Positions 1 to 47,098 of a stretch of DNA of 47,098 bases are shown here, one piece after another; within the stretch, counting starts at the first letter, position 1; each line of letters starts with the position of its first letter. The DNA is from a virus. A model generated the notes under the pieces. The model was not told the DNA's origin. It saw only the letters and a program-made list of their open reading frames with translations, and searched no databases. Both the position numbers and the translations under genes were made by a program. Location: the IMG/VR virus record IMGVR_UViG_3300035703_000147, positions 1-47,098 of that record; one strand, written 5' to 3'.

Positions 1-242
1 GTGTAGCGCACGTATATGTTGTTCGTGCCACTAGGAGGAGCCGAGGTAAACGTGATTGTATTGCCGCTCACTGTGTAGGCATCAGAAGGATTCTGAACCA
101 CGTTCTCAATAACAGCCTCTACCTGATTCACCGAGGCTACAGGACGGCTTAGTGTAAATGCAGTAGTCGATCCATTACCTGAGAAATAATCAGTAGTAGG
201 AGCAAACGACTGGGTAGTTGGGGTATTGCCTATGAATGCCAT
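1..242 (-). CDS. Tail fibre/structural protein, N-terminal part, cut by window edge
   Basis: This gene starts at ATG 242 and is still open at base 1, giving 80 codons. It begins MAFIGNTPTTQSFAPTTDYF, a start shared by many tail-fibre or virion proteins of environmental podophages, followed by a beta-rich segment (FTLSRPVASVNQVEAVIENV). Its start overlaps the stop of the upstream gene as TAATG, so it belongs to the same leftward tail operon. The rest of the protein lies outside the window. If the two window ends were ligated directly, an in-frame TAA would follow after one more codon. Tail function is inferred from family resemblance and position. Confidence 0.75.
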   Translation of the reverse strand, partial: MAFIGNTPTTQSFAPTTDYFSGNGSTTAFTLSRPVASVNQVEAVIENVVQNPSDAYTVSGNTITFTSAPPSGTNNIYVRY

Positions 243-568
243 TAGGTTATATTCAGTACAGAAGTAATAACGTCAATTGAAGTAGCTGCGGAGCTGACAA
301 CTTTCAGCGCATCGCTAGCACCCATTACAACCTTTTGATCACCGCCAACAATGACCAGAGAACTGCCAACTGGCACAGTTGCGCCCTTGACTAGGTAGTA
401 GTCCACAGCTGAGCGAGTAATATACGCATCAACAGTGACTGGGCTAACGGTTGTATTTGCTGCTGACATGCCGATTACGGTGGTCTGGGTACTGGCACCT
501 ACCGTTACGACTGTTGCCGCGGATGTGCCAACATCTTTGTTGACGTATGAAGTAAATGTATTTGCCAT
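242..568 (-). CDS. Small virion/tail-associated protein
   Basis: This 108-residue protein is rich in Thr, Ser, Val and Ala and reads as all-beta (TTVIGMSAANTTVSPVTVDA, then VPVGSSLVIVGGD). Similar short proteins sit beside MAFIGN-type fibre genes in aquatic phages and are taken to be virion components. It has no transmembrane segment and no catalytic motif. It lies 3 bp after the 572-805 gene and overlaps the next start by TAATG, so it is probably co-translated with the tail genes. Its exact role is unknown. Confidence 0.75.
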   Translation of the reverse strand: MANTFTSYVNKDVGTSAATVVTVGASTQTTVIGMSAANTTVSPVTVDAYITRSAVDYYLVKGATVPVGSSLVIVGGDQKVVMGASDALKVVSSAATSIDVITSVLNIT

Positions 569-571
569 TTA

Positions 572-805
572 TTATCCCAAGGCGATAGCCAAAGCAACTG
601 CAGTTCCTGCTGGATCAAAGTCTGAGGTTGACGCAGTAGCTGCACTACCTAATCCCAAATTTGTCCTGGCAGTAGAAGAGCTAGTGAGATCAGAAAGATT
701 ATTGCTGACCTCTGCTTTAGCGCTGTTCAAATTTGTGAAGTTCGTATCCACTTCTGTATTAGTGAGTGGTGAACCCTTACCAGCACGAGTTACAATAGTT
801 GTCAT
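572..805 (-). CDS. Short tail-fibre-type protein (77 aa)
   Basis: The protein opens MTTIVTRAGKGSPLTNTEVD and continues with NFTNLNSAKAEVSNNLSDL, a common N-terminal module of phage tail fibres that normally leads into a longer fibre. Here it ends after 77 residues with an Ala-rich tail (DPAGTAVALAIALG). It may be a stand-alone trimeric attachment module or the remnant of a longer fibre. Its start overlaps the stop of the upstream gene at 805 by one base. No frameshifted continuation is apparent in the following sequence. Confidence 0.75.
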   Translation of the reverse strand: MTTIVTRAGKGSPLTNTEVDTNFTNLNSAKAEVSNNLSDLTSSSTARTNLGLGSAATASTSDFDPAGTAVALAIALG

Positions 806-1245
806 TAGCTAACCGTAATTGCCCAAGTGATTGACATAGCGTCGTCAGCACCTTTGTTAACTACCGAGAATGTAGTGCGGCAAAGCATGGTGCCACTAGA
901 TGAGGCATTAAATATACCAGCCTCAACAACTGCACCAGTACCAGTACCAGCTGGGAATGTAGCAACGTAGGTTGCAATAGCACCAGAAGCTGTGCTAGAT
1001 GTTAACGCTACACGACCTAATTCACCGCCTAAAGCTGTATCGCCATTTGCTGGTGCTGTGCTGCTAGAACCAACAGCCATATGACTCATGACGTTAGCGG
1101 CAGTACCAACCATACGGCTAGCAATGAATTGCTTACCTACTGTTACCACCAAGTTGGGGATAACACGTTCTTCTTTTACTTGACCATTCTTATCGAACAG
1201 CTTGACGATTAAATCGCCTTTAACTTTTAATTGATCTTGGATCAT
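805..1245 (-). CDS. Virion structural protein, probable tail/fibre component
   Basis: This 146-residue beta-rich protein starts MIQDQLKVKGDLIVKLFDKN. It has the Gly/Ala/Thr-rich pattern of a family found in many phage tail regions (IASRMVG, MAVGSSSTAPA, LGGELGRVALTSS). That family is usually annotated only as a structural or tail-fibre protein. An AGGAG-type ribosome site lies just upstream of the ATG. Position between the repeat protein and the fibre modules supports a role in the adsorption apparatus. No enzyme motif is visible. Confidence 0.75.
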   Translation of the reverse strand: MIQDQLKVKGDLIVKLFDKNGQVKEERVIPNLVVTVGKQFIASRMVGTAANVMSHMAVGSSSTAPANGDTALGGELGRVALTSSTASGAIATYVATFPAGTGTGAVVEAGIFNASSSGTMLCRTTFSVVNKGADDAMSITWAITVS

Positions 1246-1255
1246 TGAATAACTC

Positions 1256-2155
1256 CTAAGTGAATGAGCGGGACGAACCCACGTAGTCCTCTGCGAAATA
1301 GGTGATGTCGCAGTAGCCTTGTGAAAGCAGAGAACCAGCGTCTTCGGGTGTTGCCGTGTCGCTCACCGCTTTACTGGGTTCTAAAAATACAGTATCGGTA
1401 CTGCTAATACTGTCAGCCGTAACTGTCTTGGCAAATTCTTTTGCCAGCGAGTCGGAAGTTGAAACACTGTCAGATTTAAGAAGCTCATTAATAAGAGCTG
1501 CTGTATCGTTCAGCAAAAAGCTATCTGCTAATGGCCTTGTTAATTCAAAAGCCAGAGCGTCAACTGGGGTTGCTGTATCAGCAAGAGCCTTGGAAATATC
1601 AAAGGTTGTTGCATCAGACATAAACGCCATGTTGGTAACGTACTTCTGCAGATCGAAGTCGATGTCTGCGTCGTCGTTCATAGCTACACCATCTGATATT
1701 CCTTTGGAAAAATCCAAAGTATCACTATCAGATAAACTAACTTGATCGGCTAGTTGTTTAAGGTAGTCTATTGCTACAGAATCAGGAACGTTAATTGAAT
1801 CAGCAAAGTTGCGGATAAATATAAGAACCGTTACTACTACTTCACTTAACGAAATAGAATCTGCTATTCCCTTGTTTGTGCTCTTGACAAATGCGTCAGA
1901 AACAACAAGCAAATCAGCAAACTGTTTGACAACCGATATTATTTTGCTATCGATTACAGCAACTGTATCAGTCTTATACTGATAAAGACCGCTTGAATCA
2001 GACTCTGCAGCAACCTGTATCAATATGTATTCAATCGCAGCTACAGGCAGTTGATATGTCACACCCAATTGTGGGACAACGACCGCAACACTGGCTCTGG
2101 GTTTAATCGATGATACTGCTACAGAAGCGGTCGCACTATTGACCGTTGTTGCCAT
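1256..2155 (-). CDS. Repeat-rich tail protein (D/S repeats)
   Basis: This is a 299-residue protein whose residues from about 60 to 280 are built from diverged tandem units of roughly 25 residues. Each unit carries a core such as ADSISLSE, ADQVSLSDSD or SDSVSTSDS followed by a short KEFAK/DFSK-like helix or turn. The C-terminus ends ITYFAEDYVGSSRSF, a tail also seen at the end of phage virion proteins. The unit pattern suggests an elongated acidic fibre or spacer, possibly cation binding. It starts 1 bp after the stop of the BppU-like gene. Fibre function is an inference. Confidence 0.75.
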   Translation of the reverse strand: MATTVNSATASVAVSSIKPRASVAVVVPQLGVTYQLPVAAIEYILIQVAAESDSSGLYQYKTDTVAVIDSKIISVVKQFADLLVVSDAFVKSTNKGIADSISLSEVVVTVLIFIRNFADSINVPDSVAIDYLKQLADQVSLSDSDTLDFSKGISDGVAMNDDADIDFDLQKYVTNMAFMSDATTFDISKALADTATPVDALAFELTRPLADSFLLNDTAALINELLKSDSVSTSDSLAKEFAKTVTADSISSTDTVFLEPSKAVSDTATPEDAGSLLSQGYCDITYFAEDYVGSSRSFT

Positions 2156-2488
2156 TTAGAAATCCTGCCGTAGCTTAAACTTGAGTGGATCGTATACGGT
2201 TTGAATCTGCCCGTCTGAGAAGGTGATCTCAATCTCACCCTCGTAATCTCCTGGATCTCCATCCAAAGAGGTTGGTACAGAGGCCCAGTAAAACGCAACC
2301 TGACCTAAAGCACCATTTGTAATGGAGCCTGGTATGGTGGCTTTCAAAGTCTCACTGCCTACTTCACGGAACTTTAGAACTACAGTTGCGCCTACGATCG
2401 AGATCGGGGCATTGGTAGTTTCGTCAGTGAGTGTGCAGATCAACGCTGGGCGTGTATCGCCTTGAACTAATTTGATCTTTTCAGTCAT
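2156..2488 (-). CDS. BppU-N-like baseplate/tail protein
   Basis: The 110-residue protein resembles the N-terminal immunoglobulin-like domain of phage baseplate upper proteins (BppU/DUF2479). It starts with KIKLVQGDTRPALICTLTD, then GATVVLKFRE, a polar stretch with an aromatic turn (VAFYWASVPTSLDGDPG), and DYEGEIEITFSDG. In that family the domain links a receptor-binding fibre to the tail. Here it is a single domain. The start overlaps the upstream stop by one base. Confidence in the fold is good; the exact partner is unknown. Confidence 0.8.
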   Translation of the reverse strand: MTEKIKLVQGDTRPALICTLTDETTNAPISIVGATVVLKFREVGSETLKATIPGSITNGALGQVAFYWASVPTSLDGDPGDYEGEIEITFSDGQIQTVYDPLKFKLRQDF

Positions 2489-3135
2489 CAGATCCGCCTT
2501 ATATGGACTTGTTTACTTGCCCGCACATAACCGTCCTGTGCACGTTGACGTGCTACATTCAATCCAGCCGTATACAGAGCATTGCGCGCTGCAGCTAGTT
2601 GAGCGTTTGAGTAGGGTTTATTGGGAGATAGGGCCAAGCGTGTAATAGCACCGTGTCCAATGGTCTCGGCATACTCTTCGTAAATTAGATCGTCGATTGT
2701 AGTTGCTGACCGAGTTGGCTTTAGAGCCACACGCAAGGTTATGGAAGACACATCTTTCACATTGGGTATTGGATACACCGAAAATGTGCGAGCGTCTTTT
2801 TGATAGTAGAAGCGTGGATCAGATTTTTCCACCAATGCACCAGAGCTGGTGTTAAAGGCAGAAGGCGTGTAAATCTCATCGAGCGAGCGAGGAGTTAGGT
2901 TTACACCTTTGAACCACATCTTCATGATCTTGACCACTAGCCTGTCTTTCGGAGGCTCAAGGTCATATTCAGAAATGTTAATGAGAGTAGTGATTGGATC
3001 TAGATCCGTTTGTAGGATCAAGCTCTTTTCACAAAAATCAATAATTGTACTCTTGATCTCAAGCAGTGCCATCTCTTGTGTGGCACCAGGAACTTGAGGA
3101 AGAACATAATCTAGGAATGCTGTGTGTGCTGTCAT
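2488..3135 (-). CDS. Putative head-tail connector/tail protein
   Basis: This 215-residue protein begins MTAHTAFLDYVLPQVPGATQ and has an N-terminal helix with IKSTIIDFCEKS, a central beta region with RLVVKIMKMWFKG, and a helical C-terminus with the sequence YTAGLNVARQRAQDGYVRAS. Proteins of this size, composition and position (directly after the small adaptor and before fibre genes) occur in podophages as connector or tail-completion proteins. It overlaps the adaptor gene by 4 bp (ATGA). No enzyme motif was seen. The assignment rests mainly on gene order. Confidence 0.65.
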   Translation of the reverse strand: MTAHTAFLDYVLPQVPGATQEMALLEIKSTIIDFCEKSLILQTDLDPITTLINISEYDLEPPKDRLVVKIMKMWFKGVNLTPRSLDEIYTPSAFNTSSGALVEKSDPRFYYQKDARTFSVYPIPNVKDVSSITLRVALKPTRSATTIDDLIYEEYAETIGHGAITRLALSPNKPYSNAQLAAARNALYTAGLNVARQRAQDGYVRASKQVHIRRI

Positions 3136-3458
3136 TTAGTCATCTCCTGCGTAAAGCGAGCAAGGAGACCAGCCGCACGACCGTCTTGAGCATATTCGTC
3201 GTCACGCAATTCAGCACGGAAACAGACGTAATGCTTAAGCAACATTTGATATTGTGCAGGGAACGGAATGTTATCGCCAGCTACATAAGTTGGAACTGCT
3301 GTTGTATAGTTGCCTAGACGAAAGTCTGGGCGTATACGGTATCCTTCCTGAATGCCGTCGTTGCAGTACTCTAGTAGCTGAGCAGTAGAATAACGAACTG
3401 CATCTGCATCCTGTAAGTCTACTCGCACGCTATCGATTACGTTTTGAAATGTTGCCAT
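3132..3458 (-). CDS. Head-tail adaptor-like protein (DUF6682-like)
   Basis: This 108-residue, mostly helical protein starts MATFQNVIDSVRVDLQDADA and has RYSTAQLLEYCNDGIQEGYR followed by a Pro/Tyr region. That pattern matches the small phage adaptor family I know as DUF6682: a ligand that docks on the portal and starts the tail connector. Its neighbours, the small basic proteins upstream and the connector downstream, fit. The start codon directly abuts the stop of the 3459-3770 gene. Confidence 0.7.
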   Translation of the reverse strand: MATFQNVIDSVRVDLQDADAVRYSTAQLLEYCNDGIQEGYRIRPDFRLGNYTTAVPTYVAGDNIPFPAQYQMLLKHYVCFRAELRDDEYAQDGRAAGLLARFTQEMTK

Positions 3459-3770
3459 CTACCACAATACCTTTCGCGCCCAGTAGTTTGCACTAAATGG
3501 GTCGTCTTTGGTGAGCTTGCCACTCTTGTCTTTAATCCCAGCCGATCGCTTTAAATAGTTTGCTCTACGCTCTGGGTCTTTGTGCTGCCTAAAGTCTTCA
3601 TAGTCTTTGTGACCAAATCGCACTAACTTTACTTCATCGCCTTTCTTGGCGAGAACAACCTTCTTGGTCTTTGCACCACTAGTATCATTCTTTGGTTTAT
3701 TAAAACCTTCGAACTTTTCTCCGCGATAAACAATCTTGCCGCCCTCGCGTTTAATATTGCTTGCTTTCAT
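3459..3770 (-). CDS. Small basic conserved phage protein ending NYWARKVLW
   Basis: This 103-residue, Lys/Arg-rich protein has a middle segment KLVRFGHKDYEDFRQHKDPE, then RRANYLKRSAGIKDKSG, and ends SANYWARKVLW. This layout of a basic region, a phenylalanine or aromatic plus glycine turn, an RRxNYxxR motif and a terminal W-x-R-x-x-W is seen in a widespread family of viral and phage proteins of unknown function, near DUF5754 as I remember it. It is the last of four consecutive tiny basic genes. DNA or capsid binding is plausible but not shown. Confidence 0.75.
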   Translation of the reverse strand: MKASNIKREGGKIVYRGEKFEGFNKPKNDTSGAKTKKVVLAKKGDEVKLVRFGHKDYEDFRQHKDPERRANYLKRSAGIKDKSGKLTKDDPFSANYWARKVLW

Positions 3771-3946
3771 TTGCCTAGCTTCCGTAGTGTCTTAGCCAAC
3801 CTAGCACGTTGGCCCAACTTGCCGCCAGCCTTAGCTGCTTTATCAAGAACCTTAGCTGGAATCTTTTTATCCTCAGCAACGCCAAGCTGCTTTTTCAAAG
3901 CGCCTGGTTTCTTGATTGCCTTTTGAATCCACTTGTTATCTTTCAT
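3767..3946 (-). CDS. 59-residue lysine-rich conserved phage protein
   Basis: The translated product starts MKDNKWIQKAIKKPGALKKQ and ends with GQRARLAKTLRKLGK. This KKPGALKKxLGV...KGGKLGQRARLAxTLKK pattern is very common in aquatic phages, usually encoded near capsid or portal genes. It is about 30 percent Lys plus Arg and has no hydrophobic segment. Both ends overlap neighbours by 4 bp (ATGA), which argues strongly that it is translated. The role is unknown; a DNA-binding or packaged basic peptide is one possibility. Confidence 0.8.
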   Translation of the reverse strand: MKDNKWIQKAIKKPGALKKQLGVAEDKKIPAKVLDKAAKAGGKLGQRARLAKTLRKLGK

Positions 3947-4194
3947 CTGTATTTAGCCGTCTTTTTTGCAATCTTTTTTGGCTGCGGTACAAACTGCTTT
4001 CCTTTAGCCTTGCCTTCACGCTTTGCTTTAGTGGTGGCTGCGTACTCTGCGTCAGTTAATGACTCTCTTGCTTTCTTAGGCAAGTAACGTTCACCAGATG
4101 CGTTAGGTCCTTGAGTTGAGTTCTTACCAGTCTTGGTACCCCACTCTTCTTTAGTCCACTTCTTGAGCGACTCTTGAGGTTTTTTAAGCGCCAT
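3943..4194 (-). CDS. DUF5872-like small basic protein (C-terminal-type module)
   Basis: The start chosen is ATG 4194, giving 83 residues beginning MALKKPQESLKKWTKEEWGT. A longer in-frame extension runs through the neighbouring gene in another frame and is not needed. The motifs KTGKNSTQGPNASGERYLPK and EYAATTKAKREGKAKGKQFV match a conserved module found in phages, giant viruses and some algae (DUF5872 as I remember it). In those proteins this module often follows a GQWSARKAQ module; here that module is the separate upstream gene. The two genes are separated by one base. Function is unknown. Confidence 0.8.
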   Translation of the reverse strand: MALKKPQESLKKWTKEEWGTKTGKNSTQGPNASGERYLPKKARESLTDAEYAATTKAKREGKAKGKQFVPQPKKIAKKTAKYR

Positions 4195-4195
4195 G

Positions 4196-4369
4196 TTAAT
4201 CCTTGTATCCACCGCCAGAGGCTTTGTATTCCTTGGCAAGCATTTGCGCTTTGCGTGCGCTCCACTGGCCAGGAGATCCACCTTTGTCACCAGCTTTAAT
4301 TTTTTCAAACAAACGTTTTCTTAACGCGGGCTTGGTGTAGTTGCCAGCTTCATTTACCTTTGACTTCAC
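4196..4369 (-). CDS. 57-residue GQWSARKAQ small protein, GTG start
   Basis: A GTG at 4369 is preceded at good spacing by an AAGGAAG ribosome site, and no in-frame ATG lies at the N-terminus. The product reads (M)KSKVNEAGNYTKPALRK, then IKAGDKGGSPGQWSARKAQM and ends GGGYKD. This GGxPGQWSARKAQ...YKxxGGGY motif is widely conserved in aquatic phages and viruses. The gene overlaps the 3' end of the glycosyltransferase by 20 bp and ends one base before the next ATG. It is one of four tandem tiny basic genes. Function is unknown. Confidence 0.78.
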   Translation of the reverse strand: MKSKVNEAGNYTKPALRKRLFEKIKAGDKGGSPGQWSARKAQMLAKEYKASGGGYKD

Positions 4370-5387
4370 GAGGCTTCCTTTTTAATAAAACTTGCGCCAT
4401 CTCTTTGATGTCTGGCTCTTTGTTGATGATCTTTTGAAATACTTGTTCTGGGCTGACAAGCTGCAGTGCGCTGCACATATCATGGCACCCTTGGTCCCAC
4501 CCGCCTGCAGACTGCTCATGACAACCAACACAAGGAGCTTTTGGCACTAGTGATTCTAGGTTGTTAGATGCGTCAAATAAATAATCAGGACGGAATTGAG
4601 AAACAACTGCTATTGTTCTTTTGCCGTACAAACCACTCATATGAGCTGGTCCACTGTCGTTAGACAACACCACGTCTGCATGTTGTATAAGTCCGCAAAA
4701 CTGTTCAACAGGAACATTAATGTATTGGGGAATGTTCAACCCGTAGAACATCTCAAACAACTTCTGACGGTGACGATCTACGCCGACGACTACCACTCGG
4801 TAGCCAGCATCCTTCAGCATAATTGCCAATCGTCTCCAGTGCACTCCAAGCCAGGTTCTGGAATCAGAGATCGAGAAAGGAGCGATGAGAATATAGCCAC
4901 CACCTTCTGGTGATTTAAATTCATATATCTCTTTTGGGCGCGATGCTTTAGGAGGTTTGATGCCGTAAGCTTCTCCAATATTAGAAAGAAACCAATCAAC
5001 CCTTGACATGCCGTTAGTTCGGCAATCGTCTAGTTGAGTACGGTAGTTCGCATTTGCATCAAAACCTTCTTCGCCTTGAATAATTGTAACGCCAGGATGA
5101 GCGACTCTTAGCCACTCTGTTCTGGCAGTAAAGTATTCCACCTCATGCCCCGCGTCTGCTAGACCACAGGCTGCATATAGCCCTGTCACACAGTCACCTA
5201 CCCCACGAGCGGATAAGTAAAAGCGGATCACATCAGATTGAATCCTTTTAATTTGTGGTACATAACTCGCATCATGAATATTCTGGAGTGGTTTAATGTA
5301 CTCCTCCATGTCTGGACGCTTAGCGAGCTGGTCTGTCCAAACAAATATTTCATTAGTAGTTTTTTGTTGTAAGTATCGTCTTGCCAT
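4350..5387 (-). CDS. Glycosyltransferase family 9-like (heptosyltransferase-type) with phage N-terminal extension
   Basis: Residues ~50-340 show a GT-B fold of the ADP-heptose:LPS heptosyltransferase kind. A glycine loop RGVGDCVTGL lies at 61-70, and the family signature NDSGPAHMSGLYGK at 243-256 forms the nucleotide-sugar site. Four cysteines (286, 289, 301, 305) form a C-x2-C...C-x3-C set that could hold a metal. Residues 1-30 (TNEIFVWTDQLAKRPDM) look like a short phage module otherwise found in small virion-region proteins. The gene lies just after the capsid terminator and has no clear ribosome site, so expression may be low. Known GT9 enzymes act on lipopolysaccharide; here host surface or virion glycosylation is inferred. 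Confidence 0.82.
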   Translation of the reverse strand: MARRYLQQKTTNEIFVWTDQLAKRPDMEEYIKPLQNIHDASYVPQIKRIQSDVIRFYLSARGVGDCVTGLYAACGLADAGHEVEYFTARTEWLRVAHPGVTIIQGEEGFDANANYRTQLDDCRTNGMSRVDWFLSNIGEAYGIKPPKASRPKEIYEFKSPEGGGYILIAPFSISDSRTWLGVHWRRLAIMLKDAGYRVVVVGVDRHRQKLFEMFYGLNIPQYINVPVEQFCGLIQHADVVLSNDSGPAHMSGLYGKRTIAVVSQFRPDYLFDASNNLESLVPKAPCVGCHEQSAGGWDQGCHDMCSALQLVSPEQVFQKIINKEPDIKEMAQVLLKRKPREVKGK

Positions 5388-5390
5388 AAA

Positions 5391-5418
5391 AGAAAAGGAG
5401 GGAGATCTCTCCCCCTCC
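5391..5418 (-). terminator. Intrinsic terminator after the major capsid gene
   Basis: Bases 5397-5418 form a near-perfect G/C-rich hairpin (GGAGGGAGA pairing with TCTCCCCCTCC). In the leftward direction it is followed by a T-rich tract (TTTTCTTTT). It lies 17-44 bases after the capsid stop, so it would limit read-through into the glycosyltransferase and keep capsid mRNA separate. Confidence 0.75.
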
Positions 5419-5434
5419 TATTTACTGCGGTTGA

Positions 5435-6421
5435 TTAACCACGCTTAACGTAGCCAGTAACCAATGCTTCTGGTTTAACAACCTTATAGCCGTACACGTT
5501 CAAGCCACGAACGATGTTACCAAACGTGCTTTGTGCACGGAGGGTTTCAACGTTGGTGATCTGAGATGCGAAGCTAATCGCATCACGAGTACCAGCAATG
5601 AAGTAGTAACCTTTGAAGTCATCAGCGGTTGTGCCAGTTGTGCCAGCATTGTCGTTCACTTGCTTGAGACTGTTAGAAACATACAAGGTGAAGCGATCGA
5701 TCATGCCGAGCTTGCCGTTACGCAAAGGCGAAGTGTCATCGCCAGTGAGGTAGGCTTGACGTAAGTCAGACTTCTTGAGCATTGCAGCAGCCCAAGGAGA
5801 AATGACTAACCAACGGCCATCTTCAGGAACGTTTTGCTCATCCAATACCTGACCCATGTTGAGGATGAAGTCAAGGATTGAAGTGGTGGAAGAAGCGCCG
5901 TCTTTGGTTAATGCAACTGCGTTACCAGCGGTACCGAGGTTGATGTCACCAGAGATTGCACCAGCAGCAGTACCTTTGTTGGCAGCAGCTGCATCAGGAT
6001 ATGCGTTCTGTAGAACGTCACTGTCAATAGCGATCTTCATTTGCTCAGAAGCGTCGCCAGTGAAGATGTCCATTAAACGAACGTCAGCCTGTACTTCATC
6101 TACATCATCAACAACAACGGAGAAATACTTACCCTTGCTGATGGTGAGTTCGATTGGGGTGCTGACAGGAACTTCATTGGTGAGGTTCAAGCCTTTTTCA
6201 TAATCACGAATGGTGATGGTTGGGATCGAACGAATGTGAACTGTGTCACCTTGGTTCTTGATCTCGCCTTCCCAATCGTTATTGGTGATTTCAGCTAGAA
6301 CGGTTGACTTATAAAACTTGACCTGGAGTTTACCAGACCAAATTTCAGGAATAAACGCAGAACCACCTGCGTTAGCGTTAAAAGAATACTGGGGATACGC
6401 CCCATTGACTGGAATAGCCAT
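5435..6421 (-). CDS. Major capsid protein
   Basis: This 328-residue protein starts MAIPVNGAYPQYSFNANAGG. It contains IPEIWSGKLQVKFYKSTVLA, GDTVHIRSIPTITIRDYEKG and KYFSVVVDDVDEVQADVRLM, the pattern of HK97-fold coat proteins of podophages (P22/T7-like capsid families). It sits directly downstream of the scaffold gene, with a GGAG ribosome site 8 bases before the ATG. A strong terminator follows it. This is the expected highly expressed shell protein. No decoration domain or long insertion is visible. Confidence 0.9.
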   Translation of the reverse strand: MAIPVNGAYPQYSFNANAGGSAFIPEIWSGKLQVKFYKSTVLAEITNNDWEGEIKNQGDTVHIRSIPTITIRDYEKGLNLTNEVPVSTPIELTISKGKYFSVVVDDVDEVQADVRLMDIFTGDASEQMKIAIDSDVLQNAYPDAAAANKGTAAGAISGDINLGTAGNAVALTKDGASSTTSILDFILNMGQVLDEQNVPEDGRWLVISPWAAAMLKKSDLRQAYLTGDDTSPLRNGKLGMIDRFTLYVSNSLKQVNDNAGTTGTTADDFKGYYFIAGTRDAISFASQITNVETLRAQSTFGNIVRGLNVYGYKVVKPEALVTGYVKRG

Positions 6422-6463
6422 TTAATACACTCCATATATTATGAGTGCTGCTAGTATCAAAGA

Positions 6464-7411
6464 TCAGCGAATGCGACCTTCAATCGTTGCAGCGTGGATT
6501 TCGGATTCCACGGCTACCATGTCAGCTGCGTTTACTTCACCTCTACGGGCTCGCTGATAAAAATCAGCAATCTCTGCTCGGGTAAAGAATCGTTTCCCTT
6601 TTGGAGGTGTAGACACTTTATTTGTGTCGGGCACAACCTGGGACTCAAGAGCTTTCTTGGATGTCGTGGTGTTGGTCTGTTGCTGGCCTTTCCATGCGTT
6701 AAAGAAACGCGATACGCGATCAGCATCTCGAGAGTTTTCAGCTTCAGAGAGGAGGTCTTGGCGTCGCTTACCAGTCAAGCTGTCATATTCATCTAGCCAC
6801 TTAAGGAAATTGGAATCATCATTAATTGTTACCCAGTCTGGTACAAGCTGAGAAAGACGATCATAGAAAGATACCTCGGCTGTCTTGGCAGTATCCGCAT
6901 GGAGACTTTCAAGACGTGCTTTGAGTGAATTAATCTCTGCGTCTTTCGCAGCCACCTGTTCTTGGGCAGTGCGTTTAATGACATCCAATAAGTCATCGCC
7001 ATACTTCTCGCGATCCTCTGGACTGATGAGTGAAGCAGCTGGCTCTGCAGCCTTGCTTTTCAAACTCTCTATTTCTGATGTGAGTGCGTCCATCTTGGTA
7101 CGCAACTCTCGATTGTCGGCGGATAGCCTGGGCACCTCAGCCCGATACTTCCCTTCCAATACCTTGTATCTGTGTTCCCACTGATCATCTTTCTTCTGCT
7201 CGTCTGGCTGCTCGGTAGGTGGAGCGGAAGCAGGATCTGCAGGTTGTGCATCAGCTTGAGGCTGAGCATCCTGCAAAGGAGGATCTTCAGTAGGAGCCGC
7301 TACAGGTTCTTCTGGGGCGGTTTGAGGTTCTTCACTTGGCTTCTCATAAAGCTGTTTGTGAAGGGCTTCGGCGCGTTCGGCCGCTTTCTGTACTTCGCGT
7401 GGAATTGCCAC
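6464..7411 (-). CDS. Scaffolding protein (capsid assembly)
   Basis: The protein has a Pro/Glu/Ala-rich disordered N-terminal third (EEPQTAPEEPVAAPTEDPP), a central coiled coil with the sequence YKVLEGKYRAEVPRLSADN, and a short basic C-terminal helix region ending EIHAATIEGRIR. This is the usual plan of phage scaffold proteins that bind coat through a C-terminal helix. GTG 7411 is chosen as the start because GGAG lies 8 bases before it, giving 315 residues that begin MAIPREVQKAAERAEA. An in-frame GTG at 7432 would add 7 residues. It lies directly upstream of the capsid gene. Confidence 0.82.
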   Translation of the reverse strand: MAIPREVQKAAERAEALHKQLYEKPSEEPQTAPEEPVAAPTEDPPLQDAQPQADAQPADPASAPPTEQPDEQKKDDQWEHRYKVLEGKYRAEVPRLSADNRELRTKMDALTSEIESLKSKAAEPAASLISPEDREKYGDDLLDVIKRTAQEQVAAKDAEINSLKARLESLHADTAKTAEVSFYDRLSQLVPDWVTINDDSNFLKWLDEYDSLTGKRRQDLLSEAENSRDADRVSRFFNAWKGQQQTNTTTSKKALESQVVPDTNKVSTPPKGKRFFTRAEIADFYQRARRGEVNAADMVAVESEIHAATIEGRIR

Positions 7412-7488
7412 TGTTTTTTCTCCATGAGCCACCTGGTCTTGCGTAAGCCTTGCGGTAATTACGCGACCTTGGGTAGGTCTTCATTAAT

Positions 7489-7531
7489 CCCAGGTAGACC
7501 CACCTGGGTTGGGGTTAGTCCTACGGACTAA
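7489..7531 (-). other. Two adjacent hairpins between 7528-7800 gene and scaffold
   Basis: CCCAGGT at 7489-7495 pairs perfectly with ACCTGGG at 7502-7508, and TTAGTCC at 7515-7521 pairs with GGACTAA at 7525-7531. The second hairpin covers the stop codon of the upstream gene. Neither is followed by a T-tract in the leftward direction, so they look more like RNA processing or stability elements than terminators. Confidence 0.45.
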
Positions 7532-7800
7532 AACTTGCGGATGGTTTCTCTGGCTTGGGAAGCCTTAATAAGAAACTCATCGAGAGCTTGACCAGCTCCT
7601 TGATACCAGCGGGTTTGCACCTCGTCCTTGGTATGCAGAGCGTCATGCTTAATCTGTTGTAGTGAGCGGTTCAACCAATCAACCACTTCTTTGAAATCGT
7701 TGTCGCTTTCAAGATTGGCTAAAGATTGGATGACGCGTTTTGAAGGTTGTTCAATCACGATCTGTCGGGGTTGTGTATTCAGACTCCTCAGAGTCATCAT
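7528..7800 (-). CDS. Conserved phage protein between portal and scaffold (90 aa)
   Basis: This helical protein has an N-terminal basic segment (QPRQIVIEQPSKRVIQSL) and a helix with VDWLNRSLQQIKHDALHTKD, then WYQGAGQALDEFLIKASQAR. Similar small helical proteins with the WYQGA..L-D-FL core are seen in this position in other phages. The start is uncertain because two ATG codons are tandem and the ribosome site is weak. It overlaps the preceding gene by 50 bp in another frame. The role is unknown; an assembly or packaging accessory is a guess from gene order. Confidence 0.75.
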   Translation of the reverse strand: MMTLRSLNTQPRQIVIEQPSKRVIQSLANLESDNDFKEVVDWLNRSLQQIKHDALHTKDEVQTRWYQGAGQALDEFLIKASQARETIRKF

Positions 7801-7906
7801 TCATTTCACGATCTTCAAAGATAGGCTTTTCTACAATACCTTCTTTGGGTTTATTAGCGCCAGTCTTTGCGTGGTTTAGGCGCGACCACTCGGGTACGTA
7901 ACCCAT
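7751..7906 (-). CDS. 51-residue small protein
   Basis: The frame starts at ATG 7906, joined to the previous stop as TAAATG. It encodes MGYVPEWSRLNHAKTGANKP, then KEGIVEKPIFEDRE and an acidic C-terminus. Small proteins with a W-x-R-L-N-x-A-K-T-G core and a VEKPIF motif are often found after the portal in related phages, as I remember. It overlaps the next gene by 50 bp. There is no membrane segment or catalytic motif. Function is unknown. Confidence 0.65.
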   Translation of the reverse strand: MGYVPEWSRLNHAKTGANKPKEGIVEKPIFEDREMNDDSEESEYTTPTDRD

Positions 7907-8077
7907 TTACTTCTTCTTACCGTAGTCTTGTGGAGAACGATGACCGCAATTCATCCCCTTCATAGCCATACCACCGTCAGCCATCTTCTTGGCTTTTGGC
8001 ATAGACTTTTCTTTTTTCATCATCATCATGTCATCTTTTTTAGACATGCCACCGTCTGCGTATTTTTTCATCATCAT
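7907..8077 (-). CDS. Met/Lys-rich 56-residue protein with ADGGM motifs
   Basis: An AGGAG site 7 bases upstream precedes ATG 8077. The product starts MMMKKYADGGMSKKDD and ends HRSPQDYGKKK. It contains two ADGGM motifs (YADGGMS and MADGGMA) and about 14 methionines. The portal C-terminus, just upstream in the operon, carries the same MADGGMVG motif, so the peptide may be a shared virion-associated tag. It ends two bases before the next ATG. Function is unknown. Confidence 0.75.
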   Translation of the reverse strand: MMMKKYADGGMSKKDDMMMMKKEKSMPKAKKMADGGMAMKGMNCGHRSPQDYGKKK

Positions 8078-8092
8078 GTTTAATGCTCCTAA

Positions 8093-10192
8093 TTAAATAG
8101 CGTTGTTTTCATACAACACTTGTTTCAATTCTGCTGTGTAAGGACCAACCATCCCACCGTCTGCCATTGATACGGGTTGAACCGTGTTGGCTACCTGTCC
8201 ACCCATTGGCTCGCCACTTGGCAAAGCTGGGGTAGGCATTGGGGGTTGCTGGGCTTGTGCTTCTGCTGCGAGTTGCTGAACCATCTGTTGCGCAAGGGCT
8301 TGAGCCTTCTGCTCGGTAACTGCCTGTGCAATCGATTCTTGGTTCGGTATGATCTTCTCCGTATCCATCTGCAGACCACGAGCAAGCTCACGAAGTAGGT
8401 ATGCCCTACCTTCTGTGCCAACAATCTGGGAATCAATTGGATTGGACGTAGCAATGAGGAACTCATTCCTGCGCATCTGAAGTGTTTCTTTTTGGATTAG
8501 ACCGATTGCGCCTTTGGCTACAACCTTGAAATCACCCTTAATGTAAGGATCTTCATCGTACATCATATTGTGCAGATATAGTCTTTGCACAATACCAGAT
8601 ACTATTTTATCAATGTTTGCTATCGCTTGCTTGATACCTTTTGATGCATTGTCCATAAGCATCGATAAACCACTAGCAGTGCGTCCAGCGCCACTTACTG
8701 CACTAGAACCATACACATAATTTGGTATGCCAGTAATCTCATCTGCCTGTTTAGCGAACTGCTGATACACGTTCATAAGCACGTCAGCGTTCATAGAAGG
8801 CTGAAAGAAGTTAACGGCTCGCTGTCCACCGCCAGTTCTGTCTGAGGTGGTTTGCCATATCTTCCAAGGATAGATCTCTGTTAGGTCTTCACCGTCAGGT
8901 AGGCGGTCAATCACAACTTCCACCTGAGGACCAGAGGCAACTGCCATATTGTTGGCTAAGCTACGGGCTGCTGCATTGCACAATGTTTGTGCATCACGCA
9001 TTACTTCTGGAAGGGCTACACCCCAAAAGCTATGGGGAACTTCTTCCCAGCTAGCAATATTGTAAGGACGCTGACCTAGCGGATCAGGATTTAAGATGCA
9101 TTTGAATACAACGCCTGCAGTCATCCAAAGGTTGACTTCGTACTCTTGGTCTTCCTGAATGGTCTTATCTTCCATGCCCCACTCTTTGAGCCATGCGCCA
9201 CTGACAGATGCCCAGATCTCAATTGCTTCAATGAGACCCTCTGTGATGGGTGCACGGAAGGGTTTACCCTCAAGTACACGGCGCTCGTTATCGCCCTGCT
9301 GGAAGCTGGTATAGCCGTCCTTGCCGAAGCGATCGATGATAGTCTGTACCTTATCATTATCCACACCAGGAACGCCCTGCATAGCCGCCATAGCGGAGCG
9401 GGTGAACTTGTGTCGATGGCATAGGTAGTTGTCGTTTATGCTAATGCTGCTGGGCGCGGGGTAGATGTCATAAGGGCTGACACGCTCAATTTCACGCACA
9501 TATTCGGTAGTAACGATTGGGGTGAAGTCTGGGCCCCATTGCAAGCCTTTGCGCTTCTTAACAACTGGACCTTTAATAATGGCGGTCGGGAAGGTTACGA
9601 AGTCGGTGATGAAGTTCTTGAGCTCATCGTAGAACTTGCCTTCGTTAAGCTGGTCTTGAATCTTGTCGCCCATGCGACGGGCAGCGTCTTTAGCCTCTTC
9701 CTTAAGGCGGTGCATAATTGTTTCGTGAACCTCTTCCATGCGGGCACGGAACGATTCTGGGTGGAGCTGTTCGCCCTGAGCAATAAACTCCATTGCCTCT
9801 TGTTTAACCAAGTCTACGATCGCACTCTTCATTTCGAGTGGAAGCATAGGATCTTTGGATGGTGATAATTCAAATACACGCTCTTGTTGATTGAGCATGA
9901 CATCACGGATCCAAGACTCAGCGGCACGGCACTTCACGTCTGTGAGCATCATGTAAATGTCAGATCCGCCAGCGCGATTGATTTCCATCTGCTTGTCAGG
10001 ATCGTACTCGCCGCGACGTTGACGTTCACACTTTAGCAAACGCTCTGTAATCTGAGACTTTGCTGTGCGTGCTTGGTCCCAGCACTTAGATGCGTATGCC
10101 TCGAGGTTGGTTTCTAGCAACATGTTTTCTTGCATGTCGCTTTCTACCTTGATGTCTACCTCGACAGGGGGTTTGTTATTTAGATAACTCAT
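8093..10192 (-). CDS. Portal protein
   Basis: This 699-residue protein lies immediately after the large terminase with a 4-bp overlap. It has the helical and mixed pattern of large podophage portals: an N-terminal LLKCERQRRGEYDP region, a crown or wing region with DYPY-like SPYDIYPAPSS, EVPHSFWGVALPEVMRDAQT in the clip/stem region, and a long C-terminal tail rich in Gln and Ala. The last ~45 residues carry PPMPTPALPSGEP and MADGGMVG and look flexible. A dodecameric DNA entry ring at one capsid vertex is the expected role. Confidence 0.9.
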   Translation of the reverse strand: MSYLNNKPPVEVDIKVESDMQENMLLETNLEAYASKCWDQARTAKSQITERLLKCERQRRGEYDPDKQMEINRAGGSDIYMMLTDVKCRAAESWIRDVMLNQQERVFELSPSKDPMLPLEMKSAIVDLVKQEAMEFIAQGEQLHPESFRARMEEVHETIMHRLKEEAKDAARRMGDKIQDQLNEGKFYDELKNFITDFVTFPTAIIKGPVVKKRKGLQWGPDFTPIVTTEYVREIERVSPYDIYPAPSSISINDNYLCHRHKFTRSAMAAMQGVPGVDNDKVQTIIDRFGKDGYTSFQQGDNERRVLEGKPFRAPITEGLIEAIEIWASVSGAWLKEWGMEDKTIQEDQEYEVNLWMTAGVVFKCILNPDPLGQRPYNIASWEEVPHSFWGVALPEVMRDAQTLCNAAARSLANNMAVASGPQVEVVIDRLPDGEDLTEIYPWKIWQTTSDRTGGGQRAVNFFQPSMNADVLMNVYQQFAKQADEITGIPNYVYGSSAVSGAGRTASGLSMLMDNASKGIKQAIANIDKIVSGIVQRLYLHNMMYDEDPYIKGDFKVVAKGAIGLIQKETLQMRRNEFLIATSNPIDSQIVGTEGRAYLLRELARGLQMDTEKIIPNQESIAQAVTEQKAQALAQQMVQQLAAEAQAQQPPMPTPALPSGEPMGGQVANTVQPVSMADGGMVGPYTAELKQVLYENNAI

Positions 10193-11616
10193 GTCCAGCC
10201 TTTTGCGGATTTCTTAACGGTAGGTCTTGCCCTTTGTGGAGTAAGACCGCTTCTTACCCGCAAGCACGCATACTGCAGCGCATCTTGAATGTGCGATGTC
10301 ATGTCTTTGACGGGTCTGTCTTTGTATCGAGCTGGTCCTGATGTCTTCAGGCGCTCATATTTGTAGCGGCCTAGGAATCCTTTCCTAAGCCATGTGCAAC
10401 GTGGGTTTAACGCAAACGCAGGCTGACCATCAGCCATTCTCGTAAGGAAGAAAGCCACTGCTTCACGTCTTGGAATAAAGTCGTTTGTGGGGGCTGGCTC
10501 AGTAGCAATGCCCGCCTCGAGCAGTTCCTGCAAACAAGTGCGTTCATCAGTTTGTGCTCGGATGTTTCCTGCTGGGTCTCCTGCGGAGAACCATTGGAAT
10601 CCAACGTACTTGGTGACCAAGTGCGGTTTAACGACTTCGTTGGCAAACTGTCGGATGCCCATGTCTTCAGATACGAGTTCATCCAAGATGATAATCTTTC
10701 CTCTTGCTGTGACTTGCATAATGACGCACGCAGGAGTAAGTCCAAAGTCCCATCCAAGAACAAGCGGTAATCCTCGTTCTGCCTCAACGTTTTTGTCGAG
10801 GGTATGAACTTTGTCATTGAACTCGGGATAGACAGGTTTGCCATCGCGAGTGCTGCCATAGTTTCCCAGTAAGAAGACATTGATCCAGTCATCATCTTTG
10901 CTGGGCAACTGTCTGATGTAGTAGTTGTGTCCATCTGGTAGGTTTAAAATATTTTCAGCATCTGGGTTTGGCTTATAGTCCTCGCCCTCTTTGTATAGTC
11001 CGCCAGGCTGACGGAAGAACTCCCATTGCTCGGGACGCTCTTCTTCGGCTAGCTTGTAGTACCAGTGGTCGTCATCGCATGGGTTGGTATCAAGGATGAT
11101 ACCTGTCCAGCTTGGACCACCTAGTAGTTTGGACGGGAAACGTCCCACACGCTGGGTCACCATATCAAAGATCTCTTTGGGGATCTCGGATGCTTCGTTA
11201 ATCCATGCGCCAGTCAATTCCAAGGAACGTAGTTTACCTGTCTCGGTCGGGCGGTCTAACGCCATGAACAGTACTTCTAGTTCCATTCCAGTGCCGTCTC
11301 CGATGTTGTTGATCTTCATCGTAGATGTAATTGGGGTGTCCCATTTGATGGGAGCGACATTGGAAGGAAACCAGGTTTCCCACGTTTTGATCGTGGTGGA
11401 CTTTAACTCTGGGTATGTGTTACGGATGATGAGCCAGCGCGACCTACGGATCCCGTCTGGTGAAGCTCTTTGTCGTATCGCCCTGGCCACAATTTCGACG
11501 CAACAGCTTGAACTTTTTCCTGAGCCGACAGGCCCCATAAGCCCACGCACAAATGAATCTGATTGATGGAACGCTGCAGCGTTTGGACCTGGTGGTTGGT
11601 ATTTAATGACATCCAC
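10189..11616 (-). CDS. Terminase large subunit (packaging ATPase-nuclease)
   Basis: The 475-residue protein has a Walker A loop GPVGSGKS at 28-35, a Walker B-like AWINEASE at 137-144, and an RNase H-like nuclease half with acidic residues at GWDFG (D290), AGDPAGN (D347) and a final DMTSHIQDALQYA motif. All key motifs are intact. It cuts concatemers and drives DNA through the portal. The start is GTG 11616, giving MDVIKYQPPGPN; no better ATG is in frame. It follows the small secreted-type gene by 3 bp. Confidence 0.93.
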   Translation of the reverse strand: MDVIKYQPPGPNAAAFHQSDSFVRGLMGPVGSGKSSSCCVEIVARAIRQRASPDGIRRSRWLIIRNTYPELKSTTIKTWETWFPSNVAPIKWDTPITSTMKINNIGDGTGMELEVLFMALDRPTETGKLRSLELTGAWINEASEIPKEIFDMVTQRVGRFPSKLLGGPSWTGIILDTNPCDDDHWYYKLAEEERPEQWEFFRQPGGLYKEGEDYKPNPDAENILNLPDGHNYYIRQLPSKDDDWINVFLLGNYGSTRDGKPVYPEFNDKVHTLDKNVEAERGLPLVLGWDFGLTPACVIMQVTARGKIIILDELVSEDMGIRQFANEVVKPHLVTKYVGFQWFSAGDPAGNIRAQTDERTCLQELLEAGIATEPAPTNDFIPRREAVAFFLTRMADGQPAFALNPRCTWLRKGFLGRYKYERLKTSGPARYKDRPVKDMTSHIQDALQYACLRVRSGLTPQRARPTVKKSAKGWT

Positions 11617-11619
11617 AAA

Positions 11620-11817
11620 TTACTTTCTCGTATAGTTATTCAAGTTGCGCTCTATACATGCCGCGGCAAAGGTAGTAAACCCAGACTTAGAAGACACCTC
11701 AGTTACCTGCTGGAGCTTCTTTTCGCAATCCTTCTGGTTGTAATAGGTATCGTCAGCCGATACCATAATACACTCACTGTTGACACAAAGGACTAGCACG
11801 GCAATGAAGATCTTCAT
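11620..11817 (-). CDS. Small secreted or periplasmic protein (65 aa)
   Basis: The N-terminus MKIFIAVLVLCVNSECIMVS looks like a signal peptide or lipoprotein-like hydrophobic leader. The mature part contains ADDTYYNQKDCEKKLQQV and AAACIERNLNNYT, so two cysteines could pair. It overlaps the small terminase stop by ATGA and lies just before the large terminase. Many phages have such small Cys-containing exported proteins of unknown role between packaging genes. A superinfection or envelope function is a guess. Confidence 0.7.
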   Translation of the reverse strand: MKIFIAVLVLCVNSECIMVSADDTYYNQKDCEKKLQQVTEVSSKSGFTTFAAACIERNLNNYTRK

Positions 11818-12050
11818 TTCTTGCCGCCCAGATCCAACTGGAACGTAACGGGTTGTGCGTCGACTTCCATGCGAACGTCTGACAGGTCTGGTAGGGTCTT
11901 ACGGAGAAGAACCTCAATCGCCCGTACTTGGGTAGCGCTAAGCTCCACATTCCCATTGGCATGGTCGGTAAGACGATTGATCAGCTGTGCTGCCTGAATC
12001 TTCATCCTAGTATTCTCGTCGTGTTTAATTGCTCGCTTGCGTGCTGCCAT
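11814..12050 (-). CDS. Probable terminase small subunit
   Basis: ATG 12050 is preferred over an upstream in-frame start, giving 78 residues beginning MAARKRAIKHDENTRMKIQA. It contains QLINRLTDHANGNVELSATQ, a helix-turn-helix-like segment, and RAIEVLLRKTLPDLS, a motif typical of small terminase or TerS-like proteins of enterobacterial and environmental phages. It is adjacent to the large terminase, one gene removed. DNA recognition for packaging initiation is the expected role. Confidence 0.75.
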   Translation of the reverse strand: MAARKRAIKHDENTRMKIQAAQLINRLTDHANGNVELSATQVRAIEVLLRKTLPDLSDVRMEVDAQPVTFQLDLGGKK

Positions 12051-12297
12051 TATTCTCTGCCTTATCAAATGCAATCAGGATTGACTTCGCCAAACGCATA
12101 CAGTCGTCTGCTGTCTTGAAGTCATTCAAATTAATCTCTGCCTCAAACATGTGAGGCTCACCATGAAGGTTAACCAACCCAGTAAGAACTACCAACTGGG
12201 GTGCTAGGTACTTGGACATACCTTCGGGATACTCTACCGAGATCCCTCTCAGTACTTCAAACTGCCTAAGAAACTTCTCTAGTTCTTGTTTACGCAT
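12025..12297 (-). CDS. Unrecognised 90-residue protein
   Basis: This starts at ATG 12297 with an AAGGGA ribosome site upstream and reads MRKQELEKFLRQFEVLRGIS. It has a central beta-like hydrophobic stretch (YLAPQLVVLTGLVNLHGEP) and a helical C-terminus rich in Ala and Asp. I do not recognise its family. It overlaps the small terminase-like gene by 26 bp and is the first gene after the tRNA in the packaging operon, so it may be a co-expressed accessory protein. Confidence 0.65.
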   Translation of the reverse strand: MRKQELEKFLRQFEVLRGISVEYPEGMSKYLAPQLVVLTGLVNLHGEPHMFEAEINLNDFKTADDCMRLAKSILIAFDKAENNGSTQASN

Positions 12298-12313
12298 ACA
12301 TCCCTTGGTTAAT

Positions 12314-12389
12314 TGGTTGCGGGAACAGGACTCGAACCTGTGGCCTGTGGATTATGAGTCCACCGCTCTTCCAACTGAGCTATCCCGCG
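12314..12389 (-). tRNA. tRNA with CAT anticodon (Met-type), initiator-like acceptor end
   Basis: The minus strand folds into a full 76-base cloverleaf with encoded CCA. The D stem is GCTC/GAGC, the anticodon stem is GTGGA/TCCAC with loop CTCATAA, and the T stem is ACAGG/CCTGT with loop TTCGAGT. The acceptor stem pairs from position 2 to 7 (GCGGGA/TCCCGC), but position 1 is C opposite A72, the mismatch that marks bacterial initiator tRNAs. The anticodon stem lacks the three consecutive G-C pairs of true initiators, and the D stem has C11-G24, which is elongator-like. The CAT anticodon could also be read as an Ile tRNA with modified C. Confidence 0.85.
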
Positions 12390-12409
12390 CTAGCTAATGA
12401 TTCATAAAT

Positions 12410-12447
12410 GTTACATAAAGCGGGTTAATGTAACAAATACGTTACAT
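12410..12447. promoter_or_regulatory. Three GTTACAT elements, operator-like
   Basis: GTTACAT occurs at 12410-12416 and 12441-12447, and its complement ATGTAAC at 12428-12434, so the last two form an inverted repeat with a 6-base gap. The cluster sits in the gap between the tRNA and the 12506-12718 gene, near the divergence of leftward and rightward transcription. A related perfect palindrome ATGTAATTACAT is at 24433-24444. A DNA-binding regulator site is a reasonable inference. Confidence 0.45.
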
Positions 12448-12505
12448 TGTTTAAAAATTTTTAGGGATTCGACCTTAGCCCCCTAGGGCGAAAGTTGATT
12501 GGTCC

Positions 12506-12718
12506 CTATGGGGTAGGTGCACTAGCACCATTTTCTCCTAATACCCAATGCGGCGATCCAGTATCAGTCACGGAATCAACCGTATATTTTTGAGGAGCCG
12601 CACCACGCTCAGATATTGCTAAGCGTTTCTCTAATAATTCAATGCGAGCTTCTAATGTAGCAATGCGTAGCGATAAGCTAGTAGGAGTCGGAGCTGCTGT
12701 TTGGAATAAAGTGATCAT
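12506..12718 (-). CDS. Small coiled-coil protein (70 aa)
   Basis: The protein has a helix with heptad-like hydrophobics (LSLRIATLEARIELLEKRLA) and a polar tail GSPHWVLGENGASAPTP. No clear ribosome site precedes ATG 12718, which lowers confidence. The composition and reading frame look coding. It may be a scaffold-like or structural accessory. A weak G/C hairpin at 12479-12490 lies downstream in the direction of transcription. Confidence 0.55.
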   Translation of the reverse strand: MITLFQTAAPTPTSLSLRIATLEARIELLEKRLAISERGAAPQKYTVDSVTDTGSPHWVLGENGASAPTP

Positions 12719-13039
12719 AAAAAAAGGGTCTCGTGTGTGAGGTGGTAATACAGTGGAGCCTCAACCCCCGTCGGTACACTTCGTTGGTCCCGTACCACCA
12801 GGGTAGACATCAGGGTAGGAAGGCATCTGACTGTAGTCTCCCTTGAATATCAGTTGATATACGCCTAGATTCATCAGGTTATGAGACTAAATGCCTAATT
12901 CGAAGACCTAATTCTAGTGTTTCATCTCAGTTTGGGGTATCGGCTCGTCCCTTTTTTCCTGCGGAAAGGGACTGCGCCTGATTGGGTACTTACATCCCCT
13001 TCATTTCATTAACTTTTTTACAACTGACTGGAGTCAACT
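12719..13039 (+). other. Intergenic leader without a gene, with hairpin at 12947-12972
   Basis: I see no credible gene in this 321-base gap at the divergence point. GTCCCTTT at 12947-12954 pairs with AAAGGGAC at 12965-12972 around CCTGCGG. It is followed by a pyrimidine-rich leader (CTTCATTTCATTAACTTTTT) and a GGAG site before ATG 13040. Similar hairpin-plus-leader units precede the genes at 13321 and 16411. A rightward promoter should lie here, but I could not assign one with confidence. Confidence 0.5.
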
Positions 13040-13234
13040 ATGAACGTAATACTTAACATCGCTAAAACTGTTTTATTCATCAACTACGCAGTCTTCTTTG
13101 CTATATGTTTATTAGCTTCCTATGATGGGATTACCTACTCAGAAGCCAGCTGGGGTTTAGTAATCATTGGTGTTATCAGCGTCCTCTGCATAATTCCATT
13201 TGAAATCCAAGATCAACGTTCCCGTCGTTCTTAG
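13040..13234 (+). CDS. Small membrane protein (64 aa, two transmembrane helices)
   Basis: Two hydrophobic stretches (TVLFINYAVFFAICLLA and WGLVIIGVISVLCIIP) are separated by a short polar loop, followed by a basic tail QDQRSRRS. A GGAG sequence precedes the start at usual spacing. It is the first rightward gene and may act early at the inner membrane. I do not recognise the family. Confidence 0.7.
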   Translation: MNVILNIAKTVLFINYAVFFAICLLASYDGITYSEASWGLVIIGVISVLCIIPFEIQDQRSRRS

Positions 13235-13242
13235 TACGTGTC

Positions 13243-13271
13243 CTGCCCCTCTCCTTCTTCGAAGGGGGCAG
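13243..13271 (+). other. Hairpin in the leader of the 13321 gene
   Basis: CTGCCCC at 13243-13249 pairs with GGGGCAG at 13265-13271, with an inner CCTTC/GAAGG stem. It starts 9 bases after the stop of the upstream gene and is followed by CTTCATTCTTTCAACTGTTG, similar to two other leaders in this cassette. It may terminate, stabilise or process the transcript. Confidence 0.55.
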
Positions 13272-13320
13272 TTCACTCTTCATTCTTTCAACTGTTGTCT
13301 ATTTTTTAAGGAGAATTACC

Positions 13321-13656
13321 ATGACTACTTTGTCTGCTAAACCTGCTTCACCTGCCCAACTCAAGCGTTTGGAATACGCTATCCAATACGGCTTGCTTCC
13401 CGAGGGCTTTACGATGCCTACAGATTCTTACTCTGCTTCGGGCATCATTGCTAACCTCCCAGCTTCGAAGCGTGACAAGCAAGCGTTGATTGACGCTGGT
13501 GGCTTGGTCAAGCCTAAGATGACTGCACGCGAGGTTGAGCGTGCTCAGATCGTACTTGCTGCGGTGAATGCGATCGATGCAGCTGGTGTCAAGAACGCTA
13601 AGGTTCTCGAAGCAATACAGAACCTACGCAAAGAGTTCTTCCGTAAGCAAGCATAA
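13321..13656 (+). CDS. Conserved-looking early protein of unknown function (111 aa)
   Basis: The protein starts MTTLSAKPASPAQLKRLEYA and contains YGLLPEGFTMPTDSYSASGI, then a helical basic half with TAREVERAQIVLAAVNAIDA. The layout of a short helical or winged part followed by a long helix suggests a small nucleic-acid or protein-binding factor, but I do not recognise a family. A strong AAGGAG site lies upstream, and it is flanked by structured leaders on both sides, so it may be highly expressed early. Confidence 0.75.
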   Translation: MTTLSAKPASPAQLKRLEYAIQYGLLPEGFTMPTDSYSASGIIANLPASKRDKQALIDAGGLVKPKMTAREVERAQIVLAAVNAIDAAGVKNAKVLEAIQNLRKEFFRKQA

Positions 13657-13825
13657 GCAGCTTATCAGCTACCTCGTAACGACAGCACGGGGTAGTTGAG
13701 CTAGTCTATCGCTGTCATCAACTCAGAGGTGGGAGGGTTAATTGACCTTCCTGCCTCTGATCACCACCCCTGTTTCAGGGGAGTAGTTACCCGAGTATCT
13801 AATCTTTCCGTACAAGGAGACATGT
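13657..13825 (+). other. Structured 169-base leader, possible pseudoknot
   Basis: Several helices can form. AGCTACC at 13667-13673 can pair with GGTAG at 13691-13695. GACAGC at 13681-13686 pairs perfectly with GCTGTC at 13711-13716, and these two sets interlock. CAGAGG at 13724-13729 pairs with CCTCTG at 13754-13759 with an inner GGAGG/CCTTCC stem. CCCCTG at 13767-13772 pairs with CAGGGG at 13776-13781. It precedes the AAGGAG site of the 13826 gene and holds no gene. Confidence 0.5.
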
Positions 13826-14077
13826 ATGCAGCTGTTAATAGACTTTGTTGTTGATCTTAGTCATCGCCTGGCCGATGAACCTGATTACGATTTGTATCTA
13901 CGTCCAAGACTTGATGATCTTCTGTGTTACCTAGAGAGCTTGGATTATTCAATGCCCCGCGATGAGGCGAGCGGGATAGTGGAAGAGCGAAGCCTCAGAA
14001 AGCGGTCATCTCGCACCGCAACAACAAGCGAGCGAATGGACGGTTACCAGCAGTCGAAGCGAGATCCTCATGTGTGA
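13826..14077 (+). CDS. Small acidic protein with a repeat-derived C-terminus (83 aa)
   Basis: The first ~50 residues (MQLLIDFVVDLSHRLADEPD, then YLRPRLDDLLCYLESLDY) look coding and helical, and an AAGGAG site precedes ATG 13826. The last ~35 residues (SSRTATTSERMDGYQQSKRD) overlie the repeated sequence that continues as an apparent non-coding RNA region, with a TGAGGCGAGCGG copy at 13963-13974. The tail may be a by-product of that element entering the gene. I do not recognise the family. Confidence 0.6.
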   Translation: MQLLIDFVVDLSHRLADEPDYDLYLRPRLDDLLCYLESLDYSMPRDEASGIVEERSLRKRSSRTATTSERMDGYQQSKRDPHV

Positions 14078-14300
14078 GGTCGAGCGGAGCGGAGTGGTAA
14101 CTGGTAGTGAGTCGAGCGTCCTGCTTACTCTACATCCCTGCGTCAGGGTACTGACTGAGATGCCGTGAGTGGATGGCAGGCTTTAGCCAGCCAGCAGCGA
14201 GCAGCATTCTCAGAAAGTATCAATGTTTTAAGTAGCGCACGACACTCCAGAAGACTGCGGTGGTGAAGCGAATCCTCACAAGTGAGGTGAGCGGAACCAG
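14056..14300 (+). ncRNA. Candidate structured non-coding RNA with two repeat hairpins
   Basis: Most of this stretch has no credible gene but several clean helices. CCTCA/TGAGG at 14066-14079 and CCTCAC/GTGAGG at 14274-14287 sit inside two copies of a ~34-base repeat (14056-14090 and 14265-14297). CCCTG-CGT-CAGGG lies at 14136-14148. A long stem pairs CTGAGATGC (14155-14163) with GCATTCTCAG (14204-14213) and encloses TGGCAGGC/GCCAGCCA (14174-14193). The 5' end overlaps the end of the 13826 gene. Existence of a stable RNA is inferred from folding only. Confidence 0.42.
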
Positions 14301-14363
14301 GAAGCGGTCTGTCTGGGGATGGAGTGCATTCAATGTTAGTAGCAACTAACCAAGGAGGTTTAT

Positions 14364-14546
14364 ATGTCTATGTGGACAGCACATGCAACCGATCAATGGA
14401 TGGAACGATGGGTTGTAAGTCGTACCTTTACTGATGTAAATAACAGGTTTGCTGTTGAACATTACAGCCGAACCTTCAAGTCCCTGAAATCTGCACAGGC
14501 TAAGGCAGATCAACTTAATAAAGAGAACTTATGTCTACCAAACTAA
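14364..14546 (+). CDS. 60-residue early protein
   Basis: A strong AAGGAGG site precedes ATG 14364. The product starts MSMWTAHATDQWMERWVVSR and ends KADQLNKENLCLPN, with aromatic residues and a C-terminal helix. It looks like a small globular protein. It overlaps the next gene by 16 bp. I do not recognise the family; small early phage proteins of this kind often bind host factors, but nothing here shows that. Confidence 0.7.
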   Translation: MSMWTAHATDQWMERWVVSRTFTDVNNRFAVEHYSRTFKSLKSAQAKADQLNKENLCLPN

Positions 14547-14707
14547 TCATTGAAGTAACGGATTCTAAAGATCCAGAAGGTGTTAGCGAACTACTGCAAA
14601 AGGCTCTTGACTACATCGGTCAGGGTGCTATGAGCGGGCATATTACATTACCAACCCAGTCCATTTATTGGTCTTTAACTACGAAGGAGAAATCAAATGT
14701 TGTCTAA
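14531..14707 (+). CDS. 58-residue conserved-looking small phage protein
   Basis: ATG 14531 opens a frame encoding MSTKLIIEVTDSKDPEGVSE, then LLQKALDYIGQGAMSGHI and QSIYWSLTTKEKSNVV. The beta-helix-beta pattern with a G-x-M-S-G-x-I motif matches many small phage proteins near single-stranded DNA or early genes. It overlaps its neighbours at both ends (16 and 11 bp), consistent with tight coupling. Its function is unknown. Confidence 0.72.
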   Translation: MSTKLIIEVTDSKDPEGVSELLQKALDYIGQGAMSGHITLPTQSIYWSLTTKEKSNVV

Positions 14708-14882
14708 CTTCCGCGCCAAGGTTGTCCATCAGGACGATACCTCAGATGTCATTCCGCACTACGTCTATGCAGATCTCGATGGTGAGGCTGTCATGACGGT
14801 TATCTATGCCACGGATCCTCTGGCTGCCATCAAAGCTGCTCAGTATGCTGGCGAATCTGCCAAATGGGGGGCCGTGCGATGA
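14697..14882 (+). CDS. 61-residue early protein
   Basis: The frame starts at ATG 14697 with GAAGGAG upstream. The product reads MLSNFRAKVVHQDDTSDVIP, then HYVYADLDGEAVMTVIYATD and a helical end. It resembles small alpha/beta phage proteins without a known role. It ends with ATGA overlapping the next start, so the genes from here to 16241 form one translational chain. Confidence 0.65.
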   Translation: MLSNFRAKVVHQDDTSDVIPHYVYADLDGEAVMTVIYATDPLAAIKAAQYAGESAKWGAVR

Positions 14883-15100
14883 CTACCTTTACATCAGAAG
14901 ATCTGGCAGTTGCTTTAGCCAAGTGGCGTGCCGATCTACACGATGAGTTGTGTCAGCTACGTGAGCTGGGTATTCCGATACCAGGCAGGGCTTTCGCCCT
15001 CTGTCATTCGGCTGAGCCCAGCGACTACGAAGCTATTAGCATCAGTGATTCTGTAGATCTCATCATTAACCAAGCTAGATTGGAGGCAGCAAATGACTAA
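14879..15100 (+). CDS. 73-residue early protein
   Basis: ATG 14879 is chosen because it overlaps the upstream stop as ATGA; an ATG 15 bases earlier would add five residues. The protein reads MTTFTSEDLAVALAKWRADL, contains LGIPIPGRAFALCHSAEPSD and ends DSVDLIINQARLEAAND. It is helical with one cysteine and an acidic tail. I do not recognise the family. Confidence 0.65.
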   Translation: MTTFTSEDLAVALAKWRADLHDELCQLRELGIPIPGRAFALCHSAEPSDYEAISISDSVDLIINQARLEAAND

Positions 15101-15305
15101 TGAAAGCGTTGGCTTTGACCCGTTGCATGTAGTATCCGCATCAAGAATCCATACCTTGGAGTTTTTGAATCGCCAATTGAATATTGATAACGAGCAGATG
15201 CGTCTTGCTATCAACGTTCTGTTGGATACCTTGCCTTCAGATGTGAAGGTTAACTATCAGGACGCTATTGAATTAGCCCAGCGTTCTGTTCACCGCATCA
15301 TATAA
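15093..15305 (+). CDS. 70-residue helical early protein
   Basis: The product starts MTNESVGFDPLHVVSASRIH and then forms an extended amphipathic helix with the sequence LEFLNRQLNIDNEQMRLAIN, ending YQDAIELAQRSVHRII. It overlaps the previous gene by 8 bp, with a GGAGG sequence upstream. The layout suggests a small coiled-coil or dimeric protein. Family and role are unknown. Confidence 0.65.
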   Translation: MTNESVGFDPLHVVSASRIHTLEFLNRQLNIDNEQMRLAINVLLDTLPSDVKVNYQDAIELAQRSVHRII

Positions 15306-15316
15306 GGAGAAACCCT

Positions 15317-15580
15317 ATGTCTTCTATAAGACCTGTTGTATCTATCCTCGATCCTAACTTTCAGTATACCCGTGCAGCACAGACGGATATATCGAAAACT
15401 TTCGATCGTGTTCGCTGGCAGATGGCTTTAGAAAATACTAAAGCTACCAAAGTTCCAGTGATGTTTAGTAGTGTTGACAATGTATCCGATGAGGATCTTG
15501 CTTACGCTGCCGCCCAACTCCGTCAGGATTATGAGGAGCACGGCGACCCTTGGTATCCCCGTCAGAAAGGAGGAATCTAA
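15317..15580 (+). CDS. 87-residue early protein
   Basis: AAGGAG precedes ATG 15317. The product starts MSSIRPVVSILDPNFQYTRA and contains ISKTFDRVRWQMALENTKAT, then NVSDEDLAYAAAQLRQDYEE. It is mostly helical with a Pro-rich end. I do not recognise it. It ends TAATG with the next gene, supporting coupled translation. Confidence 0.65.
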   Translation: MSSIRPVVSILDPNFQYTRAAQTDISKTFDRVRWQMALENTKATKVPVMFSSVDNVSDEDLAYAAAQLRQDYEEHGDPWYPRQKGGI

Positions 15581-15924
15581 TGCATCAAGACGACAACCCA
15601 AAGTTCATCGACGATCTTCATGAGCGCATCGATGACAGTCTGGCTTCTATCCGTGCAGTAAAGGGCGAGAAGTTCGCAGACATTGTGTATGTTAGTTTCA
15701 TGGGGGCCCATGCTATGAAGATGGTGGGCACTTACATGAGACGGCAAGAAGGTGAATCAGAGGCGCGAGATATGATCGGGCGACAGCTCGGTCATTCAAT
15801 CGCGGCATTCATGTCAATGATCGCTGAGATGGCCAAGCTAACAGAATCTGATTGTAAAGAAGTGTTGACATGGAGTGACACTCTATGCGAACACGTTAAC
15901 ACTGCCATGAAGGAGGCAGAATGA
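15580..15924 (+). CDS. 114-residue helical early protein
   Basis: The ATG at 15580 overlaps the upstream stop (TAATG) and has AGGAGG 5 bases before it, so it is preferred over a TTG at 15550. The product starts MHQDDNPKFIDDLHERIDDS and contains AHAMKMVGTYMRRQEGESEA and IGRQLGHSIAAFMSMIAEMA. It is an acidic-basic helical protein without a membrane segment strong enough to call. Role unknown. Confidence 0.68.
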   Translation: MHQDDNPKFIDDLHERIDDSLASIRAVKGEKFADIVYVSFMGAHAMKMVGTYMRRQEGESEARDMIGRQLGHSIAAFMSMIAEMAKLTESDCKEVLTWSDTLCEHVNTAMKEAE

Positions 15925-16241
15925 GAACATGGGAACTAGCATTCAACGAGAATGCATCATTTAACAAACTCGAAAGATTGATCAACATCTTACGTGACTG
16001 GAACTACGAAGTAGATACCACCAGTAATCGAGAAGGTGACAATGATTACATCTACGAGGTATACGACGAACACTCAGACTGCATCTGGGCAGACGGCGAT
16101 GGCGTTGTAAGCCTACGTCACGCCCTTGCAAGCAGTTGTGTTATTCATTTAGACCAAGTATTTGGTAAGGGTAAACCCCAAGTAATCGTTGGCGATGCAG
16201 TGAAAGTTCCGTTTCCGCGGTCTTCACATGTCGGAAGTTAA
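15921..16241 (+). CDS. 106-residue early protein
   Basis: The product starts MRTWELAFNENASFNKLERL and has an acidic middle (YIYEVYDEHSDCIWADGDG) followed by ALASSCVIHLDQVFGKGKPQ. It reads like a small alpha/beta protein. It starts at an ATGA overlap with an AAGGAGG site upstream, and its stop codon lies inside a hairpin that may end the transcript. I do not recognise the family. Confidence 0.65.
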   Translation: MRTWELAFNENASFNKLERLINILRDWNYEVDTTSNREGDNDYIYEVYDEHSDCIWADGDGVVSLRHALASSCVIHLDQVFGKGKPQVIVGDAVKVPFPRSSHVGS

Positions 16242-16271
16242 CAGTGTGCCATCTATATGTGCACAGTTAAC
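16237..16271 (+). other. Long hairpin at the end of the small-gene chain
   Basis: GTTAACAGTGTGC at 16237-16249 pairs with GTGCACAGTTAAC at 16259-16271, with one mismatch and one wobble around a 9-base loop. It contains the stop codon of the preceding gene. The sequence after it is not T-rich enough to call a classic terminator. It could be an attenuator or mRNA stabiliser. Confidence 0.55.
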
Positions 16272-16348
16272 CCAAGTTTATTAGTTAGTGTATCACAAGT
16301 GTTTGCTACTAATACACATCGCTTGTTATTAAACCATCGTCGTCCGTC

Positions 16349-16367
16349 CTTTATCCCTTCGGGAAGG
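16349..16367 (+). other. TTCG-capped hairpin in the amidoligase leader
   Basis: TCCC at 16354-16357 pairs with GGGA at 16361-16364 around TTC, and CCTT/AAGG can extend it. It is followed by CTTTTCTTTCTTTCAACTTT and an AAGGAG site before ATG 16411. This is the third of three similar hairpin-plus-pyrimidine leaders in this region. Confidence 0.45.
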
Positions 16368-16410
16368 TCGTTCGACTTTTCTTTCTTTCAACTTTTATCA
16401 AGGAGCAACT

Positions 16411-17904
16411 ATGAGTCATCGCATATATCTATATGCACGTAGGCGCGTCTATGGACCAGAGTTAGGTAGATCTGAGTTCTTACGTACCTTTGTGAAGAGA
16501 CTTCTTAAGTCTATCGCTCGCTCTACAGGTGGTAGGATTCATACGAATCGCTGGCTACGCCTGATCCAGGAGCTTGCTGCTGCTCATATTGAAGATGGCA
16601 AGGGGAGGGAGTTCATCACAGATGTCCTCAATCTTGTATCTCAGTATGAACGTACACATCCTCTGACTGTGGCTCGCATCAATCTGATGTGCGACATCAT
16701 CGTTCAACGAGTATTTGTTGACAATGATAACCGTGACTACGGACGCATAATGCAGATGCATGACGTTGCCTTTCAAGCTAACAATGATCCATCATGGATT
16801 GAACAAGTTGCTAGCAAGATGGGTATACACAGGGCATCATGTGATCATTACACTGATCGCCGAGTTATGTACACTGGCAGTCAAGAAGATGTCAACGTTA
16901 ACATGTATGTTTGCCATCACTGCAGAGATCGCGATGTATCCTCTGGTTTACGTCAAGAAACTTCACATGGTGAGTATGTTCTTTCATCTTTTGCAGTGGA
17001 ATATACTGACGAGAATAGCCGTCGTAGAATAGGTGATCGCCGTTCTAGTGAACTACGCCTACACAATGGGCGCTGGGTTCATGTCAACTGGTCTCCATAT
17101 TCAAACCTTGTAGATCATTACCACAGTTCACGGGCTAAAGGATTTCATGTAATCGATAGCCCTTGGTTCAGATCTCATCGTCGTGCTTTTGGATGTGAGC
17201 TTGAGGTTCAGGTAACAAGCAGTAACGTGCCAGTCAATACCGCAGCTGGTAAGGTTCATGATGTTCTGAATCCCAGCGGTAACGTAGGTGAGTACTGTTA
17301 CTTCGAACGCGATGGCTCGATAGGTCACGGCTTTGAACTTATTACTCAGCCTGCTGGCCTTGATCTGCATCGTCAAAAGTTTGATCTGTTCTTGAACAAT
17401 GCCGAACTTAAGCGTGGTCTGAGATCACACGAAGGTGGCAGCTGTGGATTCCATGTTCACGTTGGTCGTCAGTATCTAACGCAAGCTCAGATCTACCGTG
17501 TTCAGTCCTTCCTAAATGATGTTCGTAATGAAGGCTTGATCAGGATGATTGCTCGCAGATATGGCGCTGGTTACTGCCGAGTCAAAGCAGAGATGGCTAA
17601 GTTCACATCGCATGGCAAGCATAGCAATGATCGATACGAGATGCTAAATGTATCCAACGATAAAACGGTGGAGTTCAGAATCTTCCGTGGTTCTTTGAGA
17701 TATGAATCGATCGCTGCTGCTCTTGAGTTTTGCAATGCATTGCTGACGTTCTGTCAGCCAGGTGAGGTTGCCTTCAACCAGTTCAATGCTGTTGGCTTCC
17801 GCCAGTTCATTACGAGAGTTGACATGCGCTCAGACACAAAGTTCCTGCGTGCATACCTAAACGTTAATGCGGATACCGACGGAGAAAGGAGTATAGCAGC
17901 ATGA
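16411..17904 (+). CDS. Putative amidoligase (Amidoligase_2, COOH-NH2 ligase with glutamine-synthetase-like core)
   Basis: The 497-residue protein has all the main Amidoligase_2 motifs in order: FGCELEV at 260-266 (metal-binding acids), ERDGSIGHGFELITQP at 299-314, CGFHVHVGR at 345-353 and KTVEFRIFRGS at 418-428. Enzymes of this family use ATP to join a carboxylate to an amine, giving an amide or peptide bond. A C-x2-C pair at 168-171, with Cys144 and nearby His residues, may form an added metal site in the N-terminal half. It is followed by a 38-residue gene and a GATase-II protein, a pairing that Iyer and colleagues predicted for phage peptide or cell-wall modification. The substrate is unknown. 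Confidence 0.85.
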   Translation: MSHRIYLYARRRVYGPELGRSEFLRTFVKRLLKSIARSTGGRIHTNRWLRLIQELAAAHIEDGKGREFITDVLNLVSQYERTHPLTVARINLMCDIIVQRVFVDNDNRDYGRIMQMHDVAFQANNDPSWIEQVASKMGIHRASCDHYTDRRVMYTGSQEDVNVNMYVCHHCRDRDVSSGLRQETSHGEYVLSSFAVEYTDENSRRRIGDRRSSELRLHNGRWVHVNWSPYSNLVDHYHSSRAKGFHVIDSPWFRSHRRAFGCELEVQVTSSNVPVNTAAGKVHDVLNPSGNVGEYCYFERDGSIGHGFELITQPAGLDLHRQKFDLFLNNAELKRGLRSHEGGSCGFHVHVGRQYLTQAQIYRVQSFLNDVRNEGLIRMIARRYGAGYCRVKAEMAKFTSHGKHSNDRYEMLNVSNDKTVEFRIFRGSLRYESIAAALEFCNALLTFCQPGEVAFNQFNAVGFRQFITRVDMRSDTKFLRAYLNVNADTDGERSIAA

Positions 17905-18017
17905 TTCGCATTACTACCAGTAACAAAGTTTGGTCTGACCTGACTGAGCTCGAGGCAAGCACCTTGATCTCATGTCTTTTAGTCAACAATATTAATTTCA
18001 TTGCAGTATATCAATAG
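17901..18017 (+). CDS. 38-residue protein between amidoligase and amidotransferase
   Basis: ATG 17901 overlaps the amidoligase stop as ATGA. The product is MIRITTSNKVWSDLTELEAS followed by TLISCLLVNNINFIAVYQ. It ends two bases before the GGAG of the next gene. Its position and coupling suggest that it is translated. It could be a small partner or a substrate peptide of the ligase pair, which is speculation; small phage proteins with W-S-D-L-T-E-L-E-A are also seen in other contexts. Confidence 0.6.
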   Translation: MIRITTSNKVWSDLTELEASTLISCLLVNNINFIAVYQ

Positions 18018-18027
18018 GAGAAATACT

Positions 18028-19092
18028 ATGTGCATTCTGATTCACCACCCTGCTGGTTCAGAGTTGACCGACGAACACTTCGCGGACTTCTATGACAAGA
18101 ACCCCGATGGCTTTGGCGCCATCATTAACACTGGACGTAAGGTAGATATCATCAAGCGTGTTGGCACATTGCGTGAGATTCAGCAGTTGTATAACAAGTT
18201 TGTCAAGGGTCATGACGCTGTAATTCACATGCGTTGGCGTACTCATGGCGACGTTGATCTTGCTAACTGCCATCCATATGAGGTAGTTCCTGGCTTGTGG
18301 ATGTCACACAATGGCGTTCTATCTACTGGCAATACAGCTGACACAACTAAGTCGGACACATGGCATTACATTAAGGATTATCTACAGCCTTTGCTTGCCC
18401 GTGATCCTGAGCTTATCCATGAGCCAGCCTTTCAGACTCTGATCGAACGGCATATCGGATACAGCAACAAGTTTGGCTTCATGTCATCTGATGGTAGGTC
18501 TGTGATCATCAATCGTGACGCTGGTCTAGAGCATGATGGTATCTGGTATTCCAATACCTATGCTTGGACACCAAGTAAGTTTGGATACAAGTATCCTGGA
18601 TCTACTACGAGTAGCTACCATTATGGATCATCTCCTACATGGGCTGCTTGGAATTCAATGGACAATACCTCTCAGCGTCAGCTAGCATGGGGTCAAGATC
18701 CTGTGGGAAAACCTGTGTCCAAGCGTGGCAAGAAGGCGAAGAAGAAGACAATCGCCAAGAAACAAGCAGATCTATCTGCTCCGCTTGGACAACTCGCTAC
18801 GGAGAGTCTAACTAGAATCATTCGCAAGTTATGGAATGAGATGATGAGCGACGACTACAATGGCGTGTTACGTTGGGTTGAATCTAACCCAATGCAGGCA
18901 ATGCACTTTATCAAGGAGATATTCCCGACCTATACTGATCAGGAAATATCTGACATGGTTAACATGGATCCAGCTCAGGCAACTGAGATTATCTATGACG
19001 CGTGGGATGTTGCTGAGCAAGACTTACTTGAACTGGCTGGCATCCCTCTTTACCAAGACTCGTATGTAAAGGAGGACGTAAATGCTGTTTGA
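18028..19092 (+). CDS. Class II glutamine amidotransferase-like Ntn protein
   Basis: ATG 18028 is chosen over an upstream start because removal of Met would expose Cys2 as the N-terminal nucleophile (MCILIHHPAG). GATase-II motifs follow: DGFGAII, HMRWRTHGDVDLANCHPYE and WMSHNGVL, which match the Arg, Asn and Gly that shape the glutamine pocket. The first ~190 residues form this domain. The remaining ~160 form a basic linker (KRGKKAKKKTIAKKQ) and a helical region that I cannot name. It could supply ammonia or hydrolyse an amide for the upstream amidoligase. Confidence 0.82.
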   Translation: MCILIHHPAGSELTDEHFADFYDKNPDGFGAIINTGRKVDIIKRVGTLREIQQLYNKFVKGHDAVIHMRWRTHGDVDLANCHPYEVVPGLWMSHNGVLSTGNTADTTKSDTWHYIKDYLQPLLARDPELIHEPAFQTLIERHIGYSNKFGFMSSDGRSVIINRDAGLEHDGIWYSNTYAWTPSKFGYKYPGSTTSSYHYGSSPTWAAWNSMDNTSQRQLAWGQDPVGKPVSKRGKKAKKKTIAKKQADLSAPLGQLATESLTRIIRKLWNEMMSDDYNGVLRWVESNPMQAMHFIKEIFPTYTDQEISDMVNMDPAQATEIIYDAWDVAEQDLLELAGIPLYQDSYVKEDVNAV

Positions 19093-19402
19093 TAAACGCT
19101 GTCAAGATGCAGTAAAAAATAATGCTGAACTTAACAGGGAGTACCAAGATTTTGCTAGAGCTGTTAATCTACATGGTACAGATGGCAATGTTGAAGTTCG
19201 GTTTCTTAACGAAGTGTTCTATACCATTCCAAGGGAGCAGTATGAATCAGAAATGAGAACACATCAACTAGCATTAAGTTCCAATGGAATATATGGGTTT
19301 GCTAAGTACCACGTATATACCATGCTTCATGAAAGAAACTTGGCAAAACAATTTATTAACTTTGCAAAAACGAAAGGGTATTCTTGTGTCTACACTAACT
19401 AA
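19082..19402 (+). CDS. 106-residue protein downstream of the amidotransferase
   Basis: An AAAGGAGG site precedes ATG 19082 inside the end of the previous gene. The product starts MLFDKRCQDAVKNNAELNRE and contains YQDFARAVNLHGTDGNVEVR and AKYHVYTMLHERNLAKQFIN. It is mixed alpha/beta with several aromatic residues. I do not recognise it. Overlap with both neighbours places it in the same operon as the amidoligase pair. Confidence 0.68.
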   Translation: MLFDKRCQDAVKNNAELNREYQDFARAVNLHGTDGNVEVRFLNEVFYTIPREQYESEMRTHQLALSSNGIYGFAKYHVYTMLHERNLAKQFINFAKTKGYSCVYTN

Positions 19403-19688
19403 AAAACAATTCGCTGAATTAGTACGTTCTGCTAAGACAGAACGCAAACAACTGCTTGAGCAGGTCAAGTTCTTAGATGACATCATCTCCTTATCAGGGG
19501 AAGAAGTTACCGTGAGAGCTAAGCCTCAACTTAGCAAAGCTAAAAGCACCAAGAAGAAATACGCTTGGTCTGCTTCAGCTAAGCGTCGCTTCAAAGAGAA
19601 GTGCAATACACCTGAGGCGAAGCAGAAGTATTCTCAGGCGCAACGTGCACGTCGTGCTCGTGAACGCTTGAATCAATCTAAGTCTTAA
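19386..19688 (+). CDS. Basic DNA-binding-like protein (100 aa)
   Basis: GTG 19386 with an AAAGGG site upstream is preferred to a long N-terminal extension that runs through the previous gene. The product starts (M)STLTKKQFAELVRSAKTERK, has a helical segment EQVKFLDDIISLSGEEVT, and a very basic C-terminal half with KKKYAWSASAKRRFKEKCNT and RARRARERLNQSKS. That half looks like a nucleic-acid-binding tail. It is the last rightward gene of the first early cassette and ends 9 bases before a hairpin. Confidence 0.65.
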   Translation: MSTLTKKQFAELVRSAKTERKQLLEQVKFLDDIISLSGEEVTVRAKPQLSKAKSTKKKYAWSASAKRRFKEKCNTPEAKQKYSQAQRARRARERLNQSKS

Positions 19689-19690
19689 GT

Positions 19691-19720
19691 AAAAAAAGCC
19701 CGAGGTTATTAGCCTCGGGC
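19691..19720 (-). terminator. Intrinsic terminator for the leftward DNA-metabolism operon
   Basis: GCCCGAGG at 19698-19705 pairs perfectly with CCTCGGGC at 19713-19720. In the leftward direction the stem is followed by seven T residues (19697 down to 19691). It lies ~65 bases after the stop of the HTH gene at 19785. In the rightward direction there is no T-tract, though the stem may still slow or stabilise that transcript. Confidence 0.8.
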
Positions 19721-19743
19721 AAACTCCATTGTTTGGAGAAGGG

Positions 19744-19769
19744 TATACAGTCGGGGAATTGACTGTATA
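19744..19769. other. Inverted repeat between converging operons
   Basis: TATACAGTC at 19744-19752 pairs perfectly with GACTGTATA at 19761-19769 around GGGGAATT. It lies between the leftward terminator and the stop of the 19785 gene. It could be a second terminator-associated hairpin or a protein site. Confidence 0.5.
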
Positions 19770-19784
19770 TCCATTATGCTCCCA

Positions 19785-20270
19785 CTAACTGTGCAGATAT
19801 GGATCTGTTTCCAACCACTGCCACAGTCCATCCATCAAACGATCCTGTATTGGAGCAAGGATCTCTGCTATAGCTCTTCGGAGCTTCCATGCTTTGTGCT
19901 GCGAGATACCCGCTATCTCAGAAGAATCTCTTATACTTCTACCTAATAGCACATTCCTTAACTCAAGTTTGCTTAAACCAAATCGGGATAACTGCCCTCT
20001 GTGCTTACGCACAATAAGATTTGCCGCCAGTTTCCGCTCCCGCATATTTCCATACAAATAGAAAGCATATATCTGCTCATCCTCAGGTCGACGACTCAGG
20101 AAGCTAAACAACATTCCAACCTGAGCGTGCATGTCATACTGAGTTAGCCTATCGCTTGAGTGTTCGTTGTCTACTTTGTTAGCTAGGTTAGTAGCTGAGG
20201 GGATAGTGATGATGCTGGTATCCCTCATGCGGAAGGCGAATCTCAGGGCGTGCTCAGGCGACTTGAACAT
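19785..20270 (-). CDS. HTH protein, possible phage transcription or antitermination regulator
   Basis: This 161-residue protein starts MFKSPEHALRFAFRMRDTSI and has a conserved-looking middle (DMHAQVGMLFSFLSRRPEDE, IYAFYLYGNMRERKLAANL) and an HTH-like C-terminal half (RDSSEIAGISQHKAWKLRRA). Similar proteins occur at the ends of replication modules of other phages, where late regulators of the antiterminator-Q or sigma-like kind are often found. It is the last gene of the leftward operon. The regulatory role is an inference; no clear sigma region was recognised. Confidence 0.65.
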   Translation of the reverse strand: MFKSPEHALRFAFRMRDTSIITIPSATNLANKVDNEHSSDRLTQYDMHAQVGMLFSFLSRRPEDEQIYAFYLYGNMRERKLAANLIVRKHRGQLSRFGLSKLELRNVLLGRSIRDSSEIAGISQHKAWKLRRAIAEILAPIQDRLMDGLWQWLETDPYLHS

Positions 20271-20670
20271 TTTTTATCTCCTGACCCGCCACTACAAACT
20301 TAGAGAACAACACAAGACTAATCTCGATCGTATCTTCATACTCATCTGAGGTTCCCCATCCCCTGGTCACCACCCTCCAGGGCCTGCGATCCTGACGATA
20401 CGCGAGCGCGGGCCGTTTCTCATCTTTCCGTGCCTGCTCAGTTGCCTGCTTCCAGAATCTTTCCAGATCTGCAGGTAGCACCTCAGCGTAACGCTTCACC
20501 TCAAGTGCCCAGTCACCTAATCCTAAGATGTCATGCCCACCATCTCTGGTCTGATCCAGATTTCTTGTGAGCTCAGAAGTCAACTCAGGCGGTAGCAATA
20601 CCTTGAGTTCATTTATGAGTTCACGTTCTCCAGCCTTGCCCTTTGCCCGACTATTTATTTTCCCCATCAC
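20254..20670 (-). CDS. PD-(D/E)XK nuclease, Holliday-junction-resolvase-like
   Basis: The 138-residue protein has the resolvase/PDDEXK motif set: RAKGKAGERELINELK near the start (acidic residue in the first helix), DGGHDILGLGDWALEVKRYA (D...E-x-K core), and a basic C-terminal half with WKQATEQARK. This fold cuts DNA branches during recombination or packaging in many phages. It overlaps the HTH gene by 17 bp and the zinc-type gene by 20 bp. The exact target is not shown by the sequence. Confidence 0.8.
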   Translation of the reverse strand: MMGKINSRAKGKAGERELINELKVLLPPELTSELTRNLDQTRDGGHDILGLGDWALEVKRYAEVLPADLERFWKQATEQARKDEKRPALAYRQDRRPWRVVTRGWGTSDEYEDTIEISLVLFSKFVVAGQEIKNVQVA

Positions 20671-21004
20671 TCCCCCAGTTTAAGATCGTATCACCCTTCA
20701 TAACACGGCTCCAATATTTACTCACATCAGATACACCAATCACCTCAGGTTCTTTCTGCCTGTTAACCCATACTACAAACCGAGTCTCTGGATGCTCGCA
20801 CCTACCCTCTCGCATCATCTTTGCTTTGTGCTCATGTGTACAATCCAAGCAGTAGCCGTTATCTACTGGGCTATCAGCCTGCCTCATCAGCCAGATATAC
20901 TGACGATACTGAATAGCATTATCAAAACAATCGGGGTGAGATTCCCCGTACTTACCGCTTAGGATCCTGCGTGGATCTTTCCAGTCAATCTTCTTATGTG
21001 CCAT
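20651..21004 (-). CDS. Cys/His-containing protein in the DNA-metabolism operon (117 aa)
   Basis: ATG 21004 with GAAAGG upstream is preferred, giving a start MAHKKIDWKDPRRILSGKYG. The middle holds a Cys/His cluster YCLDCTHEHKAKMMREGRCE-HP that could bind zinc, and QYRQYIWLMRQADS. The C-terminus has VVWVNRQKEPEVIGVS. I do not recognise the family, but it lies with nuclease and zinc-ribbon genes, so a nucleic-acid role is likely. Confidence 0.65.
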   Translation of the reverse strand: MAHKKIDWKDPRRILSGKYGESHPDCFDNAIQYRQYIWLMRQADSPVDNGYCLDCTHEHKAKMMREGRCEHPETRFVVWVNRQKEPEVIGVSDVSKYWSRVMKGDTILNWGSDGENK

Positions 21005-21332
21005 AGACCTTTCTTTCTTGGCGTTCATCAGCTCTGATTGTTCTCCATACTTCGAGCTGCATCTCATCAGCTTTCATGTCATATCTCAGGCGTTCCTCCG
21101 CCTCCACTGCAGCTTGAAGACCTGTAAGAAGTTGCTGATAGTCCTCAGATGCAAAAGCCTCGCGCTCTTGTGCTGCTGCCGTCTTAAACCCAGCCTTGTC
21201 AGCTTGGCGCATGAGTAACGCGAACTTGCTCTTCTTAAATTCCTCGATATAAGTGCGATGTGCCTTCGCCCTAGCGTACTCAAACGCTTTCTCACGATAG
21301 TCATTTAACAACTCCTCAACGTTTCTTTCCAC
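20994..21332 (-). CDS. Conserved phage helical protein (112 aa)
   Basis: It starts MERNVEELLNDYREKAFEYA and continues ARAKAHRTYIEEFKKSKFAL, then a Gln/Ala/Glu-rich helix (REAFASEDYQQLLTGLQAA) ending with EVWRTIRADERQE. This long-helix pattern matches a widespread phage family of unknown function that lies near recombination genes. It overlaps its neighbours by 11 and 17 bp. It has no membrane or catalytic motif. Confidence 0.75.
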   Translation of the reverse strand: MERNVEELLNDYREKAFEYARAKAHRTYIEEFKKSKFALLMRQADKAGFKTAAAQEREAFASEDYQQLLTGLQAAVEAEERLRYDMKADEMQLEVWRTIRADERQERKVYGT

Positions 21333-21819
21333 TTGTCACCCTCGCTTTCTTTTCTGGTGCTTTCTTTGTTCTCAGTTCAACCACATCTAAACCAACCCCG
21401 CACTCAGAACAATACGTGCATGCAACCTCAGCCGCCTTGACAGCATCAGCACCCATAGCAAGAGCACCAATCGCTAGGTCTCGACCTGAGCCTGAGGCAT
21501 AGAATGAATCTTCGAATATGATTGGGAATGGAACAAACTCATACTTGTGCACCACGCCCTGAGGTGAGATGGCAATCATGTGCGCTGCGAATCCGTCTTC
21601 TTTTTGCAACGCATGAGGAAACTTATTAGGATCAGCGCCAGCTTCAAACCAGCCCATCATCATATTGCACTGAGCTGTAGCTCCAGCAGCTCCGATGAGC
21701 CAGCTTTTGTGTTTACCTGAGGTTATCTTACGGACTTTGGTAACTGTCTGGAGTATGCCTCCCTCAGTTGCCTGCTTGTCCCCGACCAACCTTTGTCCAT
21801 CCCAAACAATCACCGTCAT
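21316..21819 (-). CDS. HslV/20S proteasome-like Ntn hydrolase
   Basis: The 167-residue protein has the N-terminal pattern of proteasome-type peptidases: Met-Thr2, then DKQAT (Asp14) and a Lys at 28 in TVTKVRKI. It also has LIGAAGATAQC and YASGSGRDLAIGALAMGADA, the glycine-rich turn of HslV/beta-subunit folds. After Met removal, Thr2 would be the nucleophile. The C-terminus is a basic tail (KKAPEKKARVTSGKKR). No HslU-like ATPase gene is visible nearby, so it may be a stand-alone peptidase or amidase. The substrate is unknown. Confidence 0.78.
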   Translation of the reverse strand: MTVIVWDGQRLVGDKQATEGGILQTVTKVRKITSGKHKSWLIGAAGATAQCNMMMGWFEAGADPNKFPHALQKEDGFAAHMIAISPQGVVHKYEFVPFPIIFEDSFYASGSGRDLAIGALAMGADAVKAAEVACTYCSECGVGLDVVELRTKKAPEKKARVTSGKKR

Positions 21820-22115
21820 CTAGATCCTTTCACATGAATTAATCCTAGATCCCACAGCTTCATATAAGTTTTACTAATAGCTTCTAGTATAAACGCACGT
21901 CGATCTTCTCGTGACATAGATTTCCCTTGGTCTAATTCGGTATGACATGCCATGCATAGCCAAGCCGTCATGCCATCATGAGCCTTATGACTTCTGCCTT
22001 TGCCGTGTTCTAACAGATTGCTGTGAGCCGCGACTACCGTTTCATCCTCACATCCACACATCACACACGCCTGACCTCGAGCCAGAGCTAGAAGCTTAGG
22101 AGATCTGAATGTCAT
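21816..22115 (-). CDS. YbcO/DUF1364-like HNH-type nuclease
   Basis: The 99-residue protein starts MTFRSPKLLALARGQACVMC and has two zinc-type clusters (CVMCGC and WLCMACHTELDQG) with the central AAHSNLLEHGKGRSHKAHDG. This pattern matches the DUF1364/YbcO nuclease family of lambda-like prophages, small HNH-type enzymes encoded in Nin-like regions. Key His and Cys residues are present. It overlaps the Ntn hydrolase by ATGA. A recombination or DNA-processing role is expected. Confidence 0.82.
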   Translation of the reverse strand: MTFRSPKLLALARGQACVMCGCEDETVVAAHSNLLEHGKGRSHKAHDGMTAWLCMACHTELDQGKSMSREDRRAFILEAISKTYMKLWDLGLIHVKGSR

Positions 22116-22327
22116 TGACGCTGATTGTGTTTTTGATTCTCAATAATAAATAAAAGCTCTTCCTCTTCCTCAGGTGTAAGCGGTCTGCTATTATCAATCA
22201 GCTCTCCAGATTCATGAAGCCTGTTAATCTCAGCTAATAACTCAGCTAGCTCCTCAGGTGTGCCCTCAAAATTATCAAAGCATCCCTCTGAAAATACCAG
22301 CTTCAGATCATCCTTCTTCTTTGTCAT
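22112..22327 (-). CDS. Acidic small protein (71 aa)
   Basis: It starts MTKKKDDLKLVFSEGCFDNF and is highly acidic in the middle (GTPEELAELLAEINRLHESG, LTPEEEEELLFIIENQ). It overlaps the YbcO-like gene by 4 bp. Similar acidic proteins occur in phage replication modules, but the function is not known. It could be a DNA mimic or adaptor; that is a guess from charge only. Confidence 0.68.
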   Translation of the reverse strand: MTKKKDDLKLVFSEGCFDNFEGTPEELAELLAEINRLHESGELIDNSRPLTPEEEEELLFIIENQKHNQRQ

Positions 22328-22499
22328 CTTTCACCTCACTCATCTCAGTCCAATTAGCAGGATCACCGCACCTCCTGAGGTAATCCTTTCCACCGTCTAC
22401 TGCAACAGAAGCACACTTGCACCACATAAAGTCATGGCGGTGCTTGCTTTCAATAATGTCTAAACAGATGCGGCAAGCGATCCTGTTGCGGATGATCAT
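22308..22499 (-). CDS. Zinc-ribbon small protein (DUF7695-like)
   Basis: The 63-residue protein starts MIIRNRIACRICLDIIESKH and continues RHDFMWCKCASVAVDGGKDY, then RRCGDPANW. The C-x2-C and W-C-x-C sets form a zinc ribbon like the phage family I know as DUF7695. Such proteins are frequent in replication modules. It overlaps neighbours at both ends (20 and 4 bp). Confidence 0.8.
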   Translation of the reverse strand: MIIRNRIACRICLDIIESKHRHDFMWCKCASVAVDGGKDYLRRCGDPANWTEMSEVKDDKEEG

Positions 22500-22699
22500 T
22501 TCTCACTCGCTTTCTTTAGTATTGCTCTAGCAAATTCCCTAATTCCGCCATTATCCGCTTCAGTTTCTTTATACAAATTCAATATTTCCTCATCACTTAA
22601 TTCTTTTATTTGTGGTGTGATGTATACGCACTTGTGCGCCTTGATGTCAAATGCATCCAGCTCTTGCCCGCACACCACGCAATGTCTGTGAATTGTCAT
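22496..22699 (-). CDS. Zinc-finger small protein with acidic tail (67 aa)
   Basis: ATG 22699 overlaps the primase-helicase stop as ATGA, and upstream in-frame residues belong to the primase frame, so the shorter product is preferred. It starts MTIHRHCVVCGQELDAFDIK, with a C-x2-C pair and another Cys/His (AHKCVY), then a helix IKELSDEEILNLYKETEADN and REFARAILKKAS. The tail resembles a short helical peptide seen in phage replication gene clusters. Function unknown. Confidence 0.75.
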   Translation of the reverse strand: MTIHRHCVVCGQELDAFDIKAHKCVYITPQIKELSDEEILNLYKETEADNGGIREFARAILKKASEK

Positions 22700-24390
22700 C
22701 TGATGTAGACCCCCGTTGATTCTGGAATCCTGAACTGACCTGAGTCTTTGTCCCATTCCAGCTTGGTCATGCCCAGTTGACCCAGCCACCTGGATCGAAT
22801 CTTCTGAACGTGCACCTCAGAGTAGGCATACGGATCTGCCTTGTCCCGATGCACAGCAATGATGTTGTCTGCCTTGTTAAAGAAGTGAGCTGAACCAGCT
22901 ACGTCATAGCCCGTTGGTACGGGGTACTTGCCATCCAATCCTTTCTGCAGTTTGGTAGGGTGGGCCACCAACCAGATGTGCACGTCGAACTGACGAGCAA
23001 AGCCACGCACTCTAGCCAAGAAATCTGAGATGTACTCCGTCTCGGATATGCCTTCTTTGCGATGGGTGTGGGTGATCTCATTGTATGGATCAATGATTAA
23101 CCCCTTCATGCCGTACCGCTTGACCAAGACCTTGGCTTTAGCCAAAACAGATTCAAGGGTGCGATCTTCTTCAGGCAAGATGAACTTGAAGAAGGCGTTC
23201 ACCCACTCAGCTGATTCCTCGTACTCATCCTTGCTCATCTTATTCATACGTTTGCCAATATACTTTTCCATAAACTTGGTAACGTGGTATGAAACAGGTT
23301 GATTCTCAGGTGAGCAAACTCCAAACACCCAGCTATGTTTCTTGGTTAGATTCATGGTGAGTGCATCGAGCCACTCAGATTTACCCATGCCAGGAACGCC
23401 AGTCACAAGCGTCCACTGACCAGGGGATGGACGGTAGAACTGATCTACATTTTCCCAGCCAGTCTCGATACCCTCAGGTAAACCATGTTCGTAGATAAGA
23501 TCAAGCTCAGATCTAAAGTCCTCTAGCTGGAACACACCATCAACTGGGTATGGTTTGGCAAACTGAATGATCTCCTTAAGAACCTCAGTGCCGTGCTTTA
23601 ATAGAACTTCATTGGCATCCTTGCACCCTTCGGGCCACTCAACCCGATAGCATCTTTCCTTGCCAAGCCTACGTGCCAGCTCTTCCTCAAGCCTTTTGCC
23701 AGGCGCATCATTGTCAACGGCAAGTATGAACTTCTCAACCGCTTCAATGCGTGGGTCCTCAACATCGATGTAAGTAAATTTGTTTTCTAGATTTTTGGCA
23801 GTAGGAGTTGGAGCCCCATCAGGTACGCTAATAGCGTGACGCAAGCCAGCAACTTCCAACGACAGGGCATCAAATTCTCCTTCAGTAATGATTGTGCACT
23901 TAGGGTCAATGTCATCGTACTTATACCAACATTTCTCAGCGCCACTTTCTTGAGTAAAGTTCTTTGATCCATCCCGATACTTAACGTTTACCACTACCCC
24001 TTCACGTATAAATGGGAATGCCATGCAGCGCTGCTTCTCCTCAACCTGAGGAAAGTAATGTGTTGTCATGGTAATTTGATTGCGGGCGGCAACCTCAGGC
24101 GTGATACCGCGAGAGGCAAGAAAGTCTAAAGACTTCTGCTCCAATGGGGCTGAGTGAAACTCAGGACGGCGATACTCTTTCTTAGGCGTGATCGGCCTCA
24201 TGTAATTTCCTTTTTTGATTGAGCCAGACCAACCGCAATGCCAGCAGTTGTATACGCCAAGATCGATATTGACGTTAAGGCATGGGTAAGTTTTCTTTTT
24301 GCGGGTGTGGGAACACTGAGGACAGCAAGTCTTAATCTCGCCACTCGAATGACCGTTAACGTCAATGCCCAGTTCTTGCCAGCTTCCCAT
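22696..24390 (-). CDS. Primase-helicase (T7 gp4/Twinkle-like)
   Basis: The 564-residue protein has an N-terminal zinc ribbon (C23-x2-C26 and C49-x2-C52), a Toprim region with EGEFDALSLE near 170, and a RecA-like helicase half with GVPGMGKS near 333, LIIDPYNEIT near 435 and WLVAHPTKL. This is the arrangement of replicative primase-helicases that unwind and prime the phage DNA. It reads MGSWQELGIDVNGHSSGEIK. The first gene of the leftward operon, it lies next to the intergenic control region. No polymerase gene accompanies it. Confidence 0.92.
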   Translation of the reverse strand: MGSWQELGIDVNGHSSGEIKTCCPQCSHTRKKKTYPCLNVNIDLGVYNCWHCGWSGSIKKGNYMRPITPKKEYRRPEFHSAPLEQKSLDFLASRGITPEVAARNQITMTTHYFPQVEEKQRCMAFPFIREGVVVNVKYRDGSKNFTQESGAEKCWYKYDDIDPKCTIITEGEFDALSLEVAGLRHAISVPDGAPTPTAKNLENKFTYIDVEDPRIEAVEKFILAVDNDAPGKRLEEELARRLGKERCYRVEWPEGCKDANEVLLKHGTEVLKEIIQFAKPYPVDGVFQLEDFRSELDLIYEHGLPEGIETGWENVDQFYRPSPGQWTLVTGVPGMGKSEWLDALTMNLTKKHSWVFGVCSPENQPVSYHVTKFMEKYIGKRMNKMSKDEYEESAEWVNAFFKFILPEEDRTLESVLAKAKVLVKRYGMKGLIIDPYNEITHTHRKEGISETEYISDFLARVRGFARQFDVHIWLVAHPTKLQKGLDGKYPVPTGYDVAGSAHFFNKADNIIAVHRDKADPYAYSEVHVQKIRSRWLGQLGMTKLEWDKDSGQFRIPESTGVYIR

Positions 24391-24432
24391 ATACCCTTAT
24401 TCATGTAGTCTTATTATTGTATTTTGACTATC

Positions 24433-24444
24433 ATGTAATTACAT
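24433..24444. promoter_or_regulatory. Perfect 12-base palindrome ATGTAATTACAT
   Basis: The palindrome lies 43 bases upstream of the primase-helicase start. It shares the half site ATGTAA/TTACAT with the cluster at 12410-12447, which is placed at the other divergence region. A common regulator is a reasonable inference. Confidence 0.4.
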
Positions 24445-24879
24445 CAGTACTTACCCTAACATTTGCTTATTTATTATTCTCCCCTTTCCTTCGGCGGGGA
24501 GATGGAACTCAACCTATAAGTATTAATTAATTATTAATATATAACTCGTTCACCCTAGATCCGAACGTACCTACCCCATCCTTCAGTCAAGTAGGTTCGT
24601 TCAACTAGGCTCGTTCACCCTGAGTCCATTAGTACCCGACAGACGTTCGTGCACAAGGCTCTGTCTTCCCCACCTCTGCTCCTCTACTGCACTATTCCCG
24701 TGGTAGGAGCCACTTCTCTTCTGAAGCCACCGTTGTTATCCCCGTCCTTCAGAATGAATAGTTTAGTATGATTAATATTTATTTGCAAGTGATGTCCGCT
24801 ACGCATCACATGTATCGTTATATTAGTGTTTACCCTAGTGGTTGCATAACAACACCATTATTTTTTTTATTATTGCCTA

Positions 24880-24907
24880 TTGACGCAACAAAGAAATGAT
24901 ATATACT
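24880..24907 (+). promoter_or_regulatory. Sigma70-like promoter for the ERF operon
   Basis: TTGACG (24880-24885) and TATACT (24902-24907) are separated by 16 bases, a good match to the host housekeeping promoter. Transcription would start ~30 bases before ATG 24946, which has an AAAGGG ribosome site. It should drive the rightward recombination genes early in infection. Confidence 0.65.
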
Positions 24908-24945
24908 ACTAGTACTGCAACATCGCAGAAAGAAAGAAAGGGTAT

Positions 24946-25602
24946 ATGGAAGAACAAATTAAACCTACCAAACCTCCGCTGGTTCTTGCGGGGATTCAAA
25001 TGGTAACAGCCGCATTTGCGGAGAAGGGTATTGGAAAGAACCATAAGAATGAGCAACAAGGATTTGCGTTTCGAGGTATTGATGATGTCTTGAATCGCAT
25101 GAGCAAGGAACTTGTTGAAGCTAACCTAGCAATCGTGCCTCGTGTGCTAAGCCGTGATGTGAGTGAGCGTGTGAACTCCCGTGGCAACCCATTATTTTAC
25201 GTGGTCTTGACTGTTGAGTACAAGATTTATTCCACGCTTGATGGATCATACGTGACATGCGTTGTCCTTGGCGAGGCTATGGACTCTGGCGACAAGGCAA
25301 CAAACAAAGCGTTGTCAATTGCCTACAAGTACATGGCGTTTCAGTTGTTCAGCATTCCAATTGCTGATGATCCTGATCGCACAACACACACGCTTGCACC
25401 TAGCGAGAAGACCGTTGGCACTACCGAGGTAGACGCTATCCGCAAACTAGCTGAGCAAGCAGGTGTGACGGATGACTACATAGCTGGTATCTACAAAGTC
25501 GAAGGACTAAACTTCTTGCCACTGTCCAAAGCGCCTGAAGTAATGGCACAGTTGCAAAAGAAAATCAAATCTAAATCAACCAAAGAGAAGGAAGTAGCAT
25601 GA
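24946..25602 (+). CDS. erf: ERF-family single-strand DNA annealing protein
   Basis: The 218-residue protein starts MEEQIKPTKPPLVLAGIQMV and has the ERF/Rad52-like core: FAFRGIDDVLNRMSKELVEA, FYVVLTVEYKIYSTLDGSYV and SGDKATNKALSIAYKYMAFQ. This family anneals complementary DNA strands and supports phage recombination and concatemer formation. The C-terminal ~60 residues are helical and basic. It is the first gene of the operon with a strong promoter. It overlaps the next gene by ATGA. Confidence 0.85.
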   Translation: MEEQIKPTKPPLVLAGIQMVTAAFAEKGIGKNHKNEQQGFAFRGIDDVLNRMSKELVEANLAIVPRVLSRDVSERVNSRGNPLFYVVLTVEYKIYSTLDGSYVTCVVLGEAMDSGDKATNKALSIAYKYMAFQLFSIPIADDPDRTTHTLAPSEKTVGTTEVDAIRKLAEQAGVTDDYIAGIYKVEGLNFLPLSKAPEVMAQLQKKIKSKSTKEKEVA

Positions 25603-25844
25603 GCGAATACAATAACATTTCAGTTTTCAAAGCCAAGCCTAGCGAGAACCCCAAGGCTCCACTGTTTAACGTCGTAATAGAGATGTCGAACGGTGAGAAG
25701 TTCCGTGGCGGTTTATGGAAGAAGGTTTCCAAGAATGGTCTGGAGTATCTCAGCGGTACGCTTGAAGAGGATGATGGTCAAGGCGGTGGTCAACGCAAGG
25801 CACCAGCGTCTAAGCCAAAGCAAGAAGATATCATCGACTGGTAA
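25599..25844 (+). CDS. SSB-like small protein with acidic-aromatic tail (81 aa)
   Basis: It reads MSEYNNISVFKAKPSENPKA and has beta-strand-like PLFNVVIEMSNGEKFRGGLW and KNGLEYLSGTLEEDDG, then Gly/Gln/Lys-rich linker and the end EDIIDW. The overall plan (small beta domain, flexible linker, acidic-aromatic tip) resembles phage single-strand binding proteins, whose C-terminal tips recruit partners. The match is weak and I place it as SSB-like, not SSB. It is coupled to ERF, which fits. Confidence 0.6.
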   Translation: MSEYNNISVFKAKPSENPKAPLFNVVIEMSNGEKFRGGLWKKVSKNGLEYLSGTLEEDDGQGGGQRKAPASKPKQEDIIDW

Positions 25845-26039
25845 TCAGGCGGGGTCAGGGGATTTCCCATATGGCAGATGTGGCGCACCGTACTGATCCC
25901 TGTTTCCAAGGTGCGATAGTAAGCCCTCCTTTCCCGCGCAAGCGGAGGTCGCAAGACCAAGGCGTAACACCTAACGTCAAGGCAATCTGCTCGGGACGTG
26001 ACAGCGGAGAGAGATCCGCCCATATAACAAGGAGCGTGT
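25845..26039 (+). ncRNA. Candidate structured RNA upstream of the RecB-like nuclease
   Basis: This 195-base gap has very tidy folding. Two tandem hairpins carry GCAA (GNRA) tetraloops: CCGC-GCAA-GCGG at 25934-25945 and GGTC-GCAA-GACC at 25947-25958. CAGGGGAT (25856-25863) can pair with ATCCCTG (25896-25902), and CGCACC (25884-25889) with GGTGCG (25910-25915), interlocked like a pseudoknot. ACGTC/GACGT and GCGGA-GAGAGA-TCCGC (26004-26019) follow, just before an AAGGAG site. An open frame of 60 codons covers part of it but has no ribosome site. Function is unknown: leader, riboswitch or small RNA. Confidence 0.45.
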
Positions 26040-26912
26040 GTGAATTTAACTAACTTGCATGATTTGCCTGAGGCATTTGTCAGAGCCGTCACTAATGACC
26101 CGTACACGGGCGGTGGCGATATATCAGTTACCAAGCTGATTGACTCTCCTCAGGTGCGGATTCTCCGCAAGCAATACGGTCATGCTGTTGTCGAAGATGT
26201 GAGCGATCGGATCTGGTCTCTCCTCGGGCAGTCCGTTCACACCATCCTAGAACGTGCAGGCAATGAGACATCTGACATACAGGAAGAGCGTTTGTTTGCA
26301 GAGGTAGATGGTTGGAAGCTATCGGGTCAGTTTGACAGAATGGAAGTTCGTTCCAAGACAATGGATGATTACAAGGTGACTAGCACTTACAAAGTTACAG
26401 GTGATCACAAAGATTGGGAGCGTCAACTGAATGTACTTCGGTGGCTTGCAATACAGAATGGGTATGAGGTAGAGCGCCTAAGAATAGTTGCAATCCTTAG
26501 GGATTTTAGTAAGGCAAAAGGTTTGCGCGATCCAGACTACCCAAAGCAGGCTGTCGTTGTAGTGCCCATAGAAGTGTGGCCACTAGAAGAAACGTATCAA
26601 TACATCAGAACAAGAATCAGCCTACATCAACAGGCAGAGTCAGGTACGATGATTGACTGTACTGATGATGAACGATGGTTTAGTGGTAACAAGTATGCGT
26701 TAATGAAGAAAGGCGCTAAGCGAGCGATAAAATTATATGAGCGAAGAGAAGACATTCCGAGCCCTCTCACTGACGGAACTTTTGTTGAGGAGAGAGCGGG
26801 GGTATACAGGAGGTGCGCCGAGTATTGCGAAGTCGCACCATTCTGCGAGCAGTACAAGCCTATTAGGGAAGCGGTTTCTACTTCCCTCTGGGAGAGTGAT
26901 AACAGTGATTGA
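26040..26912 (+). CDS. RecB/Cas4-like PD-(D/E)XK exonuclease
   Basis: The start is GTG 26040 with AAGGAG upstream. The 290-residue protein has the PDDEXK exonuclease pattern: LLGQSVHTILERAG (His motif), LSGQFDRMEV (Asp), MDDYKVTST (D-x-K) and a Gln-containing helix. The C-terminus carries RRCAEYCEVAPFCEQY, with a C-x3-C-x5-C set that, with Cys at TMIDCTD, could hold an iron-sulfur cluster as in Cas4/AddB-type enzymes. It lies with ERF, so a paired exonuclease-annealase recombination system is likely. Confidence 0.8.
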   Translation: MNLTNLHDLPEAFVRAVTNDPYTGGGDISVTKLIDSPQVRILRKQYGHAVVEDVSDRIWSLLGQSVHTILERAGNETSDIQEERLFAEVDGWKLSGQFDRMEVRSKTMDDYKVTSTYKVTGDHKDWERQLNVLRWLAIQNGYEVERLRIVAILRDFSKAKGLRDPDYPKQAVVVVPIEVWPLEETYQYIRTRISLHQQAESGTMIDCTDDERWFSGNKYALMKKGAKRAIKLYERREDIPSPLTDGTFVEERAGVYRRCAEYCEVAPFCEQYKPIREAVSTSLWESDNSD

Positions 26913-27060
26913 AGATACGGGGCACGACAGCTATCTGTGTGACTACGACTCTCCTGAAATTCCATTAGTACCTGGAATGACTAAAGAAGAAATCGAAGAC
27001 GGCAGACGTGTTGAATTTAGAAAAAGTTTTATTTTGAATTATGGCAAGGAGTGGAAGTAA
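26737..27060 (+). CDS. Small protein overlapping the nuclease gene, start uncertain
   Basis: The frame from ATG 26737 encodes 107 residues and overlaps the nuclease gene out of frame for 176 bases. The clearly protein-like part starts at GKRFLLPSGRVITVIEDTGH and continues to RRVEFRKSFILNYGKEWK, suggesting a small beta-rich domain. A GTG at 26896 would give a shorter product but would cut the FLLPSGR segment. Which start is used cannot be decided from sequence. Its stop overlaps the next gene start by one base. Confidence 0.5.
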   Translation: MSEEKTFRALSLTELLLRRERGYTGGAPSIAKSHHSASSTSLLGKRFLLPSGRVITVIEDTGHDSYLCDYDSPEIPLVPGMTKEEIEDGRRVEFRKSFILNYGKEWK

Positions 27061-27257
27061 TGGATAATAAATTAATGGATGTAGACGAGGCATCACAATA
27101 CGTTGGACTTTCACAGTTTACCGTGCGTCGCTTAGCTAGAAATGGTGTATTGCCTGCCGCAAAGATTGGGCGCGCTTATCGTTTCAAGCGTGAGGATATT
27201 GATTCTTATATCAGGACTCAATACAAGGGAGCCAGCGATGCCAATGGATCCAGTTAA
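27060..27257 (+). CDS. Excisionase-like HTH DNA-binding protein
   Basis: ATG 27060 overlaps the previous stop (TAATG) and has AAGGAG upstream. The 65-residue product MDNKLMDVDEASQYVGLSQF-TVRRLARNGVLPAAKIG has the winged helix of the HTH_17/MerR-like excisionase family, ending RFKREDIDSYIRTQ. No integrase is visible in the window, so it is more likely a small transcription regulator or DNA-bending factor than a true excisionase. Confidence 0.8.
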   Translation: MDNKLMDVDEASQYVGLSQFTVRRLARNGVLPAAKIGRAYRFKREDIDSYIRTQYKGASDANGSS

Positions 27258-27489
27258 GGCTGAGCAACTAGAAGCATTCATTCGTTCTTGGGCTGAGTTC
27301 TCAGATGCTAATCCTCAGATTGTATTGGGCGACTGGTTGCATACGTTTTCAATTATGATGGGATTGGCAATGCGCCTTTCAGATATGGACGATACTGCTA
27401 TAGACGATGCCTGCGAACGCATTGAGAAAATGGTACGCTCATCTTTTGAAAACTCAAGGGATCACATTAAGCCAAGTTCATTGCAGTAA
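27238..27489 (+). CDS. Small helical early protein (83 aa)
   Basis: ATG 27238 with GGGAG upstream is preferred to a longer frame that overlaps the HTH gene. It reads MPMDPVKAEQLEAFIRSWAE and contains IVLGDWLHTFSIMMGLAMRL, an amphipathic or partly hydrophobic helix, then an acidic/basic end. It overlaps the HTH gene by 20 bp. No known family is recognised. Confidence 0.6.
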   Translation: MPMDPVKAEQLEAFIRSWAEFSDANPQIVLGDWLHTFSIMMGLAMRLSDMDDTAIDDACERIEKMVRSSFENSRDHIKPSSLQ

Positions 27490-27500
27490 GGAGAATTAGT

Positions 27501-27704
27501 ATGGCAAAAATAACTTTAGTTATAGAAGATTTACCAGAGGGTGATGCTGACATTATCCAGATTGCTATGCAGACAGATGATGAGGTTAAGAGAGATGGCG
27601 TAACCCCAGCTCAAGAAATGGCAGCAATGGTTTTAAGTTTAATCGAATACGCAAGGGAACAAACCAAGAATGATTCCATGTCCGAAGTGCAGAAAGAGGA
27701 CTGA
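27501..27704 (+). CDS. Small acidic protein (67 aa)
   Basis: AAGGAG precedes ATG 27501. The product MAKITLVIEDLPEGDADIIQ continues with MQTDDEVKRDGVTPAQEMAA and ends SEVQKED. It resembles short beta-helix phage proteins with an N-terminal xxITLVIEDLPEG motif that occur in many environmental phages. Function unknown. It overlaps the next gene by 35 bases. Confidence 0.7.
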   Translation: MAKITLVIEDLPEGDADIIQIAMQTDDEVKRDGVTPAQEMAAMVLSLIEYAREQTKNDSMSEVQKED

Positions 27705-28011
27705 CGTATATGATTCAAGAATCAATACGCTTGGCCAACTTAGGAGAAAAAGAACGTGCCGTGCATGTGGCTGGAGATTCGCAACCATTGAAGTTATGGA
27801 CACGGGGAATAAGCTTAAGCAACTGGACGAACGTCCAACGCCAAAACCCAAGGTGGAAAAAGTTCCAAAGCCCAAGCGAGAAAAGCCTGTGAAAGTAAAG
27901 CAGTTGAAGCAAGAAAAAGTCAGACGCTTTGATGAAGACGACTTTGAAGATGATAGCTACCAAGTGCCAGAAGATTTGCGTTACTTGATTAGCGATCGTG
28001 GTTTTGATTAA
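27670..28011 (+). CDS. NrdR-like zinc-ribbon protein without ATP-cone
   Basis: The first ~45 residues (MIPCPKCRKRTDVYDSRINT, then RRKRTCRACGWRFATIEV) match the zinc ribbon of NrdR, the bacterial repressor of ribonucleotide reductase genes. NrdR then has an ATP-cone; here the next part is a Lys/Pro-rich spacer and an acidic end (FDEDDFEDDSYQVPEDLRYL). It may bind DNA or host RNR promoters without nucleotide sensing. The match to the ribbon is strong; the role is inferred. Confidence 0.75.
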   Translation: MIPCPKCRKRTDVYDSRINTLGQLRRKRTCRACGWRFATIEVMDTGNKLKQLDERPTPKPKVEKVPKPKREKPVKVKQLKQEKVRRFDEDDFEDDSYQVPEDLRYLISDRGFD

Positions 28012-28035
28012 TGGTATCAGTCGGGGAGATGTGAT

Positions 28036-28293
28036 ATGAATATGAGTGAGTTAAGCAGTAAGATGGATGATTCTGTTAGGGCGCTGCGGGATGCGTTTAT
28101 CCATGAGAAGCAAGAGGCATTGCTAATCGAGGTAGCACATAGCTTAGTCGAGAAGCTTGAAGAAAGAGACATTGAAATAGAGAAGTTGAAAGATCACATC
28201 AACCATCTAAACACTGAGATCAATGTTCTGAGAAGCCGCATAGATCAGTACGCGAGATTAGATGGCTATGTATCGGAGAAATTAGATGAGTAA
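28036..28293 (+). CDS. Coiled-coil protein (85 aa)
   Basis: A long amphipathic helix (VAHSLVEKLEERDIEIEKLK and NTEINVLRSRIDQYARL) indicates a parallel coiled coil. It starts MNMSELSSKMDDSVRALRDA after a GGGGAG-like site and overlaps the next gene by 8 bp. Function unknown; dimerising adaptor is likely from structure alone. Confidence 0.68.
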   Translation: MNMSELSSKMDDSVRALRDAFIHEKQEALLIEVAHSLVEKLEERDIEIEKLKDHINHLNTEINVLRSRIDQYARLDGYVSEKLDE

Positions 28294-28654
28294 TACCGCA
28301 TTGACCGAAGGCATTGGTGACGTAAACTCAATAGCCAAAGGATCTGGTGCTCGTTATAACGGTGGTAAGCCAGACCTTAGTTTGATTCCACTGTGTACTC
28401 TTGAAGAAGAGGCAATGGTTTGGATGTATGGCAAGGATAAGTATGCCGCATGGAACTGGACTAAAGGTATGCCTTGGTCAGTTCCGCTTGCCTGTGCACT
28501 AAGACACCTATCTGCATGGCAGAGGGGCGAAGATATTGATTTGGAGTCTGGATACCACCACTTGGCGCATGTCATGTGTAATATCAGGATGCTCATGCTC
28601 TACTCCAAAACATATCTAGAAGGAGATGATCGACCACCAAAGGAGAACTTATGA
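28286..28654 (+). CDS. dATP/dGTP pyrophosphohydrolase-like (MazG/MazZ-type, DUF5664) protein
   Basis: The 122-residue protein carries the domain core GARYNGGKPDLSLIPLCTLE, EEEAMVWMYGKDKYAAWNWT, ACALRHLSAWQRGEDIDLES and YHHLAHVMCNIRMLMLY. This matches the phage family once called DUF5664, described as an N-terminal dATP/dGTP diphosphohydrolase domain, related to MazG-like enzymes used in modified-base (Z) phages. No PurZ-like gene is in the window, so a housekeeping or nucleotide-pool role is more likely. Acidic metal-site residues (E..E, D..E) are visible. Confidence 0.78.
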   Translation: MSNTALTEGIGDVNSIAKGSGARYNGGKPDLSLIPLCTLEEEAMVWMYGKDKYAAWNWTKGMPWSVPLACALRHLSAWQRGEDIDLESGYHHLAHVMCNIRMLMLYSKTYLEGDDRPPKENL

Positions 28655-28908
28655 ACGAAGAATTAAGAAGTCAGTTATGGTCTGCTGCAAATAATATAGA
28701 TGACCTGAAAAATAGAGTGCAAAATGCTGCCGATGTAATGGAGGTTATAGCTTCGTCTGAGACAGAGCCTCAAGTCTCAGGTGCATTGTGGTTTGTGCGA
28801 GATTCAATGAAGATACTATGTGAATTGATTGATATAGAAATTGATAAGTTAATGGAAGTATTACGTCAGGCAAATGAAGAAGCAACCACAAAGAAGAAGA
28901 AAAAGTGA
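28651..28908 (+). CDS. Small helical acidic protein (85 aa)
   Basis: It starts MNEELRSQLWSAANNIDDLK and contains RVQNAADVMEVIASSETEPQ and a helix MKILCELIDIEIDKLMEVLR, ending with a Lys-rich tail (TTKKKKK). It overlaps its neighbours by ATGA or 4 bp. The layout suggests a helical bundle protein. No family recognised. Confidence 0.65.
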   Translation: MNEELRSQLWSAANNIDDLKNRVQNAADVMEVIASSETEPQVSGALWFVRDSMKILCELIDIEIDKLMEVLRQANEEATTKKKKK

Positions 28909-29165
28909 GTGATCTATTTACTGACCAGCTATCTCAAGAAGAGAAGTGGGCAATACAAATCCAAGAATGCCGCGATAAAGTAGAGGTAAGGGTAATGTCA
29001 GCCTTGGCTTTAGGCAGGGCTAAGACTAAAAGAAAGGAACTGTACAAGTCATGGCGTACTCAATATGGCGACGACATCGCAAAAGAATCAGCCAAGCTAG
29101 CGGAAGCAATACTCAAAGGGGATTTGGAAATGCCGAAATGGTTTCGAGCAAGGAGAAGAGTATGA
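28905..29165 (+). CDS. Small helical protein (86 aa)
   Basis: The start is a GTG at 28905 overlapping the upstream stop. The product reads (M)SDLFTDQLSQEEKWAIQIQE and contains VEVRVMSALALGRAKTKRKE and YGDDIAKESAKLAEAILKGD. It is basic at the end (FRARRRV). Function unknown. Similar short helical proteins are common next to nucleotide-metabolism genes in phages. Confidence 0.62.
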   Translation: MSDLFTDQLSQEEKWAIQIQECRDKVEVRVMSALALGRAKTKRKELYKSWRTQYGDDIAKESAKLAEAILKGDLEMPKWFRARRRV

Positions 29166-29308
29166 GTGCTTGGTTAATTATTGTGACAGGTCTTATCTAC
29201 TCTTACATTGCACTTGAGCAAGGCTTCAAGGGTAACATAGCAATGCTGATTGTATACAGTGGGTATGCATTTAGCAATGTGGGCTTGTACTGGATGGCGA
29301 CTAAATGA
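29162..29308 (+). CDS. Small membrane protein (48 aa)
   Basis: ATG 29162 overlaps the previous stop by ATGA. The product MSAWLIIVTGLIYSYIALEQ, then IAMLIVYSGYAFSNVGLYWM, has two short hydrophobic helices. It may be an inner-membrane peptide. It overlaps a 9-base inverted repeat at its end (29297-29330). No family recognised. Confidence 0.62.
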   Translation: MSAWLIIVTGLIYSYIALEQGFKGNIAMLIVYSGYAFSNVGLYWMATK

Positions 29309-29381
29309 AAGTACTTTGCAATTTAGTCGCGACTTTTTTGCAATGCGCTACGTTTTAGTCGCAGCTTATTTTGCAGTAATG
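29297..29381. repeat. Inverted and direct copies of TTTAGTCGC
   Basis: GCGACTAAA (29297-29305) pairs with TTTAGTCGC (29322-29330), and a second direct copy lies at 29354-29362. The two direct copies extend into similar ~24-28 base units ending in TTTTGCA. This gives two alternative hairpins around the start of the 29343 gene. It could regulate its translation or end transcription. Confidence 0.5.
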
Positions 29382-29555
29382 GGCTTTGCTATGGGGAAGT
29401 TTCATACTTCCTTGGATTACATCCACTGCGATAGCTTCACTAAGAATGGTGTGATGTGGACTGGATACGTCTCAATGAAGGACGGTGATATACGGTGCTT
29501 TTGGAAGGAAGAAAGATACCCCTGGCGTTTAATGCAAGGGGTACCTGTTAGTTAG
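29343..29555 (+). CDS. Small membrane-anchored protein (70 aa)
   Basis: ATG 29343 gives MRYVLVAAYFAVMGFAMGKF followed by a beta-like, Cys-containing domain (HTSLDYIHCDSFTKNGVMW and GDIRCFWKEERYPW). The N-terminal hydrophobic stretch is a single membrane helix or uncleaved signal. No clear ribosome site is present and the repeat above overlaps the start. It ends 4 bases into the convergent 29552 gene. Function unknown. Confidence 0.6.
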   Translation: MRYVLVAAYFAVMGFAMGKFHTSLDYIHCDSFTKNGVMWTGYVSMKDGDIRCFWKEERYPWRLMQGVPVS

Positions 29556-32500
29556 TCTTCTGCAGATTCCCTAACCAACCCACCAGCACGATTGAGTAAT
29601 CCTTGATCAGTTGAATTACCAATCACAGCATCACGGAATCCTGCACGGATAGCAGCATTTACGGCACGGTTCTGGAACATCTTCTCTTGTTCTTTAATCT
29701 TGTTTCGAGCAGTTACTTTGTACTCTTCACTGAGATTAGGATTGGAGTTGATTGATTGCAGCTGTTGACGCAACGCTTTGATCTGCTGATCTACCCCTGA
29801 GATTACAGCCTTAGCAGCGCCCAGGTTTGGATGTTGCCTGAGAATCTCAGTCTTTTCTGCACGGGTAGTATTGGGATCCATGAACTCTTTGTACTTAGTT
29901 TCAATAGACTCAGCAGCACGACGCATAGCACCAGCATCGTAGCCCTCAGGAACGCGAGCAGATAGGCGATCGATAAGAGGAATAGGTGCACGCTTGGTGT
30001 CCTCTCCACGCATCTTTTGGATAGCTAAGCCTGCGCCCTTATATACCTCAGTAAATATACCTGGCAAGTACGATTGAATAAAGTAATCCACTGCCCCAGG
30101 ATTGATGTCAATCAACCCTTTCTTATATTGATTACCACCAGTAGCATTATTCAAGCCACGCATCAGAGATCTTGACATTGGGTTAACCGTATCAAAATGC
30201 ATATATGAGTTGGCTTCTTTTACATCAGAGAATGGATTCTGCTCTTTGAATATAGGAGCACCGAATCTATTTTCATTAGATGCTATGTCCACAATCGGAG
30301 TCAGGATTGATGGGGTAATTGTTTTCAAGAAAGCACCAGCAGCAGTTTGCGACTCAGCACCAGATCCGATCGGGGCAAAGGAGTCAAAGGCTGCAGTTAA
30401 CACACGGCTAGCTGCCTCTTCAACCTTAAGCTTCCCACCAAATACATCAGCCATGTAATGTCCAAGAGTATGGAATACGTTCCAACCATATGCAATTGGA
30501 ATCGCACCACCAGGAACATCAGGTGCAAGTATCAAGCTGGTTGAGCGTTTGTAGTTGGGGATCATGTCAAGCTTGTCTACGCCTGGCTTATCTTCATCCT
30601 CACCACCTACAGCACGAGCAATCATGTTGCCCATAATACCCATGACAATCCACACGCCAGCCACTTTAGAGAACTGGGCGCTTGGCATAAAGCGAGCAAA
30701 GCCCTTGTCACCAGCACTGTAGTTTTGGAACATACGATACGTGCCTTGTACTGCAGGATTAGCGAATACGTATAGCGATCTAAAGTTCTGAGATGCACCC
30801 TTCATGTTGAAGTTAACTGTGATCTCTTTTGCGTAGGTCGCTGCACGCTCTTCAGTCCAGCCGTTCTGACGCAACACCTTGTACATAGCAAAGCGAGGCG
30901 CGGCTTCCATTGGCATGCTGATTAATTCCATGAACTTACCCACTGACTCAAGCTTATCCTTGGTTAGTTCTAGCATTCCGTTGGGGCCACTCATATGGCG
31001 GTTCATAGATTCGATGGTTTCTTCTACGTTCTGGCGATCAAGGAAGAACGTCTCCGCACCATTGCGACGGAACTCTTCGTAGAGTTGCATCTCTTCTGGG
31101 GTAAGAGGCTTACGTTGCTTGAGACCGCCAAGGTAGCTACCCCACCATCCTCCAGTTGTATCTGATTGATCGGCAACAAGGTAGCGGAAAGCCACCTTGA
31201 GGGATGGATACCACTCCTTAGTCATCTTAGCTGCAAGTACTGGTCCCACCTCAGGATCGGCAGAGGCGTTAGCAAATGCCGTCTGAGCATCTCGGAATCC
31301 GTTAGGCAATACCCAAGCTGGATTCCAGGAGGTGATCAACTGACTGAAGAATCTGCCCCATGCGCCAACCAGCTGCACCAGATCTGACCTGGACTGTTGA
31401 CTTGCACCTGAGATGGATTGAACAAACTGTTTTCCCTGATCTGTAAAACGCATCAGAATTGGTTTGCCATCTACACGTGCCACCAATACATTTGGATCTC
31501 TGATCAGGTTTGGATCTTCAACCATTGAAACGTATCCGTCTGGGGCAATGCGACCTGAGATTACAACCTCAGCATTGACCTTGCGGATTGCAGCTAGAGC
31601 ATCAGCTGGCTCAACCACACGCTGTTGTTCGGCTAAATTAATACGGTTGATTAACTCAGACTGCGCTTCATCTGCGGTCATAGATCCGTCAGCAATACTC
31701 TTCTTCAGACTCTCTAGGAACTTACGACCAGAGCCCTCATTCGGTGCGTCACCGATGTACTTGAGTATCTTCTTGTCAGCGATTAAGCGATCTAGGTTAA
31801 GACGTTTCTTCTCGGCAATCGGATTGATCTGCACGAAATTAGGATCGGGATTCTGCTCTAGCATCTGCAGGATAGAACGATTGACTCTTGCTTTCTGCCC
31901 ACGGATTAGCGTAGACAGGTATGCGTTCATGGTGTTTTGTAGTATGTCGACAGGCTCAGTTCCACGACCCAAAGCTGTTTGTACTTCACGACCTTTGAAG
32001 TTGAACCCGTTGGGTCCAAGATCAGACTTATCAAACTTGTCGAGTCCGAGATCCTCGTTACCAGACAAGTTACGATAGTTACTGTAGACATTCAACGCCT
32101 CTGCTGTATTTGCGTCGACAAGACCTGTTTGCACCATGTAGTTCACATGATCTTTACTCATCTTATCCATTAATCTTCCAAGAGATTCAAGCTCGGGACG
32201 GTATGCTTCCCATTGACCGTCGTTGTTATTTTGCAACAACTCACGAGCAGTCTTGTTATCCATACCAGAGCCACTGAAGTTAGTAGGATTAATTTTGTTG
32301 ATCTGCTTGTTACGCTCTTCAGCATGTTGAGCCAATAGGAAACGGTCAACACTGCGTATGTCACCGCCTTTATCTCCAATTGTTTTCAATAGCTTTTGAA
32401 TTGGCTCTTGATAACGCTTACGCATGTCATCAACAAAGAACTTCAGGCGACCTTCGTATAGCTTGAGATCTTGAATGACGGTGTTATCAGCGCCGCTCTT

Positions 32501-35500
32501 AGATAGAAACTCAGATACTTCAAATACTGGAAGATATTGGTTTTGAATATTGATCTGAAGTTTACGGGCAAACTTTTTCCAGCCTTCAACATCATCAAAT
32601 GCAGGGATCTGTTTGATAGATGCTGGGTCAACCTCTTGACGGGTACCGCGATCAGTAGAGCGAACTGGCTTGCCAACCTTTTTAAGGATAGCGTACGCTT
32701 GATCGTACTCTTCAACGGTTGTTGAACTAAATGTTCCATCTTTCTTATCAAGAGTAAAGACTGTCCACTCACGGGTAACTGGGTTAAGACGTGCATATCC
32801 TGTAGTCTGACCGTCACGAGTAGCAAAGATTTCTACAGGATTCTTGTTGCGTGCAAACAACACCTCAGAAGGTGCGCCGTTGAGTGGGCTTACACCTTGT
32901 GTACGTACAGCAGTACGTGCGCTAGACAATATGAAAGCAAGCTGGCGATCACCAGTGCTATCAAGCCAATCAGCAACAGAATCAACCCCTGCTTTGCGTA
33001 ACCAATCAACGAGGCGACCAATGAGTTCTCTGAAGAGGCTGGAATCTCCCTTGGCTGCGATGTCTGCAATAGCTTCCTCGATTGACTCGAGTCGTGACAT
33101 AGGCTGCTGGGATGCCGCCGCATCTTGGAACTGTCGGTCTGCTTCATTTCGCACCTTGTCGTTTAGTCGATACTGTGTTTCTAAGAAGGAGTTGAGGCGA
33201 TCTCCTAGGAAGTAACGCATACCCCAGTGACCATACAGCTCATGGAATAAAACAAACTCAGCATCAGCCACGTCATCTAGATATTGAGAGAACAAATAAA
33301 CCTGACCAGTCTCAGTGTCAATGGCACCCTTGAATGCGCCATTATCAAAACGACCTAGAACACGGGCGCGAACCTCAGGATCAGAGATCTGAGCTGGGTT
33401 CATGAGAACGGTGTAGCTGGGCTTCACATCCCAGTCAGCAGTAATCTCAGACAGGTGAGCTGCAACAGTAGAAGCAGCTGGGCCATGCGAGTTTTTGCCA
33501 CGCTTGTACAGAACGTCACCACTTAAGATGACGTTGGTCTCAGGTTGAGTTGATACGTCTGCGGCTGGCTCAATTACAAAACTGTCATCGCTGTAACGTG
33601 CCGCTGCATCAGCGATCTTTTTATACAAGAGACTAATGCGTGCATCTTCTCCTGTCATAAAGCCTTCACCTGTTCTTGCAGCTCGCTCAATCTCAGCCTG
33701 AACTTCAGCATTTGAGATCTCAGGCATCTCTTGACCATCGATTGCAGCAACATTGTCATTGGCATCTTCGTTATCTAATGCTGTTGACTCAGTGATATCA
33801 TTTTGGTAAATCTGAGCTAGCTGATCTTGCAAAGCCGAGATTAACTCATTCTTATTATTAGCTAGGCTTGCGGCTTCTGCCATCAACTCAGCTTGGTGAA
33901 TGATTGCTGATGCCTGATTTAAGTCAGATATAAGGATGCGGTTCTGGAATACGGCATATGCCTTGGGGTCTAGCCCTTGCATGTAGTCAAGCATTGACAT
34001 GTAAACACGCAGTTCATTACGACGACCGTTGTCAAGAATTACTTTGTCAGTTTTATTCTTGTATTCAATAACGGCTCTCTGCTCTTCTTTTGTTAGGCCG
34101 TCCATAATCTGTTGCTTCAGATCTTTGCGAGCGTCCAACGCATAAGTAACATCATCAAGCCATAGGCGGTGTAAATATTTCAACTCACCATAAACCAAAC
34201 CTTCTAGTGCGGCACGGTCTCCCTCTGGGATATTGTTAGGATCTGCCAACTCTTTGAGTGAATAGGTATTGAATAGGGCATGTGGGAATGCTTGCTGTAC
34301 GTCATCATACAAAGCATTCACATATTCAGCTCGAGTGCCACCCTTAATAGATAGCTGACGATCAAACTGTTCTTGGCGACGGCGCTTTAATGCATCACGC
34401 TTCTGGTTAATGTAAGCGATGACACGCTTTTCTCCGTCTGTAATTGATTTTTCAAACTCAGCAAATTTCTCTGGCTGGTCTGAGTAGATGTTTTTGATCT
34501 GTTCATATGAGCGTACCCAAGCATCACGAGATGCGTAGTTTCCAGCCTGACCTTTGGGGTTTCCAAATACAAAATCAGCAAGACGGGTAGTAGCCGCAGG
34601 AAACTGGCTGACCTCACGATCAACTGCTGTCAGTTCTTTGCCGCTCATAGCCAAAGCTTTACGGAAGTCGCTGAATTGAAACTCACGATCCTTCTTGGGC
34701 AAACGCATCTCATTCCAGAGTGCGCTCATGTCAGATCCACCAGACGCTTCGATCGCTGCAATAGCGTTCAATGCGGCTTGTATACGGTCGCTTTGTTCGA
34801 TGTCAGGGAAGTTAAGCTCAGCTTGTGTGGTATCTTCATTGACTGTGCCAACTGAATTGTTGACTTCCTCTACGGTATCAGCCTGTTCGAATACTTGTAA
34901 GCCAGCTAGTTTTTGACCAACCACACGATCAATAACATCTGATGAGAAACCATCGGCTTCCATCTTTTGTTGCAAACCAACAAGCTCATCAGAGATCTTG
35001 GCTGCATGAATTTTTAATAAACCTGCACGAGCATTAACGTCAGCTTTCTGTGCAGATTCGATGGCCTTGGCAATAGCAGCAACAGGATTGCTACGCTTAG
35101 ATCCAGACTCCATCGCGCCCACTTGGGCAAACTGATCGAAGATGTATTCCACATCAGACTGCTTCTTGTTGAACTTGAAGAACGGGCGCTGACGGTTATA
35201 AATGTCTTTGAGCTTTTGACGCAGCTCAACCAAAGTCTGATCCACAGTACTTGGTGTAAACATCGTAGTCATAATACGTTGAGCCTGCGCTTCGTAACTA
35301 TTTAGTTTCTGCTTCTGTTCAGTGCTCATGAACTGTAGAGATTGCTGAACAGGTGTGGCAGCACGACGCTCATCACGGAATGTGAGTGTTTCTTTTCCAC
35401 GCTTTAAAGCCTGAGGGATGGATGCAATACGTGCAACCACGTTGGCAGAAGATCCTTCAATAGCCTCACCTGCTTTAGCATTGCGGATCATGTATAGACC

Positions 35501-37921
35501 GCTACGCTTGGTGTCAAATACTTTACCGACTACTAAGCCTTGCGCATCAAGTAGACTACCAATTAGGTTTGAGCTATCGTTTTCAAGCTTGGTATTCACA
35601 AGGGCTATACCCTTGGTATCCGTAAATGGCTCAGCCTCAAACTCACGACGCTGCGCTTCTTGGTTTTCTTTGGCTTGCTTAGCCATACGTTCTTGCTCTT
35701 GAACATCTGGAGCAACCGTCTTTGGCTGTTCTCTGAATGTGCCACGCTGAACACGATTTGGGTCAGCATTAATGACCTCGATTGGTCGCTTATCTTTTAT
35801 CTCCTGAACAGGTGCTTGAGCTGGAGTTGGAACGGCTTCAGCCTGCGGAACATTGACCGAAACTCTATCTGTGTCCTGCGCCACTGTTGTTTCGACTGGC
35901 GCTTCTCCTGGCGGAGTGACATCCTGAGTGACCTGTACCTGTGTGGCAGCCTGCGTAGATTGTGGTTCTGCATCCTGTGTAGCCTGTTGAGTTGTAATAT
36001 CTGTAGGTTCTGCAGGAGCGGCCTCAGGAGCTACGATTGGGGTTACTTGAGGTGTAGCCCTACCCTGCACCACAGCCTCGCCTTGTGGCTTGATCTGAGC
36101 GGTCTGAGGAGGAACTGCTGCTGCTTGAGTTTTACTGACTGCTGTAGATACGGTTGTATCTACGGGTAAACCCTGACGAACCTGTGCCTCAGCTTGGCTT
36201 AGACGAGCTAATGGGCTTGGCTCAGATGGTATTGGGGTAGCCATCTCAGTTGGGGTACGATCCAACCCAATTTGGGTATCAGCTTTGGGGGCTGGTTTTT
36301 CACGGGTAAATACGCCTTCGGCTTCCATGATCCCTTGATCAGCCAGATCTTTGGCGATGCGAATAGACTCACGGGTGGGACGTAAGTCCCTTGGAGCAGA
36401 AGACACAGCGCCTCCTGCAAATGGAGTGTCTATAGGTCTGGTGCGCTGATAGAACTCTCCTAACCTTTCTTGGAACTGACCAGCAAAGGTTGGGTTATCT
36501 GAAATAATGCTGTTGCCTTGAGAAACTAGGTTAGCGTTCTGAGATGCATTGGCTAGATCAAGATTCATACGAGTCTTATCTGCATAGTTTTGCAGCTGAG
36601 CACGGGTATTCTCGTCACCCTGAGAATAAAGAGATGCTAAGAAAGCTGGACCGTCTTGAGATTTCTGCAAGCCAAAGAACTCTGGGTCTGTTAGACCTTG
36701 CTGAGCAACCTGAGATGGTACGGTTGGAGCTGGTTCTATTGGGCTGACATTGTTAAAGCTGGCTGGTGCTGCCTGTACTGTCACATTACCCTGAGGTTGT
36801 ACTGCTCCAGGACGACGTAAGCCACCTGAGGTAGCAACCTCGATAGGGGCAAAAGCAGCCTCACCAAATATCTCGGCAAGAAGCTCGCCTTTACCAACCT
36901 CCTCGCCTACTGCTTGAGCCGCTTGATATGCACCAACACCACCTCCAGCTCCTTGAACTCCAGCTTGGAATGCGGCATTGCCTACTATGGCAGTTCTAGG
37001 TGCGGTAGCAGCAACTCTTGATAGTGGGTTAATTCCCATGAATAAGCCAGCAACAGCATTGGCTGGAACTTCAGCAAGTGTTTTAGTTGCAGCATAATCA
37101 GACGCAGCTTGAGTATCGCCTTGAAATTTATCAAGACCTTCTACGTAGTTGGTTCCTAAAGATCCAAGAATGACAGCGCTTGAGTTGGTTGCAGCACCAA
37201 AAGCGGCAGTACCAACTGCAGCAGATTGCGTGGCAGAAAGACCACCACGAGCAGCAAGACCGCGAGCAGTCAGACCAACCACACCGCCAGGTAATACGGC
37301 AGCAGCCATTGCAGGCAATTGCTCACCAAGGAAGTTAACAGCAACACCTGGGTTGGAAGCAATATACTTCAGCATTGCTTTGGCACCTTCGTAATAATCT
37401 GGTGCGTCGTTTCCTTGCTGAATCAACTGCTGAATACGTGGGTCAGAAGCGAGAGCCTTGTATTCTTCTACGCTTTTTTGCAGGATTGGAGCGGTATCAG
37501 AACCGCTTCCTGTGACGGCTGTTTCTAGTTTGTTAGCGAGGTAGTCCCATGTAAGCATGAGACCCTTAGCCCCCTTCTGCACGGAGTCAATGAACCCCAC
37601 TTCCTTTGCAGGCGTTGCAGCAGGAGATATCTGTGGCGCTGTAGAATCATATGCGTTGAGCACTTGCTGAATTGGATTTGCTTCAGCAGGTGCAGCAGTT
37701 GTTGGCTGATTTAAAACACCACTGTCATACGCTTTTAGAATATCATCTATTAAAGATGGATTCGTAGCTGCTGGAGAGCTTGGACGAATTCCAAGCCGAG
37801 GTCCTTCCACTTTGCCAAGACTGTCAAGACTTTGGCTGGTTGGATCAATTTGCACTCCAGTCTGGCCACGACTGCGTACTTCCTGCCCCGCTTGAGTCGA
37901 GCTCTTGAAAAGTTCTGCCAT
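29552..37921 (-). CDS. Giant polyvalent virion protein (2789 aa) with zincin-like motif and LPD38-like region
   Basis: At 8.4 kb this takes about 18 percent of the window. The N-terminal region has hydrophobic stretches (FLGEQLPAMAAAVLPGGVVG) and a long Pro/Gln/Val-rich linker near residues 585-700. Near 1560 there is HELYGH, the HExxGH signature of zincin metallopeptidases. Near 2200-2430, SWNPAWVLPNGFRDAQTAFA and VFANPAVQGTYRMFQNYSA match the LPD38 domain of large polyvalent proteins. Such proteins are packed in phage heads and injected. Gene order (just after the other internal proteins) fits an ejection protein. N4-type virion RNA polymerase motifs were not seen. Confidence 0.85.
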   Translation of the reverse strand: MAELFKSSTQAGQEVRSRGQTGVQIDPTSQSLDSLGKVEGPRLGIRPSSPAATNPSLIDDILKAYDSGVLNQPTTAAPAEANPIQQVLNAYDSTAPQISPAATPAKEVGFIDSVQKGAKGLMLTWDYLANKLETAVTGSGSDTAPILQKSVEEYKALASDPRIQQLIQQGNDAPDYYEGAKAMLKYIASNPGVAVNFLGEQLPAMAAAVLPGGVVGLTARGLAARGGLSATQSAAVGTAAFGAATNSSAVILGSLGTNYVEGLDKFQGDTQAASDYAATKTLAEVPANAVAGLFMGINPLSRVAATAPRTAIVGNAAFQAGVQGAGGGVGAYQAAQAVGEEVGKGELLAEIFGEAAFAPIEVATSGGLRRPGAVQPQGNVTVQAAPASFNNVSPIEPAPTVPSQVAQQGLTDPEFFGLQKSQDGPAFLASLYSQGDENTRAQLQNYADKTRMNLDLANASQNANLVSQGNSIISDNPTFAGQFQERLGEFYQRTRPIDTPFAGGAVSSAPRDLRPTRESIRIAKDLADQGIMEAEGVFTREKPAPKADTQIGLDRTPTEMATPIPSEPSPLARLSQAEAQVRQGLPVDTTVSTAVSKTQAAAVPPQTAQIKPQGEAVVQGRATPQVTPIVAPEAAPAEPTDITTQQATQDAEPQSTQAATQVQVTQDVTPPGEAPVETTVAQDTDRVSVNVPQAEAVPTPAQAPVQEIKDKRPIEVINADPNRVQRGTFREQPKTVAPDVQEQERMAKQAKENQEAQRREFEAEPFTDTKGIALVNTKLENDSSNLIGSLLDAQGLVVGKVFDTKRSGLYMIRNAKAGEAIEGSSANVVARIASIPQALKRGKETLTFRDERRAATPVQQSLQFMSTEQKQKLNSYEAQAQRIMTTMFTPSTVDQTLVELRQKLKDIYNRQRPFFKFNKKQSDVEYIFDQFAQVGAMESGSKRSNPVAAIAKAIESAQKADVNARAGLLKIHAAKISDELVGLQQKMEADGFSSDVIDRVVGQKLAGLQVFEQADTVEEVNNSVGTVNEDTTQAELNFPDIEQSDRIQAALNAIAAIEASGGSDMSALWNEMRLPKKDREFQFSDFRKALAMSGKELTAVDREVSQFPAATTRLADFVFGNPKGQAGNYASRDAWVRSYEQIKNIYSDQPEKFAEFEKSITDGEKRVIAYINQKRDALKRRRQEQFDRQLSIKGGTRAEYVNALYDDVQQAFPHALFNTYSLKELADPNNIPEGDRAALEGLVYGELKYLHRLWLDDVTYALDARKDLKQQIMDGLTKEEQRAVIEYKNKTDKVILDNGRRNELRVYMSMLDYMQGLDPKAYAVFQNRILISDLNQASAIIHQAELMAEAASLANNKNELISALQDQLAQIYQNDITESTALDNEDANDNVAAIDGQEMPEISNAEVQAEIERAARTGEGFMTGEDARISLLYKKIADAAARYSDDSFVIEPAADVSTQPETNVILSGDVLYKRGKNSHGPAASTVAAHLSEITADWDVKPSYTVLMNPAQISDPEVRARVLGRFDNGAFKGAIDTETGQVYLFSQYLDDVADAEFVLFHELYGHWGMRYFLGDRLNSFLETQYRLNDKVRNEADRQFQDAAASQQPMSRLESIEEAIADIAAKGDSSLFRELIGRLVDWLRKAGVDSVADWLDSTGDRQLAFILSSARTAVRTQGVSPLNGAPSEVLFARNKNPVEIFATRDGQTTGYARLNPVTREWTVFTLDKKDGTFSSTTVEEYDQAYAILKKVGKPVRSTDRGTRQEVDPASIKQIPAFDDVEGWKKFARKLQINIQNQYLPVFEVSEFLSKSGADNTVIQDLKLYEGRLKFFVDDMRKRYQEPIQKLLKTIGDKGGDIRSVDRFLLAQHAEERNKQINKINPTNFSGSGMDNKTARELLQNNNDGQWEAYRPELESLGRLMDKMSKDHVNYMVQTGLVDANTAEALNVYSNYRNLSGNEDLGLDKFDKSDLGPNGFNFKGREVQTALGRGTEPVDILQNTMNAYLSTLIRGQKARVNRSILQMLEQNPDPNFVQINPIAEKKRLNLDRLIADKKILKYIGDAPNEGSGRKFLESLKKSIADGSMTADEAQSELINRINLAEQQRVVEPADALAAIRKVNAEVVISGRIAPDGYVSMVEDPNLIRDPNVLVARVDGKPILMRFTDQGKQFVQSISGASQQSRSDLVQLVGAWGRFFSQLITSWNPAWVLPNGFRDAQTAFANASADPEVGPVLAAKMTKEWYPSLKVAFRYLVADQSDTTGGWWGSYLGGLKQRKPLTPEEMQLYEEFRRNGAETFFLDRQNVEETIESMNRHMSGPNGMLELTKDKLESVGKFMELISMPMEAAPRFAMYKVLRQNGWTEERAATYAKEITVNFNMKGASQNFRSLYVFANPAVQGTYRMFQNYSAGDKGFARFMPSAQFSKVAGVWIVMGIMGNMIARAVGGEDEDKPGVDKLDMIPNYKRSTSLILAPDVPGGAIPIAYGWNVFHTLGHYMADVFGGKLKVEEAASRVLTAAFDSFAPIGSGAESQTAAGAFLKTITPSILTPIVDIASNENRFGAPIFKEQNPFSDVKEANSYMHFDTVNPMSRSLMRGLNNATGGNQYKKGLIDINPGAVDYFIQSYLPGIFTEVYKGAGLAIQKMRGEDTKRAPIPLIDRLSARVPEGYDAGAMRRAAESIETKYKEFMDPNTTRAEKTEILRQHPNLGAAKAVISGVDQQIKALRQQLQSINSNPNLSEEYKVTARNKIKEQEKMFQNRAVNAAIRAGFRDAVIGNSTDQGLLNRAGGLVRESAED

Positions 37922-37924
37922 ATC

Positions 37925-39031
37925 TTATTTCTGTGCTGGTTGTAATGGTTCTGTATTAACGTTATATCTTTTGAATACACGTTCTTCGGCTGTGTTAATT
38001 GCTGTTTGCATATTCATGCCAGCGTCCATAAGCTGACGAGTTAACATGCCAACCTCAGACTCAATACGCTTGTTACGATCTGCTTCCATTTGAGTTGTTG
38101 GATTGCGGAAGATGGCTGTGTATCGATTGTTTAAAGTTGTGGCTAATGTTTTGTTTTCATCAGCACGAATTTCAGCACGTTTAATCTCGCGCGCGTTAGC
38201 CAGAGTTCTTTCATTACGCCTGTCTAGACCACCCTCTTGAATATTGACACGCTCAGTAGCCTTACCTTGAACAAATTTCTCTTTGCCCATAGCAATACCA
38301 TAATCCAGCATTTTCTCTGGTGTATACAACAGTTGCATTTCAAACGAGCTGGTAATTTTTTGTGGCTTACCATCTTTTCCAGGTGCATATACTACGTTGG
38401 TAGGAAAGCCAGTTTCCACATCAGTTTCTTTTACCATGAAACTACCTTTTGGTAATTTGCGATCGCCGTTTTTATTGAACAGTTCAATGGCTTTATCACT
38501 GTTGCCAGTTTGATCAAACAATTCAAACGCCTCGAATACGCCTTCTTTCTTCAGCTCTTTATTGAGCTGGCGATTTTTTATGAAGGTATCCTCGTCATAT
38601 AATTTGTTATCGATTCTAGCTTTTTGGAACACGTCAGCACGCAAGCGATCGACCTGAGTTTGAGTAAGTTGCTCAGGAGGTTTAACCATACTAGTTCCTT
38701 CTTTGAAGGAAAGTCCAGCTGCTTTTGCCTGCTCTGGAGATGAGTATTGCATTGGGCCAAGTTCCTGACCGAACTCATCAACTGCAACACCAGTAACAGC
38801 ACCACCACGAAGACGAGCATCAATCTCTGCCATACCGCGGGCAACTTGATCGCCGTATGATTTCTTGCGCTCTATCTCATCAAGCTGCGCTTGCTTCATC
38901 TTCATATCAGTTTCAAACGCTTGAGCCTCACGAGATTCACGTTGCTGAGCAAGACGTAATGCTGTGCCTTTGCTGTAACCTTCGGTAAGACCTTCGGCAA
39001 ATCCGCCGATTCCACTTAGTCCAATTGCCAT
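37925..39031 (-). CDS. Internal virion protein (368 aa, helical)
   Basis: It reads MAIGLSGIGGFAEGLTEGYS and has long Ala/Gln/Glu/Arg-rich helices (QLDEIERKKSYGDQVARGM and NARAREIKRAEIR-like segments). The start of the protein (GGFAEGLTEGYSKGTALR) matches the class of podophage internal proteins that line the DNA-ejection channel. It lies between the 392-residue protein and the giant protein with 1-3 bp gaps, so all three form one co-translated ejection module. Confidence 0.75.
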   Translation of the reverse strand: MAIGLSGIGGFAEGLTEGYSKGTALRLAQQRESREAQAFETDMKMKQAQLDEIERKKSYGDQVARGMAEIDARLRGGAVTGVAVDEFGQELGPMQYSSPEQAKAAGLSFKEGTSMVKPPEQLTQTQVDRLRADVFQKARIDNKLYDEDTFIKNRQLNKELKKEGVFEAFELFDQTGNSDKAIELFNKNGDRKLPKGSFMVKETDVETGFPTNVVYAPGKDGKPQKITSSFEMQLLYTPEKMLDYGIAMGKEKFVQGKATERVNIQEGGLDRRNERTLANAREIKRAEIRADENKTLATTLNNRYTAIFRNPTTQMEADRNKRIESEVGMLTRQLMDAGMNMQTAINTAEERVFKRYNVNTEPLQPAQK

Positions 39032-40209
39032 TATTTTTTCCCTTTAAGAGCTTTGCGTTTACGCTGAACACTGGCTGGCGTATGCGTCTTGTCTACTACC
39101 TTGTCAATGTTTTTCTTGCCAATTGCTTTGACTGTATCCGCTGGGAGAACGTACTCGCCATCTGATAGCATGGCTGGAATCTTGTCATCAACTGGACCTC
39201 CTGGTCCTCGTACGCCGCCAGCACCCATGTGCACTTTTCCACCGTTAGCAAAGCCTAGTAATTTAGCGCCAAGGGTAGATCCTCCGCCAGTACCTAAGCT
39301 AAGACCTGTACCAACCAATGCGCCAATACCACGCATAGCGCCACCAGCAGCTGCTTGATTGGCTTGATAACCTTGCATACGTCCAGCAAATTCCTGACCG
39401 TAAATATTTCCAGTAGTGCCGTATCCGCCAATCGCACCTTGATTGGCTTGAATAGCGGTGCTGTATCCTTGATTCATTGCGCCTAACGATTGTTGCATGT
39501 TCTGACCAGCGGAGTTGCTAGCATTAAGTGACACGCCATAAGCGGTAGAAGCATTGCTTGCTAAGTTACGACCTAGAGCTGCAGCATCTTGTAAGCGTGC
39601 ATACCCTATGTTCTCAGCATCAATACGGGCTTTGTTTTGTGCACCAGCTCTTGCCAATGCTTCTTGAGTTAAAAGATTTTGATTAAGAGCAGCAAAGCGT
39701 CCAGAGTCAGGACGTAAACCAGCGGCCGCCATTTGACGAGTTTGCTGTCCGCGAGCTACACCAAATGCTTGAGATACGTCAGCAGCAGCCTGCGATGCAA
39801 GTTGCTCACGTCTTCCTTCTGTGGCGTAATCATAAGCGTCTTTAACCAGCTTCTGTTCTAATGGCCTGAAAGTCTCACGTTCATATTGAGCATACTCTTC
39901 AGCTCGTTTTTGATTGGCATTAGCAATGGCTACTTCGTTTTGAACGATCTCGTCGTAAAGAGGTTTAAACTCCTCATATTGTTGCTTATAAAAAGCAAGA
40001 GAGTTGGCAGCGATTTCCCTCTGAGCATCAGCAGTTTCCTTTGCAGATTGTGCCGAGGCGATCATCCCAGGGTTGGGATCTGGAGCCCCGCCGCCCTTAC
40101 CTCCACCCTCGAGGGTCATCTTTTTTCCAAAAGGATTATTCCGTCCGCCAATCGGTTGGAAAGCTCGCTCAGGGAGCATGTCGTATTCAGTGGTATGCCA
40201 TCTAGACAT
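39031..40209 (-). CDS. Internal virion protein with GGPVDDKIPAMLSDGEYVLP motif (392 aa)
   Basis: This Ala/Gln/Gly-rich helical protein contains YGTTGNIYGQEFAGRMQGYQ and ends with the phage motif FANGGKVHMGAGGVRGPGG, then VDDKIPAMLSDGEYVLPADT and a basic tail. The GGPxDDxIPAMLSxGEYVL motif is common in phage internal and tail-measure proteins. It overlaps the next gene by 1 bp. An ejection or internal core role fits its neighbours. Confidence 0.78.
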   Translation of the reverse strand: MSRWHTTEYDMLPERAFQPIGGRNNPFGKKMTLEGGGKGGGAPDPNPGMIASAQSAKETADAQREIAANSLAFYKQQYEEFKPLYDEIVQNEVAIANANQKRAEEYAQYERETFRPLEQKLVKDAYDYATEGRREQLASQAAADVSQAFGVARGQQTRQMAAAGLRPDSGRFAALNQNLLTQEALARAGAQNKARIDAENIGYARLQDAAALGRNLASNASTAYGVSLNASNSAGQNMQQSLGAMNQGYSTAIQANQGAIGGYGTTGNIYGQEFAGRMQGYQANQAAAGGAMRGIGALVGTGLSLGTGGGSTLGAKLLGFANGGKVHMGAGGVRGPGGPVDDKIPAMLSDGEYVLPADTVKAIGKKNIDKVVDKTHTPASVQRKRKALKGKK

Positions 40210-40215
40210 CTGTTC

Positions 40216-40644
40216 TTACCTTTTTTTATCTTGAAGAATAAAGCGGCAATCTTCTTTGAACATCCGATAGATGATCACGTCACCGCCGTCACGAGCTGCG
40301 CTACTGAGCACAGCCTCCTGTTGGAAACCTAAATGCTCATCAAAGCGTCTAGCGTCGGTATTGCTTACTTCAACCCAACCAGAAACACGTTTACAATTGA
40401 GTTGAAGAAATGGGTACGCAAAGCAGGCTTTCAGATACATCCTGTTAAGCCAGTTGCTATTTGGTTTTGCTGCAACATGCATCCATATATTGGATCCATT
40501 AAAATCATCATACAAGACACCAGCAATTAGTTCTCCATCTCGCTCGAGTCCTATACCTTGTTGACCAGCCGATCTAACCAGAGGCATAAATCCAGTCACA
40601 AACTTGTAGACTGGTTCAACCTCTAGGATCAGCTGTGTTGTCAT
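40216..40644 (-). CDS. GNAT-like acetyltransferase domain protein (142 aa)
   Basis: The protein starts MTTQLILEVEPVYKFVTGFM and contains GERDGELIAGVLYDDFNGSN-type beta strands (GIGLERDGELIAGVLYD), a helix LNRMYLKACFAYPFLQLNCK, and RFDEHLGFQQEA, the core of small GNAT acetyltransferases. Such proteins often lie before internal virion genes in podophages. The usual Q-x-x-G-x-G/A acetyl-CoA loop is not clear, so the enzyme activity is uncertain. Confidence 0.7.
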   Translation of the reverse strand: MTTQLILEVEPVYKFVTGFMPLVRSAGQQGIGLERDGELIAGVLYDDFNGSNIWMHVAAKPNSNWLNRMYLKACFAYPFLQLNCKRVSGWVEVSNTDARRFDEHLGFQQEAVLSSAARDGGDVIIYRMFKEDCRFILQDKKR

Positions 40645-40832
40645 GCGTTTAGGCGGTCTATTACTTCATTTATTTTACTAATAACTTCCGCCAATGTAGC
40701 ACTAGTGTTTAGTTTTGTTAAGGAACCGCCTCTAGTGCCAGTTAAGATCTCAACGTTCTCTTTAATTGGTCGTAAAAGAGCTGCTACTTGTTGATCAGTT
40801 ACGTTAACCGCTGGGATTGCAGGCTTTCTCAT
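40641..40832 (-). CDS. Small conserved phage protein (63 aa)
   Basis: The product starts MRKPAIPAVNVTDQQVAALL and ends with ATLAEVISKINEVIDRLNA. It contains RPIKENVEILTGTRGGSLTK. Proteins of this kind lie between tail and internal-protein genes in several podophages and are thought to be small virion parts. It overlaps both neighbours by 4 bp (ATGA). Confidence 0.72.
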   Translation of the reverse strand: MRKPAIPAVNVTDQQVAALLRPIKENVEILTGTRGGSLTKLNTSATLAEVISKINEVIDRLNA

Positions 40833-42637
40833 AACGTCTTCAGCTCCTTAACTGTTTCAGCCAGTAACAAATAACGTAGCTCAATATTGCCGTTAACCTT
40901 AACAACAAAGTTGGTACCTTTGTGGCCAGATGGTAATCTGTAAATTCCGCGTTGTGTGTACTGAGCCGTGTGAATAAGCTGGTCGTCGCAATTGACCTCA
41001 ACCAGGAGATACCGATCGTCTACGAGTGCTGGAATAGCGTTTAATATCGATCCGTTCATTAAAAAATGATTTAGGACTTGCGACCCGAAGGTGCCCTGTA
41101 ATGGAACCCCAGAAGCCCAGATTGCTTGGTTTTGAGCAATCAGTTGCTCCACCCGTTCTTGAAGAATTTCTGCCTCTTCAATACTGTCAAAGTCAGCCTC
41201 TACTTCAATAGCTCCTAGATTGCATGCTTCTAATACAAAGCGTTTTGAAACCCACTCGTATGGAAGGGTATTGTAAATATCGCCTTCCCATTCTTTGATT
41301 TCAGCATCTTCAACCACATACATGTTCCCATCTTCTGGGTCTACAAAACATGCCTGAGCAACTAAGGTGGTTAGGCTAAGCGGGGTAGCCTGTAAATTTC
41401 GGTCCAATATAAAAGCGCCATCAGTAATGGTTTCTGTGCCATCGTTAAAGAAGCCAAAGTATTTACCAGCAAAGAATGCAGACCGAAGCGTTTGAGGATT
41501 AAACTTATCAAAATCGTTCTTTAGCATTACGTTGCCAGTCATCAATCCAGCTTGACCTGGACCAATTCCAACCAGTCCATTTGGGCTTGCATAAGTAACG
41601 CCTGTGTTGTCTGATGTAATTGATCTCTTAGCCACGCACGGCTCTAGGATTGCAACCTTTTCCAAGGTGATATTTTCTGGTGTAAGACCAGACGCAACAT
41701 AGGGATAACCCTTAGTCATTACCGCAATTGACTGACCGAAAGCTGCAATGCCTACTATGTCATAGCCTACGTTTACCTGATAAATAGACGGCCAAGCATG
41801 TGGAAAGTTCACCTCAGAAAAACAAAGCGTTTGCCCAAAGAACCCAGCTAAGAAGTTATTTGGTAAAGAAATAACGCCTTTCATACTGCTGGGAGGTTCT
41901 TCATAAAATTGACTGCTTAAAACTTCTCCTAAGCCAGATGAAGGAATGTTATCTAGATACGATGTAGTAGCCAATGGAATCTCAGCCACAAATTGAAACT
42001 GAGTTGATCCAGTTCCAGATACAGACCGATATATCCTACGTTTAGTAATGTTGTAATTTGTAGTTGGCGGAGCTGCAAATCCGCTGATAGTTGCTCCATG
42101 AGATAAATGAACTGTTACTTCAGCGGAAACTGGGCTGGGTGCGCTTTCTTCTTCTATGCCACCAAAAACGTTGATATAGGTGTAAACATAAACTCTATTT
42201 TCGGTAGTGCCACCTCCAGTAACAGGTGTTGCTACAGGCGCACTAATAGGGGCTGGAACACCCATATTAAGATATGCAGCTGGCGCTGTTCCGTCAGTAC
42301 TTCCACACAATGTAGAGTTGGTTTTCTTTGGTACTCCATCTCCAGTGTAGAAGATATTCATATACTCAGATCCAGGCACAGGACTTTTGGCTACATCAAC
42401 GTCTGTATTCCATGCAATCCAACGTCCATCGTTTGCGGTATCGCGCCCTTTGTAAATAGTCGTGGTGTTTTCTGAAACGAAAACAGGAACATCAAGGGAC
42501 CCTGGTTTATTCCAAGCACGCAAGTCTCCTGCATATAGCTTGGTGTTTAGGGCTTTCTGCGCCTCATTGTCGTTTAACAAGTGAGGTGCAACGCGGGGCA
42601 CATACCCGCCCATTGCCATTAGTTTCAGACCTGCCAT
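40829..42637 (-). CDS. Tail/stabilisation protein of podophage type (602 aa)
   Basis: It starts MAGLKLMAMGGYVPRVAPHL and has a beta-rich body with LYAGDLRAWNKPGSLDVPVF, NRVYVYTYINVFGGIEEESA, ITKRRIYRSVSGTGSTQFQF and LDNIPSSGLGEVL, typical of the tail-tube or nozzle-like protein that sits below the portal connector in short-tailed phages. It lies between the internal proteins and the endolysin. No enzyme motif is seen. Tail hub or stabilisation function is inferred. Confidence 0.75.
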   Translation of the reverse strand: MAGLKLMAMGGYVPRVAPHLLNDNEAQKALNTKLYAGDLRAWNKPGSLDVPVFVSENTTTIYKGRDTANDGRWIAWNTDVDVAKSPVPGSEYMNIFYTGDGVPKKTNSTLCGSTDGTAPAAYLNMGVPAPISAPVATPVTGGGTTENRVYVYTYINVFGGIEEESAPSPVSAEVTVHLSHGATISGFAAPPTTNYNITKRRIYRSVSGTGSTQFQFVAEIPLATTSYLDNIPSSGLGEVLSSQFYEEPPSSMKGVISLPNNFLAGFFGQTLCFSEVNFPHAWPSIYQVNVGYDIVGIAAFGQSIAVMTKGYPYVASGLTPENITLEKVAILEPCVAKRSITSDNTGVTYASPNGLVGIGPGQAGLMTGNVMLKNDFDKFNPQTLRSAFFAGKYFGFFNDGTETITDGAFILDRNLQATPLSLTTLVAQACFVDPEDGNMYVVEDAEIKEWEGDIYNTLPYEWVSKRFVLEACNLGAIEVEADFDSIEEAEILQERVEQLIAQNQAIWASGVPLQGTFGSQVLNHFLMNGSILNAIPALVDDRYLLVEVNCDDQLIHTAQYTQRGIYRLPSGHKGTNFVVKVNGNIELRYLLLAETVKELKTL

Positions 42638-42646
42638 TAAATCCTC

Positions 42647-43123
42647 TTAAGATAAAAATAGGGCACGTTCATCATTGCGACGATTGACTAACCCTTTTAA
42701 TACTTTGCCGCCACCTATTGTGTACTTCAGAAACTCTTCCGCAGCACCTTCCATATCTCCACGCAAAACCTTTTGACGGAGGGTTGAGCGCTGTAATGTT
42801 CCAAGACCAACATTGAAGCTAAAGCTAACAAGAGCATCGAACTGACCTTGAGTGAGCTTAACGGGACAGTAGCGTTCAACGCCTCGCTCAAAGCGATTAA
42901 GGTCATCTCTAAGAATGCCATCTACTTCCTCCATTGAAAAGGTTCTATTGTCACGCTCTTCTAAAGGAACAGAATCCCTATCGTCTACTTTTAATGCACC
43001 TTGCCTTGGGTATAGTACATGTCCAACACCGATCGTCCACAATTTAGCTGGACAGCGATATGGACGTTGACGCACCCCTTCATGGTGCTTAATCATCTTA
43101 ATTACTTTTTCACTCACACGCAT
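42647..43123 (-). CDS. Endolysin, T4-lysozyme-like (GH24 muramidase)
   Basis: ATG 43123 is preferred (MRVSEKVIKMIKHHEGVRQR); a TTG two codons earlier is possible. The T4-lysozyme catalytic layout is present as Glu15, then Cys24 and Thr30 (HEGVRQRPYRCPAKLWTIGVGH), the E-C/D-T pattern. The end has FSFNVGLGTLQRSTLR and a helix RNDERALF. It has no signal-anchor, so it would need the holin. It overlaps the small membrane gene by 14 bp. Confidence 0.9.
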   Translation of the reverse strand: MRVSEKVIKMIKHHEGVRQRPYRCPAKLWTIGVGHVLYPRQGALKVDDRDSVPLEERDNRTFSMEEVDGILRDDLNRFERGVERYCPVKLTQGQFDALVSFSFNVGLGTLQRSTLRQKVLRGDMEGAAEEFLKYTIGGGKVLKGLVNRRNDERALFLS

Positions 43124-43217
43124 GGACAATTAATAGAAAAGTATAGTTAACAAATGCAGCTAACCCAAGGCAAACACCTACTGGGTAGGTATTAAATAGG
43201 TTTATAAATTCACTCAT
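43110..43217 (-). CDS. 35-residue membrane peptide in the lysis module
   Basis: ATG 43217 overlaps the holin stop as ATGA. The product MSEFINLFNTYPVGVCLGLA, then FVNYTFLLIVHACE, is a single hydrophobic helix. It overlaps the endolysin start, so it is likely translated. It may be a small antiholin or spanin-like partner, which is inference from place. Confidence 0.55.
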   Translation of the reverse strand: MSEFINLFNTYPVGVCLGLAAFVNYTFLLIVHACE

Positions 43218-43699
43218 TTCTTAGCAAAGGCTTGCGTACCGAACCAAAAGGCAATAATCGAAGCTAGAATCTGCATTTCATCTGCATCAAATACCAAAGG
43301 TATTGCTTCTGTAAATTGCATTCCAGTCGACCACGCCCACCAGATGGATGCTATATCAACAATAATAAGAAGCAAGACAAACAGATATGTCACTACAGGT
43401 CTCACAGAAGCACGTAGATTGATGATCCATTGGGATGCGCCTTTGCCGATTTCAATGTCATGCTGATACATTGCTGATCTTTCTTGAGCTTGCGTTTGCA
43501 TCTCAATTTGATCGGTTCTAATTTCTTCCACCCTAGCCTGTGCTGCAAAACCAGCTTCCATCATTTTGAGCTCACGCTCCATCTGCAGTCTTGCCATATC
43601 CATTTCATGGGATTTATCCGACCTGTCTTGGAAGAAGTCTAATAGTTTGGGTAGACCGCCCATTAAGAATGAGAGTGCTGTAGAAATAATAGTAAACAT
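43214..43699 (-). CDS. 3TM-type holin (161 aa)
   Basis: It starts MFTIISTALSFLMGGLPKLL, an N-terminal hydrophobic helix, followed by a long charged coiled-coil region with the sequence ELKMMEAGFAAQARVEEIRT, and two C-terminal membrane helices (VVTYLFVLLLIIVDIASIWW and ILASIIAFWFGTQAF). This is the layout of the 3TM holin family. It lies just upstream of the endolysin with the usual gene order. Confidence 0.82.
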   Translation of the reverse strand: MFTIISTALSFLMGGLPKLLDFFQDRSDKSHEMDMARLQMERELKMMEAGFAAQARVEEIRTDQIEMQTQAQERSAMYQHDIEIGKGASQWIINLRASVRPVVTYLFVLLLIIVDIASIWWAWSTGMQFTEAIPLVFDADEMQILASIIAFWFGTQAFAKK

Positions 43700-43708
43700 T
43701 GATGTCCT

Positions 43709-44140
43709 TTATTTAATGCCCCAAGTCAAGTACCATGAAATCCATCCCATGACTATCCAGCAACAAATCATTGTGATCCTTCCTTTGGTAACGTCCTGTC
43801 GAAACAGTTTTTCGTTTTCCATTTCTTGCTTAATGATTTTTTGCTTGATTGCCTGTACGTCTTGCCATGCCTTTGGGCCGTGATGCTTGATAATGTCAGC
43901 CTTCAGATCGTTCTCTACCTTCTGCATTTTTGCTAGCAGTTGATATTCGTTGTAGGCTTTGAGAACAGCCAGGTCTGGTTGAACCTGCTGTTCTTTGCGT
44001 CTCTGTGCAGCCCGTTCTTGGGCTATTGAGGTCGCTTCGTTGTCGATGTCTCTTACGAGACTGGTTACATTACGGCTAGCACCAATTGCTTCTTTGATGC
44101 TGCCTACCGCTGCATTAGCTCCAGACGCGATTTCGTTCAT
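43709..44140 (-). CDS. Coiled-coil protein with C-terminal membrane anchor (143 aa)
   Basis: The protein has a long helical region (QERAAQRRKEQQVQPDLAVL and MQKVENDLKADIIKHHGPKA) and a C-terminal hydrophobic end (MICCWIVMGWISWYLTWGIK). Similar proteins with an N-terminal helix and a terminal membrane segment lie near holins. It could be spanin-like or a lysis regulator, but no spanin lipobox or Pro-rich outer part is seen. It overlaps the next gene by 4 bp. Confidence 0.65.
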   Translation of the reverse strand: MNEIASGANAAVGSIKEAIGASRNVTSLVRDIDNEATSIAQERAAQRRKEQQVQPDLAVLKAYNEYQLLAKMQKVENDLKADIIKHHGPKAWQDVQAIKQKIIKQEMENEKLFRQDVTKGRITMICCWIVMGWISWYLTWGIK

Positions 44141-44355
44141 TTACCACGGGTATCTCCTTTGCGAGGTTTGATTGCCGTGGGTTTTTTGATCGCACTCTTT
44201 TCTTTGCGAGGACGACCACGCTTCGGTTTAACTGCAGGCACTTGACCAACAGGGAACGGCCATTCACGCAAGCGTTCTGGCAATGGCTCTGCTGGGAACA
44301 ACTTGCTCTTGATCTTCTCTTTGAGCATGTTGTAAATATCAAAAATAAAATACAT
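44137..44355 (-). CDS. Small protein with AT-hook-like motif (72 aa)
   Basis: It starts MYFIFDIYNMLKEKIKSKLF after a TAAAGG site; an internal ATG nine codons later (MLKEKIK) is possible. It has PLPERLREWPFPVGQVPAVK and then KRGRPRKEKS, an AT-hook-like core, with a Lys-rich end. Such peptides occur near lysis genes of aquatic phages. DNA minor-groove binding is plausible from the motif but not proven. Confidence 0.7.
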   Translation of the reverse strand: MYFIFDIYNMLKEKIKSKLFPAEPLPERLREWPFPVGQVPAVKPKRGRPRKEKSAIKKPTAIKPRKGDTRGK

Positions 44356-44357
44356 GT

Positions 44358-45302
44358 TTATACCTTTACTTGTTTACCGCGGAAGTAAGCCTTCTCATTT
44401 ACTACGAAACAAAACTCAGGATGAAGAAGGATGCCATCCTCGATTGTTAAAACTGCAAACCCAGAGCAGTGATTCATTGGGTTGTCTTCTCCGTAGTGCA
44501 TATGATCGCCATGTGTTTCAGCTAGGGTACCGCAGTCTATACCCCAACGAGCACCGCCGTAATCATTAATGATTGTGGCTTGCAAGCGATGCAAATGACC
44601 TGTACACATGGATACACCGCTATATAAGGTGTTGTTCCATGTTGCATGCGTACCGTTACGGAAGCGATGCTTGATCATTAAGCTTTGGTTTACAAACAGG
44701 CTGATGCTAATCTGCCATCCTGGAAAGTGATCTCCGAGAGTGAAGCCTTGCACTCCAGCAAACTCAGGAACCATATTCGCAAGCTTAGTATCAAAACGCA
44801 TGTCATGATTACCAAGACACCACCAGGTCTTTGCGTTTGCGGCTGCCTGCTTAATCTCAAACAAGCGATCGGAAACGGCCTCCAGTTCTTCTTTTACTGA
44901 AGGTGGCCTGGACCAGTCTGACTTAGGGAATCTACTAATAGATGCTCCATCAAACAAGTCTCCGTTCATAACTATCAAGTCTGGCTTGATGTCTTTAATG
45001 ACTTGAACGAATGCTTTATGCGCTGTGCTAATAACTCCAGGCCAATAATGAGCGTCAGATCCAACAACAATCACGCCACTATCCATTTCACAATCTACTC
45101 TGGGTGAATGCTCTCTTCTTACGAAGGTTGGTGATCTAGGATCGTCTACGCCTAGATGGATGTTATAGCGCTCTTCAATGCGCTGTCGTCGTCTGTGCAG
45201 ACCTCGTAAACCAAGGTCTAGCTCTTTTGCAACTGCTGCTGCGTTGCGATGTTTATTCCATGTTTCTATAAATAATTCGTCACTTACTTTGGGTGCTGGC
45301 AT
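44358..45302 (-). CDS. Calcineurin-like metallophosphoesterase with N-terminal HTH-like region (314 aa)
   Basis: Motifs of the metallophosphoesterase fold are in order: GSDAHYW (81-87), GDLFDG (114-119), GNHD (164-167), GTHA (217-220) and GHLH (235-238), enough to bind two metal ions. The first ~45 residues (NAAAVAKELDLGLRGLHRRR) look like a helix-turn-helix, not typical for the core enzyme. Phage members of this family process DNA, RNA or nucleotides. It lies between lysis and fibre genes, an odd place for a DNA enzyme. Confidence 0.83.
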   Translation of the reverse strand: MPAPKVSDELFIETWNKHRNAAAVAKELDLGLRGLHRRRQRIEERYNIHLGVDDPRSPTFVRREHSPRVDCEMDSGVIVVGSDAHYWPGVISTAHKAFVQVIKDIKPDLIVMNGDLFDGASISRFPKSDWSRPPSVKEELEAVSDRLFEIKQAAANAKTWWCLGNHDMRFDTKLANMVPEFAGVQGFTLGDHFPGWQISISLFVNQSLMIKHRFRNGTHATWNNTLYSGVSMCTGHLHRLQATIINDYGGARWGIDCGTLAETHGDHMHYGEDNPMNHCSGFAVLTIEDGILLHPEFCFVVNEKAYFRGKQVKV

Positions 45303-45642
45303 ATCGTGCTATCGGTTGTTGTAAAACGGTAGTGTGAATGATCATGCCCTTTGGAATCGTGAGTGTTTGCGCATGATTATCCAAAGAGAAAGTCTGACAA
45401 ACCTTCACTTGTGTCTTGGTTTCTTTTAGAAGCCATCCAACTGTCCAACAGTTGAGCAGCTCTTCTTTGTCGTCAATATCGTTGCTGTCTTGCCAGCCAA
45501 ACTCATGTTCAGCATCAAGCCATTCAATCAATACGAGAGCTGGTGTTTTTACCGAGGGAGTATTGGGAGCCACGTTAGTAGTTTTACGATTAGCCCGCCC
45601 GCTGCTGCTGACACTCCGCTTATGAACATTAGTGTTTTCCAT
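45280..45642 (-). CDS. Conserved-looking phage protein (120 aa)
   Basis: The first ~30 residues are polar and may not all be translated. The core ALVLIEWLDAEHEFGWQDSN, then LLNCWTVGWLLKETKTQVKV and DNHAQTLTIPKGMI, looks like a small beta domain known from several phages, of unknown role. Start choice is open: a later start near VLIEWLD would avoid overlap with the 45549 gene. It overlaps the phosphoesterase by 23 bp. Confidence 0.65.
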   Translation of the reverse strand: MENTNVHKRSVSSSGRANRKTTNVAPNTPSVKTPALVLIEWLDAEHEFGWQDSNDIDDKEELLNCWTVGWLLKETKTQVKVCQTFSLDNHAQTLTIPKGMIIHTTVLQQPIARYASTQSK

Positions 45643-45791
45643 CCGCCTTTTGCCTCTGACAATGTGTGTTGAATACTAGAAAGTTGAGCCATAACCGTCC
45701 TGAGGTCATGCTGCAATTGATCTACTCGATCGTTTAACGCATCGATCTGCGCATCATGTTTTCCTAAGTCGCGTTGAATCTCTTCACTCAT
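45549..45791 (-). CDS. Coiled-coil protein with C-terminal hydrophobic helix (80 aa)
   Basis: The product starts MSEEIQRDLGKHDAQIDALN with an amphipathic helix (DRVDQLQHDLRTVMAQLSSI) and ends with GGWKTLMFISGVSAAAGGLI, a membrane-like segment. This is the plan of the XhlA-like or haemolysin-type lysis helpers in phages. It lies upstream of the phosphoesterase. Membrane or lysis role is inferred. Confidence 0.7.
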   Translation of the reverse strand: MSEEIQRDLGKHDAQIDALNDRVDQLQHDLRTVMAQLSSIQHTLSEAKGGWKTLMFISGVSAAAGGLIVKLLTWLPILPR

Positions 45792-45869
45792 TTAATTACC
45801 AAATATATTTGTTAATGTTGCATAACAGCATTGTTAATGTTAGCTATTTAATTACAATAGGTGTTTACC
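45792..45869 (-). promoter_or_regulatory. AT-rich control region with repeats shared with 24.8 kb
   Basis: This 78-base gap lies upstream of the 45549-45791 gene. It has GTGTTTACCCTA at 45861-45872 and TTGCATAACA at 45818-45827, both also found at 24826-24837 and 24842-24851. In the leftward direction ACATTAACAA occurs twice. A leftward promoter for the lysis and structural genes likely lies here, though no strong -35/-10 pair can be named. Confidence 0.5.
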
Positions 45870-46856
45870 CTATGTTTTAATAATAAATTTAATACCAAGG
45901 TATGGAGGCAAATTAGCGTTTGTGCCAGATTGTCCAGCATTGGCAATCGTTGTACTAACAGTAATGCCAGTGGTGCTAGTGCCAGTTGTGTTTCCAGCGT
46001 TAATTGCCCCGTGGATTTGAGATCCTAAAGTTCCATTGTATGGAATTAAATTAGTTGTGTGATTGTGACCAGGATCAGATACAGATGATGTGGCAGTGTG
46101 GGTATGGTCTACTACAACTGCGTCTGCAGAACCACCTGTTGCACCTAGGGTTGCTCCGTATGGCACACGATTTGTGTAGTTTGGTACATTAAACGTAGTT
46201 GAATTATCGCCAGCACCAAAGGTAGTTCCAACTATTGCAAACAATGCTGCATAAGTTGTACGAGAAACTGCCGCTCCATCACAAAGCAAGAATCCATTTG
46301 GCGCAGTATTAGTTGACCACATTACTAGACCGCCAGTAGGTACTCCGTTTGCTAATACAAAAGCCGTAGTAGCTAGCTGAGTTGTATTGGTTCCAGCAGC
46401 TGCAGTAGGAGCAACAGGAGTTCCAGTCATAACAGGAGAGGCCAAGGTAGCTACTCCAGTAAAGTTATTTGTGCCGCTAAATGTATTGTTTCCACTGTGG
46501 GTGTTATTACCGCTTAGCGTGTTGTTACCACTCATCGTCTGGTTCGATGCCAGCTGAGCAAAAGTATCTAAAGCAGCAGCGACTGGGCGTAGCTCCACAC
46601 GGTCTCCAGCTGTATATGACCTAGCAAGAGTACCATCTTGTCCGCGCACAGCGGTAAATGTGTCAGTTGCCCTGGCAGTTACTTTGATAATCTCTAGATT
46701 GTTACTTGAGTCTACAAGAGTAGCAAAAAACACATCTCCTGCGCTTAGGGTTGGAAACAAAGCCCCCTGTCCAGCAGTAACTACGATCGATGTAACAGAG
46801 TTATTAATCGATGTTGCTAGCGTTGCAGAAGCATTATTAGTAAACTTGGTTGCCAT
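45870..46856 (-). CDS. Tail fibre with collar domain (328 aa)
   Basis: The N-terminus MATKFTNNASATLATSINNS and a beta region (VFFATLVDSSNNLEIIKVTA) match phage fibre N-domains. The middle has a repeat SGNNTLSGNNTHSGNNT, and the C-terminal half carries the phage collar signature GGLVMWSTNTAPNGFLLCDG, then TFNVPNYTNRVPYGA with H-x-H-containing DHTHTATS. The collar family forms trimeric fibre tips. It starts directly after the tail chaperone-like gene. Confidence 0.88.
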   Translation of the reverse strand: MATKFTNNASATLATSINNSVTSIVVTAGQGALFPTLSAGDVFFATLVDSSNNLEIIKVTARATDTFTAVRGQDGTLARSYTAGDRVELRPVAAALDTFAQLASNQTMSGNNTLSGNNTHSGNNTFSGTNNFTGVATLASPVMTGTPVAPTAAAGTNTTQLATTAFVLANGVPTGGLVMWSTNTAPNGFLLCDGAAVSRTTYAALFAIVGTTFGAGDNSTTFNVPNYTNRVPYGATLGATGGSADAVVVDHTHTATSSVSDPGHNHTTNLIPYNGTLGSQIHGAINAGNTTGTSTTGITVSTTIANAGQSGTNANLPPYLGIKFIIKT

Positions 46857-47098
46857 TATTTATCCGATGGTAAAGAAATGTCTAAAGAAATTAATTGTTC
46901 TACAGTAGTAACCGCAGATATGTCTGCCTCCAAATCAGCAGCTTTTTCTACTACGCTTGCACGATAAGCAGCTACAGAAGTAGGGATGTCTACATTGCGT
47001 TCAGCTTTGCGAATTACCATCCAATCAGTCTGAGCAAGGATAGAACCAGCGGCAGCTTTTACTTGAGAGATCAAGTGAGACTTCAATCCTTTGGTTAC
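46856..47098 (-). CDS. Tail fibre assembly/chaperone-like protein, open at window edge
   Basis: The frame is open to the window end. A TTG at 47086 would give 76 residues, but the frame continues upstream as codons for VTKG, so the true start may be outside. It reads KSHLISQVKAAAGSILAQTD, then WMVIRKAERNVDIPTSVAAY and an Ala/Glu/Thr-rich end. The TDWMVIRKAER motif is common at the C-terminus or in small partners of phage tail fibres. Its end overlaps the collar-domain gene start by one base. Confidence 0.65.
   Translation of the reverse strand, partial: VTKGLKSHLISQVKAAAGSILAQTDWMVIRKAERNVDIPTSVAAYRASVVEKAADLEADISAVTTVEQLISLDISLPSDK

Follow-up and report, generated by a model that had tools for sequence, protein, structure and literature searches.

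Which reaction might be carried out by an amidoligase and a class II glutamine amidotransferase that are encoded side by side in a phage genome, what would its target be and does a 38-codon ORF lodged between the two genes take part in it? These questions are raised by a locus in a podophage-like virus record of the IMG/VR database (IMGVR_UViG_3300035703_000147), the 47,098 nucleotides of which, here termed the window, also encode portal/adaptor, terminase, primase-helicase, ERF and internal virion proteins. A betaproteobacterial host is plausible, given a match to the Rfam Betaproteobacteria-1 RNA (RF02932) at 24634-24756 on the reverse strand (70 bits). The reverse strand also encodes a 2789-residue protein (29552-37921), the C-terminal part of which matches phrog_14770 and phrog_616, both annotated as being of unknown function, and a small Ntn-type protein (21316-21819) with a weak proteasome match. 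The HslV-family phrog_1040 matches one window protein, most likely this same small product. The features of the locus itself are collected in Table 1.

Table 1. Features of the amidoligase-amidotransferase locus (nucleotide positions refer to the window, residue numbers to the respective protein).
Feature	Position	Strand	Basis or remark
Leader hairpin followed by CTTTTCTTTCTTTCAAC tract	16338..16392	+	directly upstream of the ligase ribosome-binding site
Amidoligase (Amidoligase_2, carboxylate-amine ligase superfamily), 497 aa	16411..17904	+	Pfam, PHROG, fold, conserved residues
Ligase, N-terminal helical region	residues 1-136		
Ligase, zinc-ribbon-like module	C144, H146, C168, C171		
Ligase, YHSS motif	residues 237-240		
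Ligase, predicted ATP-dependent ligase domain	residues ~257-483		followed by a short variable tail ending -AA
38-codon ORF, clade-specific accessory small protein MIRITTSNKVWSDLTELEASTLISCLLVNNINFIAVYQ	17901..18017	+	codon-position pattern, homologues, SD
Class II glutamine amidotransferase, 354 aa, nucleophile Cys2	18028..19092	+	weak Pfam, fold hits, conserved residues
Amidotransferase, Ntn glutaminase, GlmS-like domain	residues ~1-180		followed by a divergent C-terminal helical extension

The two enzymes and their linkage

A preliminary description of the locus had ascribed all Amidoligase_2 motifs to the 497-residue protein, and each of them is in place: FGCELEV (260-266), DGSIG (301-305), FELITQP (308-314), CGFHVHVGR (345-353) and VEFRIF (420-425). 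The ORF has an ATG start preceded by an AAGGAG Shine-Dalgarno (SD) sequence, and in the Pfam search its product passes the curated cut-off of PF12224 (31.1 bits against 22; E 2.8e-7), while matching phrog_16683 (1.7e-25) and the amidoligase family phrog_2443 (2.8e-10) among the PHROGs. The sequence itself gave no meaningful match to solved structures, and the superfamily was placed by fold search. The top PDB neighbours of the structural model, with modest E-values (1e-3 to 1e-2), are the GCS2-type ligase 1tt4, glutamine synthetases, PafA and Dop; as judged from the model, these make up one superfamily, that of the carboxylate-amine ligases (GS/GCS). A search of predicted viral structures ranks other phage amidoligases highest. 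The ExE strand, HxH and EFR motifs conserved in this fold are present, and ten residues (E263, E265, D301, E309, H348, H350, R383, N413, E421 and R423) are invariant in 91 out of 91 sequences. Just N-terminal of the catalytic domain, the YHSS motif is nearly invariant.

The C-terminus of the ligase (17887-17901 in the window, compared with 85 relatives) reads mostly -AA, -VA, -TA or -EI, -EV, and the tail preceding it varies freely. Of 49 non-redundant ligases, 44 terminate in Ala, Val or Ile (27 of them in Ala), and the entropy of the last two positions is 1.84 and 2.34 bits, against 3.2-3.9 bits at positions -3 to -20, with the caveat that one control family (cluster 2), represented by fewer sequences, is also low at its last residue. 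By the same measure the C-terminus of the amidotransferase is unconstrained (3.57 bits). The constrained end of the ligase might signal degradation or serve as a docking tail.

The next large gene had been taken to encode a GATase-II enzyme with an N-terminal Cys, an assignment that stands once the start of the gene is corrected. The mechanical ORF list begins the gene at a TTG codon (18001), which is an artefact; the true, conserved start lies at the ATG at 18028, which has its own SD (AGGAG) and yields a protein beginning MCILIHHP, and the amidotransferase begins with Met-Cys in each of the 113 pair loci described below. The protein misses the curated thresholds of Pfam (GATase_4, 18 bits against 23; GATase_6, 14.3 against 27) and is a divergent member of its class, recognized by fold and residues. 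The best fold match of its model is the GlmS glutaminase domain (E 1.3e-5), with PurF and EgtC also among the matches, and a PDB profile search leads to the GlmS glutaminase as well, with R69 to G96 aligned with GlmS. Residues C2, R69, T72, G74, N95, G96, D110 (assigned via the SDT motif) and T111 are invariant in all 91 sequences compared, the sole listed exception being a C. difficile neighbour gene that is itself no amidotransferase. Five of them (R69, T72, N95, G96 and D110) correspond to R73, T76, N98, G99 and D123 of GlmS. The occurrence of EgtC among the fold matches suggests a different reading, in which the second protein would be an Ntn amidohydrolase of gamma-glutamyl compounds rather than a true amidotransferase, and the pair would build and trim a peptide. 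However, the GlmS glutaminase domains match best and the five glutamine-pocket positions never vary, and we regard this reading as decidedly unlikely.

Relatives were gathered in independent searches baited with either the ligase or the amidotransferase. Pair loci, defined by a ligase scoring above 200 bits, number 113, with 85 distinct ligase sequences from phages and a few bacterial genomes. In every one of the 113 the amidotransferase is the next gene on the same strand, and in pairs devoid of the small ORF the two genes overlap by 1 nt at one extreme and are 96 nt apart at the other, with 2-50 nt the usual distance. The neighbour family next in frequency occurs at only 21 of 42 loci, so the pairing exceeds general synteny. 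In contrast, the correlation between the distance matrices of ligase and amidotransferase (r 0.90) cannot be taken as proof of contact, because control genes from these phages show correlations of about the same strength. Neither Cys2 nor the ligase metal residues, whose loss in homologues was looked for, are missing from any of the roughly 91 sequences of each enzyme. The proposed identity of both enzymes and their near-obligate pairing are thus borne out by Pfam and fold matches, by the unbroken series of loci and by intact active sites. The pair is widespread, and its near-perfect pairing makes the chemistry directly approachable as a two-protein system.

At most loci from Clostridia (Ruminococcus and others; L114-L136), the same position is occupied by another class II amidotransferase subfamily, recognized by Pfam GATase_6 (3.2e-12), the members of which begin MCAIFGFVNY. 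The amidoligases of these loci are often preceded by a Rad52/22-like protein, and the clostridial pairs probably reside on mobile elements. For a few distant amidoligases of Microcoleus and C. difficile phages, no amidotransferase neighbour was seen in the annotated surroundings.

The small gene and the upstream region

The ORF of 38 codons had been noted for its position between the two enzymes and for its ATGA overlap, and its start does overlap the ligase stop, with an AAGGAG at suitable spacing inside the ligase tail. Nine base changes separate the ORF of the window from that of the related locus L003; seven of them fall at third codon positions, and the two proteins share 36 of 38 residues. 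In L031 a 36-residue homologue occupies the same place, with 16 of 25 aligned residues identical in frame, as compared to 5-7 in the other frames, and L032 encodes a diverged homologue of 41 residues. All homologues lie exactly between the enzymes, with overlapping starts, and the SD in the ligase tail is present in the lineages that carry the small ORF and absent from 12 other members examined of the same ligase clade. A chance ORF is ruled out by the third-position pattern, the frame-specific identity in L031 and the co-occurring SD; it is a genuine gene under purifying selection. In one further pair with a longer gap (L046, 7452-7531), the gap contains an SD and what may be a 24-residue hydrophobic peptide with a GTG start, unrelated to the 38-residue protein.

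The distribution of the small gene is narrow. It was found in four lineages only (the window and L002, L003, L031 and L032) and is absent from 80 of 85 distinct pairs; no homologue occurs elsewhere in the searched flanks of pair loci, and a search of annotated phages for relatives returned a single chance-level match (E 8). Mycobacterial Pup ends in Gln, as does the 38-residue protein of the window, and this likeness, together with purifying selection and the exact placement between both enzymes, is what could be said for a role as substrate of the ligase or as a ubiquitin- or Pup-like modifier. The homologues, however, end in Q, Q, N and L, with no conserved Glu/Gln and no GG motif. Given that variable C-terminus and the absence from most pairs, the protein is not a core partner, nor a general subunit, substrate or Pup-like tag, and we deem the modifier reading highly improbable. 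The partner or substrate suggested in the preliminary description was therefore not upheld, since the trio is confined to these four lineages. The small protein is a lineage-specific accessory outside the core chemistry, with a role perhaps as regulator or adaptor, and as such it provides a ready entry point to how the pair is regulated in one lineage.

Upstream of the ligase, L003 and L031 preserve the leader hairpin although both arms of its stem have acquired changes (shuffle z -3.6, -5.2 and -4.0). A further hairpin with a pyrimidine tract (CTTTCTTTCAAC-like) was observed at 13240-13295 and a weaker one at 12945-13010, both just upstream of the ribosome-binding sites of early genes. Such elements are perhaps attenuators, processing sites or phage promoters. 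The suggestion that the small upstream genes belong to the same unit as the pair is weak, for none of them stays with the pair outside a part of the phage group to which the window belongs, and the conserved hairpin and pyrimidine tract separate them from the ligase.

Probable chemistry, target and benefit

Taken together, the pair is likely to be a glutamine-dependent ATP amidoligase made of two subunits and encoded in an early-type gene region. The class II amidotransferase would hydrolyze glutamine at Cys2 to release ammonia; the amidoligase, with its glutamine-synthetase/GCS fold and Mg-ATP, would activate a carboxylate as an acyl phosphate; and the ammonia, or less likely another amine, would attack the acyl phosphate to form an amide.

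Regarding the carboxylate, the single likeliest class of target is, tentatively, a host cell-wall or surface peptide, for instance the D-Glu or meso-DAP of peptidoglycan stem peptides, with proteins or small molecules following closely in likelihood. Against a wall target stands the lack, in the window, of the GGACT of the multi-gene peptidoglycan cassette compared below. The N-terminal part of the ligase carries zinc-ribbon-like residues (CxxC or CxH around position 144 and CxxC at 168/171) in 88 of 91 sequences, and the ligase profile weakly matches the zinc-finger chain HRS (E 0.02). Such a module would be as well suited to binding protein or nucleic acid as to binding a wall precursor. It may recruit a protein target, in which case the ligase, in the manner of PafA and Dop, two of its fold neighbours, would couple a protein carboxylate to ammonia, an amino acid or a small peptide. 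This protein- or peptide-modifying reading is possible, yet open to considerable doubt. In fold, the ligase resembles the superfamily at large, PafA and Dop scoring no better than glutamine synthetase and GCS2-type ligases; no conserved substrate protein is linked to the pair; and the 38-residue protein, missing from most pairs, has a C-terminus that is not conserved.

Class II amidotransferases mostly feed small-molecule synthases, and GlmS and PurF are the closest solved folds of the one studied here, which is congruent with a pair that makes or modifies a small metabolite (a nucleotide, an amino acid or a precursor of DNA bases, in amide form) that serves counter-defence or metabolism. Yet the 64 window proteins scanned include no base-modification or dedicated biosynthetic genes among the matches listed, limited in each case to the 25 top-ranking families, and this alternative appears rather unlikely to us.

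Returning to the wall or surface as target, its amidation would protect the infected cell, or the host of the element, from other phages. A protective role is suggested by the copies of the pair in Polynucleobacter, along with earlier proposals of superinfection exclusion. Of 186 genomes there, three contain the pair, each time as cargo on an element that encodes a tyrosine integrase and a MobA-type relaxase; on two of these elements it adjoins a SIR2-HerA anti-phage system. As the latter two (L111 and L112) are nearly the same element, the SIR2-HerA neighbourhood represents one or two independent events. In L111 and L112 the pair and then SIR2-HerA lie within 3.8-12.4 kb, and in the third element (L110, 3.5-12.2 kb) the pair is followed by a 416-residue protein without known family. 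A wider search of the Burkholderiales for bacterial copies returned only the known Polynucleobacter ones, and PADLOC gave no match for the pair. These cargo copies hint at a benefit to the host cell, beyond phage metabolism alone. It is even conceivable, although as a whole unlikely, that phages and integrative elements share a mobile, glutamine-fed amidoligase that works in superinfection exclusion or defence, is targeted by its own zinc-ribbon-like module and, in one phage lineage, is controlled by the 38-residue microprotein.

Comparison with known systems

The system had been presented as perhaps mostly undescribed, which is too strong: amidoligase-amidotransferase pairs are already known in many phages, among them OM43 phages, Marvin and phages of the LUZ24/RIO-1 type. 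Amidoligase and glutamine amidotransferase genes have been listed as auxiliary metabolic genes in the OM43 phages MEP401 and MEP402 and their relatives (PMC10580990). These share with the window the two families, their order and adjacency (with a 10-nt overlap in MEP401) and the early part of the genome, but the proteins are only ~30-34% identical, no small ORF separates them and the phages belong to the Zobellviridae. In mycobacteriophage Marvin, a ligase (gp105) is likewise followed, 79 nt downstream, by an amidotransferase (gp106), with catalytic residues kept; identity is 27-31%, and both products are annotated as glutamine amidotransferase domain proteins, even though gp105 is a ligase. 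The closest annotated phage is the podophage MW202733 (ctgrD200), whose ligase and amidotransferase, 5 nt apart, are 41% and 38% identical over the matched parts, but which lacks the 38-residue ORF and carries integrase and phage RNA polymerase genes nearby.

In phiEco32, LUZ24 and RIO-1, amidoligase and class II amidotransferase genes form part of a peptidoglycan-modification cassette that also comprises gamma-glutamyl cyclotransferase (GGACT), COOH-NH2 ligase and ATP-grasp genes (PMC5498523, PMC3890496). The ligases are related to that of the window at the fold level (tf and CW02 ligases), but the cassette is larger, the window having its two-gene core only. GGACT was detected in none of 21 virus records, the window included, which may be incomplete, while the positive control OR838459, a phage that carries the cassette, matched; a search for the COOH-NH2 ligase PF14395 returned no match, and none for the controls either. 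With GGACT lacking from the window, the idea of wall modification is not directly transferable from LUZ24/RIO-1-like phages.

A glutaminase subunit that feeds an ATP-dependent amidating ligase is also, in outline, the arrangement of MurT-GatD, the peptidoglycan-amidating complex (PMC3267633). The likeness is one of arrangement. MurT belongs to the Mur-type ligases and GatD to the class I amidotransferases, and their folds are unrelated to those of the amidoligase pair.

Wall modification and superinfection exclusion have both been proposed for genes of this kind (PMC10580990, PMC5498523), and our literature search found no paper testing what the pair modifies. To this body of work the present analysis adds, as far as checked, the accessory small gene, the zinc-ribbon-like module, the constrained C-terminus of the ligase and the cargo copies on mobile elements.
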